Assembly: GCA_030690545.1 (NCBI GenBank)
Contig: JAUYGN010000097.1
Coordinates: forward strand, 1 to 40,366
Direction: 5' to 3'
DNA from: Solirubrobacteraceae bacterium
GTDB taxonomy: Bacteria; Actinomycetota; Thermoleophilia; Solirubrobacterales; Solirubrobacteraceae
DNA: 40,366 bases
The notes under the pieces were generated by a model that did no database searches, was not told where the DNA came from, and was given only the letters and a program-made list of their open reading frames with translations. Both the position numbers and the translations under genes were made by a program. Positions within the stretch are counted from its first letter, which is position 1; every line of letters begins with the position of its first letter. This document shows positions 1 through 40,366 of the stretch, in pieces.

Positions 1-42
1 GGATCAGCCTCGGCGGCCGAGGCTGATCCGCCACACCCCTGC
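1..42. terminator. Perfect palindrome downstream of treY, copy 1 of a repeat
   Basis: Bases 1-13 and 17-29 are perfect reverse complements around a 3-base loop. They end 34 bases beyond the treY stop codon (treY is read on the minus strand), so a factor-independent-type terminator is likely although there is no T-run. The following bases GCCACACCCCTGC recur in the second copy at 6954-6969, so the left part of this repeat probably lies outside the window. Confidence 0.6.
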
Positions 43-62
43 CCATGCCAGCTTGCCGTGAC

Positions 63-2086
63 TCACACGCGCTCGAGCAGCGCGAGCCCGTGCGAGCCGG
101 CGAGCTCGCCGACCGTCACGGGCCGGCTGACCTCGAGCTCGTCGCGATCGTCGAGGGCGTCGCGATAGCGCCCCGCGGGGACCTCGAGCTGCACGCCGCC
201 GACCGACGGTCGCAGCGGCACGACGACGAGCACCTCACCGGTACCAGCGTCCGCGCCGGCACCGCCGCCGCGCGTGAACGCGCAGACGTCCGGCCCGCCG
301 TCGATCGGCGAGTAGGCTCCGCGCGCGCCAAACGCCTCCGGCCGTCGCGCCCGCAGCGCCAGTGCCCGCGTGATGACCGACAGCTTCGCCGTCTCGCGCG
401 TCGGCGCCTCACCGGCGCGCAATGCGGCCAGCGCCGCACGCCGCGCGTCCCAGTCCACCGGCCGCCGGTTGTCGGGGTCGACGAGCGAGAGGTCGGTCAG
501 CTCGTCGCCCTGGTAGACGTCGGGCACGCCCGGCACCGTGAGCTTCAGCAGCAGCTGCCCGAGCGCCGAGCGCTCCCCCTCCGCGACGACCTCGGCGAGG
601 AACGGCTCGAAGGCCTCGAGGAACGGCTCGTACGTCAGCAGCGCGACCGCGAAGCGCTTCACGCGCTTCTCCCACGACGCGTTCTGGTCGACCCAGCTCG
701 TGTTGCGCTTCGCCTCGCGCAGCGCCTTCTCGACATAGCCCTCCAGGCGCTCGGGCGCAATCGGCCAGACCCCGATCAGCGTCTGGAAGATGAGGTAGCG
801 CTCCTGGCCGTCGGGCGCGCCGTCGACGACGAGCCCGTCGGTCAGCTCATACCAGCGACGCACGCACGTCGACCAGCCCTCGGCGAGCCCGCCGATCGCG
901 CCGATCCGCGCCCGCGCGTCGCCGGAGCGCTTCGTGTCGTGCGTCTGGGTGATCAGCAGCCCCTCGGGAAAGCGCCGCAGGCGGGCGAGGTTCGCGGCGT
1001 GGAACTCCTCCACGGACACGCCCCAGCGGCCGGGATCGCCGCCGACGTCGTTGAGCGCGAGCAGCCGCACGTAGCGGTAGAACGCCGTGTCCTCGATCCC
1101 CTTCGCCGTCACCGGCGGCGATGTCTGCTGGAAGCGCGACACGAACTCCGCGGGCGCGTCGTCGAAGAGCTCCGGGCGGCCCGCCGCGGCCAGCGCGGCG
1201 CGATCGGCGTCGGCGAACCGCCCGTCGCGGACGTAGGTGCGGTAGACCGGCAGCCCTGCGAGCGCCTCCTCCAGGCCGCCCGGGTCGTGCAGCCGGCGCA
1301 GCCGATCGACCTCGCGCGCGAACGTTCCGCGCGCCTGCTCGAGCTGCGCCTCCAGCGCGAGCTCCTCGAAGGGGCGCGGATCACCGCACAGCTCGGCGTA
1401 CAGCGACGTCAGCGGCTGCTCGCCTGCCGGGTCGATGAACAGCCCCTGCACGTCGTTGAGGAACTCGTAGCCGACCGTCCCGCTGACCGGCCAGCCGCGC
1501 AGCTCCTCGGGTGCGTGAAGGATCTTCTCGACCCAGACGCGCGGCGGGTGGGCGGGATCGGTGTCCGCCAGGCGCTCCAGGTACCCGACGGGATCGGCGA
1601 GCCCGTCGGGATGGTCGACGCGCAGCCCCTCGATGACGCCGTCGGCCAGCAGCGACAGCACCTTGCCATGCGTCAGCTCGAAGACGTCCGGGTCCTCGAC
1701 GCGCACGCCCGCGAGGTCGTCGATGTCGAAGAAGCGCCGGTAGTGCCCGGTCTCCGGATCGACGTCGAAGACCCGCACGCGCTCCGCCGGATCAGCCCAC
1801 CAGCGGTTCTCGTCGCCGGTCCCCATGTGGTTGGGGACGATGTCGAGGATGATCCCGAGCCCGGCGGCCGCGAGCTCGCGCAGCCCCGACTCGCCCCCCA
1901 GCGACTCCGACACCGACGTCGGGTCGACGACGTCGTAGCCGTGCGTCGAGCCCGAGCGGGCGGTCAGCGACGGCGACAGGTAGAGGTGGCTGACCCCGAG
2001 GTCGACGAGGTACGGCACGAGCGCGCGCACGTCGTCGAAGCGCATCGCCGGCCCGAGCTGCAGCCGGTACGTCGCGCGCAGCGCGC

Positions 2087-2090
<4 letters not shown>
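63..2090 (-). CDS. treY: Maltooligosyl trehalose synthase TreY
   Basis: Converts the reducing end of an alpha-1,4-glucan chain into a trehalosyl end in the cytoplasm, the first step of the TreY/TreZ route. The 675-residue product begins with the typical TreY start (TYRLQL, then YLVDLGVSHLYLSPSL). It carries the GH13 landmarks: LDIVPNHMG at about 82-90, the nucleophile in GLRVDHPDG (Asp159), the acid/base in WVEKI (Glu188) and a later THDTKRSGDAR motif. These are TreY-specific versions of the GH13 motifs. The length is somewhat shorter than many actinobacterial TreY proteins. It is the last gene of the treZ-treX-treY run: its ATG overlaps the treX stop by 4 bases, so translation is probably coupled. 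A hairpin follows its stop codon. Confidence 0.95.
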
Positions 2091-4218
<2,128 letters not shown>

Positions 4219-4222
<4 letters not shown>

Positions 4223-5952
4223 CGCACGAGCGCTCCGGAGAGCGCGGGCAGCAGCACCGCGCCGTCGCGCAGCTCGGCGGCACCGGTCGCGAGCACGACC
4301 TCGCCGTGCCCGGCGGCAAGCGGCACGGCGCGCTGCTGCGCGGCGAAGTTGCAGGCGAGGCGATACGGGCCGCGGTCGACGACGAGCCAGCGCGCGTCCT
4401 CGTCGAACTGCGTCGTCGTCTCGTCGTCTGGCAGCTGGCGGCGCATGGCCAACAGTCTTGCGTAGAGGTCCGCGACGGCCTCGTCTCGCTCGCGCGTGAG
4501 CTTCGAGCGCTCGAACGTCGCGGGGTCCTGCGGATCGGGTACCTGCTCGCCGGCGAACTCCGCGAAGGCGGCGAACTCGCGCCGGCGCCCGTCGCGCGTG
4601 GCGGTCGCGATCTCCTCGTCGATGTGGTCGCTGAAGAACTGAAACGGCGCCGGCTCGCCGTACTCCTCGCCCATGAAGAGCATCGGCGTGAACGGCGACA
4701 GCAGCGTGCAGAAGGCGGCGAGCGGGCGGGCCGCGGCCGGCAGGCGATCGCCGAACGCGCGGTTGCCGACCTGGTCGTGGTTCTGGTCGAAGACGACGAA
4801 CTGCTGCGCCGGGCGGTCGTGCGCCGGCGCCCCGAAGCGGCGCTTGCGAAACGCCGAGTACTGCCCGTCGTGCACGAACGGGCGGTCAAACGCCTTCGCG
4901 AGGTCGGCGACGGCGCCGAACTCCTCGTAGTAGCCGCCGGTGTCGCCGGTCAACAGGACGCGCAGGGCGTGATGGAAGTCGTCGGCCCACTGCGCGTCGT
5001 GGCCGAAGCCGCCGGCGGAGCGCGGGCGGATGACCTTCGGGTCGTTCAGCCCCGACTCTGCGATCACGAGCGCGCCGGGGCGCGCGTCATGGACGCGATC
5101 GGCGAGCCGGGCCATGATCGGCACGGCGCCGGTGTCGAAGATCGCATGGATCGCGTCGAGCCTGAGCCCGTCGACGTGGAAGTCGCGAATCCAGCCCTCG
5201 GCGGACTGCAGCACCCACTCGCGGACCGGCTCTGAATGCTCGTCGTCGTAGTTGATCGCCTGGCCCCAGAACGTCGAGTAGCGCTGCGTGAAGTACGGGC
5301 CGAACGCCTGCAGCGCCGTGTTGCCCGAGGCGCCGACGTGGTTGTAGACGACGTCGAGGATCACGCTCAGGCCCTGCGCGTGGGCGGCGTCGACAAGGCG
5401 CTGGAAGCCGAGCGGGCCGCCGTAGCTCGACTGCGCAGCGCTGAGGTAGACGCCGTCGTAGCCCCAGCCGTGGCGGCCGGGGAACTCGGCGATGGGCATC
5501 ACCTCGATCGCGGCGACGCCAAGCTGGGCGAGCGCCGGCAGGTGCTCGATCGCCGCGTCGAAGCTGCCCTCGGCGGTGAACGTGCCGACGTGCAGCTCGT
5601 AGATGACGAGGTCCTCGAGCGCGTGGGGAGCGAAGCCGGCGTCGGTCCAGGAGAACGCCTTGGCGTCGACGATCCGCGACGGCCCGCGCAGGCCCATCGG
5701 CTGGTGGCGCGAGGCCGGGTCGGGCAGCTCGTCGTCGCCGAGCAGATAGACGTAGTCCTCGCCCGCCCGCGCGGCGACGCGAGCCTCGTGGATGCCGCCG
5801 CCGACATGCGCCAGCGCGTGCTCGCTATCGCCGATACGGACGCGGACGTTCGCGGCATCCAGCGCCCAGACGCGAACCTCGACGAGGCCGTCGCCGAGCG
5901 GCGTCACACCAAGCCGGCGCTCCCAAGGGTAGGTCTCGTCGGCCACCGGCAC
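4219..5952 (-). CDS. treZ: Maltooligosyltrehalose trehalohydrolase TreZ
   Basis: Releases free trehalose from maltooligosyl-trehalose made by TreY. The product is 577 residues from the GTG at 5952, the usual size of the family. It has an N-terminal CBM48-like domain (about 1-95), GWGYDGVYLSA (about 162-172), ILDVVYNHVG (about 198-207), nucleophile Asp266 in GLRLDAIHA, acid/base Glu299 in VIAES and a QNHDQVGNRAFGDR motif. The frame stays open upstream to 6420, but that extension is Arg/Ser-rich low-complexity sequence opposite vapB, so I placed the start at GTG 5952; GTG 5946 is also possible. It is the first gene of the treZ-treX-treY run and diverges from vapB. Confidence 0.93.
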
Positions 5953-6007
5953 TCGCCCCAAGGTACCCAGCCGGTCGATCGGCAGGCACGCTGATCGATC
6001 TGGCAGA

Positions 6008-6256
6008 TTGCCTGGCGCGCATCTGACGCTCGACATCGACGACCGCCTGCTCGCGGCGCTGATGCTGCGCAGCCTGGGCTTGTCCACGAGCAAGGCGATC
6101 GAGCAAGCCATCGAGCACTTCGTTGAGACTGACGCATACGGACGTGTACGTGAGCTGCGCGGCGCCTGCCCCGGTCTCGCTGACCGGACGACCGAGCTCG
6201 ATCGCCTGGATCGAGCACGCGAGGAGCGATTCGAGCGGCTGCGCGGTCGCGCGTGA
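6008..6256 (+). CDS. vapB: VapB-family antitoxin, apparently orphan
   Basis: An 82-residue protein with the VapB antitoxin pattern: an N-terminal beta strand (HLTLDIDDRLL) followed by a helix-turn-helix-like stretch (LRSLGLSTSKAIEQAIEHFV) and a charged C-terminal tail that in this family wraps the toxin. VapB proteins bind their own promoter and neutralise the VapC PIN ribonuclease. The start used is TTG 6008; no convincing ribosome binding site is seen, so the exact start is uncertain. The stop TGA overlaps a GTG that opens a VapC-like N-terminus, but that frame ends after 30 codons, so the cognate toxin seems to be lost. Family assignment is by motif recognition only. Confidence 0.7.
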   Translation: MPGAHLTLDIDDRLLAALMLRSLGLSTSKAIEQAIEHFVETDAYGRVRELRGACPGLADRTTELDRLDRAREERFERLRGRA

Positions 6257-6345
6257 TCCTCGCCGATAGCGGCATGCGTCATGTTGATGCCTCGACACAG
6301 TCGAGACCACGCCCGGCAACGACGAGACCGCACGGCCGAGCATGA
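6253..6345 (+). pseudogene. Truncated VapC toxin start
   Basis: GTG 6253 overlaps the vapB stop (GTGA), as in intact vapBC operons, and opens with VILADSG, similar to the MILVDTS-type first strand of PIN-domain toxins that carries the first catalytic Asp. The frame then turns into unrelated sequence and stops at 6345 after 30 codons, against about 130 in intact VapC. A perfect 14-bp inverted repeat starts two bases later. I infer a deletion or insertion scar that removed the toxin body. With so few residues the assignment rests mainly on position and the first seven residues. Confidence 0.5.
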
Positions 6346-6346
6346 A

Positions 6347-6390
6347 CCGTGTCGCGTTTCTGTCGGCGGGCAGCACGAAACGCGACACGG
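6347..6390. repeat. Perfect 14-bp inverted repeat after the vapC remnant
   Basis: CCGTGTCGCGTTTC (6347-6360) and its exact reverse complement (6377-6390) flank a 16-base loop. It may act as a terminator for the vapB remnant or be a left-over palindromic element. It lies 57 bases upstream of the VOC gene. Confidence 0.6.
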
Positions 6391-6446
6391 CATGCGATCG
6401 GCACCGGGCGTGCGCGACACGTCGATCGCGGGTACGGTCGCAGCAC

Positions 6447-6863
6447 ATGGCCCCGACGATCGCTCCGTACCTGCTCTATGAGGACGCCGGCGCCGCGCTC
6501 GACCTGCTGGCCCGCGCGTTCGGCTTCGAGGAGGTGCTGCGCCACGCCGGCGCCGACGGTCGCGTCGACCACGCCGAGATGCGCCTCGGCGACGGTGTCG
6601 TCTATCTCGGCGGGCCGGGCGGCGACTACCGCGGTCCGGCGAAGCTCGGCGCCGCGACGGTGCTGATCTGCGTAACGGTCGACGACGCCGACGCGACCTG
6701 CGAGCGAGCGCGGGCGGCGGGCCTCGAGATCACCGAGGAGCCCGCCGACCAGGACTACGGCGAGCGCCGCTTCGCGGCCCGCGACCCCGAGGGTCACGTG
6801 TGGTTCGTCAGCCAGCCGCTGCGCGACGTCGCCCCGCAGGAGTGGGGCGCGACGACCCCGTAG
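6447..6863 (+). CDS. VOC/glyoxalase-bleomycin-resistance family protein
   Basis: A 138-residue protein of the vicinal oxygen chelate superfamily, PhnB-like. It shows two betaalphabetabetabeta modules: APYLLYEDAGAALDLLARAFGFEE near the N-terminus and VTVDDADATCERARAAGLEI...FAARDPEGHVWFV at the C-terminal half. The His/Glu positions characteristic of metal-binding VOC proteins are partly visible (DHAEM, DPEGHVW). The substrate is not predictable; members include glyoxalases, drug-binding proteins and dioxygenases. The start ATG 6447 is chosen because the family domain begins immediately after it, although the frame is open upstream. It converges with the iron-transport operon. Confidence 0.85.
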   Translation: MAPTIAPYLLYEDAGAALDLLARAFGFEEVLRHAGADGRVDHAEMRLGDGVVYLGGPGGDYRGPAKLGAATVLICVTVDDADATCERARAAGLEITEEPADQDYGERRFAARDPEGHVWFVSQPLRDVAPQEWGATTP

Positions 6864-6918
6864 CGCCGCGCGCCGATCGCGAAGCCGTACGTCGACGCCC
6901 ACGCGCGGGCGGCGCGCT

Positions 6919-6969
6919 GGGGTGTGGCGGATCAGCCATGCGGAGCGAGGCTCATCCGCCACACCCCTG
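6919..6969. terminator. Bidirectional terminator, copy 2 of the repeat
   Basis: GGGGTGTGGCGGAT (6919-6932) pairs perfectly with 6954-6967. Beyond one mismatch, AGCC/GGCT extend the stem, leaving an 11-base loop. It lies between two convergent stop codons (6863 and 7010), the expected place for a two-way terminator. Its right arm and following TGC match bases 24-42 of the window almost exactly. Confidence 0.7.
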
Positions 6970-7009
6970 CGTCGTCCGGGCGTTCGCGTCGATCGCCCGC
7001 CGCACCGCG

Positions 7010-8062
7010 TCAGCGCGGTTCTGGCGCGAACACGTTCACCGGACCGGTGACCTGCACGCGCACGCGGTCGCCGTGGTGCCAGACCGGATGTGACAGCGAG
7101 CGGCTGCGCACGCAGCGGCCCGACGGCAGCTCGACGTGGACGAGCTGGTCGTGGCCGAAGAACTCGCGGTGCACGACGCGTCCCTCGACGTGGCCGGGGC
7201 CGCCACCGGTCAGCGACAGCGCGACCGACTCCGGGCGCAGCAGCACGTCGGCGGTTCCGGTGAAGCCGGCGTCGAAGGGCACCTTCGCGAGCTCGAACTC
7301 GACGAAGCCGTCGCGGGCGTCGCCGGGCAGGACGTCGGTCTCGCCGAGAAACGAGGCGACCCAACGCGTCGCCGGGCGGCCGTAGACCTCCTCCGGCGTG
7401 CCGACCTGCTCGACGCGCCCGTCGTGCATCACCGCGACGGTGTCGGCGAGCGACATCGCCTCCTCCTGGTCGTGCGTGACGAACAGCGCGGTCACGCCGG
7501 CGGCGAGCAGGATCGCGCGGACCTCCTGGCGGACCTGCGCGCGCAGCGCCGCGTCGAGGCCGCTGAAGGGCTCGTCGAGCAGCACGAGGTCGGGCGTCAC
7601 GGCGAGCGCGCGGGCCAGCGCGACGCGCTGCTGCTGGCCGCCGGAGAGCTCGTGCGGCATCCGCTCGGCGTAGCCCGGCATGCCGACGAGCTCGAGCAGC
7701 TCGTCGACGCGCGCGCGGCGCTCGGCGCGCGCGGCCCGGTCGCGGCGCGCCAGCCCGTAGGCGATGTTGCGCGCGACGTCGAAATGCGGAAAGAGGGCGT
7801 AGTCCTGGAAGACCATCCCGATCCGCCGGCGCTCGGGCACGACGAAGGTGCCGGCCCCGGCCAACAGCCGGCCGGCGACGCGGACCTCGCCGGCGTCGGG
7901 CCGCTCGAAGCCGGCGATCAGCCGCAGCGTCGTCGTCTTGCCGCAGCCCGACGGCCCGAGCAGGCCGCAGACCTGACCCTCGGCGACCTCCAGCGACATG
8001 CCGTCGACGGCGGTCACGGAGCCGAAGGACTTGCTCAGGTCGGTGCAGGAGATGGCGGTCAT
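7010..8062 (-). CDS. fbpC: Iron(III) ABC transporter ATP-binding protein
   Basis: Cytoplasmic ATPase powering ferric-ion import through the adjacent permease. The 350-residue protein has Walker A GPSGCGKT (36-43), Q-loop Gln86 in VFQDYALFPH, signature LSGGQQQR (139-146) and Walker B LLDEP (161-165). It ends in a TOBE-like domain of about 100 residues, the domain order of FbpC/FutC/PotA-type importers. The start ATG 8062 overlaps the permease stop by 4 bases. The frame is open far upstream, but that extension is the antisense-like shadow of the permease gene. It is the last gene of the operon, ending 43 bases from the palindrome at 6919-6967. Confidence 0.92.
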   Translation of the reverse strand: MTAISCTDLSKSFGSVTAVDGMSLEVAEGQVCGLLGPSGCGKTTTLRLIAGFERPDAGEVRVAGRLLAGAGTFVVPERRRIGMVFQDYALFPHFDVARNIAYGLARRDRAARAERRARVDELLELVGMPGYAERMPHELSGGQQQRVALARALAVTPDLVLLDEPFSGLDAALRAQVRQEVRAILLAAGVTALFVTHDQEEAMSLADTVAVMHDGRVEQVGTPEEVYGRPATRWVASFLGETDVLPGDARDGFVEFELAKVPFDAGFTGTADVLLRPESVALSLTGGGPGHVEGRVVHREFFGHDQLVHVELPSGRCVRSRSLSHPVWHHGDRVRVQVTGPVNVFAPEPR

Positions 8063-9675
8063 CGGTCGCGTGCGGCGAGGATCGCGAGCGGGACGGCCGA
8101 GACGGCGAGCAGCACCAGCGAGGGAACCGCACCCCGCTCGAACGCGTTCGCCGTCGTCGTGCGCCAGATGTTCGCGGCCAGCGTGTCGAACCCTATCGGC
8201 GACAGCAGCAGCGTCGCCGGAAGCTCCTTGACCGCCGTCAGGAAGACGAGCGCCGCGCCAGCCAGCAGGCCACCGCGGGCCAGCGGCGCGGTGACCGTCG
8301 CGAAGACCGCCAGCGGCCCGCGCCCGAGCGAGCGCCCGGCCTCCTCCATTCGCGGCGGGACCTGCAGCAGCGAGGCGCGCAGCGCGCCGACCGCGAGCGG
8401 GAGGAACAGCACGACGAGCGCGAAGACGAGCATCGCCAGCGTCTGGTAGAGCCCGACCGCGACGCGCGTGCCGAAGAAGACGAGCGCGAGCGCGACGACG
8501 ATGCCCGGCAGCGCATGGCCCGCATAGGACGACAGCTCGACGGCGCGGCTCGCGCGCCCGCGATGGCGCGCGGCGAGCAGCGCGACCGGGATCGCGCAGA
8601 GCGCGGCGGCGGCGGCGGCGAGCAGCGCAGCGAGCAGCGAGTTGCCGGCGGCGGTGGCGATCGACGACCACTCGACGTCGCCGGCCAGCGCGCGCGTCGT
8701 CCACAGCGCGAGCATGCCGACCGGCAGCGCCAGCGCGAAGCCGATGACGGTCGCGCAGAAGCCCAGCGCCGGCCAGCGCCAGCGCCCGAGCCGCACCCGC
8801 TGCTGGACGCGCGCGGCGCCCGGCGCGCCGCGCGCGAAGACCTCGGCGCGCCGCCGCGTGCGTCCCTCCAGCCAGAGCACGACGAGCGTGACGGCGACGA
8901 GCATCATCGCCAGCGCGGCGGTCCCGGTGCGATCGAACGACGCGCGCGAGGTGTAGATCACGCGCGTGAACGAGTCGAAGCGCATGATCGAGACGGCGCC
9001 GAAGTCCGACAGGACGTAGAGCGCGACGAGCAGGCCGCCGGCGCCGACGGCGGGCATCAGCTGCGGCGCGACGATCTGTCGGTAGGTGCGCAGGCCCGAG
9101 CTGCCCATCCCGCGCGCGGCCTCCTCGAGCGAGGGGTCCAGGCGCCGCAGCATCGTCATCAGCGGCAGCAGCACGAGCGGGAAGGTCGCCAGCGTCAGCG
9201 CGATCCAGGCGCCGGTGAAGCCGTACAGCGAGGGCAGCCGCTCGATCCCGAGCGGTCCCTCCAGCAGGCGCGCGAGCTCGCCGCGCGGGCCGAGCGCGCT
9301 GACGAGCAGATAGGCGCCGATGTAGCTCGGGATGACGAGCGGAAGCAGGCACAGCACCGACCAGACACGGCGGCCGGGCAGGTCGGTGCGCACGCACAGC
9401 CACGACAGCGGCAGCGACAGCGCGATCGCCGAGGCGGTCACGGCCGCCGCGAGCGCGGTCGAGCGCGCGAGCAGGCGCAGGGCGCGCTCGCTGCCGAGCT
9501 CCTCGAGCGCCGCCGATCCCTCCGAGCCGACGACGATGAGCAGGTAGCCGAGCGGCAGCAGGACGAGCGCCGCGACGGCGAGGCCGGCGGCCAGCAGCGC
9601 GGGCGGCGCGCGGCGTCCCCGACGCCCGCGCGCAGCGACTGGGAGGCCGCGCGCGCGGGCTTCGGAGGTGGCCAT
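8059..9675 (-). CDS. fbpB: Iron(III) ABC transporter permease, two-module
   Basis: A 538-residue integral membrane protein with two fused permease halves, as in FbpB/FutB/SfuB. The sequence alternates long hydrophobic helices (the first around 25-50) through to the C-terminus. Two EAA-type cytoplasmic loops are visible: SLEEAARGMGSSGLRTYRQIV in the first half and MEEAGRSLGRGPLAVFATV in the second; these contact the ATPase. The N-terminal 20 residues are Arg-rich and cytosolic. It lies 17 bases after fbpA and overlaps fbpC. The ribosome binding site is weak, so translational coupling to fbpA is likely. Confidence 0.9.
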   Translation of the reverse strand: MATSEARARGLPVAARGRRGRRAPPALLAAGLAVAALVLLPLGYLLIVVGSEGSAALEELGSERALRLLARSTALAAAVTASAIALSLPLSWLCVRTDLPGRRVWSVLCLLPLVIPSYIGAYLLVSALGPRGELARLLEGPLGIERLPSLYGFTGAWIALTLATFPLVLLPLMTMLRRLDPSLEEAARGMGSSGLRTYRQIVAPQLMPAVGAGGLLVALYVLSDFGAVSIMRFDSFTRVIYTSRASFDRTGTAALAMMLVAVTLVVLWLEGRTRRRAEVFARGAPGAARVQQRVRLGRWRWPALGFCATVIGFALALPVGMLALWTTRALAGDVEWSSIATAAGNSLLAALLAAAAAALCAIPVALLAARHRGRASRAVELSSYAGHALPGIVVALALVFFGTRVAVGLYQTLAMLVFALVVLFLPLAVGALRASLLQVPPRMEEAGRSLGRGPLAVFATVTAPLARGGLLAGAALVFLTAVKELPATLLLSPIGFDTLAANIWRTTTANAFERGAVPSLVLLAVSAVPLAILAARDR

Positions 9676-9692
9676 GAACGACCGCGAGCTGG

Positions 9693-10730
9693 CTAGAGCA
9701 CGCCCGCGTCCTGCAGGAGCTTCACGGTGCCCTGCAGGTCGTCGATCTTCGACAGGTCCACGTCGGGCTGGTCGATGTCGGCGAGCGGCGTCAGCGAGTC
9801 GTCGGCCGGGACGTCGGCGGAGACCGGGTACTCGAACGTCTCGTCGGCGAAGTACTTCTGCGCGTTCTCGCTGAGCAGGTAGCGCACGAACTCCGTCGCG
9901 GCGTTCTGCTGGTCGGAGCTGGCGAGCACGCCGGCGCCCGCGATGTTGACGAGCGAGCCGATGTCGCCGGCCGGCTGGTGGATGCCGACCGGATAGTCGT
10001 CGCCCTCCTCATCGCGCGCAGCGGCCACGTAGTAGTGGTTGATCAGGCCGATCTCGACCTCGCCGTTGGAGATCGCGTCGCGGATCGCCGTGTTGCCGTC
10101 GTAGACCTCGGCGTCGTTGTCCTTCAGGCCCTCGACGAACGCCTTCGCGTCGTCATCGCCCTCCGTCAGCCGCAGCGCGGTGATGAAGCTCTGGAAGGAA
10201 CCGTTCGTCGGCGCCCAGCCGACGCGGCCCTTCCACTCCTCGTCGGTCAGGTCGAGGATCGATTCCGGCAGGTCGGCCTGCTGGACCTTGCGCGTGTCGT
10301 AGGCGATGATCCGAGCCCGCGCGGACGTGCCGACCCAGTTGCCCTCGGCCGAGCGAAACGCCGCCGGGACGGAGTCCAGCAGCTCGCTGTCGAGCTCGAT
10401 CAGCCGGTTCTCGTTCTGCAGGGCGCCGAGCGCACCGGCGTCCTGGCCGAAGAAGACGTCGGCGGGCGAGTTGTCCCCCTCCTCGACGATCGTCGAGGCG
10501 AGCTCGGCGGTGTCGCCGTAGCGGACCTCGACCTCGTTGCCGGTCTCCCTCTCGTAGCGTTCGATGAGCGGCGCAACAAGCTCCTCGTCGCGGCCGGAGT
10601 AGACGGTCAGCGCTCCGGTCCCGGTGTCGGCGGTCGCGCTGGCGCTGTCGCTGCCGGCGTCGTCGTCATCCCCGCAGCCGGCGAGCATGAGCGCGCCGAC
10701 AGCGAATGCGAGGGAGAGTTTGCGGTACAC
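9693..10730 (-). CDS. fbpA: Ferric-iron binding lipoprotein
   Basis: Extracytoplasmic solute-binding protein of a ferric-ion importer, 345 residues. The N-terminus is a lipoprotein signal: positive start, hydrophobic core and lipobox LAGC, followed by an Asp/Ser linker. The mature part begins LTVYSGRDEELVAPLI, typical of FbpA/FutA. It contains the paired tyrosines GLINHYYV that coordinate Fe(III) in this family, which favours iron over thiamine or phosphonate substrates. The start is GTG 10730, with a strong AAAGGAG ribosome binding site (10738-10744, 7-base spacer). A TTAGG/CCTAA inverted repeat lies just upstream. It is the first gene of the fbpA-fbpB-fbpC operon. Confidence 0.9.
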   Translation of the reverse strand: MYRKLSLAFAVGALMLAGCGDDDDAGSDSASATADTGTGALTVYSGRDEELVAPLIERYERETGNEVEVRYGDTAELASTIVEEGDNSPADVFFGQDAGALGALQNENRLIELDSELLDSVPAAFRSAEGNWVGTSARARIIAYDTRKVQQADLPESILDLTDEEWKGRVGWAPTNGSFQSFITALRLTEGDDDAKAFVEGLKDNDAEVYDGNTAIRDAISNGEVEIGLINHYYVAAARDEEGDDYPVGIHQPAGDIGSLVNIAGAGVLASSDQQNAATEFVRYLLSENAQKYFADETFEYPVSADVPADDSLTPLADIDQPDVDLSKIDDLQGTVKLLQDAGVL

Positions 10731-10754
10731 AGCGTCACTCCTTTGATCGAAAGC

Positions 10755-10770
10755 GTTAGGACCCCCTAAG
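10755..10770 (-). promoter_or_regulatory. TTAGG/CCTAA inverted repeat upstream of fbpA
   Basis: TTAGG at 10756-10760 and CCTAA at 10765-10769 form a short dyad 25-40 bases upstream of the fbpA GTG. The half sites resemble the ends of DtxR/IdeR iron boxes (TTAGG...CCTAA), but the spacing is shorter than the usual 19-bp box. An iron-responsive operator is plausible from the gene content, but the fit is imperfect. Confidence 0.35.
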
Positions 10771-10905
10771 GTGATCCGTGAGGCAAGCTATCGCGTCTTG
10801 GCGCGTTGGCGCGCCGGCCGCTGGCAAGGTCGGCTTCGGCCCGCGCACGGGTCTCCTTGCGCCCCCACGGTGAGCGACCCCGGCCGGCCACGACGCTGAC
10901 GGTGA

Positions 10906-13131
10906 CTACGCGCTCGCGGGAGCCGGCACCGGCCGTGCTTCGGGCACGAGCCAGATGACGCCCAGCGGCGGCAGCGTCAGCTCCGCCGAGCACGGCTGTG
11001 AGTGCCACGGCAGCGGCTCGGCGTCGACGCCGCCGAGGCTGCCCGTGTCCGTCCCGCCGTAGAACGACGAATCGGTGTTCAGCGCCTCGACCCAGCGGCC
11101 GGAGCGCGGCAGGCCGAGCCGGTAGCCGGGCCGCGGCACCGGCGACAGGTTGCAGACGCAGACGAGCACGTCGGTCGACGGGTCCTCGCCAACCCGCGCG
11201 AAGGCGACGACGTTGGCATCGGCGTCGTTGGGCTCAACCCAGTAGAAGCCGCGGCCCTCGAAGTCGACCTCGTAGAGCGCCGGCGTCTCACGCAGGACGC
11301 GGTTGAGGTCGCGGATCAGCGACTGCACGCCGGCGTTCTCGCCGCTCTCCAGCAGATGCCAGTCCAGCGACCGATCGTGGCTCCACTCCGCCTGCTGGGC
11401 GAACTCCTGGCCCATGAACAGGAGCTTCTTTCCGGGATGGGCCCACATGAAGGCATACAGCGACCGCAGGTTGGCCAGCTGCTGCCAGCGATCGCCGGGC
11501 ATCCGGTCGATCAGCGAGCCCTTGCCGTGCACGACCTCGTCGTGCGACAGCGGCAGGACGAAGTTCTCGCTGAACGCGTAGACGAGCGAGAACGTCAGCT
11601 CGTGGTGGTGATAGCGCCGGTGGATCGGGTCCTGCTGGAAATAGCCCAGCGTGTCGTGCATCCAGCCCATGTTCCACTTGAAGCCGAAGCCCAGGCCGCC
11701 GAGGTACGTCGGCCGCGAGACGCCCGGCCAGGCCGTCGACTCCTCGGCCGCGCTGATCACGCCCGGCTCGTCGCGGTGCAGCACCTCGTTGAGCTCCTTG
11801 AGGAAGGCGACCGCCTCGAGGTCCTCGCGGCCGCCGAACGCGTTGGGCACCCACTCGCCGGCCTTGCGCGAGTAGTCGAGGTACAGCATCGACGCGACGG
11901 CGTCGACGCGGATCCCGTCGGCGTGGAACTCACGCGCCCAGAACAGCGCGTTGGCGACGAGGAAGTTGCGCACCTCGTTGCGGCCGTAGTTGAAGATCAG
12001 CGTGCCCCACTCGGGGTGCGAGCCGCGGCGCGCGTCGTCGTGCTCGTAGAGCGCCGTGCCGTCGAAGCGCGCCAGCGCCCACGAGTCGCGCGGGAAGTGC
12101 GCCGGCACCCAGTCCAGCAGCACGCCGATGCCGTGCTCGTGCATCCGGTCGACGAAGGCACGGAAGTCGTCGGGCGAGCCGAAGCGCGGCGTCGGGGCGT
12201 AGTACGACGTCACCTGGTAGCCCCACGAGCCCGAGAACGGATGCGCCATGACGGGCATCAGCTCGACGTGCGTGAAGCCGAGGTCCGAGACGTAGGACGC
12301 CAGCTCGTCGGCGAGCTCGAGGTACGTCAGCGAGCGGTTGTCCTGCAGCGGATTGAGCCGCCAGGAGCCGAGATGGACCTCGTAGACGGAGACCGGCTGC
12401 GCATACGGCTCGGCCTCGGCGCGCGCGGCGAGGAACTCCGCGTCCTGCCAATCGTAGGTCGACGTGTGGACGATCGACGCCGTCTGCGGCGGCAGCTCGG
12501 TCTGAAACGCGAATGGATCGGCCTTCACGAGCGGCTCGCCGGACTGCGCGCGGATCTCGAACTTGTAGCGCGCGCCGTCGCCGACGGCCGGCACGAAGAG
12601 CTCCCAGATCCCCGAGCCGCCGAGCGCGCGCATCATGTGCAGGCGCCCGTCCCAGAAGTTGAAGTCGCCGACGACGGAGACCGAGCGGGCGGCCGGCGCC
12701 CAGACGGCGAACGAGACGCCCGCGACGCCATCCAGCTCGCGCACGTGCGCGCCCATCTTCGACCACAGCTGCTCGTGGCGGCCCTCGCGGAAGAGGTGCT
12801 CGTCGAGGTCTGACAGCGTCGGCGCGAAGCGGTACGGGTCGTGCGTCGTCCACGTCGCGCCGTCGGGGTAGCGGATCTCGAGCTCGTAGGTCAACGGCGC
12901 CGCGCCGGCCTCCAGCGACGCGCCGCGCAGCTCGCCCTCGAAGACGCCGCCGGGATGGACGCGCTCGAGCTCGACGCCGGACGGCTGCACGATCACCGAC
13001 TCGGCGGCGGGGTGCAGCGCGCGGATCGTCACCCCCTCGGCGGAGGCGTGCGCGCCGAGGATCGCGTGCGGGTCATGGTGGTCGCGGGCGACGAGCCGGT
13101 CGAGCTGCGCGGTGCTCACCGGAGCGGTCAT
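10906..13131 (-). CDS. glgB: 1,4-alpha-glucan branching enzyme GlgB
   Basis: Cuts alpha-1,4 chains and re-attaches them as alpha-1,6 branches, the last step of the GlgE pathway. The 741-residue protein has the long form of the family: an N-terminal CBM48-like module (about 15-105), a second (about 125-225; SFAVWAPAARSVSVVGDFN) and the GH13 barrel. Landmarks are ELMPVMAHPFSGSWGYQ (about 290-306), LLDWVPAHFP, nucleophile Asp410 in DGIRVDAVASMLY, acid/base Glu463 in AEEST and LSHDEVVHGKGSL. It sits 27 bases after the maltokinase gene as the last gene of the glgE-treS-mak-glgB operon. About 175 bases separate it from fbpA with no clear terminator. Confidence 0.96.
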   Translation of the reverse strand: MTAPVSTAQLDRLVARDHHDPHAILGAHASAEGVTIRALHPAAESVIVQPSGVELERVHPGGVFEGELRGASLEAGAAPLTYELEIRYPDGATWTTHDPYRFAPTLSDLDEHLFREGRHEQLWSKMGAHVRELDGVAGVSFAVWAPAARSVSVVGDFNFWDGRLHMMRALGGSGIWELFVPAVGDGARYKFEIRAQSGEPLVKADPFAFQTELPPQTASIVHTSTYDWQDAEFLAARAEAEPYAQPVSVYEVHLGSWRLNPLQDNRSLTYLELADELASYVSDLGFTHVELMPVMAHPFSGSWGYQVTSYYAPTPRFGSPDDFRAFVDRMHEHGIGVLLDWVPAHFPRDSWALARFDGTALYEHDDARRGSHPEWGTLIFNYGRNEVRNFLVANALFWAREFHADGIRVDAVASMLYLDYSRKAGEWVPNAFGGREDLEAVAFLKELNEVLHRDEPGVISAAEESTAWPGVSRPTYLGGLGFGFKWNMGWMHDTLGYFQQDPIHRRYHHHELTFSLVYAFSENFVLPLSHDEVVHGKGSLIDRMPGDRWQQLANLRSLYAFMWAHPGKKLLFMGQEFAQQAEWSHDRSLDWHLLESGENAGVQSLIRDLNRVLRETPALYEVDFEGRGFYWVEPNDADANVVAFARVGEDPSTDVLVCVCNLSPVPRPGYRLGLPRSGRWVEALNTDSSFYGGTDTGSLGGVDAEPLPWHSQPCSAELTLPPLGVIWLVPEARPVPAPASA

Positions 13132-13158
13132 CGACAGCCGGGGGATGGGGTGGCGAGA

Positions 13159-14428
13159 TCAGTCATCGTGGTCCTCGTGCAACAGTCGTGCGATACCCGC
13201 TACGGGAATCGGCACCCAGTCGGGACGGTTGTTGAGCTCGTAGCGCAGCTCGTAGACGGCCTTCTCGAGCTCGAAGATCGCCAGCAGCTTGTCGATCGCC
13301 GGCCGGCCGGCGGGCAGCAGCGTCGGCTCGACGGACTCCAGGTAGGCCTCGAGGAAGGCGCTGCGCGCCTGCTCCTCCCAGCCGTCCGGGGCCGGCGCGC
13401 CGCGCAGCAGCCGGGCCGCCGAGGCCGCGTAGGCGAACGAGCGCAGCATCCCGGCGACGTCGCGCAGCGGCGAGCGCTTGCGGCGGCGGTCCAGCAGCGA
13501 CCGCGCCGGCTCGCCCTCGAAGTCGAGGATGACCCAGCGCCCCCCGGCGCCGTTGGAGCCGGCCTCGAGCATCGTCTGGCCGAGGTGGTAGTCGCCGTGG
13601 TGACGGATCAGCCGCCCGCCGACGCCGACATGCGACATCAGCTGCAGGCGGTCGCGCACCTCCTCGCCGCGACCGGCGATCGGCGCCAGGGCCGGGTCGT
13701 CGCGCGGCAGGTCGAGAAAGGCGCGCTCGATCTGCTCGTCGATCGTCGCCGTCAGCAGCGACAGCGCCTCGCTGCTGGGCTCCTCGGGCGCGAACGCCGA
13801 GTCGCTCTGGTCGGAGGCGAGCACGCTGTGCATCTCGCCGGTCGCGGCACCGAGCTCGGGCAGCCTGGCGAGCACCTCCGCGGGATCGTCGAGCGCGAGC
13901 TGCCAGCCGTCGCGGGCCTCGCCGACGAACTCCTGCATGATCCCCAGCGTCGCCTGCATCAGCTCGCCGTCGTAGTCGTACCAGCCGGTCAGCGCGGCGA
14001 TGCTGCGAAAGCCGCGCGAGGAGAGGAAGCGCAGCATCTCCAGCTCGGGATTGACGCCCGGCTCGACGCGGCGAAAGACCTTCAGCACCTGCTGCTCGCC
14101 GAAGACGATCGACGAGTTGGACTGCTCGGCGCCGATCGGGCGGATCGCACCGGTCGGCTCCAGGCCGCCGTGGAAGCTGACGCCGTCGACGCTGGCCTGC
14201 GCGCCGAGCAGGCCGGCGAGCGCGCGCAGCCCGCCCTCCTCGCCCGGCAGCAGCTGGTAGAGCTCATGCGTGCCGGCCTGAAAGCGCGTCTCGACGAGCT
14301 CGATCGCCAGTGCCGGAGCGTCGCTGAGGCCGATCCGCTCGAGCACGTTGACGGCCGCCACCTCGCGCGCCTTGGAGGCGAACCAGCGCTGCTCGGTGAC
14401 CCACTCCTCGAGCGGCCCCTCGATCCGG

Positions 14429-14442
<14 letters not shown>
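13159..14442 (-). CDS. mak: Maltokinase (Mak/Pep2)
   Basis: Phosphorylates maltose to maltose 1-phosphate with ATP, providing the donor for GlgE. The 427-residue protein resembles aminoglycoside-kinase-fold maltokinases: an N-terminal cap starting [14 protein letters not shown] (typical of Mak), the catalytic motif HGDYHLGQ (282-289) and metal-binding ILDFEGEP (305-312). It overlaps treS by 14 bases, and in many actinobacteria the two are fused or adjacent because TreS and Mak act as a complex. Here they are separate proteins. Confidence 0.93.
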
Positions 14443-16095
<1,653 letters not shown>

Positions 16096-16099
<4 letters not shown>

Positions 16100-18015
16100 G
16101 CGACCCGCAGCAGGTGCGCGACGCGGTATGGGTCGAGGCGCACGAAGTTGCGCCCCATGCGCCAGTCGAAGCTCTCGCCGGACAGCAGGTCGGTGACGGT
16201 GAAGACCGGCGCCAGGCCGAGGCCGTAGGGCACGACGACGACCCCTTCCTGGGGAGTGGCGGGATCCAGCGTGACGACCGTGATGATCGTATTGTCGCCG
16301 GCCCGCTTCGCGTAGGCGATCAGGGCGTCGTTCTCGGTCGTCAGGAACTGGATGTTGTCGAGTTGCTGCAGGGCGGGGTTCTCCCGCCGGATCGCGTTGA
16401 TGCGCTCGATCAGCGACAGCAGCGGGCCGTTGAGCGCGCGCTCCTTGAGCTCGTACTTCTCGGAGTGGTCGTACTCCTCGCTGCCGGGCTTGACCGGCAC
16501 GCGCTCGAAGCTCTCGAAGCCCGAGTAGATCCCGTACGTCGGGCTCAGCGTGGCGGCCAGGACGAGCCGGCTGGCGAACTTCGGCGGGCCGCCGTGCTGC
16601 AGCTCCTCGGTCAGGATGTCGGGCGTGTTGACGAAGAAGTTGGGCCGGTAGTAGTCCTGCATCCCGCTCGTCGCCAGCTCGGTGACGTAGTCGGTCAGCT
16701 CCCACTTCGAGCTCTTCCAGGTGAAGTACGTGTAGGACTGGTTGAAGCCGATCTTCGCGAGCTGGCGCATCATCGCGGCGCGCGTGAACGCCTCGGCGAG
16801 GAAGATGATCTGCGGGTGCTCGGCGCGCAGCTGCGCGATCAGCCACTCCCAGAAGGCGAGCGGCTTGGTGTGCGGGTTGTCGACGCGAAAGACCGTCACG
16901 CCGTGGTCGGCCCAGTAGCGCACGACGTCGCGCAGCGCGTTCCACAAGGCCTGCCAGTCGTCGGTCTCCCAGTTGACGTTGTAGATGTCCTGGTACTTCT
17001 TGGGCGGATTCTCGGCGTACTTCAGGGTCCCGTCGGGACGGCGGTGAAACCACTCCGGATGCTCGCTCAGCCAGGGATGGTCGGCCGAGCACTGGATCGC
17101 GAAGTCCAGCGCGACGTCGATCCCGTGGTCGGCGGCGGTCGCGACGAGCGCGTCGAAGTCCTCGATCGTGCCGAGGTCCGGATGCAGCGCCGTGTGGCCG
17201 CCGGTCGCGTCGCCGATCGCCCACGGCGAGCCGGGATCGCCGGGCGCGGCCTGCAGCGCGTTGTTGACGCCCTTGCGGTTCGTCAGGCCGATCGGGTGGA
17301 CGGGCGGCAGGTAGAGGACGTCGAAGCCGAGGTCGGCGAGCGCGGGGATCTGCTGCTGCACGCCCGCCAAGCCGCCCCACGAGCGCGGAAAGAGCTCATA
17401 CCAGGAGCCGAAGCGACCGCGCACGGGATCGACGTCGACGTGCAGCTTGGCGTCCATCGTCGTCGCGCGGCTGCGGTCGGGGTAGCGCTCGACGATCGCG
17501 TGGAGCTCGGGGTCGAGCGCGACCTCGGGGCTCGGCGCGTCCTCGCGCAGGCCGGCGACGGCGCGCTCGATCCGCCGGCGGTCGGCGCCCTTGGCGCGCG
17601 CGGCGGCCTGCTCGAGCAGCACGACGCCCTCCGACAGCTCCCCGGAGAGGTCGCTCTGGCCGGCGTCGAGCTTGCGCCTGAGCTCCTCGCGCCAGCTTGC
17701 GAACGCGTCGGCCCAGGCCGCGATCGTCCACGTGTAGCGGCCGAGGCGGTCGACGCCGAACGCACCCGCCCAGCGGTCTCCGTCGACGTGCGCGTCGGTG
17801 CGCACCATCGGGCTCTCGACCCACTTCTTCGAACCGGGCGGGCAGGAGCGCACGACCGCGCGCAGGACGTCGTGCCCGTCGGCGAAGATGTCGGCGCTCA
17901 CCGCGACGGCGTCGCCGACGCAGCGCTTGGCAGGGTGGCGGCCGCAGTCGATCATCGGCGCCGGCTGCCCGATCTGGATGCGCGGCGGCGGTTTCGCGTT
18001 CTTGGGCGAGGGCAT
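16096..18015 (-). CDS. glgE: Alpha-1,4-glucan:maltose-1-phosphate maltosyltransferase GlgE
   Basis: Extends alpha-1,4-glucan with maltosyl units from maltose 1-phosphate, releasing phosphate. The 639-residue protein has the GlgE layout: an N-terminal beta domain, a helical insert (about 105-185), and a GH13_3 barrel with [25 protein letters not shown], nucleophile Asp379 in [10 protein letters not shown] and acid/base Glu408 in FLAEAFTR. The conserved YNVNWET and NPPKKYQDI segments typical of GlgE are present. It is the first gene of the glgE-treS-mak-glgB operon. It diverges from malQ with only 36 bases between the two starts, so their promoters must overlap or lie inside the opposite gene. 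Confidence 0.96.
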
Positions 18016-18051
18016 TGCCTGACACTCTCTCCGATTCCGGAGCTTCGTAAC

Positions 18052-19287
18052 GTGAACGCACAGCTATCCCACCGATCGGCAGGCGTGCAGCTGCATCCGA
18101 CCAGCCTTCCGGCCGGACGGCTCGGCGACGACGCGCTGCGGTTCGTCGACTGGCTCGCCGAGGCCGGCCAGTCGTGGTGGCAGATGCTGCCGCTCGGTCC
18201 GCCCGACCGGGCTCGCTCGCCCTACAAGTCGGCCTCCGCGTTCGCCGCCTGGCGCGGCCTGCTGAGCGACCCGGCGGCACCGGTCTCCGACGACGAGATC
18301 GACGCGTTTCGCATGCGCGAGTCCTTCTGGATCGGCGACTGGGAGCGCGTCGCCGGCGGCCGGCGGGCGGTCGCCGACCAGGTCCGCTTCGCGCGCGAGT
18401 GGGACGCGCTGCGCCGCTATGCCCGCGAGCGCGGCGTCGGGCTGATCGGCGACGTGCCGATCTACGTCGCGCCCGGCAGCGCCGACCACCGCGCGTGGCC
18501 GGCGTTGTTTCGCTCCGGCGAGGTCGCGGGCGCGCCGCCCGACGCGCTCAGCGAGCGCGGGCAGCTGTGGGGCAACCCGCTGTACGACTGGCCGGCGCTG
18601 CAGCGCCGCGACTACCACTGGTGGACGGAGCGGCTGCGGCGCACGTTCGCGCTGTTCGACGTCACCCGGATCGATCACTTCCGCGGCTTCGTCGCCTACT
18701 GGGCGGTGCCCGAGGACGCGTCGGACGCGCGAGGCGGGCACTGGCGGCGCGGCCCGGGACGGGCGGTCTTCGACGCCGCCGCGCGCTCGCTCGGGCCGCT
18801 TCCGGTGATCGCCGAGGACCTCGGCGTCATCACCGCGCCGGTCACGCGCCTGCGCCGGTCGCTCGGCTTCCCCGGCATGGTCGTGATGCAGTTCGGCTTC
18901 GATCCCGACGACCCGCGCGGCCCGCACCGCCTGGAGAACCACGAGCACGACAGCGTCGTCTACACGGGAACGCACGACACCGACACGCTGCGCGGCTGGT
19001 GGTCGGCCCTGCCGGCCGCGACGCGCCGCGCAGCGGAGGCGCAGTTCGCCGCCGCCGACGTCGTCGAGCCCGAGCCCTGGTGGTCGACGATCCGCCTGGC
19101 CTACTCGTCGCCGGCGCGGCTGGCGATGATCCAGGCACAGGACGTGCTCGGCCTCGGCGGCGAGGCGCGGATGAACGTCCCCGGCCGCGCGACCGGCTCG
19201 TGGCGCTGGCGGATGGCGCCGGGTGCCCTGACGCCCGAGCTCGCCAAGCGCCTGCGCGCTGCGACGGAGGAGTCCGGGCGCTCGTAG
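18052..19287 (+). CDS. malQ: Compact 4-alpha-glucanotransferase MalQ
   Basis: Amylomaltase (GH77) that disproportionates malto-oligosaccharides. The 411-residue product from GTG 18052 starts GVQLHPTSLPAGRLG and has LPLGPPDRARSPYKSASAFA (about 46-65), GDVPIYVAPGSAD (133-145), nucleophile Asp208 in VTRIDHFRGF, acid/base Glu255 in VIAEDLG and YTGTHDTDT (about 316). All catalytic landmarks are intact. It is much shorter than common MalQ proteins (about 500 residues or more): the region between the SPYKSASAF motif and GDVPIYVA spans only about 70 residues, so an insert present in other members is reduced. A GTG at 18082, near the HPTSLP motif, is an alternative start. Confidence 0.9.
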   Translation: MNAQLSHRSAGVQLHPTSLPAGRLGDDALRFVDWLAEAGQSWWQMLPLGPPDRARSPYKSASAFAAWRGLLSDPAAPVSDDEIDAFRMRESFWIGDWERVAGGRRAVADQVRFAREWDALRRYARERGVGLIGDVPIYVAPGSADHRAWPALFRSGEVAGAPPDALSERGQLWGNPLYDWPALQRRDYHWWTERLRRTFALFDVTRIDHFRGFVAYWAVPEDASDARGGHWRRGPGRAVFDAAARSLGPLPVIAEDLGVITAPVTRLRRSLGFPGMVVMQFGFDPDDPRGPHRLENHEHDSVVYTGTHDTDTLRGWWSALPAATRRAAEAQFAAADVVEPEPWWSTIRLAYSSPARLAMIQAQDVLGLGGEARMNVPGRATGSWRWRMAPGALTPELAKRLRAATEESGRS

Positions 19288-19569
19288 TCGCACCGCGGCG
19301 TCCGCGCCCACAGCGTTCGTGCGGCACGAACGACATCACTGAGGACCTGGGAGCGGTTCGTCCCAGGCAGCTCGAGCGATCGGCCTGTGGCAGCTTTGGG
19401 GCGATATCCGCCCAACAGCTGCCACACAGCTCCGCCTGAGGACGGATCCCTCACTCGCTCCCAGTTCTTCATCGATGCCGTTCGCCGACGTCCCGTGCGA
19501 CCCCCGCCGGTGAGCGACGCGACGTCACGAGGAGCGACCGCGCGCCCCACCTCGTAGACTGCCGCCGCC
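19288..19569. other. 282-base hairpin-rich intergenic region
   Basis: No credible ORF. Three local stem-loops are visible: 19315-19331 (7-bp perfect stem), 19346-19367 (7-bp perfect stem) and 19385-19429 (9-bp perfect stem plus a continuing inner stem). CTGGGAGCG (19347-19355) can also pair with CGCTCCCAG (19456-19464), and GGCAGCT occurs twice (19366-19372, 19389-19395), each able to pair with AGCTGCC (19417-19423). The first hairpins probably terminate malQ. The alternative pairings hint at, but do not prove, a regulatory leader for the methyltransferase gene. Confidence 0.5.
19385..19429 (+). terminator. Long hairpin downstream of malQ
   Basis: GTGGCAGCT (19387-19395) pairs with AGCTGCCAC (19417-19425). 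Inside it TTGGG pairs with CCCAA (19411-19415), one base bulges, and CG/CG closes an ATATC-type loop. There is no T-run. It is a likely terminator of malQ, or part of a larger structured region. Confidence 0.5.
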
Positions 19570-20511
19570 ATGGCTGCCCCCGCCAGCGCGGACGCGATTC
19601 GCGACGTCAACACGCGCTACCACGACGCCGCGGCCGCGCAGTACGACACGAAGTGGGGCGTCGACTACGGCGAGGTCGGGCGCAACCAGGTGCGCGGCAA
19701 GCTGCGCAAGCTGCTCGGCAACCCGCTGCCGACGTTCGATCGCTCGCTGGAGATCGGTGCCGGCACGGGCTACTTCACGCTGAACATGCTGCAGGACGGG
19801 ATCGTCCGCGAGGCCGTCGCGACCGACATCTCGCCGGGGATGCTCGACGCGCTGCAGGCCAACGCGCAGCGGATCGGGGTGACGGTGCAGACGGTCGCCT
19901 GCGATGCCGAGGCGCTGCCGTTCGACGACGACTCGTTCGACCTCGTGCTCGGCCACGCGGTCCTGCACCACATCCCGCAGCTGGATCGCGCGTTCGCCGA
20001 GTTCCGGCGCGTGCTGCGCCCCGGCGGCCGGTTCCTCTTCGCCGGCGAGCCGTCGCAGACCGGCGACCGGATCGCCGCCTACCCGAAGCGCGTCGCGCTC
20101 GCCACGGCGCCGCTGTGGCGCACGCTCATGCGCGCCCGGCCGGCCGAGGGCTATGAGCATCCCGACGCGCACGGCGCGTGGCCGGCCGAGCACGAGGGCC
20201 TCGACGGCGAGTCGCTCGAGCCGTTCGTCGACGTCCATGCCTTCACGCCCGACGAGGTCGGCGCCTGGGCCCGCGGCGCCGGCTTCGACGACGTCCGCGT
20301 GCGCGGCGAGGAGCTGCTGGCCAACTGGTTCGGCTGGGTCAACCGCACGCTCGAGGCGACCGCCGTTCCCGAGGACATCCCGTGGCTGTGGCGCCAGTAC
20401 GCGTTTCGCGGCTATCTCGCGCTGCAGGCCGTCGACGTCGCGCTGCTCGAGGGGCGGCTGCCGCCGAAGGTCTTCTACAACCTGATGGTCGCCGGAAGGA
20501 AGCCGAGCTGA
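19570..20511 (+). CDS. Class I SAM-dependent methyltransferase
   Basis: A 313-residue protein with the Rossmann methyltransferase signature: motif I LEIGAGTGYFT (about 60-70), an acidic residue after strand 2 (ATDISPGML), DAEALPFDDDSFDLVLGHAVLHHIPQ as motifs II/III and LRPGGRFLFAGEP. The substrate is not evident. The C-terminal 120 residues (WARGAGFDDVRVRGEELLANWFGW...) are longer than in minimal methyltransferases and may bind the substrate. The stop overlaps the next gene's probable CTG start, so the two are translationally coupled. The glucan genes upstream and the SGNH/acyltransferase genes downstream suggest a role in sugar or lipid modification, but this is inference. Confidence 0.85.
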   Translation: MAAPASADAIRDVNTRYHDAAAAQYDTKWGVDYGEVGRNQVRGKLRKLLGNPLPTFDRSLEIGAGTGYFTLNMLQDGIVREAVATDISPGMLDALQANAQRIGVTVQTVACDAEALPFDDDSFDLVLGHAVLHHIPQLDRAFAEFRRVLRPGGRFLFAGEPSQTGDRIAAYPKRVALATAPLWRTLMRARPAEGYEHPDAHGAWPAEHEGLDGESLEPFVDVHAFTPDEVGAWARGAGFDDVRVRGEELLANWFGWVNRTLEATAVPEDIPWLWRQYAFRGYLALQAVDVALLEGRLPPKVFYNLMVAGRKPS

Positions 20512-21191
20512 GCGCAGACGGCCAGCGCTGTCGCAAGGGCCTCGTCGCGCTCGGCGACAGCATCACCGTCGGCGAGGGGTCGATGACGCTCGGGGTGACG
20601 CCGCTGTCGTGGGCGCAGTGGCTGGCGCGCGCGCTGGACCTGCCGTACACGTCCTATGCGGTCAACGGCGCGATGGCGGCGGACGTGCTGCACGAGCAGC
20701 TTGCGCGCGTGCGCTTGCACTACGACGTCGGCGCGCTCTACGTCGGCGCCAACGACGCCCGCTCGCCGGCATTCGACCCGGGCGCCTACGAGCGCGACCT
20801 CGACGCGATCGCGGCACGCCTGAGCGAGCGCTGCGAGCGCCTGCTGCTGCTGACGCTGCCCGAGGATCTCGGCCGGCCGACGTGCTCCCCCAAGCCGGCG
20901 GCGGCGAACGAGGCCGTGCACCGCGTCGCCACGCGCCGCGCCGCGACCGTCGCCGACCTCGCCGACTTCGCGGGCTGGACGCTCGTACTGCCAGACGCCG
21001 TCCATCCGACGCCGCTCGGCCAGCTCGAGATCGCCGACCGCGCGGCACGCGCACTCGGGACCGCCATGCTGCCGTCGTCGCTCGTCGCCGACCGCCGCGG
21101 ACACGACGCGCGCTACGCCCCGGCCCATGCTCGCGCGCTCGCCCGCGACCTGCTGCGCCGCGCGCGCGAGCGCGCGCTCCCTCCGCGCTGA
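20508..21191 (+). CDS. SGNH/GDSL-family hydrolase or acyltransferase
   Basis: A 227-residue protein with SGNH blocks: LVALGDSITVGEG (nucleophile Ser, block I), YAVNGAMAADV (block II Gly), YVGANDAR (block III Asn) and PDAVHPTPLG (Asp/His, block V). Members are esterases, lipases or acyltransferases on small esters or carbohydrates. There is no signal peptide, so it probably acts in the cytoplasm. No ATG, GTG or TTG sits at a sensible place. CTG 20508 overlaps the methyltransferase stop (CTGA) and has GGAAGGA 7 bases upstream (20494-20500), so I use it. In-frame GTG codons near 20373 and 20379 would add a long Arg-rich shadow. Confidence 0.8.
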   Translation: MSADGQRCRKGLVALGDSITVGEGSMTLGVTPLSWAQWLARALDLPYTSYAVNGAMAADVLHEQLARVRLHYDVGALYVGANDARSPAFDPGAYERDLDAIAARLSERCERLLLLTLPEDLGRPTCSPKPAAANEAVHRVATRRAATVADLADFAGWTLVLPDAVHPTPLGQLEIADRAARALGTAMLPSSLVADRRGHDARYAPAHARALARDLLRRARERALPPR

Positions 21192-21272
21192 CGCCGGACG
21201 ACCGCTCCCGTGGGAGCTCGCGGCCGGTCACACGCACGCCCACCACGGGCCTCACGCCGTAGCATCGTCGCG

Positions 21273-21797
21273 ATGGCGTCGCTGCGAACCGTGCGCAGGC
21301 CCCGCGTGCGCGCCGGGCGCAACGTCTCGCTCGGCCGGCGCGTGCAGCTGGACGTCTTCCCCGGTGCGCTGCTCGTGATCGGCGACGGCTGCCGGATCGG
21401 CGACCGCACGCGGATCGTCGTCCAGCGGGGACGCATCGAGCTCGGGGCCGGCGCGACGCTCGGCGAGGGCTGCACGATCGTCGCCCATGCGGAGGTGACG
21501 ATCGGCGCCGGCGCGCGTCTGGACGATGGTGCCGTGCTCGTCGACTTCGACCACGTGATCGACGACGTCGAGCGCCCGATCCGCGCGCAGCCGCTCGTCG
21601 CGACGCCGATCGCGATCGGCGCTCGCGCGCGCATCGGCCTCGGGTCCGGGGTCCTGCGTGGGATCACCGTCGGCGCCGATGCGGTCGTCGGCCCGCACGC
21701 CGTCGTGACGCGCGACGTGGCGCCGGGCGCGACGGTCGGCGGCATCCCGGCGCGGCCGCTGGTCGCTCCCGGCGACTCGACGAGCGTTCCCGGATAG
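21273..21797 (+). CDS. Hexapeptide-repeat (LbetaH) acyltransferase
   Basis: A 174-residue protein consisting almost wholly of imperfect hexapeptide repeats ([LIV]-G-x4), for example VIGDGCRIGDRTRI, IELGAGATLGEGCTIV and VTIGAGARLDDGAVL. They continue to VGPHAVVTRDVAPGATVGGIPARPLV, the standard C-terminus of O-acetyltransferases of the CysE/WecH/maltose-acetyltransferase type. These form trimeric left-handed beta helices and usually transfer acetyl from acetyl-CoA to sugars. The acceptor is unknown. The N-terminal 25 residues are basic. ATG 21273 is chosen because repeats begin soon after it. It lies 82 bases after the SGNH gene. Confidence 0.85.
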   Translation: MASLRTVRRPRVRAGRNVSLGRRVQLDVFPGALLVIGDGCRIGDRTRIVVQRGRIELGAGATLGEGCTIVAHAEVTIGAGARLDDGAVLVDFDHVIDDVERPIRAQPLVATPIAIGARARIGLGSGVLRGITVGADAVVGPHAVVTRDVAPGATVGGIPARPLVAPGDSTSVPG

Positions 21798-21892
21798 GGT
21801 CGCTGCGCGACATCCGCGCAGGGCACCGCCAACATCGCTCGGCGCGCCCCACGCGCGAGCAGCGGAACGGGTACAACCCACGGATCGACTCG

Positions 21893-22429
21893 TTGCGCGG
21901 ACAGCTGCTGATCGCCGGAGCCACGCTGCCGGACCCGAACTTCGCTCGCACCGTCGTGCTCGTCTGCGAGCACAGCGAGGCCGGCGCACTCGGCCTCGTG
22001 CTCAACCGGCCCGGCGAGCTCGTCGTCGGCGAGTCGGCGCCCGAGCTGTCCGAGCTGACCGGCGAGGACGCCGTGATCGACAGCGGCGGGCCGGTCCAGC
22101 CGGACGCGCTGCTCGTCCTCGCCGAGTTCGAGGACGCCGCGCAGGCCGGCATCCACGTGCTCGAGAACGTCGGCCTCGTCGGCGACGGCGGCGAGCTCGA
22201 CGAGCTCGTCGACGAGACGCGCCGCGCCCGCGTCTTCGCCGGCTACGCCGGCTGGGGGCCCGGCCAGCTCGACGCCGAGCTCGAGCGCGAGGACTGGTTC
22301 GTCGCGCCCGCCGGCGTCGAGGACATCTTCAATCCCGACGCCGACGAGCTCTGGAGCCGCGTGCTCGCGCGCAAGGGCGCGCACTTCGCGCTCGTCGCGC
22401 GGATGCCGATCGACCCGAGCGTGAACTAG
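21893..22429 (+). CDS. YqgE/AlgH family protein (UPF0301)
   Basis: A 178-residue protein matching the AlgH/YqgE pattern: GQLLIAGATLPDPNFARTVVLVCEHSEAGALGLVLNRP at the N-terminus (family consensus LLIA-P-L-D-F-R-V--L-EH---GA-G-V-NRP). The SGGPV and FAGYAGWGPGQLDAELEREDWFVAP segments follow, which are diagnostic. The biochemical role of this widespread family is not established; in Pseudomonas AlgH affects alginate. The start TTG 21893 begins right at the family domain; no strong ribosome binding site is visible. It converges with the reductase gene. Confidence 0.9.
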   Translation: MRGQLLIAGATLPDPNFARTVVLVCEHSEAGALGLVLNRPGELVVGESAPELSELTGEDAVIDSGGPVQPDALLVLAEFEDAAQAGIHVLENVGLVGDGGELDELVDETRRARVFAGYAGWGPGQLDAELEREDWFVAPAGVEDIFNPDADELWSRVLARKGAHFALVARMPIDPSVN

Positions 22430-22517
22430 CCGGCCGCCGGCAGCGCACGGCAACGCCCGCGCGTACGCCGGGCCCCGGCTCTCGTCCCCACGACGTGATC
22501 GCGCCGGGCGTAGCGCG

Positions 22518-23606
22518 CTACGCGGCGCGCTGCGCCGGCCCGACGCCCCAGCGCGGCGAGGGCTGCTTGCCCCAGTTCGCCTCGCGGGCGTAGCGCATGA
22601 GCGACGGGAAGTAGTCGTGCAGCGGCGGTGAGATCGCGCCGAGCAGATCGCGCGCGCGGCGCGCGTCGAACGTGCAGCGCACGCTGAAGTACGGCACGAG
22701 CGCCCCGGCGCGGTTCTCCGCGCGCGGGTCTTCGCCGAGCCGGACGAAGCGCGGCGGCTCGGAGTCGAACGCCTCGGCCGCCATCCGTGCGAGCGCCGCG
22801 TTCGTCGGCGCCCCGTCACCGGAGACGATGTGGAAGGCGCCGCCGCGGACGGGCCCGCAGACGAGCTCGAGCAGCGCGTTGGCGACGATGTCGACCGGCA
22901 CGATGTCCAGCCGCGCGGTCGCGTCGCCGGGCACGTTCGGAAACAGCCCGCGGGCGAACGCCTGCAGCGGCCAGTAGATGACGTTGAAGGCCTGCGTCCA
23001 GCCGGTGACGCTGTCGCCGACGATGACGCTCGGACGCACGATCGCCGCCGGCAGGTCGCTGTCGGCGACGATCTGCTCGGCCTCGAGCTTCGTGCGCTCG
23101 TACGTGTTGCGAAAGCCCTGGCCGACATCGCTGTCGTGCTCGCTGATGACACCGCTGCGGTCGCCCGCGACGTATGCCGTCGAGACGTGGACGTAGCGAT
23201 CCAGCGAGCCGCGCGCATGCGCTTCGCCGGCGAGCTCGACGACCTCGCGCGTGCCTTCGACGTTGATCCGCCGCGCTTGCTCGAGCGGCAGCGTGAAGCT
23301 GATCGACGCCGCGCAGTGCACGACCGCAGAGATCGACCCGGTCAGCCGCTCACGGCTGATCGGCGAGAGCCCGAGCCCGGCGGTCTCGAGATCGGCCGCC
23401 ACGGCACGGACGCGTCCGCGGCGCGGGCGCGCGGCCGGCGCGATGAGCGTCTTGAGCAGCTCGTCGATGCGCTCCTGGGCGGCGGCGTCGTCCGCCGCGC
23501 GCACGAGCGCCACGACGTCGCGGTCGGTCTGCTCGAGCAGGCGCACGAGCAGCTCCATCCCGACGAAGCCGGTGGCCCCGGTCAGCAGTACGGGACCGGT
23601 GGTCAT
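22518..23606 (-). CDS. Acyl/thioester-reductase-like extended SDR
   Basis: A 362-residue NAD(P)-binding protein of the extended SDR type, closest in style to the NAD_binding_4 / thioester reductase / fatty acyl reductase group. It has LLTGATGFVGMELLVRLL at the start (glycine-rich loop), VVHCAASISFTLP, INVEGTREVVELA, VHVSTAYVAG (catalytic Thr/Ser region) and the YERTKLEAE catalytic Tyr-Lys pair. Such enzymes reduce acyl-ACP or acyl-CoA thioesters to aldehydes or alcohols, though some act on sterols or sugars. Its ATG overlaps the fabF stop by 4 bases, so it shares the operon with fabD-acpP-fabF, which favours an acyl-ACP substrate. Confidence 0.8.
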   Translation of the reverse strand: MTTGPVLLTGATGFVGMELLVRLLEQTDRDVVALVRAADDAAAQERIDELLKTLIAPAARPRRGRVRAVAADLETAGLGLSPISRERLTGSISAVVHCAASISFTLPLEQARRINVEGTREVVELAGEAHARGSLDRYVHVSTAYVAGDRSGVISEHDSDVGQGFRNTYERTKLEAEQIVADSDLPAAIVRPSVIVGDSVTGWTQAFNVIYWPLQAFARGLFPNVPGDATARLDIVPVDIVANALLELVCGPVRGGAFHIVSGDGAPTNAALARMAAEAFDSEPPRFVRLGEDPRAENRAGALVPYFSVRCTFDARRARDLLGAISPPLHDYFPSLMRYAREANWGKQPSPRWGVGPAQRAA

Positions 23607-24808
23607 GCGGCCTCCAGGCAGAGCGTCGCGTTGTGCCCGCCGAAGCCGAACGAGTTCGACAGGGCGACGGGCGGCCGGCCGTTGGCCAGCCGCAGGGGGC
23701 GCGCCGTGTCGGGCACGTAGTCGAGGTCCATGCCTTCCTCGGCCTGCTCCCAGCCGATCGTCGGCGGGGCGATCCGGTCGCGCAGCGCGAGGGTCGTGGC
23801 GATCGCCTCGACGGCGCCGGCGGCGCCCAGCAGGTGGCCGATCGCCGACTTCGTCGAGGAGATCGGCACCGTGCCGGCGCGGTCGCCGAGCACGGTCTTG
23901 ACCGCCGAGGTCTCGGCGCGGTCGTTGAGCTGCGTCGAGGTGCCGTGCGCGTTGATGTAGTCGACGTCGGTCGGTACGAGACCCGCGTCGCGCAGCGCGA
24001 TCTGCATCGCGCGGGCGCCGCCCCGGCCCGAGGCGTGGGGCGCCGTGATGTGGTGCGCGTCGCCGGTCGATCCGTAGCCGCGCACGGTGCCGAGGATGCG
24101 CGCGCCGCGCGCGCGTGCCGAGTCGCCGGCCTCGAGCACGAGGACGCCTGCGCCCTCGCCCATCACGAAGCCGTCACGGCGATCGTCGAACGGGCGCGAG
24201 ACGCCGGTCGGCGACAGCGCGCCCATCGAGCCGAACGCGGCGCGCGAGAGCGGCGTCAGCGGAGCTTCGGCGGCGCCGGTGACGATCGCCTCGGCCTCGC
24301 CGTGCTGGATCATCCGCAGCGCCGTGCCGATCGCGTGGCTGCCTGCGGCGCAGGCCGAGACGACGCTGAAGACCGGTCCGCGCAGCCCGTGTCGCAGCGA
24401 CAGGGCGGCCGAGCCGGCGTTGCTCATCATCAGTGGCACGGCGAGCGGGGAGACGGACTCCGCGCCGGTGTCGCGGAGCAGGTCGTGGTTGTCCTCGAGC
24501 GTGCCGATCCCGCCGATCCCGGTGCCCAGCACGCAGCCGATCAGCTCGGGGTCGTAGGGCAGCTCGTCCGCCCAGCCGGCGTCGGCGAGCGCCTCGTCGC
24601 CGGCGGTGATCGCCAGCTGCGTCGAGCGATCGGCCCGGCGCGCCTGCTTGGCGGACATGTGGTCGGTCGGGGCGAACTCCGCGCACGGCGCCTCACCGTC
24701 GTGGATGCCGCACGCGCCGCCCGTCCAGCGCTCGTGCAGCGTCCGGGCACCGATGCCGAGGGGCGACACGGCACCGACTCCGGTGATGACGACGTCGCGC
24801 AAGGTCAC
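23603..24808 (-). CDS. fabF: Beta-ketoacyl-ACP synthase II (FabF type)
   Basis: Elongates acyl chains by decarboxylative condensation with malonyl-ACP. The 401-residue product from GTG 24808 has the full KAS II set: active-site Cys153 in VVSACAAGSHAIG, His288 in NAHGTSTQLND, Lys320 and His325 in STKSAIGHLLGAAG, and the C-terminal SNSFGFGGHN motif. It is therefore a chain-elongating synthase and not a chain-length factor. The GTG overlaps the acpP stop (GTGA). The frame is open upstream, but that extension is a shadow of acpP. Confidence 0.93.
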   Translation of the reverse strand: MTLRDVVITGVGAVSPLGIGARTLHERWTGGACGIHDGEAPCAEFAPTDHMSAKQARRADRSTQLAITAGDEALADAGWADELPYDPELIGCVLGTGIGGIGTLEDNHDLLRDTGAESVSPLAVPLMMSNAGSAALSLRHGLRGPVFSVVSACAAGSHAIGTALRMIQHGEAEAIVTGAAEAPLTPLSRAAFGSMGALSPTGVSRPFDDRRDGFVMGEGAGVLVLEAGDSARARGARILGTVRGYGSTGDAHHITAPHASGRGGARAMQIALRDAGLVPTDVDYINAHGTSTQLNDRAETSAVKTVLGDRAGTVPISSTKSAIGHLLGAAGAVEAIATTLALRDRIAPPTIGWEQAEEGMDLDYVPDTARPLRLANGRPPVALSNSFGFGGHNATLCLEAA

Positions 24809-25056
24809 CCCTGGACGCGTTCGACGACGAGGTCGACGATGTCGCCGACGGTCTTGATCTGCTTGAAGTCGGCATTGTCGAGGTCGATCTCGTAGGCCTC
24901 CTCGACGACCTGCGTGAGCTCGACGAGGTCCAGCGAGTCGACGTCGACCTCCTCGAGCGTCGCGTCGCGCGACAGCACGTCGGGATCGGCGCCGAACGTG
25001 GCGAGCGAGTCGATCACCATCGCCTCGATGTCCTTCGGTTGCGTCGTTGTAGCCAT
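24805..25056 (-). CDS. acpP: Acyl carrier protein
   Basis: An 83-residue acidic four-helix protein that carries acyl chains on phosphopantetheine. The attachment serine is Ser41 in EVDVDSLDLVELT, the D-S-L motif recognised by holo-ACP synthase. FKQIKTVGDIVDLVVERV at the C-terminus is the usual helix IV. The start ATG 25056 has a strong AAGGAGAT ribosome binding site just upstream (about 25066-25073). It lies between fabD and fabF, overlapping fabF by 4 bases. Confidence 0.94.
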   Translation of the reverse strand: MATTTQPKDIEAMVIDSLATFGADPDVLSRDATLEEVDVDSLDLVELTQVVEEAYEIDLDNADFKQIKTVGDIVDLVVERVQG

Positions 25057-25088
25057 GGTCGGTATCTCCTTGGGGTTGCGAGGTCGAG

Positions 25089-25997
25089 TCAGCTGGTCGG
25101 CGCAAGCTGCAGGTCGTCCACCGTCACGACGGCGGCACCGGGCACGCAGCGCGGCGTGAGCTTGGCGAGCACCGTCCCGGGTCCGCAGTCGAGGTAGGCG
25201 CGGGCGCCGATCTCGTCCAGCGCCGTCATCGTCTGGCGCCAGAGCACGGGCGAGACGAGCGCGTCGGCAAGCTCGCTGCACGGATCGGTGAAGGGTCGTG
25301 CGGTCGCGCACGAGATCACGACGGCGCTCGGCGCGTACAGCTGCACCTCGTCGAGCGCCGTGCGAAACGGCTCCACGGCGGCAGCCATCTGCGGCGAGTG
25401 GAAGGCGCCGCTGACGTGCAGCGGGATCGCGCGCATGCCGTCGGCGCGAACCTGCCGGCGGACGGCGTTGAGATCGTCGGACGCACCGGACAGCACGATC
25501 TGCCCGACGGCATTGTCGTTGGCGACCGACACCCCGTGGCGCTCGGCGATCGCGGCGGCCTGCTCGGGCTCGGCGCCGAGCACGGCGAGCATCGTGCCGC
25601 CGCCGCTCGCCTCGCCGGAGTCGGCCATCAGCGCACCGCGCAGGACGACGAGGCGCAGCGCGTCGTGATCGTCGAGCACGCCTCCGGCGGCGAGCGCGGT
25701 CAGCTCGCCGAGCGAGTGACCGGCGAACGCGATCGGCGTCTCGACGGACTCGGCGGCGCGCGACCAGCCCGCCAGCGACGCGCAGAAGATCGCCGGCTGG
25801 GCGAAGCGCGTCGACTCGTCGATGCGCTCGAAGGGATCGTCGCCGACGAGGTCGAGGACCGCCTCGAGCAGGTCGGGCCGAGCACTGGCGACGAGCTCGC
25901 GCATGCCGGGAACCTGGCTGCCCTGGCCGGGGAAGAGGATCGCTGTGGGGGTGACGTCGAGCACGCGTCCAGCGTGCAGCGCGCGCGGGTAACGCAC
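25089..25997 (-). CDS. fabD: Malonyl-CoA:ACP transacylase (FabD type)
   Basis: Loads malonyl units on ACP. The protein has FPGQGSQVPGM near the N-terminus, nucleophile Ser95 in FAGHSLGELTALAA, NDNAVGQIVLSG, catalytic His in SGAFHSPQM and the C-terminal DCGPGTVLAKL. I use GTG 25997 (302 residues), preceded by a GGGGGGA run. GTG 25964 would start closer to the family consensus (VTPTAILFPGQG) but has only a weak ribosome binding site. It is the first gene of the fabD-acpP-fabF-reductase run; no fabH is present nearby. A palindrome-rich spacer separates it from the upstream response regulator. Confidence 0.92.
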   Translation of the reverse strand: MRYPRALHAGRVLDVTPTAILFPGQGSQVPGMRELVASARPDLLEAVLDLVGDDPFERIDESTRFAQPAIFCASLAGWSRAAESVETPIAFAGHSLGELTALAAGGVLDDHDALRLVVLRGALMADSGEASGGGTMLAVLGAEPEQAAAIAERHGVSVANDNAVGQIVLSGASDDLNAVRRQVRADGMRAIPLHVSGAFHSPQMAAAVEPFRTALDEVQLYAPSAVVISCATARPFTDPCSELADALVSPVLWRQTMTALDEIGARAYLDCGPGTVLAKLTPRCVPGAAVVTVDDLQLAPTS

Positions 25998-26001
25998 AAT
26001 C

Positions 26002-26056
26002 GGTTCCCCCCACCGGAGGGAAGCGGCACCCCCCAGGTGGGGGGGTGAGGGGAACG
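26002..26056. promoter_or_regulatory. Nested palindromes between response regulator and fabD
   Basis: Three dyads overlap here. GTTCCCC (26003-26009) matches GGGGAAC (26050-26056) at the outer edges. TTCCCCCCACCGGAGGGAA has TTCCC/GGGAA ends. CACCCCCC (26027-26034) is followed by AGGT and a G-run ending GTG. The spacer is only about 68 bases. It may terminate the regulator transcript, or be the operator and promoter of the fab operon, possibly bound by the neighbouring LuxR-type regulator. This assignment is inference. Confidence 0.45.
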
Positions 26057-26065
26057 CTCAGCGGC

Positions 26066-26680
26066 TCAGCTCAACAGCCCGATCCGCTGCGCCCGCTGCA
26101 CGGCCTCCGCCCGGTTGCGCACGTCGAGCTTGCGATACAGCGCGCTCGTGTGCTCCTTGACGGTGTGCGGCGACAGGTGCAGCGCGATCGCGATCTCGCG
26201 GTTCGTGGCGCCGCCGGCGATCCGCTCGAGGACCTCGTGCTCGCGGGCCGACAGCATCAGCGCGCCGTCCTGCGGCGGTGGAGCGGGCTCGAACAGCGCC
26301 ATCCCGAGCGCGACCATCCGCACCGCGCGCGCGACGTCGGCGGCCGGCCAGTCCTTCGGCACGAACCCGCTCGCGCCGCAGGCGCGAGCGGTCGCCGGCG
26401 AGATCCGGCCGGCGCCGGAGATCAGCAGCACGCGCAGCTCTGGGCGCTCGGTCAGCAGCCGCTCGCAGACCTCGGGCCCCGACTCGCCGCCGAGGAAGAG
26501 GTCGACGAGAGCGACGTCCGGGGCGTGCTCGCGGGTCAGCTCGAGCGCCTCGTCGCCGGTGCTCGCCGACAGGTAGCGCTCGACCCAGTCGAGCTCGCCG
26601 AGCATCGTCCGAAAGCCCCAGTGCACGACGTCGTGGTCATCGACGACGAGCACGCGCAGACGTTCGGCGTCGCCGCTCAC
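26066..26680 (-). CDS. NarL/FixJ-type response regulator
   Basis: A 204-residue two-domain regulator. The receiver domain has VLVVDDHDVVHWGFR at the start (acidic pocket), phospho-acceptor Asp60 in VALVDLFLGG and the conserved Lys in GFVPKDW. The LuxR helix-turn-helix (about 140-204) reads LSAREHEVLERIAGGATNREIAIALHLSPHTVKEHTSALYRKL. It overlaps the upstream kinase gene by 4 bases, so they form a pair. It is transcribed towards fabD, making the fab-type operon the obvious candidate target. Confidence 0.92.
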   Translation of the reverse strand: MSGDAERLRVLVVDDHDVVHWGFRTMLGELDWVERYLSASTGDEALELTREHAPDVALVDLFLGGESGPEVCERLLTERPELRVLLISGAGRISPATARACGASGFVPKDWPAADVARAVRMVALGMALFEPAPPPQDGALMLSAREHEVLERIAGGATNREIAIALHLSPHTVKEHTSALYRKLDVRNRAEAVQRAQRIGLLS

Positions 26681-27783
26681 GACGGCGCGCCGTTGCCGGC
26701 CAGCGGGACGACGAGGCGCACGACCCAGGTGCCGCGCGCACGCTCGCCGAACTCGACGAGGCCGCCGGCCTGCAGCGCCTCGAGCGCGGCGAGTCGCAGC
26801 CCGACTCCGGTCGACGCGCTGCGCTCCAGCGGCACGCCGTCGTTCTCGATCTCCAGCACGAGCGTCCCGTCGTGGCTGCGCGTGCGGACGACGAGGCGGC
26901 GCGCGTCGGCATGCTTGCGCGCGTTGCGGACCGCTTCGGTCAGGACCGACTGGACGAGTGGCTCGAGCGCCGCGGGGATGTCAACGACCGGGCCGTCGAC
27001 CGCCAGGCCGAGGTCGACGTGCTCGGCGCAGAGGCGGCCCAGCTCGGCCCGCAGCGTCGTGCCCGTCGGAACCGGCGAGCGCCCGAGCGGGCGCTGCAGC
27101 GCGGAGCGCAGCTCGCTCAGCGCAGCGCCGACCTCGCGGGCGCAGCGAGCGCGCGCCTCAGCCGACAGCGGCTGCTCGGCGGACAGCACGAGCGAGACGC
27201 CGAAGAGCCGCTGCACGACGCCCTCGTGGATCCCGCGCGCGAAGTCGATGCGCTCCTCCAGCTCGCGCGCGCGCTCGCCGACCGTCGTCGCGATCTGCGA
27301 CGTCGACGCGAGCGCCAGCGTCTTGCCGAGGATCCACAGCAGGTCGCGGTGACGCTCGTCGAGCGGCGCGGCACCGTACCGGGGCTCGGCGATGATCACG
27401 CCCAGCCAGCGTCCGGCGGCGACGATCGGCACGTAGACGAGCGGATGCTCGCCGACGAGTCCGGCGAAGTCGTCGGAGATCTCGTGGCCCTCGTCGCCGA
27501 GCACCTCGATGACGCGATCCTCGCTCAGCGCCCGGCGTGCGACGGGCGCTGCCTCGACCCTGATCTCGGCGGTCGTGAAGCGGTCCAGGGCGATGCCGTG
27601 CGCGCCCGCGGCGTGCACCCGCCGGCGCGCGTCGTCGTAGCGGAAGATCACCGCGCGGCGCATCTGCGCGAGGCGGCAGACGGCGTCGGCCAGGCGCGAG
27701 TAGAACTCCGTCGACCCGTGGTCGCCGTCGACCTCGGCGAGGACGTCGTTGAGCAGCTCGAGCGCGGCGATCGAGTGGTTCAT
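26677..27783 (-). CDS. GAF-domain sensor histidine kinase (HisKA_3)
   Basis: A 368-residue cytoplasmic sensor kinase without membrane helices. A GAF-like domain (about 10-165; RRAVIFRYDDARRRVHAAGA...VYVPIVAAGRWLGVIIAEPR) precedes a HisKA_3 dimerisation segment with phospho-acceptor His186 in FARGIHEGVVQRLFGVSL. The C-terminal ATPase has N-box EAVRNARKHA, G1 EIENDGVP and G2 TGVGLRLAALEAL. The signal is unknown; GAF domains bind small ligands or haem. This architecture pairs with NarL-type regulators, as encoded next. Upstream (27784-27830) are short inverted repeats but no clear promoter. Confidence 0.9.
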   Translation of the reverse strand: MNHSIAALELLNDVLAEVDGDHGSTEFYSRLADAVCRLAQMRRAVIFRYDDARRRVHAAGAHGIALDRFTTAEIRVEAAPVARRALSEDRVIEVLGDEGHEISDDFAGLVGEHPLVYVPIVAAGRWLGVIIAEPRYGAAPLDERHRDLLWILGKTLALASTSQIATTVGERARELEERIDFARGIHEGVVQRLFGVSLVLSAEQPLSAEARARCAREVGAALSELRSALQRPLGRSPVPTGTTLRAELGRLCAEHVDLGLAVDGPVVDIPAALEPLVQSVLTEAVRNARKHADARRLVVRTRSHDGTLVLEIENDGVPLERSASTGVGLRLAALEALQAGGLVEFGERARGTWVVRLVVPLAGNGAPS

Positions 27784-27980
27784 CCCGTGCGTCCGTTTGC
27801 GCGCGGACGGTCCACGAGTGGGCGGACCGGCGCGATGAAGCTCCCGTGCGCGGGCTGCGTCGCGGATTGCACCCGCTCATCGTGGCAGGCGCGTCCGCGG
27901 GTCGTGCGACCTGCACCCGAGCAGCTGGGCGCCGGCGCCCGCGCCCGCGCCCGCGCATCGGCAGTCGCGCCCCCGCGCGG

Positions 27981-28325
27981 CTATGCGCGCACGCGGCGCG
28001 CGATCCAGCGCGGCAGCATCCCGCGTTGTGTCCGGCGATCGGCGGCCCGCAGCTGCTTGACGCGCAGCGCGAGCAACTCGACGGCCGCGGCAGTCGGCAG
28101 GAACGGGTCGGCGATCGCGCGGCCGTCGTCGAGCGCCAGGGCCGCCCAGATGCGCTCGTCGACGACGGCGACGAGCACCGTTCCCTGCAGCGGCCGCGCG
28201 GAGTCCAGCGCGGCGAGCTCGTCCAGCAGCGGCGCGTCGGCGTCGCGGGCGCGCCGGATCACGACCGGATCGTGCTCATGGCCGGCATCGCGGTCGTGCT
28301 GCCGCTGCGGATCGAAGCGGTTCAT
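27981..28325 (-). CDS. Small protein of unknown function
   Basis: About 114 residues from ATG 28325 (ATG 28328 and an upstream 28349 start are possible). The N-terminus is hydrophilic and His/Asp/Arg-rich. The middle part, PVVIRRARDADAPLLDELAALDSARPLQGTVLVAVVDERIWAALALDDGRAIADPF, resembles the first strands of a GNAT acetyltransferase fold but lacks the acetyl-CoA loop. The C-terminus is basic. I do not recognise a function. It diverges from the MocR-type gene across an unusually AT-rich spacer. Confidence 0.65.
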   Translation of the reverse strand: MNRFDPQRQHDRDAGHEHDPVVIRRARDADAPLLDELAALDSARPLQGTVLVAVVDERIWAALALDDGRAIADPFLPTAAAVELLALRVKQLRAADRRTQRGMLPRWIARRVRA

Positions 28326-28367
28326 CATGGAGCGTAGGGAGTCCCACACACTGGATCATATGCCTGA

Positions 28368-28402
28368 TTGTGCGTCACTTGGAGCTACTGTACGATGAAC
28401 TA
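28368..28402 (+). promoter_or_regulatory. Sigma-70-like promoter giving a leaderless MocR transcript
   Basis: TTGTGC (28368-28373), a 17-base spacer and TACGAT (28391-28396) form a good housekeeping-type promoter. The ATG at 28402 begins 6 bases after the -10 element, so transcription would start at or next to the A of the start codon. No ribosome binding site precedes the gene, consistent with leaderless translation. The surrounding bases are conspicuously AT-rich for this genome. Confidence 0.6.
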
Positions 28403-29955
28403 TGGGTATGTCAATATCCCACAATATGTCGATGTTTGACCTTGAGCGCGGCGGAGAGGTGTCCATCACCCAGCAGCTCGTCACGCACTTCGCGACGCTC
28501 ATCGACAGCGGCCGGCTGCAGCCCGGCGAGCGCCTGCCCGCGACGCGCGCGCTCGCCGCCGAGGTCGCGATCAACCACCTCACCGCCGTGCGCGTCTACC
28601 GCCGCCTCGCCGAGCTGGGCTACGTGACGGCCGCGGTCGGCCGCGGGACGTTCGTGCGCCAGCGGATCCCCGTCCCGGCGAGCGCGACCGACGCGACGAC
28701 CGCGCCGCCGGGCGGCGCGCCCAGCGCGCGCGACGAGGACTGGCAGCTCGGCATGCTCGCCGCACGGCCGATGACCTACGCCGACGAGATGCTGCGCGAC
28801 TCGCTGCACGCGCCGCTGGCCGGCGACGCGATCGCGCTCGGCTCGGGCTATCCGGACCCCGAGCTGTGCCCCTCCGAGGAGCTCGCCCGGATCGCCGCCG
28901 AGATCGCCCGCGAGACGCCGCGTGCAGTCACCGACTACCTGCAGGTCGAGGGCCTTCCCGAGCTGCGCGAGCGGCTCGCCGAGCTCGGCCGCGCGGCCGG
29001 CTACGCGACGAGCGCCGACGAGATCCTCGTGACGACCGGCGCCCGCCAGGCGCTCGACCTCGTCGCGCGCGCGCTGCTCGGTCCCGGCGACGTCGCGGTC
29101 GTCGAGTCACCGACCTTCGCCGGCGTGCTCGCGTCCATGCAGGCGACCGGCGCCCGCGTGCTGGCGCTCCCCGTCGACGAGCACGGCGCCGACATCGACG
29201 CGCTCGAGCGCATCCTCGCGCGCCACGAGATCAAGCTCGTCGCGCTGCAGGAGGCGTGCCAGAACCCGACCGGGACCGACCTCTCGCCGCAGCGCCGCGC
29301 GCGCCTGCTGGAGCTCGCCCGCACGCGCGGCTTCTTCGTGCTCGACGACGGCGTCTACGCGACGATGCGCTTCGACGGCGAGCCGCAGCGGCGCCTGCGC
29401 GCCGACGCCCCGTCGCACGTCATCTACGTCGACTCGCTGTCCAAGACGATCGGCGGCGGCCTGCGGATCGGCTGGATCGCCGCCAGCGGACCGCTCCTGT
29501 CACGGCTCGTGCAGCTGAAGATCCACGCCGACATCCACACCGCGGCGCTGCCGCAGCACCTTGCCGCGCGCTACCTGCGCGGTGACCGCCACGCGCGCCT
29601 GCTGCGCGCCGCCCTGCCCGTGTACCGGGCGCGACGCGACGCGCTGCTGGCGGCGCTCGAGCGCCATCTCGCGCACGACGCGACGTGGCACGTGCCGCAC
29701 GGCGGCCACCACGTCTGGGTCACGCTGCGCGACCCGGTCGACGAGCGCGCGCTCTACGTCGAGGCGCTGCGCGCCGGGACGGCGTTCCTGCCCGGCGGGG
29801 CGGTGATGGCCGAGCCGGCCTCGCGCACGAGCATGCGCCTGTCGTTCGGGCTCGTCGAGCCCGCGCGCTTCGACGAGGGCGTTCGCCGCCTCGCCGTCGC
29901 GCTGCGCGAGGTTCGTCGCGGGGGGCGCAGCGGCGCGACGGGAGCGCTGTCCTGA
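28402..29955 (+). CDS. MocR/GntR-type PLP-dependent regulator or aminotransferase
   Basis: A 517-residue fusion of a winged helix-turn-helix domain (about 15-80; ITQQLVTHFATLIDSGRLQPGERLPATRALAAEV...YRRLAELGYV) to a fold-type I aminotransferase domain. The latter has YLQVEGLPELRERLAE, VTTGARQALDLVARALLGPGD, QEACQNPTG, LDDGVY and the PLP-lysine motif DSLSKTIGGGLRIGW. MocR proteins use PLP-ligand adducts to control neighbouring genes such as those for PLP, GABA or amino-acid metabolism; some also act as aminotransferases. No obvious amino-acid gene is next to it. The ATG at 28402 follows directly on a promoter. ATG 28426 is an alternative start. Confidence 0.9.
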   Translation: MGMSISHNMSMFDLERGGEVSITQQLVTHFATLIDSGRLQPGERLPATRALAAEVAINHLTAVRVYRRLAELGYVTAAVGRGTFVRQRIPVPASATDATTAPPGGAPSARDEDWQLGMLAARPMTYADEMLRDSLHAPLAGDAIALGSGYPDPELCPSEELARIAAEIARETPRAVTDYLQVEGLPELRERLAELGRAAGYATSADEILVTTGARQALDLVARALLGPGDVAVVESPTFAGVLASMQATGARVLALPVDEHGADIDALERILARHEIKLVALQEACQNPTGTDLSPQRRARLLELARTRGFFVLDDGVYATMRFDGEPQRRLRADAPSHVIYVDSLSKTIGGGLRIGWIAASGPLLSRLVQLKIHADIHTAALPQHLAARYLRGDRHARLLRAALPVYRARRDALLAALERHLAHDATWHVPHGGHHVWVTLRDPVDERALYVEALRAGTAFLPGGAVMAEPASRTSMRLSFGLVEPARFDEGVRRLAVALREVRRGGRSGATGALS

Positions 29956-30072
29956 CGCCTCCCGGCCGCGACGAGGGCGTCCGCCTCGTTCCTGCCAGGC
30001 ACTCGGCTACCGTGGGACTCCCCGTTTCGTCGCGGGGATCCTTCCGCCACCGCCCGATCCTGAGGTACCCGC

Positions 30073-30444
30073 ATGAAGATGGTGATCGCCTACATCCGCC
30101 ACGAGGCATTCGAGCCGATTCGCTCCGACCTGCTCGTCAAGGGCTTCCCCTCGCTGTCGGTCAGCGAGGTCAAGGGCTCCGGGCGCCAGCGGGGCATCAC
30201 GGAGCGCTACCGCGGTGCCGAGCTGACGAACTACCTGCGACCGAAGGTGAAGATCGAATGCGTCGTCGCCGGCGGCGACGTGCGCCTCGTCGTCGACACG
30301 ATCCTCAAGCACGCGCGCACCGGCGGCGTCGGCGACGGCAAGGTCTTCGTCCTGCCCGTCGAGGAGGCCTACCGCGTCCGCACGGGCGAAGCCGGCGAGG
30401 AGATCCTGCAGACGCACCCCGACGCGTCGAGCAGCGTGACGTGA
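30073..30444 (+). CDS. PII family signal protein lacking Tyr51
   Basis: A 123-residue GlnB/GlnK-like trimeric signal protein that normally senses 2-oxoglutarate and ATP/ADP. Landmarks are VSEVKGSGRQRGITERYRGAE (T-loop base and loop), PKVKIECVV and TGGVGDGKVFVLPVEEAYRVRTGEAGEE. Position 51, the tyrosine uridylylated in proteobacteria and adenylylated in actinobacteria, is leucine here; Tyr46 is kept and a Tyr lies at 54. There is no amtB or glnD next to it, unlike the usual actinobacterial amtB-glnK-glnD operon. The start ATG 30073 has TGAGGT upstream. Confidence 0.88.
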   Translation: MKMVIAYIRHEAFEPIRSDLLVKGFPSLSVSEVKGSGRQRGITERYRGAELTNYLRPKVKIECVVAGGDVRLVVDTILKHARTGGVGDGKVFVLPVEEAYRVRTGEAGEEILQTHPDASSSVT

Positions 30445-30454
30445 CGCGCGTTCG

Positions 30455-30847
30455 CTAGCCGCGCAGGTCGCGGTACGTCAGCACGACGCGGCCGAGCACG
30501 ACGACGTCGCCGTCGTGCAGCTCGGCCTCGTCGACGCGGCGGCCGTTGACGACGGTCCCGTTCGTGCTGCGATCGTCGAGGATCCGCAACCGGCCCGCGC
30601 GCGCCACGACGATCGCGTGACGCGCCGAGACCGTGTGGTCGTCGAGGCGCACGTCGGCCGTCATGCCGCGGCCGACGTGCGTGACGTCGGCCGTCAGCGC
30701 GAAGGACTCGTCGCCGCAGACGAGATAGCGGCCCGGTGCGAGCTCGTGGGTGCCCGGGTGGCCGCGCTGGGCGTCGCCCCGCGGCGGGACGCTGATGACC
30801 GCGGTGGGTTCCTCGATTGCGGGCAGCTTGCGGAGATCGGTCGACAC
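30455..30847 (-). CDS. FHA-domain protein
   Basis: A 130-residue protein with a single forkhead-associated domain (about 35-130): THVGRGMTADVRLDDHTVSARHAIVV, then LRILDDRSTNGTVVNGRRV, which contain the phosphothreonine-binding Gly-Arg, Ser-x-x-His and Asn-Gly residues. FHA proteins read Ser/Thr-kinase phosphorylation. The short N-terminal tail has TAVISVPPRG, in which a Thr could itself be phosphorylated. I chose GTG 30847; the frame stays open upstream but is Arg-rich shadow sequence. It diverges from the exported protein gene at 30975. Confidence 0.85.
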   Translation of the reverse strand: MSTDLRKLPAIEEPTAVISVPPRGDAQRGHPGTHELAPGRYLVCGDESFALTADVTHVGRGMTADVRLDDHTVSARHAIVVARAGRLRILDDRSTNGTVVNGRRVDEAELHDGDVVVLGRVVLTYRDLRG

Positions 30848-30910
30848 CGTCCGCCCACTCCAGCGCGCGCGCCTCAAGCGGGGCTTAAGACTGCGCTGGT
30901 CACGAGCGAG

Positions 30911-30932
30911 TTCGTACGTGCTTCTTACGTTC
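30911..30932 (+). promoter_or_regulatory. Tandem 11-bp direct repeat upstream of the exported protein gene
   Basis: TTCGTACGTGC and TTCTTACGTTC lie head to tail with no gap, matching at 9 of 11 positions. Direct repeats of one helical turn are typical binding sites of OmpR/PhoP-class regulators. They lie 43-64 bases upstream of ATG 30975, inside the 127-base spacer shared with the FHA gene. Confidence 0.35.
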
Positions 30933-30974
30933 GGCTGGGAACGTCGCGGCCACTGAACGAAGAGAGGACGCTTC

Positions 30975-31739
30975 ATGAGCCCACGACGGATCGCGGTGAT
31001 CGCCCTGGCCGGCGTGCTGATCGCCGGCGGCACGACGGCGGCGATCGCCGCCGTGACGAAGGACGATGCCAAGCAGGCCGAGCAGGCCATCCTCGACGAC
31101 GCCGCCGAGCGGTTGGACGTCGCGCCCGACAAGCTGCGCGAGGCGCTCGCGCAGGCCCGCGACGCGCAGCTCGATCAGGCCGTCGAGGACGGCGACCTGA
31201 CGCGCAAGCAGGCCGACGCGATCAAGGCCGCGCGCGAGCGCTCCGGCCACGTGCTCGGCGGCCCGCCCGGCGTGCCGGGCAAGGGCGGCGCGCCACGGCC
31301 GCGCGGCGCTCCGTTCGGGCCCGGAGGCCCCGGCCCGCACGGCTTCGGCCCGCGTCGCGAGCTCGGAGCGGACCTCGCCGAGGCGCTCGGCACGACGCCG
31401 CAGAAGCTGCGCGAGCAGCTGCGCTCGGGCACGTCGGTCGCCGACATCGCCAAGGCCAACGGCAAGACGCTCGCCGGCGTGCGCAGCGCGATCAAGGCTG
31501 CTGCGAAGACGCGCGCCGACACGGCGGTCGCCGACGGCGACCTGACCCGCAGGCAGGCCGACGCGATCCTCGAGCGCCTCGACAAGCGCCTGGAGAAGCT
31601 CGACGCCGTCCGAGCGCTCGGGCCGCGCGGCGCCCGCCGCCGCGGGGCCAAGCCGCCGGCGGGCGCGATCCGTCCCGGCGCGCTGACGCCCGGCCAGGAC
31701 CCGGTCGAGCTCGTGCAGCCGCGCGCCACCCACAGCTGA
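30975..31739 (+). CDS. Exported helical repeat protein of unknown function
   Basis: A 254-residue protein with an N-terminal signal or anchor (IAVIALAGVLIAGGTTAAIAA). After it come two similar helical modules, LDVAPDKLREALAQARDAQLDQAVEDGDLTRKQADAIKAARE (about 48-90) and LGTTPQKLREQL...TRADTAVADGDLTRRQADAILERL. A Gly/Pro-rich linker (about 95-125) joins them, and the C-terminal tail is Pro/Arg-rich. The repeats resemble calcium-independent helical modules seen in many Gram-positive exported proteins, but I do not know the function. The start has an AGAGAGG ribosome binding site. A strong terminator follows. Confidence 0.8.
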   Translation: MSPRRIAVIALAGVLIAGGTTAAIAAVTKDDAKQAEQAILDDAAERLDVAPDKLREALAQARDAQLDQAVEDGDLTRKQADAIKAARERSGHVLGGPPGVPGKGGAPRPRGAPFGPGGPGPHGFGPRRELGADLAEALGTTPQKLREQLRSGTSVADIAKANGKTLAGVRSAIKAAAKTRADTAVADGDLTRRQADAILERLDKRLEKLDAVRALGPRGARRRGAKPPAGAIRPGALTPGQDPVELVQPRATHS

Positions 31740-31760
31740 CGAGCGCGACGCGCGATCGAT

Positions 31761-31795
31761 CCGCCGGGCGGGACGACCTCCCGCCCGCCCGGCGG
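31761..31795 (+). terminator. GC-rich terminator hairpin
   Basis: CCGCCGGGCGGGA (31761-31773) pairs with the reverse complement at 31779-31795 across a 5-base loop, with a 4-base GGCG bulge. It lies 22 bases after the exported protein's stop. Confidence 0.7.
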
Positions 31796-31850
31796 CGCGA
31801 GCGCTCGTCGCACGCGACGCTGACGCACGGGCCGGCGCAGCTGGGTTAGG

Positions 31851-32636
31851 GTGCCGCCGGTGCTGAAGAAGGTGCTGCTTCGAGCAGGGACGGTCGTCGT
31901 CGGGCTGTGCGTCGTCGCGGGTGGCGCGTATGCCGTCAAGACGCTGCTCGACGGCGACGGCGAGACGGAGGCGGTCTCCAGCGCGCCGTTGCGCGTGACG
32001 GCGCTCGCGCCCGGCACGTTCGCGGCCGCGCACCCGTTCGCGCCGTACTACGTCGTGCCGCGCACGCGCTTCGCGAGCCCGTCGGACCTCACGCGAGCGG
32101 CGCGCAACAACCTGCTGACCAAGCCCGCGAGCGCGCTCACGAAGGGCGCGATGGCGGGCAGCCCGCAGATCGTGCGCCTGTCGCTGCGAGCGACGTCGGA
32201 CGATCCGGTCACGGTCGAGGCTGTGCGCTTCAAGGTCGTCAGCGACGCCGCCCCGCTGCGCGGCTGGTACACGGCGCTGCGCAACTGCGCGGTCGAGCCG
32301 GTGCGCCGCGCGCGGCTCAGCCTCGACTCCGAGCGCGGCGGCGTGCGCTACCTCGGTCCCGACGACGCCGCGTCGGAGACGCTCGGCCTGAAGGTCGAGC
32401 GGGGAGCCCCGCAGATCCTCGAGCTGCAGGCCGCGACGAGCGAGCACCGCGTCGCCTGGACCGCCGAGCTGTCGCTGCGCGACGAGGACGGCAACGCGTC
32501 GAGCGTCGTCGTCGACGACGACGGCGATCCGTTCCGGGTCACGTCGCGCAGCGACGCCGAGGTGTACCGGCCGATCTACGGCGCGTCGGGGATCATCGGC
32601 TACTCCCGCGCCCGCACGGTCGCCGACTGCGAGTGA
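31851..32636 (+). CDS. Membrane-anchored protein of unknown function
   Basis: A 261-residue protein: a basic N-terminus (LKKVLLRAG), one hydrophobic segment (about 13-30, TVVVGLCVVAGGAYAV), then an extracytoplasmic domain of about 225 residues. That domain is rich in beta-type segments (QIVRLSLRATSDDPVTVEAVRFKVV, GAPQILELQAATSEHRVAWTAELSL) and reads like an immunoglobulin-like or DUF domain. Two Cys residues (RNCAVEP and the C-terminal ADCE) could form a disulphide. No family is recognised. GTG 31851 is used; GTG 31860, directly before LKKVLL, is equally likely. Confidence 0.7.
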   Translation: MPPVLKKVLLRAGTVVVGLCVVAGGAYAVKTLLDGDGETEAVSSAPLRVTALAPGTFAAAHPFAPYYVVPRTRFASPSDLTRAARNNLLTKPASALTKGAMAGSPQIVRLSLRATSDDPVTVEAVRFKVVSDAAPLRGWYTALRNCAVEPVRRARLSLDSERGGVRYLGPDDAASETLGLKVERGAPQILELQAATSEHRVAWTAELSLRDEDGNASSVVVDDDGDPFRVTSRSDAEVYRPIYGASGIIGYSRARTVADCE

Positions 32637-32724
32637 GCGAGGCGCACGCGGCGGCGCCGACGCGAGCGTCCGCGCCGCCGAGCGAGCAACCCTCGGCGGC
32701 TGACGCTGGCACGACACGCGAGAC

Positions 32725-32763
32725 GGTGCGAGTTTCGGCGGCTCACGTACCGAAGCTCGCACC
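32725..32763. terminator. Bidirectional terminator between convergent genes
   Basis: GGTGCGAGTTTCGG (32725-32738) pairs with CCGAAGCTCGCACC (32750-32763), 13 Watson-Crick pairs and one G-T, around an 11-base loop. It sits between the stops at 32636 and 32778. Confidence 0.7.
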
Positions 32764-32777
32764 GCGACGCGGGCTGA

Positions 32778-33374
32778 TCAGCCGGCGTCGCGCTTGCTCA
32801 TCCGCAGCAGGCCCACGAGCAGGTCGACGTGGCCGAGCGCGTCGTCGAGCGCGTGGTGGGTCTTGGAGTCCTTCGGGCCGAGCAGCGCGCTCGGCATGCG
32901 GCGCTTGATCGCGTCGCGCACGGCGCTGTCGGCCACTGCGGCGTAGGCGGACTTCATGTCGTAGTGCGCCGACTGGCCGAACGGGCTGCGACCGGCGAAC
33001 TCGTGCAGGTAGTGCTGCGTGAAGCTCCAGACGAAGCCGAGCGGATAGGCCGCCAGCACCGGCAGCGCGTCGTGCTCGGCGGCGAGGCCGTCGACCCAGG
33101 CGGCGAACTCGGGCAGCGCCTCCTGCGGCGGGCGCCCGTCGCGCTCGAGCTGCGCGCGATCGAAGCCCGTCACGCGCAGCGCCTTCTCGACGTAGCGGTC
33201 GGTGATCGGCCGCAGCACGGCGTAGAACGTCTGCGCCTCGGCATCGAGCGCGACGACGCCGCCGTCCTCGTCGCGGAGCGCCGCCGCGCAGGCGCCGAGC
33301 GAGATCATCGAGCTCGTGCCCGGCACGTGGCCGTCGGGCTCGACGTCGACGGAGAGGTACAGCTCGCGCGTCAT
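32778..33374 (-). CDS. DEDD-family 3'-5' exonuclease
   Basis: A 198-residue RNase H-fold exonuclease. LYLSVDVEPDGHVPGTSSMISLGACAA carries the first two acidic residues (Asp and Glu) of the DEDD set and the SMISLG motif of a bacterial 3'-5' exoribonuclease-like subfamily. PLGFVWSFTQHYLHEF precedes the third motif, and KTHHALDDALGHVDLLVGLL holds the final His and Asp. The substrate could be RNA or DNA ends. ATG 33374 is chosen because the domain starts at once; upstream frame is shadow. Confidence 0.8.
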   Translation of the reverse strand: MTRELYLSVDVEPDGHVPGTSSMISLGACAAALRDEDGGVVALDAEAQTFYAVLRPITDRYVEKALRVTGFDRAQLERDGRPPQEALPEFAAWVDGLAAEHDALPVLAAYPLGFVWSFTQHYLHEFAGRSPFGQSAHYDMKSAYAAVADSAVRDAIKRRMPSALLGPKDSKTHHALDDALGHVDLLVGLLRMSKRDAG

Positions 33375-33525
33375 CGCCGGGAGCGTGACAGAGGTGCGGG
33401 CGCCGTGTGATCGAACCTCGCAGCACGGGGGCTGTCCCCACCACAGGACGCCGGCAGGCACGACCGACGTCCTTCCCACGGGCCGCGTAGATTCCGTCTC
33501 TGCACCCGACGCAGCGTTCGGAGCG

Positions 33526-33999
33526 ATGACGACGATGACGACGCACACAGCCACCCCGCCGCCAGAGATGCCCGCGCCTCGGCGCGACCGGCCCCCGCGC
33601 TCGCCGGTCCGCAACTTCGTGCGCCACTACGCGGAGATGGTGGTCGCGATGTTCCTCGGAATGTTCGCGCTCTGGTTCGCGCTGACGGCGCCGCTCGAGC
33701 TCGCGGGCGTCGACGTCTCCGGCTGGGACGCCGACGCCCCGGCGCTGCTGCTGCTCGGCATGGCCTTCGCGATGACCGCTCCGATGGTCGCGTGGATGCG
33801 CTATCGCCGGCGCGCGTGGGCGCGAGCGTGGGAGATGGCCGCTGCGATGTTCGTGCCGACCTTCGTCCTCGTCGGGTTGCTGTGGGCCGGCGCTCAGACG
33901 GACGTCGACGCGCTGCTGGAGCTCCAGCACCTCGTGATGTTCCCCAGCATGCTCGCGGTCATGCTGCTGCGCCGGCACGCGTACACGGGCGACGACTGA
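33526..33999 (+). CDS. Four-helix membrane protein of unknown function
   Basis: A 157-residue protein. A Pro/Arg-rich cytosolic N-terminus (about 1-30) is followed by four predicted membrane segments: VVAMFLGMFALWFAL, LLLLGMAFAMTAPMVAWM, AMFVPTFVLVGLLWAG and LVMFPSMLAVMLLRR. Several Met residues and a conserved-looking NFVRHYAEMVVAM segment lie at or in the helices, and a YRRRAWARAWEM loop connects helices 2 and 3. I do not recognise a function. It diverges from the exonuclease gene and converges with glcF across a hairpin. Confidence 0.75.
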   Translation: MTTMTTHTATPPPEMPAPRRDRPPRSPVRNFVRHYAEMVVAMFLGMFALWFALTAPLELAGVDVSGWDADAPALLLLGMAFAMTAPMVAWMRYRRRAWARAWEMAAAMFVPTFVLVGLLWAGAQTDVDALLELQHLVMFPSMLAVMLLRRHAYTGDD

Positions 34000-34004
34000 G
34001 CGTC

Positions 34005-34025
34005 GCCGGCGGACGACCCGCCGGC
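34005..34025. terminator. Hairpin between convergent genes
   Basis: GCCGGCGG (34005-34012) and CCGCCGGC (34018-34025) form a perfect 8-bp stem with a 5-base loop between the stops at 33999 and 34032. Confidence 0.6.
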
Positions 34026-34031
34026 AAGACG

Positions 34032-35342
34032 TCAGCGACGCAGCCGGGGCAGCCGGCGCTTGCGCTGCCCACCCTCGATCGAGCGCGCCAGCAGCTGCAT
34101 CGGGTGCAGCAGCGGCAGCGGCCGACCCTTGCGCTGCAGGTGCGCGACGATCTGCAGCGTGCAGCCGGGGTTCGCCGCGGCGATCACGTCGGCGCCGGTC
34201 GCCAGCAGGTTGTCGGCCTTGCGCGCGCCGAGCTCGCCGGCGGCCTCTGGCCGCGTCAGGTTGTAGATCCCCGCCGAGCCGCAGCACAGCTCCCACTCGG
34301 CCGGCTCGACGAGCTCGAGCCCCGGGATCGTGCGCAGCAGCTGGCGCGGCTGCGCGCGGACGTTCTGCGCGTGCGCGAGATGGCAGGCGTCGTGGTAGGC
34401 GACCGTCAGCTCGACGCGATGGCGCTTGGCACGCGGCGGCACCGAGGCGAGCAGCTCGTGGACGTCGCGAGCGCGCGCCGAGAGCGCAGCCGCGCGCTCG
34501 GCCCATGCCGGGTCGTCGCGCAGCAGGTGGCCGTAGTCCTTGATCGCCGAGCCGCAGCCGGCGGCGTTGACGACGACGTGGTCGAAGGCCTCGAAGGCCT
34601 CGATCGTCGCCTTCGCGAGCGGCAGCGACTCGTCCTCCTGACCGGCGTGCAGGCCGAGCGCGCCGCAGCAGCGCGGCGCGCGCGGCGCATGGACCTCGAA
34701 GCCCTCGGCGGCGAGCACGGCGACCGTCGCCGCGTTGACGTCGCCGAAGTAGGCGCGCTGGACGCAGCCCTGCAGGAAGCCGACGGTGCCGCGCCGCTCG
34801 CCGATCGCGCGGGTCACCGCCGGCAGGCGGCGGACGCCGTCGCGCAGGCGCAGCGGCGGCGCCAGCTCGGACAGCGTGCGCAGCAGCGGCGAGCGTCCGA
34901 CGAGGCGCGAGCGCTGGGCCCACTTGGCGAGCCCCGAGCGCCGGTAGGCGACGATCAGCGGCACCGTCGCGCGCAGGCGACCGGGGTAGGGGAACGTCGA
35001 GAACAGCACGCGGCGCAGCAGCCGCTCGCGCGCCGTGCGCGGATGCTGGCGCTCGACCTGCTGGCGCGTGTCCTCGATCAGCAGGTCGTAGCGCACGCCC
35101 GACGGGCAGGCCGTCACGCAGGCCATGCAGCCCAGGCAGTTGTCGAAGTGGCCGACCATCGTGTCGGTCAGCACGCTGTCGGGCTGCAGCCCCTCGCTCA
35201 TCAGCACGATCCGCCCGCGCGGCGAGTCCATCTCCTCGTTCCAGAGCACGTACGTCGGGCACGTCGGCAGGCAGAAGCCGCAGTGCACGCAGTCCTCGAT
35301 GAGGTCGACCTCGGGCGGCTTGTGGGTGTCGAAGGCGGCCAT
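34032..35342 (-). CDS. glcF: Glycolate oxidase iron-sulfur subunit GlcF
   Basis: Electron-transfer subunit of glycolate (or D-lactate-type) dehydrogenase. The 436-residue protein has two 4Fe-4S motifs, CVHCGFCLPTCPTY (about 18-31) and CLGCMACVTACPSG (about 68-81), then two CCG domains with CCGALGLHAG and CCGSAGIYNL, the GlcF/LutA/HdrB-type cysteine-rich fold. It is the third gene of glcD-glcE-glcF, separated from glcE by 8 bases. The start ATG 35342 has little ribosome binding site, so coupling to glcE is likely. Confidence 0.92.
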   Translation of the reverse strand: MAAFDTHKPPEVDLIEDCVHCGFCLPTCPTYVLWNEEMDSPRGRIVLMSEGLQPDSVLTDTMVGHFDNCLGCMACVTACPSGVRYDLLIEDTRQQVERQHPRTARERLLRRVLFSTFPYPGRLRATVPLIVAYRRSGLAKWAQRSRLVGRSPLLRTLSELAPPLRLRDGVRRLPAVTRAIGERRGTVGFLQGCVQRAYFGDVNAATVAVLAAEGFEVHAPRAPRCCGALGLHAGQEDESLPLAKATIEAFEAFDHVVVNAAGCGSAIKDYGHLLRDDPAWAERAAALSARARDVHELLASVPPRAKRHRVELTVAYHDACHLAHAQNVRAQPRQLLRTIPGLELVEPAEWELCCGSAGIYNLTRPEAAGELGARKADNLLATGADVIAAANPGCTLQIVAHLQRKGRPLPLLHPMQLLARSIEGGQRKRRLPRLRR

Positions 35343-35350
35343 CAGGAGCG

Positions 35351-36517
35351 TCAGATCCCGCCCACGAAGATGCCGGGGTTGCAGGTCGCGAGCGGATCGA
35401 AGCGCTCCTTGACGCGCCGCATCAGCACGAGCCCAGCGTCGTGCGGGTGGTCCCACGGGTCGAGGTGGGCGCGCACCGAGGCGGGCGCGTCGAGCACGAC
35501 GCAGGGCGCCGGCGCGAGCACGTTGCGCAGGCGCGCGACCGCGGTCACGAGCTCACCGGGCGCGGCCGCCGGCAGCGCGATCCACCAGACGCCGAGCGCG
35601 GCGCGGCCGACGAGCGTGGCGCCCGCGATCTGCGCCGCCACGCAGGCGTCGGCGAGCCCCGTCGGGCGGCCGGAGACGCGCACGACCGCGCCGCCGTCGA
35701 GCGAGCGCTGGGCGGCGCGCTGCGCCGCCCACAGCGCCTCGTCGTCCTCGGCCGTCGCGGCCTCGACCCCGAGGCCGGCGAGCAGGCGCTCGGCGGCGAG
35801 CGCCTGCTCGTGCGCCGCGACGCCGGCGAAGCGGGCCAGCACCGCGCCGGTCGGCGCCTGCCAGCGCACGTCGAGCGCCTGCGCCTCCAGCGAGCTCGAG
35901 GCGAGCGCGATCGCCGCGCGCTGCAGCGTCCCGAGGTCGTCCGTCGTGCCGGTCGCCGTCGCCTGCGCGGGCGGGCGCGGATGCAGCCGGACGGCGAGCT
36001 CGCAGATCACCCCGAGCGTCCCGAACGCGCCGGTGAAGAGCTTCGGCAGGTCGTAGCCGGCGACGTTCTTGATGACCTTCCCGCCCGCGCGGGCGAGCGT
36101 GCCGTCGGGCAGCGCGACGGTGATCCCGAGCACGAGGTCGCGCGCGGCGCCGTAGCGATGGCGAAGCGGACCGCAGTCCGCCGTCGCGACGGCGCCGCCG
36201 ATCGTCGCCGCGTCGCCCTCGCCGAGCGGCGGGTCGAGCGCGAGCATCTGGTCCGCCGAGGCGAACGCGTCCTGCAGCTCGCGCAGCGAGGCGCCCGGCT
36301 GCACGACGGCGGTGAAGTCACCGCGGTTGTGCTCGACGATCGCGTCCAGCGCGGTCGTGCGCAGCTGCACGGCGCAGTCGACGCCGGGACCGCCCCACGG
36401 CTTCGTGCCGGCGCCGGCGATCCGCACGGCGAGGCCCTCGCCGGCGCAGGCGCGCAGCAGGTGCGCCGCCTCCTCTGCGCTCGGCGGCGTCTGCGTGCGC
36501 GTCGCCTGGGCGCTCAA
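35351..36517 (-). CDS. glcE: Glycolate oxidase FAD-binding subunit GlcE
   Basis: A 388-residue FAD-binding_4 domain protein. It has RIAGAGTKPWGG near the N-terminus, VVQPGASLRELQDAF, IGGAVATADCGPLRHRYGAARDLVLG and GGKVIKNVAGYDLPKLFTGAFGTLGVI, the GlcE version of the flavin-binding loops. The C-terminal half ends with the FDPLATCNPGIF motif of this family. I place the start at TTG 36517, which overlaps the glcD stop (TTGA). An upstream in-frame extension to 36583 would overlap glcD by 70 bases. Confidence 0.92.
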   Translation of the reverse strand: MSAQATRTQTPPSAEEAAHLLRACAGEGLAVRIAGAGTKPWGGPGVDCAVQLRTTALDAIVEHNRGDFTAVVQPGASLRELQDAFASADQMLALDPPLGEGDAATIGGAVATADCGPLRHRYGAARDLVLGITVALPDGTLARAGGKVIKNVAGYDLPKLFTGAFGTLGVICELAVRLHPRPPAQATATGTTDDLGTLQRAAIALASSSLEAQALDVRWQAPTGAVLARFAGVAAHEQALAAERLLAGLGVEAATAEDDEALWAAQRAAQRSLDGGAVVRVSGRPTGLADACVAAQIAGATLVGRAALGVWWIALPAAAPGELVTAVARLRNVLAPAPCVVLDAPASVRAHLDPWDHPHDAGLVLMRRVKERFDPLATCNPGIFVGGI

Positions 36518-38001
36518 AACCGCTCCGCGATGCCGTCGCGCTCGAGCGGGTGGCGACGGTACGGGCCGGGCACCTCGCCGCACAGCCGCGGCGTCGGCAT
36601 CAGCTTGCCGGGGTTCGCCAGGCCGCGCGGGTCGAAGGCACAGCGCAGGTGCTGGAAGGCGGCGAGGTCGGGTTCCTCGAACATCCGCGGCATGTAGCGC
36701 TTCTTGTCGACCCCGACGCCGTGCTCGCCGGTGATCGAGCCGCCCGCGTCGACGCAGGCCTCGACGATCCTGCCGGCGAGCTCCTCGGCGTGCTCGGCCT
36801 GCGCCTCGCCGTCGTAGAGGACGAGCGGGTGCAGGTTGCCGTCGCCGGCGTGGAAGACGTTCGCGACGCGCAGCCCGTACTCGTCCGACAGCGCGCTGAT
36901 CCGCGCGAGCACCTCGGGCAGCTTCGTGCGCGGGATGACGCCGTCCTGGACGTAGTAGTTCGGCGCGAGGCGACCCATCGCGGCGAACGCCGCCTTGCGC
37001 GTGCGCCAGATCAGCGCGCGCTCGGCGGCGTCGGCGGCGATCCGGATGCCGGTCGCGCCGTTGCGCTCGCAGATCGCGACGACGTCATCGAAGCGCGCCT
37101 CGCACTCGAGCTGCGAGCCGTCGAGCTCGACGATCAGGGCGGCGCCGGCGTCGGTCGGGAAGCCCGCGCCGACGGCCTGCTCGGCGGCCTGGATCGTGAG
37201 GTTGTCCATCATCTCGATCGCGCCCGGCACGACGCCGCCGGAGACGATCTCCGAGACCGTCTCGCCGGCCTCGCCGGTCGTGTCGAAGAAGGCGACCATC
37301 GTCTCGATCGTCTCGGGCACCGGCACGACGCGCAGCCAGATCTTCGTGCAGATCCCGAGCGTCCCCTCCGAGCCGACGAACGCGCCGAGCAGGTCGTAGC
37401 CGGGCACGTCGAGCTCGTGGCCGCCGAGCGTCACGACCTCGCCGTCGGCGAGCACGACCTCCAGGCCGGTGACGTAGTTCGTCGTGAAGCCGTACTTGAA
37501 GCAGTGCGCGCCGCCCGAGTTCTCGGCGACGTTGCCGCCGATCGAGCAGACGATCTGCGACGACGGGTCCGGCGGGTAGAAGTGCGTCGGCCCGACGGCG
37601 AGGCCGACCTCGGTGTTCGTCACGCCCGGCTCGACGACGATCCGACCGTTGCCGATGTCGACCTCGAGCACGCGGCGCATGCGGGTGACGGCGATCAGCA
37701 CGCCCTCGCGCACCGGCAGCGCGCCGCCCGACAGGCCCGATCCCGCGCCGCGCGCGACCCACGGCACGCCCGCGTCCGAGCAGGCGCGCACGACGTCGCG
37801 CACCTCGACGGCGCTGCCGGGCAGGACGACCGCGCCCGGCGTGACGCGGTACTGCAGCAGCCCGTCGGATTCGTAGGTGCGCAGCTGGATCGGCTCGGTC
37901 AGGACGTGCTCGCGGCCGCAGATCGCACGCAGGCGCTCGAGCAGCGCGTGGTCCAGTGCAGGCGGCACGGTCGGGGGGATGTTCGTGACGGGCAGGGACA
38001 C
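36514..38001 (-). CDS. glcD: Glycolate oxidase catalytic subunit GlcD
   Basis: FAD-dependent 2-hydroxyacid oxidase subunit, 495 residues. The flavin-binding region has VARGAGSGLSGGALPV (about 84-99), VEPGVTNTEVGLAV, SSQIVCSIGGNVAENSGGAHCFKYG and LLGAFVGSEGTLGI. The C-terminal FAD-oxidase part carries VFHAGDGNLHPL and TGEHGVGVDKKRYM (conserved histidines), and ends with DPRGLANPGKL. With glcE and glcF it forms a three-subunit membrane-associated glycolate oxidase that converts glycolate to glyoxylate; D-lactate is an alternative substrate. GTG 38001 is the start; the ribosome binding site is weak. Confidence 0.94.
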   Translation of the reverse strand: MSLPVTNIPPTVPPALDHALLERLRAICGREHVLTEPIQLRTYESDGLLQYRVTPGAVVLPGSAVEVRDVVRACSDAGVPWVARGAGSGLSGGALPVREGVLIAVTRMRRVLEVDIGNGRIVVEPGVTNTEVGLAVGPTHFYPPDPSSQIVCSIGGNVAENSGGAHCFKYGFTTNYVTGLEVVLADGEVVTLGGHELDVPGYDLLGAFVGSEGTLGICTKIWLRVVPVPETIETMVAFFDTTGEAGETVSEIVSGGVVPGAIEMMDNLTIQAAEQAVGAGFPTDAGAALIVELDGSQLECEARFDDVVAICERNGATGIRIAADAAERALIWRTRKAAFAAMGRLAPNYYVQDGVIPRTKLPEVLARISALSDEYGLRVANVFHAGDGNLHPLVLYDGEAQAEHAEELAGRIVEACVDAGGSITGEHGVGVDKKRYMPRMFEEPDLAAFQHLRCAFDPRGLANPGKLMPTPRLCGEVPGPYRRHPLERDGIAERF

Positions 38002-38070
38002 GGGGACGGCCGGGGAAGGGTACGCGACGCGCGCTCAAGCACTCCTAAGGGCTTCCGTCGGGTCGAGCGC

Positions 38071-38085
38071 GTACCGTCGCGGTAC
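38071..38085. promoter_or_regulatory. Perfect short palindrome upstream of the pRiA4b-family gene
   Basis: GTACCG/CGGTAC with a 3-base centre, 23-37 bases upstream of ATG 38108 and 70 bases upstream of glcD. An operator in the shared spacer is possible. Confidence 0.3.
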
Positions 38086-38107
38086 CGACGCGGGCGAGAG
38101 GAGCGAC

Positions 38108-38536
38108 ATGACGCAGCAGACCTACGTGTTCAAGGCCGAGCTCGTGGGATTCCAAGAAGTGCGCCGCACGATCACCGTTCGCGGCGACGTGACGCTCGTC
38201 GACCTGCACTACGCGCTGCAGTCGGCGTTCGGCTGGGACGACGACCACCTGTACTCGTTCTGGCTCGACGGCGCGTTCTGGGGACCGGAGGACAGCCACT
38301 ACATGCACCCCTACCACGCCATCTCGCTCGATCCGCCGGGCCGCAGCGCCTGCGTGCCGCTCGACGAGCTGCGCCTGTCCGAGCGCCAGCGGATCGCCTA
38401 CCTCTTCGACTTCGCCGCGGAGTGGCGCGTCGCGCTGACGCTGCAGGAGATCCGCGCGCTCGACGGGCGCGCGGCGACGCGCTGCATCGAGTCCGTCGGC
38501 GCCGCCCCGCCGCAGTACGCGCAGGCGCTCGGGTAG
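38108..38536 (+). CDS. Plasmid pRiA4b ORF-3 family protein
   Basis: A 142-residue protein recalling the pRiA4b ORF-3 (TnpR-like) family: TYVFKAELVGFQEVRRTITVRGDVTLVDLHYALQSAFGWDDDHLYSFWL, then YLFDFAAEWRVALTLQEI. The family consensus is a strand, R-x-I-x-V, L-x-D-L-H--L--AFGW---HL--F, then the Y-DFG--W-H-I motif; here the last is FDFAAEWRV. Members occur on plasmids, in phages and on chromosomes; the function is unknown. The start has a strong GAGAGGAG ribosome binding site. No transposase is nearby. Confidence 0.8.
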   Translation: MTQQTYVFKAELVGFQEVRRTITVRGDVTLVDLHYALQSAFGWDDDHLYSFWLDGAFWGPEDSHYMHPYHAISLDPPGRSACVPLDELRLSERQRIAYLFDFAAEWRVALTLQEIRALDGRAATRCIESVGAAPPQYAQALG

Positions 38537-38539
38537 CGG

Positions 38540-38806
38540 CTACTCGGCGGGCGGCGCGATCAGCGCCGCGGGCGCCAGCGCGTAGAACGTCGCGGCGGCC
38601 GGCGCGCCCGCGGGCGTCGTGCCGCCGATGACCTCCAGCAGCGGCTTGTGGCCGATCAGGCCGCCGTTGGCCGTGACGAACGCGTCGGCTTCGGCGCGGC
38701 GGTCCTCGGGCAGCTCCCCGGCGTTGAGCACGATCATCCCCTCCGGGCGATCTTCGGTCTGGACGAGCGGCAGGTCGAGCAGGACTTCTCGGATGTCTAC
38801 GGGCAT
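38540..38806 (-). CDS. Small unknown protein directly behind tRNA-Thr
   Basis: An 88-residue protein, MPVDIREVLLDLPLVQ then GMIVLNAGELPEDRRAEADAF and an Ala/Pro-rich hydrophobic C-terminus (TTPAGAPAAATFYALAPAALIAPP). I do not recognise it. ATG 38806 lies 2 bases after the tRNA-Thr 3' end, so no ribosome binding site is possible outside the tRNA itself; the next in-frame Met is 24 codons on. It may be read from a tRNA-mRNA co-transcript or start further in. The stop is 3 bases from the convergent pRiA4b-family gene's stop. Confidence 0.55.
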   Translation of the reverse strand: MPVDIREVLLDLPLVQTEDRPEGMIVLNAGELPEDRRAEADAFVTANGGLIGHKPLLEVIGGTTPAGAPAAATFYALAPAALIAPPAE

Positions 38807-38808
38807 AG

Positions 38809-38881
38809 AGCCGACGAGCGGATTCGAACCGCTGACCCCTTCATTACGAGTGAAGTGCTCTACCAGCTGAGCTACGTCGGC
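38809..38881 (-). tRNA. tRNA-Thr (anticodon CGT)
   Basis: A full cloverleaf on the minus strand: acceptor stem GCCGACG/CGTCGGC with discriminator T, D-arm AGCTCAGCTGGTAGAGC, anticodon stem CTTCA/TGAAG with loop CTCGTAA (anticodon CGT, reads ACG, threonine), a short variable loop and T-arm AGCGG-TTCGAAT-CCGCT. It is 73 bases with no encoded CCA. Confidence 0.95.
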
Positions 38882-38959
38882 GCGAGGCTCGCGAATGCTA
38901 GCGCCACGACGGCCGGTTGCCTCGACGCGTCGACGGCGGCGATCGGCCATCATCGCGCG

Positions 38960-39859
38960 GTGTCATCCGACGAACGGGCGCCCACGTTCGACCTGCAGTC
39001 ACACTCGACGCGCTCGGATGGGTCGCTCGAGCCTGCCGGCGTGGTCGCGGCCGCAGCGGCCGCCGGCGTGCAGCTGCTCGCGCTGACCGACCATGACACG
39101 GTCGCCGGCGTCGACGAGGCGCTCGCCGCCGCCGCCGAGCACGCGATCACGCTCGTGCCGGCCGTCGAGATCTCGACCGTCGACGAGCTCGGCGAGGACT
39201 TCCACGTGCTCGGCTACGGGATCGATCACGAGAATCCTGTCCTCGGCGCGCGGCTCGCGGAGTGGCGCGCCGACCGCGCCGCGCGGATCGACCGCATGGC
39301 CGCTGCCCTCGACGAGCTCGGCCTGCCGCCCGACCGGACCGAGATCGAGACGCGCCGCGCCGCCGGGCTGCCCGTCGGGCGTCCCCATCTCGCGGCCGCC
39401 GCGATCGCCGCCAACCGCGAGCGCCTGCGAGCCGACGGCCTCGACGAGACCTCGGCGTTCCTCGAGGCCTACCTGTGCAGCGGCGGCGCCGCCTACGGCC
39501 GCCGCACGATCCCGACGGTGCCCGATGCGATCGCGACGATCCATCGTGCCGGCGGCGTTGCCGTCTGGGCGCATCCGTTCTGGGACGTCGACAGCGACGA
39601 CGACGCCCGCACGGCGCTGGAGCGCTTCAGCGCCGCCGGCATGGACGGCGTCGAGGCCTTCTACACGACCCACGACGGCGCGCAGACGCGGCTGCTCTGC
39701 GATCACGCCGAGCGCCTCGGCCTGCTGACGACGGGCTCGGCCGACTTCCATGGCCCGCAGCACAAGCGCTTCTCGCGCTTTCGCGCCTTCGAGCTGCACG
39801 GCCGGCAGCCGCGGCTGGGGCCGATCGGCTCGGTCGGCGGCCCGCGACCGCAGCGCTGA
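38960..39859 (+). CDS. PHP-domain phosphoesterase
   Basis: A 299-residue PHP-family metal-dependent phosphoesterase, of the group that includes 5'-3' nucleases and 3',5'-nucleoside-bisphosphate phosphatase (TrpH/RnaAM-like). Metal-ligand motifs: DLQSHSTRSDGSLEPAGVV (H-x-H-like with x=S), LALTDHDTVAGVDEAL (TDHDT), VPAVEIST (E), VAVWAHPFWD (H) and TTGSADFHGPQHKR (D-x-H). The segment PVGRPHLAAAAIA typical of the family insert is present. The start GTG 38960 follows tRNA-Thr on the other strand; the domain begins 10 residues later. Confidence 0.9.
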   Translation: MSSDERAPTFDLQSHSTRSDGSLEPAGVVAAAAAAGVQLLALTDHDTVAGVDEALAAAAEHAITLVPAVEISTVDELGEDFHVLGYGIDHENPVLGARLAEWRADRAARIDRMAAALDELGLPPDRTEIETRRAAGLPVGRPHLAAAAIAANRERLRADGLDETSAFLEAYLCSGGAAYGRRTIPTVPDAIATIHRAGGVAVWAHPFWDVDSDDDARTALERFSAAGMDGVEAFYTTHDGAQTRLLCDHAERLGLLTTGSADFHGPQHKRFSRFRAFELHGRQPRLGPIGSVGGPRPQR

Positions 39860-39876
39860 CGCGCTCGTTGCGACCG

Positions 39877-40366
39877 CTATGCGGCCAGCGTGCGCGCCAG
39901 GCGCGAGCCGAGCGCGTCGAGCGCGAGCTCCTCGTTGGGGTTGAACTGCAGCGCGGCGCGCGTCTGCTCGACGAGCTGCAGGCCGGCACGGAGCGCGGCG
40001 GCGGCGCGCCCGAGCGCGGCATCTTCCTGCAGCTGCGCACGGCGATCCGTGTGGTGCACGATCTCCGGCACGCCGTCGGCGATGCAGGCGACGTCGCGCA
40101 GCCACAGGCCGATCAGCGCCAGGCCATGGTCCAGCGCCGCCGTCTGCGCGCGCCGCGCGGCGCGCTTGCCGCGCTCGGCGGCCTCACGACGCAGGCGGCC
40201 GTGGTCCTTGCCGACGGCGAACTGCAGCTCGTCCTCGAGCGCCTGCTCGATCGCGCCGGACGCGCGCGTGCCGGCCGCGCGCGCGCCGTCCAGCAGCGCT
40301 GTCCACGGGCGTCCGGCGATCTCGCCGCGCAGGGCGCCGCGGGCGACGGCCTCGGCGCCGGCGCGC
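39877..40366 (-). CDS. DNA polymerase III delta' subunit, C-terminal part (cut by window edge)
   Basis: The frame is open from the right edge to TAG 39877 and yields about 163 residues. The sequence (IEQALEDELQF, ERGKRAARRAQTAALDHGLALIGLWLRDVACIADG, VHHTDRR, RAGLQLVEQTRAALQFNPNEELALDALGSRLARTL) matches the helical C-terminal domain of delta'/HolB, including the ARTAL-D-x-L-x-L-W-x-RD and LE-x-x-R-x-L-x-x-N-x-N patterns. Delta' is a clamp-loader component. The N-terminal ATPase-like domain lies outside the window. It converges with the PHP gene, 17 bases apart. Confidence 0.8.
   Translation of the reverse strand, partial: RAGAEAVARGALRGEIAGRPWTALLDGARAAGTRASGAIEQALEDELQFAVGKDHGRLRREAAERGKRAARRAQTAALDHGLALIGLWLRDVACIADGVPEIVHHTDRRAQLQEDAALGRAAAALRAGLQLVEQTRAALQFNPNEELALDALGSRLARTLAA

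What the first reader, a model, noticed from the sequence alone, without database searches (positions are those of the whole stretch)
38540..38881. Start codon 2 bases behind tRNA-Thr
The tRNA 3' discriminator, two bases and then ATG of an 88-codon ORF follow each other directly. A shared transcript cut by tRNA 3' processing would release a nearly leaderless mRNA, linking tRNA maturation to translation of the small protein.
Basis: partly seen in the sequence, partly recalled or inferred. Interest (0 to 1): 0.5.

Follow-up and report, generated by a model that had tools for sequence, protein, structure and literature searches.

The report
Protein gene starts at tRNA's end
In an uncultured actinobacterium a small conserved protein gene begins two bases after a threonine tRNA gene, so that trimming the tRNA would probably also make the messenger RNA, an arrangement familiar from mitochondria and also seen behind other tRNAs in related bacteria, though the RNAs themselves have not been measured.

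Summary
tRNA-Thr(CGT) ends at its discriminator U (38809, minus strand, no CCA encoded); C and U follow, then AUG (38806) of an 88-codon ORF. The ORF is a real gene: 6 of 7 genomes of the genus have it, dN/dS is 0.15-0.27 in four close pairs, Met1 is invariant and the internal Met is not. The junction (1-2 nt) is kept in 4 of the 7. No Shine-Dalgarno (SD) or TAnnnT -10 box stands before it; 5 of 9 family members not directly behind a tRNA look leaderless. Most likely one transcript is cut behind the tRNA and the released near-leaderless mRNA is translated, as in mitochondrial 'tRNA punctuation'. The design recurs with known genes: SelA behind tRNA-Sec, SRAP behind tRNA-Leu, GlmU-like behind tRNA-Gln. 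Two controls limit the claim: starts at 0-3 nt are no commoner than at 4-7 or 24-27 nt, and tRNA-Gln/glmU pairs elsewhere have long spacers. So the arrangement looks tolerated rather than specially selected; a regulatory link is unproven. No RNA data were available. The ten literature searches listed no bacterial case.

The parts
38895..38900 (-). candidate -10 box (TAGCAT) of the tRNA promoter, 13 nt before the tRNA 5' end
   Evidence: CTAnnATTC in 5 of 5 aligned genus genomes (G005 and G006 not in that alignment); function inferred
38809..38881 (-). tRNA-Thr, anticodon CGU, discriminator U at 38809, 3' CCA not encoded
   Evidence: 0 of 44 own tRNAs encode CCA (read)
38807..38808 (-). two-base spacer (C-U) between tRNA and start codon; one base (U) in two sister species
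38540..38806 (-). 88-codon ORF of a conserved small protein of unknown function ('P88' here); AUG 38806-38804, stop 38542-38540
   Evidence: no Pfam, NCBIfam or PHROGs match up to E = 1

Best explanation
tRNA-Thr and the P88 gene are transcribed together from the tRNA promoter. Because the tRNA lacks an encoded CCA, it must be cut at or just behind its discriminator, most likely by RNase Z. That cut leaves an mRNA starting 0-2 nt before AUG, which is translated as a leaderless mRNA. This works like tRNA punctuation in mitochondria, but at single sites in a bacterial genome. The placement is most likely tolerated because these bacteria can start on leaderless mRNAs, not selected as a regulatory switch. 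Shown: gene, start codon, junction conservation, lack of the usual start signals, an RNase Z homolog. Inferred: shared transcript, cut site, leaderless translation.
For: Gene real: homologs in 5 of 6 other genus genomes; dN/dS 0.15, 0.20, 0.20, 0.27 in the four within-cluster pairs. Start fixed: Met1 invariant in 6 of 6, including copies not directly behind a tRNA; in G004 and G001 the frame through the tRNA is closed by stops. Junction: CT-ATG (G000, G003), T-ATG (G004, G001). No TAnnnT box in the 60 nt before the start in 4 of 4 junction copies, whereas 5 of 9 family members not directly behind a tRNA have TAnnnT ending 6-8 nt before the start and no SD, against 27 of 1286 background ATGs; the motif was chosen after seeing some of these sequences. 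The first 40 nt are among the least structured of the gene in 4 of 4 (at most 2 of 43 other windows weaker). Within the genus, where another gene stands between tRNA and ORF an SD is present: P88 in G002 (GGGAG) and selA in G000 (GGAGG). RNase Z homolog in the genome, 291.9 bits against a cut-off of 292.95. Same design with known genes.
Against: No enrichment: ATG matches at 0-3, 4-7 and 24-27 nt occur in 113, 158 and 145 of 232 genomes; tRNA-confirmed ATGs that open a supported gene are 7 of 18, 5 of 21 and 5 of 19. 0 of 39 genomes of other genera have an ATG junction behind this tRNA. Of the 9 family members without the junction 3 have SD-like sequence (L002, L018, L021) and 1 neither, so the family is not wholly leaderless. 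Elsewhere in the order selA genes that lie further behind tRNA-Sec show no clear SD to my eye (L326, L327, L329), so 'separated means SD' is not general. tRNA-Gln stands upstream of glmU in 13 of the 30 best glmU loci, with ATG candidates at 37-289 nt. In mycobacteria ATG or GTG exactly at the 5' end is what suffices (PMC4633059, abstract passage); a 2-nt leader may be weaker. A 5'-monophosphate end could be short-lived (recalled).
Confidence: 0.67

Rival explanations
1. P88 has its own promoter inside the tRNA gene, which starts transcription at the AUG and makes a primary leaderless mRNA.
For: This is how many family members seem to be expressed: -10-like box 6-8 nt before the start in 5 of 9.
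Against: 0 of 4 junction copies have TAnnnT in the 60 nt upstream; other promoter types were not tested.
Confidence: 0.11
2. The tRNA-P88 transcript is translated without being cut, by SD-independent initiation at an internal AUG.
For: First 40 nt weakly structured, which favours SD-free initiation in general (recalled).
Against: The AUG would sit 2-3 nt from a tRNA acceptor stem; a tRNA that must be charged has to be cut there anyway (recalled tRNA biology).
Confidence: 0.11
3. Neutral packing: genes lie at many distances behind tRNAs and a few happen to be at 0-3 nt; the mRNA may be leaderless but nothing is regulated by it. (A statement about selection, compatible with the best explanation.)
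For: No enrichment at 0-3 nt over two control spacings; junction lost in G002 by an inserted gene and absent in G006 and G005.
Against: Kept in two sub-clusters of the genus although the spacer changed between 2 and 1 nt; the tRNA-Sec/selA junction pairs a tRNA with the enzyme that acts on it.
Confidence: 0.75
4. The ORF is not expressed, or starts at the internal Met24.
For: No known family; no proteomics.
Against: Purifying selection in close pairs; Met24 is Thr in G004 and G001, while Met1 and eleven other residues before Met24 are invariant.
Confidence: 0.03

Closest known systems
tRNA punctuation of mitochondrial transcripts (Ojala, Montoya and Attardi 1981; seen only in reference lists; content recalled)
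   Same: start codon at the tRNA 3' boundary; mRNA 5' end expected from tRNA excision; leaderless mRNA
   Different: single sites in a bacterial genome (one credible case among 44 own tRNAs), not a genome-wide layout; processing not shown
Leaderless mRNAs of actinobacteria (Streptomyces coelicolor, PMC4681348; mycobacteria, PMC4633059; passages read)
   Same: no SD, 5' end expected within a few nt of AUG
   Different: there the 5' ends counted are transcription start sites; here it would come from RNA processing
Bacterial tRNA-mRNA operons such as E. coli thrT-tufB (recalled)
   Same: tRNA and protein gene in one transcript
   Different: those mRNAs keep a leader with an SD (recalled); here practically no leader is left
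Leaderless mRNAs and stress ribosomes made by the MazF endonuclease in E. coli (mentioned in passages of PMC4681348 and PMC4633059)
   Same: an endonuclease makes the 5' end near AUG
   Different: a stress toxin, not tRNA maturation

Membership tests
Bacterial leaderless mRNA | no Shine-Dalgarno before the start | tested here: met
   the bases upstream are the tRNA 3' part plus CT or T
Bacterial leaderless mRNA | mRNA 5' end at or within about 10 nt of AUG/GUG | not testable with these tools
   needs 5'-end mapping
Bacterial leaderless mRNA | -10 box about 7 nt before the start (primary leaderless promoter) | tested here: not met
   0 of 4 junction copies; 5 of 9 other family members have it
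tRNA punctuation | start codon directly behind the tRNA 3' end | tested here: met
tRNA punctuation | mRNA 5' end made by tRNA 3' cleavage | not testable with these tools
   RNase Z homolog present; cleavage not observed
tRNA punctuation | general layout: most mRNAs bounded by tRNAs | tested here: not met
   2 of 44 own tRNAs have an ATG opening at least 40 codons within 0-3 nt, one of them credible
RNase Z-type tRNA 3' processing | CCA not encoded | tested here: met
   0 of 44 own tRNAs encode CCA (read)
Known protein family for P88 | match to a curated model or solved fold | tested here: not met
   no Pfam, NCBIfam or PHROGs match up to E = 1; no PDB match at E <= 0.001 for a medium-confidence model (pLDDT 75.8)

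The most novel reading that the evidence does not exclude
Actinobacteria run a bacterial form of tRNA punctuation: tRNA 3' maturation makes the 5' ends of leaderless mRNAs of many genes, and for some pairs, above all tRNA-Sec followed one base later by selA, the amount of enzyme is thereby tied to maturation of the very tRNA it acts on.
Probability: 0.25. Interest if true: 0.8.

Novelty: new variant of a known kind. Interest (0 to 1): 0.55.

Why it matters
If true, RNase Z would be an mRNA-making enzyme in bacteria, and tRNA genes would serve as removable 5' leaders. It would give a second source of leaderless mRNAs besides transcription starting at AUG, show that a mitochondrial way of making mRNAs also exists in free-living bacteria, and explain how genes such as selA, glmU-like and SRAP genes that start 1-3 nt behind a tRNA can be expressed without a ribosome-binding site or promoter directly before them. 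It is testable in laboratory actinobacteria that carry such junctions.

Tried and rejected
Rejected: (1) upstream start or tRNA-ORF fusion: the 137-aa frame through the tRNA is closed by stops in G004 and G001. (2) Internal Met24 start. (3) The second own-genome case, tRNA-Glu(TTC) with ATG at 3 nt and a 126-aa ORF: its translation looks to me like an antisense frame; judged by eye only. (4) Enrichment of starts at 0-3 nt: looked for, not found. (5) A constant short tRNA-Gln/glmU spacing through the phylum: not found; tRNA-Gln in 13 of the 30 best loci, no start codon at 0-3 nt in any of the 13, TTG at 4-5 nt in three. (6) Function of P88: no family, no fold match. (7) An island between tRNA and P88 in G006 (12.2 kb): ORFs listed but not annotated; left open.

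Dropped rows and weak points: from the matches that one search listed (its list was cut by the tool) I read the 30 loci it returned plus 100 of 115 further rows that I put on a fetch list; 15 were not fetched. Four P88 loci were added on purpose, which makes the 134; 48 of the 134 had no ARAGORN tRNA. L018 and L021 were left out of the first -10 count; L021 had been read in a wrong frame because its flank was cut, and on checking both have SD-like sequence before the likeliest ATG, so the count is 5 of 9, not 5 of 7; I lowered the main confidence from 0.70 to 0.67 for this. The TAnnnT criterion was set after I had seen some of the sequences; one of the five starts is GTG (L024) while the background counts ATG only. 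In one search five of 49 loci gave no CGT tRNA. Pfam was run on one or two members of repeated families, not on every copy (L148-L150 and L188 were not run; L188 is supported by the selA search). GlmU-like, TadA-like and other names are by eye.

Full report
WHAT IS THERE. The window lies in G000, a 3.5-Mb genome in 149 contigs. Named contigs with a relative of the protein come from metagenome-assembled genomes, four of five titled Solirubrobacteraceae (class Thermoleophilia). On the minus strand tRNA-Thr(CGT) runs 38881-38809; it ends ...GUCGGC-U (discriminator), then C, U, AUG CCC GUA GAC.... The ORF has 88 codons and ends at 38540; the convergent neighbour (Pfam PRiA4_ORF3) ends 3 nt away at 38536.

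THE GENE IS REAL AND STARTS AT THE JUNCTION. The protein search finds it in 5 of 6 other genomes of the genus and in none of 54 further relatives; a profile reaches 10 of 232 genomes of the order, four of them outside the genus with weak matches. Identity to the window protein is 86-47%; 30 positions are invariant, Met1 among them; Met24, the internal Met, is Thr in two species. The four within-cluster pairs have dN/dS 0.15-0.27; the other eleven pairs 0.41-0.95. No known family or fold.

THE JUNCTION IS KEPT, BUT NOT EVERYWHERE. tRNA + CT + ATG in G000 and G003; tRNA + T + ATG in G004 and G001; in G002 an unrelated small gene lies between, and P88 there has GGGAG 8 nt before its ATG; in G006 the tRNA is 12.2 kb away; in G005 (77% complete) no P88 was found, and the tRNA fragment at a contig end is followed by other sequence. 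Thus 4 of 7. The order PHP gene - tRNA - P88 - PRiA4-like - GlcD-like is shared by G000-G004, in G003 with GlcD cut by the contig end. Behind the orthologous tRNA in 39 genomes of other genera no ATG lies within 3 nt with an ORF of 40 aa or more; one has GTG at 1 nt opening more than 329 codons (L109, not followed).

HOW IT CAN BE EXPRESSED. There is no room for an SD, and no TAnnnT box in the 60 nt before the start in 4 of 4 junction copies. Family members not directly behind a tRNA show what the gene uses otherwise: 5 of 9 have TAnnnT ending 6-8 nt before the start and no SD (L006, L020, L022, L023, L024; background 27 of 1286 ATGs), three have SD-like sequence (L002 = G002; L018 and L021, whose starts are less sure), one (L019) has neither. 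So more than half of the family looks leaderless, and at the junction the tRNA's own 3' end would take the place of the transcription start. In front of the tRNA, CTAnnATTC is conserved in 5 of 5 aligned genomes. The first 40 nt are near the least structured of the gene. 0 of 44 own tRNAs encode CCA, and an RNase Z homolog is present just under the model's cut-off. In S. coelicolor several CCA-less tRNAs are cut within a few nt downstream of the 3' end, and mRNAs with leaders under 10 nt are counted as leaderless (PMC4681348, passages).

IT IS NOT ALONE. A T-arm pattern (GGTTCGANTCC, so only part of the tRNAs) with ATG 0-3 nt behind the discriminator matches in 113 of 232 genomes of the order. 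Of 134 loci read, 86 had a confirmed tRNA, and 31 of these opened an ORF of at least 100 codons. Pfam-supported examples: SDR oxidoreductase behind tRNA-Tyr (T; four genomes of two genera, one run in Pfam), SRAP behind tRNA-Leu(CAA) (3 nt; two genera; the protein begins MCGR, and Cys2 is catalytic as recalled, which pins the start), metallo-beta-lactamase-fold enzyme behind tRNA-Arg(CCG), Polyketide_cyc2 protein behind tRNA-Gly(TCC) (two genomes), class IV aminotransferase behind tRNA-Lys (two genomes), DapB behind tRNA-Leu(TAG), GlmU-like nucleotidyltransferase behind tRNA-Gln, amine oxidase and another FAD enzyme behind tRNA-Cys, DNA methylase behind tRNA-Arg(TCT), SHOCT protein behind tRNA-Ser. 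Long ORFs without Pfam support also occur (L160, L179, L194, L229, L233, L245). Most telling: tRNA-Sec, discriminator G, T, ATG of selA in G001, G002, G004 (twice) and G006, 2 nt in G170; selB likewise at 1 nt in G107 (the script set the Sec acceptor one base off, one search shows the tRNA ends). In the window's own genome 551 bp lie between tRNA-Sec and selA, and selA has GGAGG before its start. So in the genus both genes that are separated from their tRNA by an inserted gene (P88 in G002, selA in G000) carry an SD, while P88 of G006, 12.2 kb away, has a -10-like box. In other genera selA genes further behind tRNA-Sec show no clear SD (L326, L327, L329; starts uncertain). In a phylum sample the pattern matches in 249 of 396 genomes; among 50 loci read, GlmU-like starts lie 1-2 nt behind tRNA-Gln(TTG) in L375, L382 and L399-L402, and a TadA-like start 2 nt behind tRNA-Ser in L379 (named by eye).

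CONTROLS AGAINST THE READING. ATG at 4-7 nt matches in 158 and at 24-27 nt in 145 of 232 genomes, so 0-3 nt (113) is not enriched. In the 30 loci returned for each, tRNA-confirmed ATGs that open a supported gene are 7 of 18, 5 of 21 and 5 of 19 (three of the 7 are homologs of a tested one, one of the 5 at 4-7 nt rests on an HTH match below its cut-off; only ORFs of at least 100 codons or open-ended were scanned). tRNA-Gln stands before glmU in 13 of the 30 best glmU loci, with ATG candidates at 37-289 nt (the best-scoring loci are a biased sample). Hence the junction is best seen as one of many possible spacings that these bacteria tolerate because they can start on leaderless mRNAs; special selection for it is not shown.

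LITERATURE. Ten full-text searches listed no title or abstract beginning that reports bacterial leaderless mRNAs made by tRNA 3' processing; I read passages of four papers and not the others. The nearest are an archaeal snoRNA likely released from a tRNA-Arg co-transcript by RNase Z and a tRNA-Lys inside a 5' UTR in Thermococcus (PMC4247193, passages). Most subscription papers are not held, so absence there means little.

VERDICT. Observation confirmed. Interpretation partly supported: near-leaderless mRNA by tRNA processing is the likeliest route (0.67; lowered from 0.70 after the family count was mended), regulation by it is open. A new variant of a known kind.

Noticed in passing
L005 / L070 (G001), ORF behind tRNA-Thr: A 54-nt in-frame tandem duplication repeats the first 18 codons including the context CTTATG, so that the ORF (103 aa) has two similar candidate starts.
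   Followed up: partly
L183, L185-L188, L227, L181: tRNA-Sec is followed after 1-2 nt by selA (one case selB); G004 has two such copies on different contigs.
   Followed up: partly
L345 (G000 contig 37): In the window's own genome 551 bp with ORFs stand between tRNA-Sec and selA; the selA start still reads CGTATG and has GGAGG before it.
   Followed up: partly
window 38960-39859: PHP-domain gene divergent from the tRNA, found upstream of it in five genus genomes (3.7 kb away in G001); sub-threshold matches to nucleoside bisphosphate phosphatase and RNase RNM models.
   Followed up: no
L109 (G016): tRNA-Thr(CGT) followed after 1 nt by GTG opening more than 329 codons.
   Followed up: no
L233 and L245 (tRNA-Arg TCT, 3 nt): Two genomes share a long membrane-protein-like ORF directly behind tRNA-Arg; no Pfam match.
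   Followed up: partly
L116 (G006), 4921-17129: 12.2 kb between P88 and tRNA-Thr that is absent between them in four sister genomes; nature unknown.
   Followed up: no
rows such as ...CACCATG: In other actinobacteria the A of a CC-A behind the discriminator can double as the A of a following ATG; many of the ORFs read were short.
   Followed up: partly
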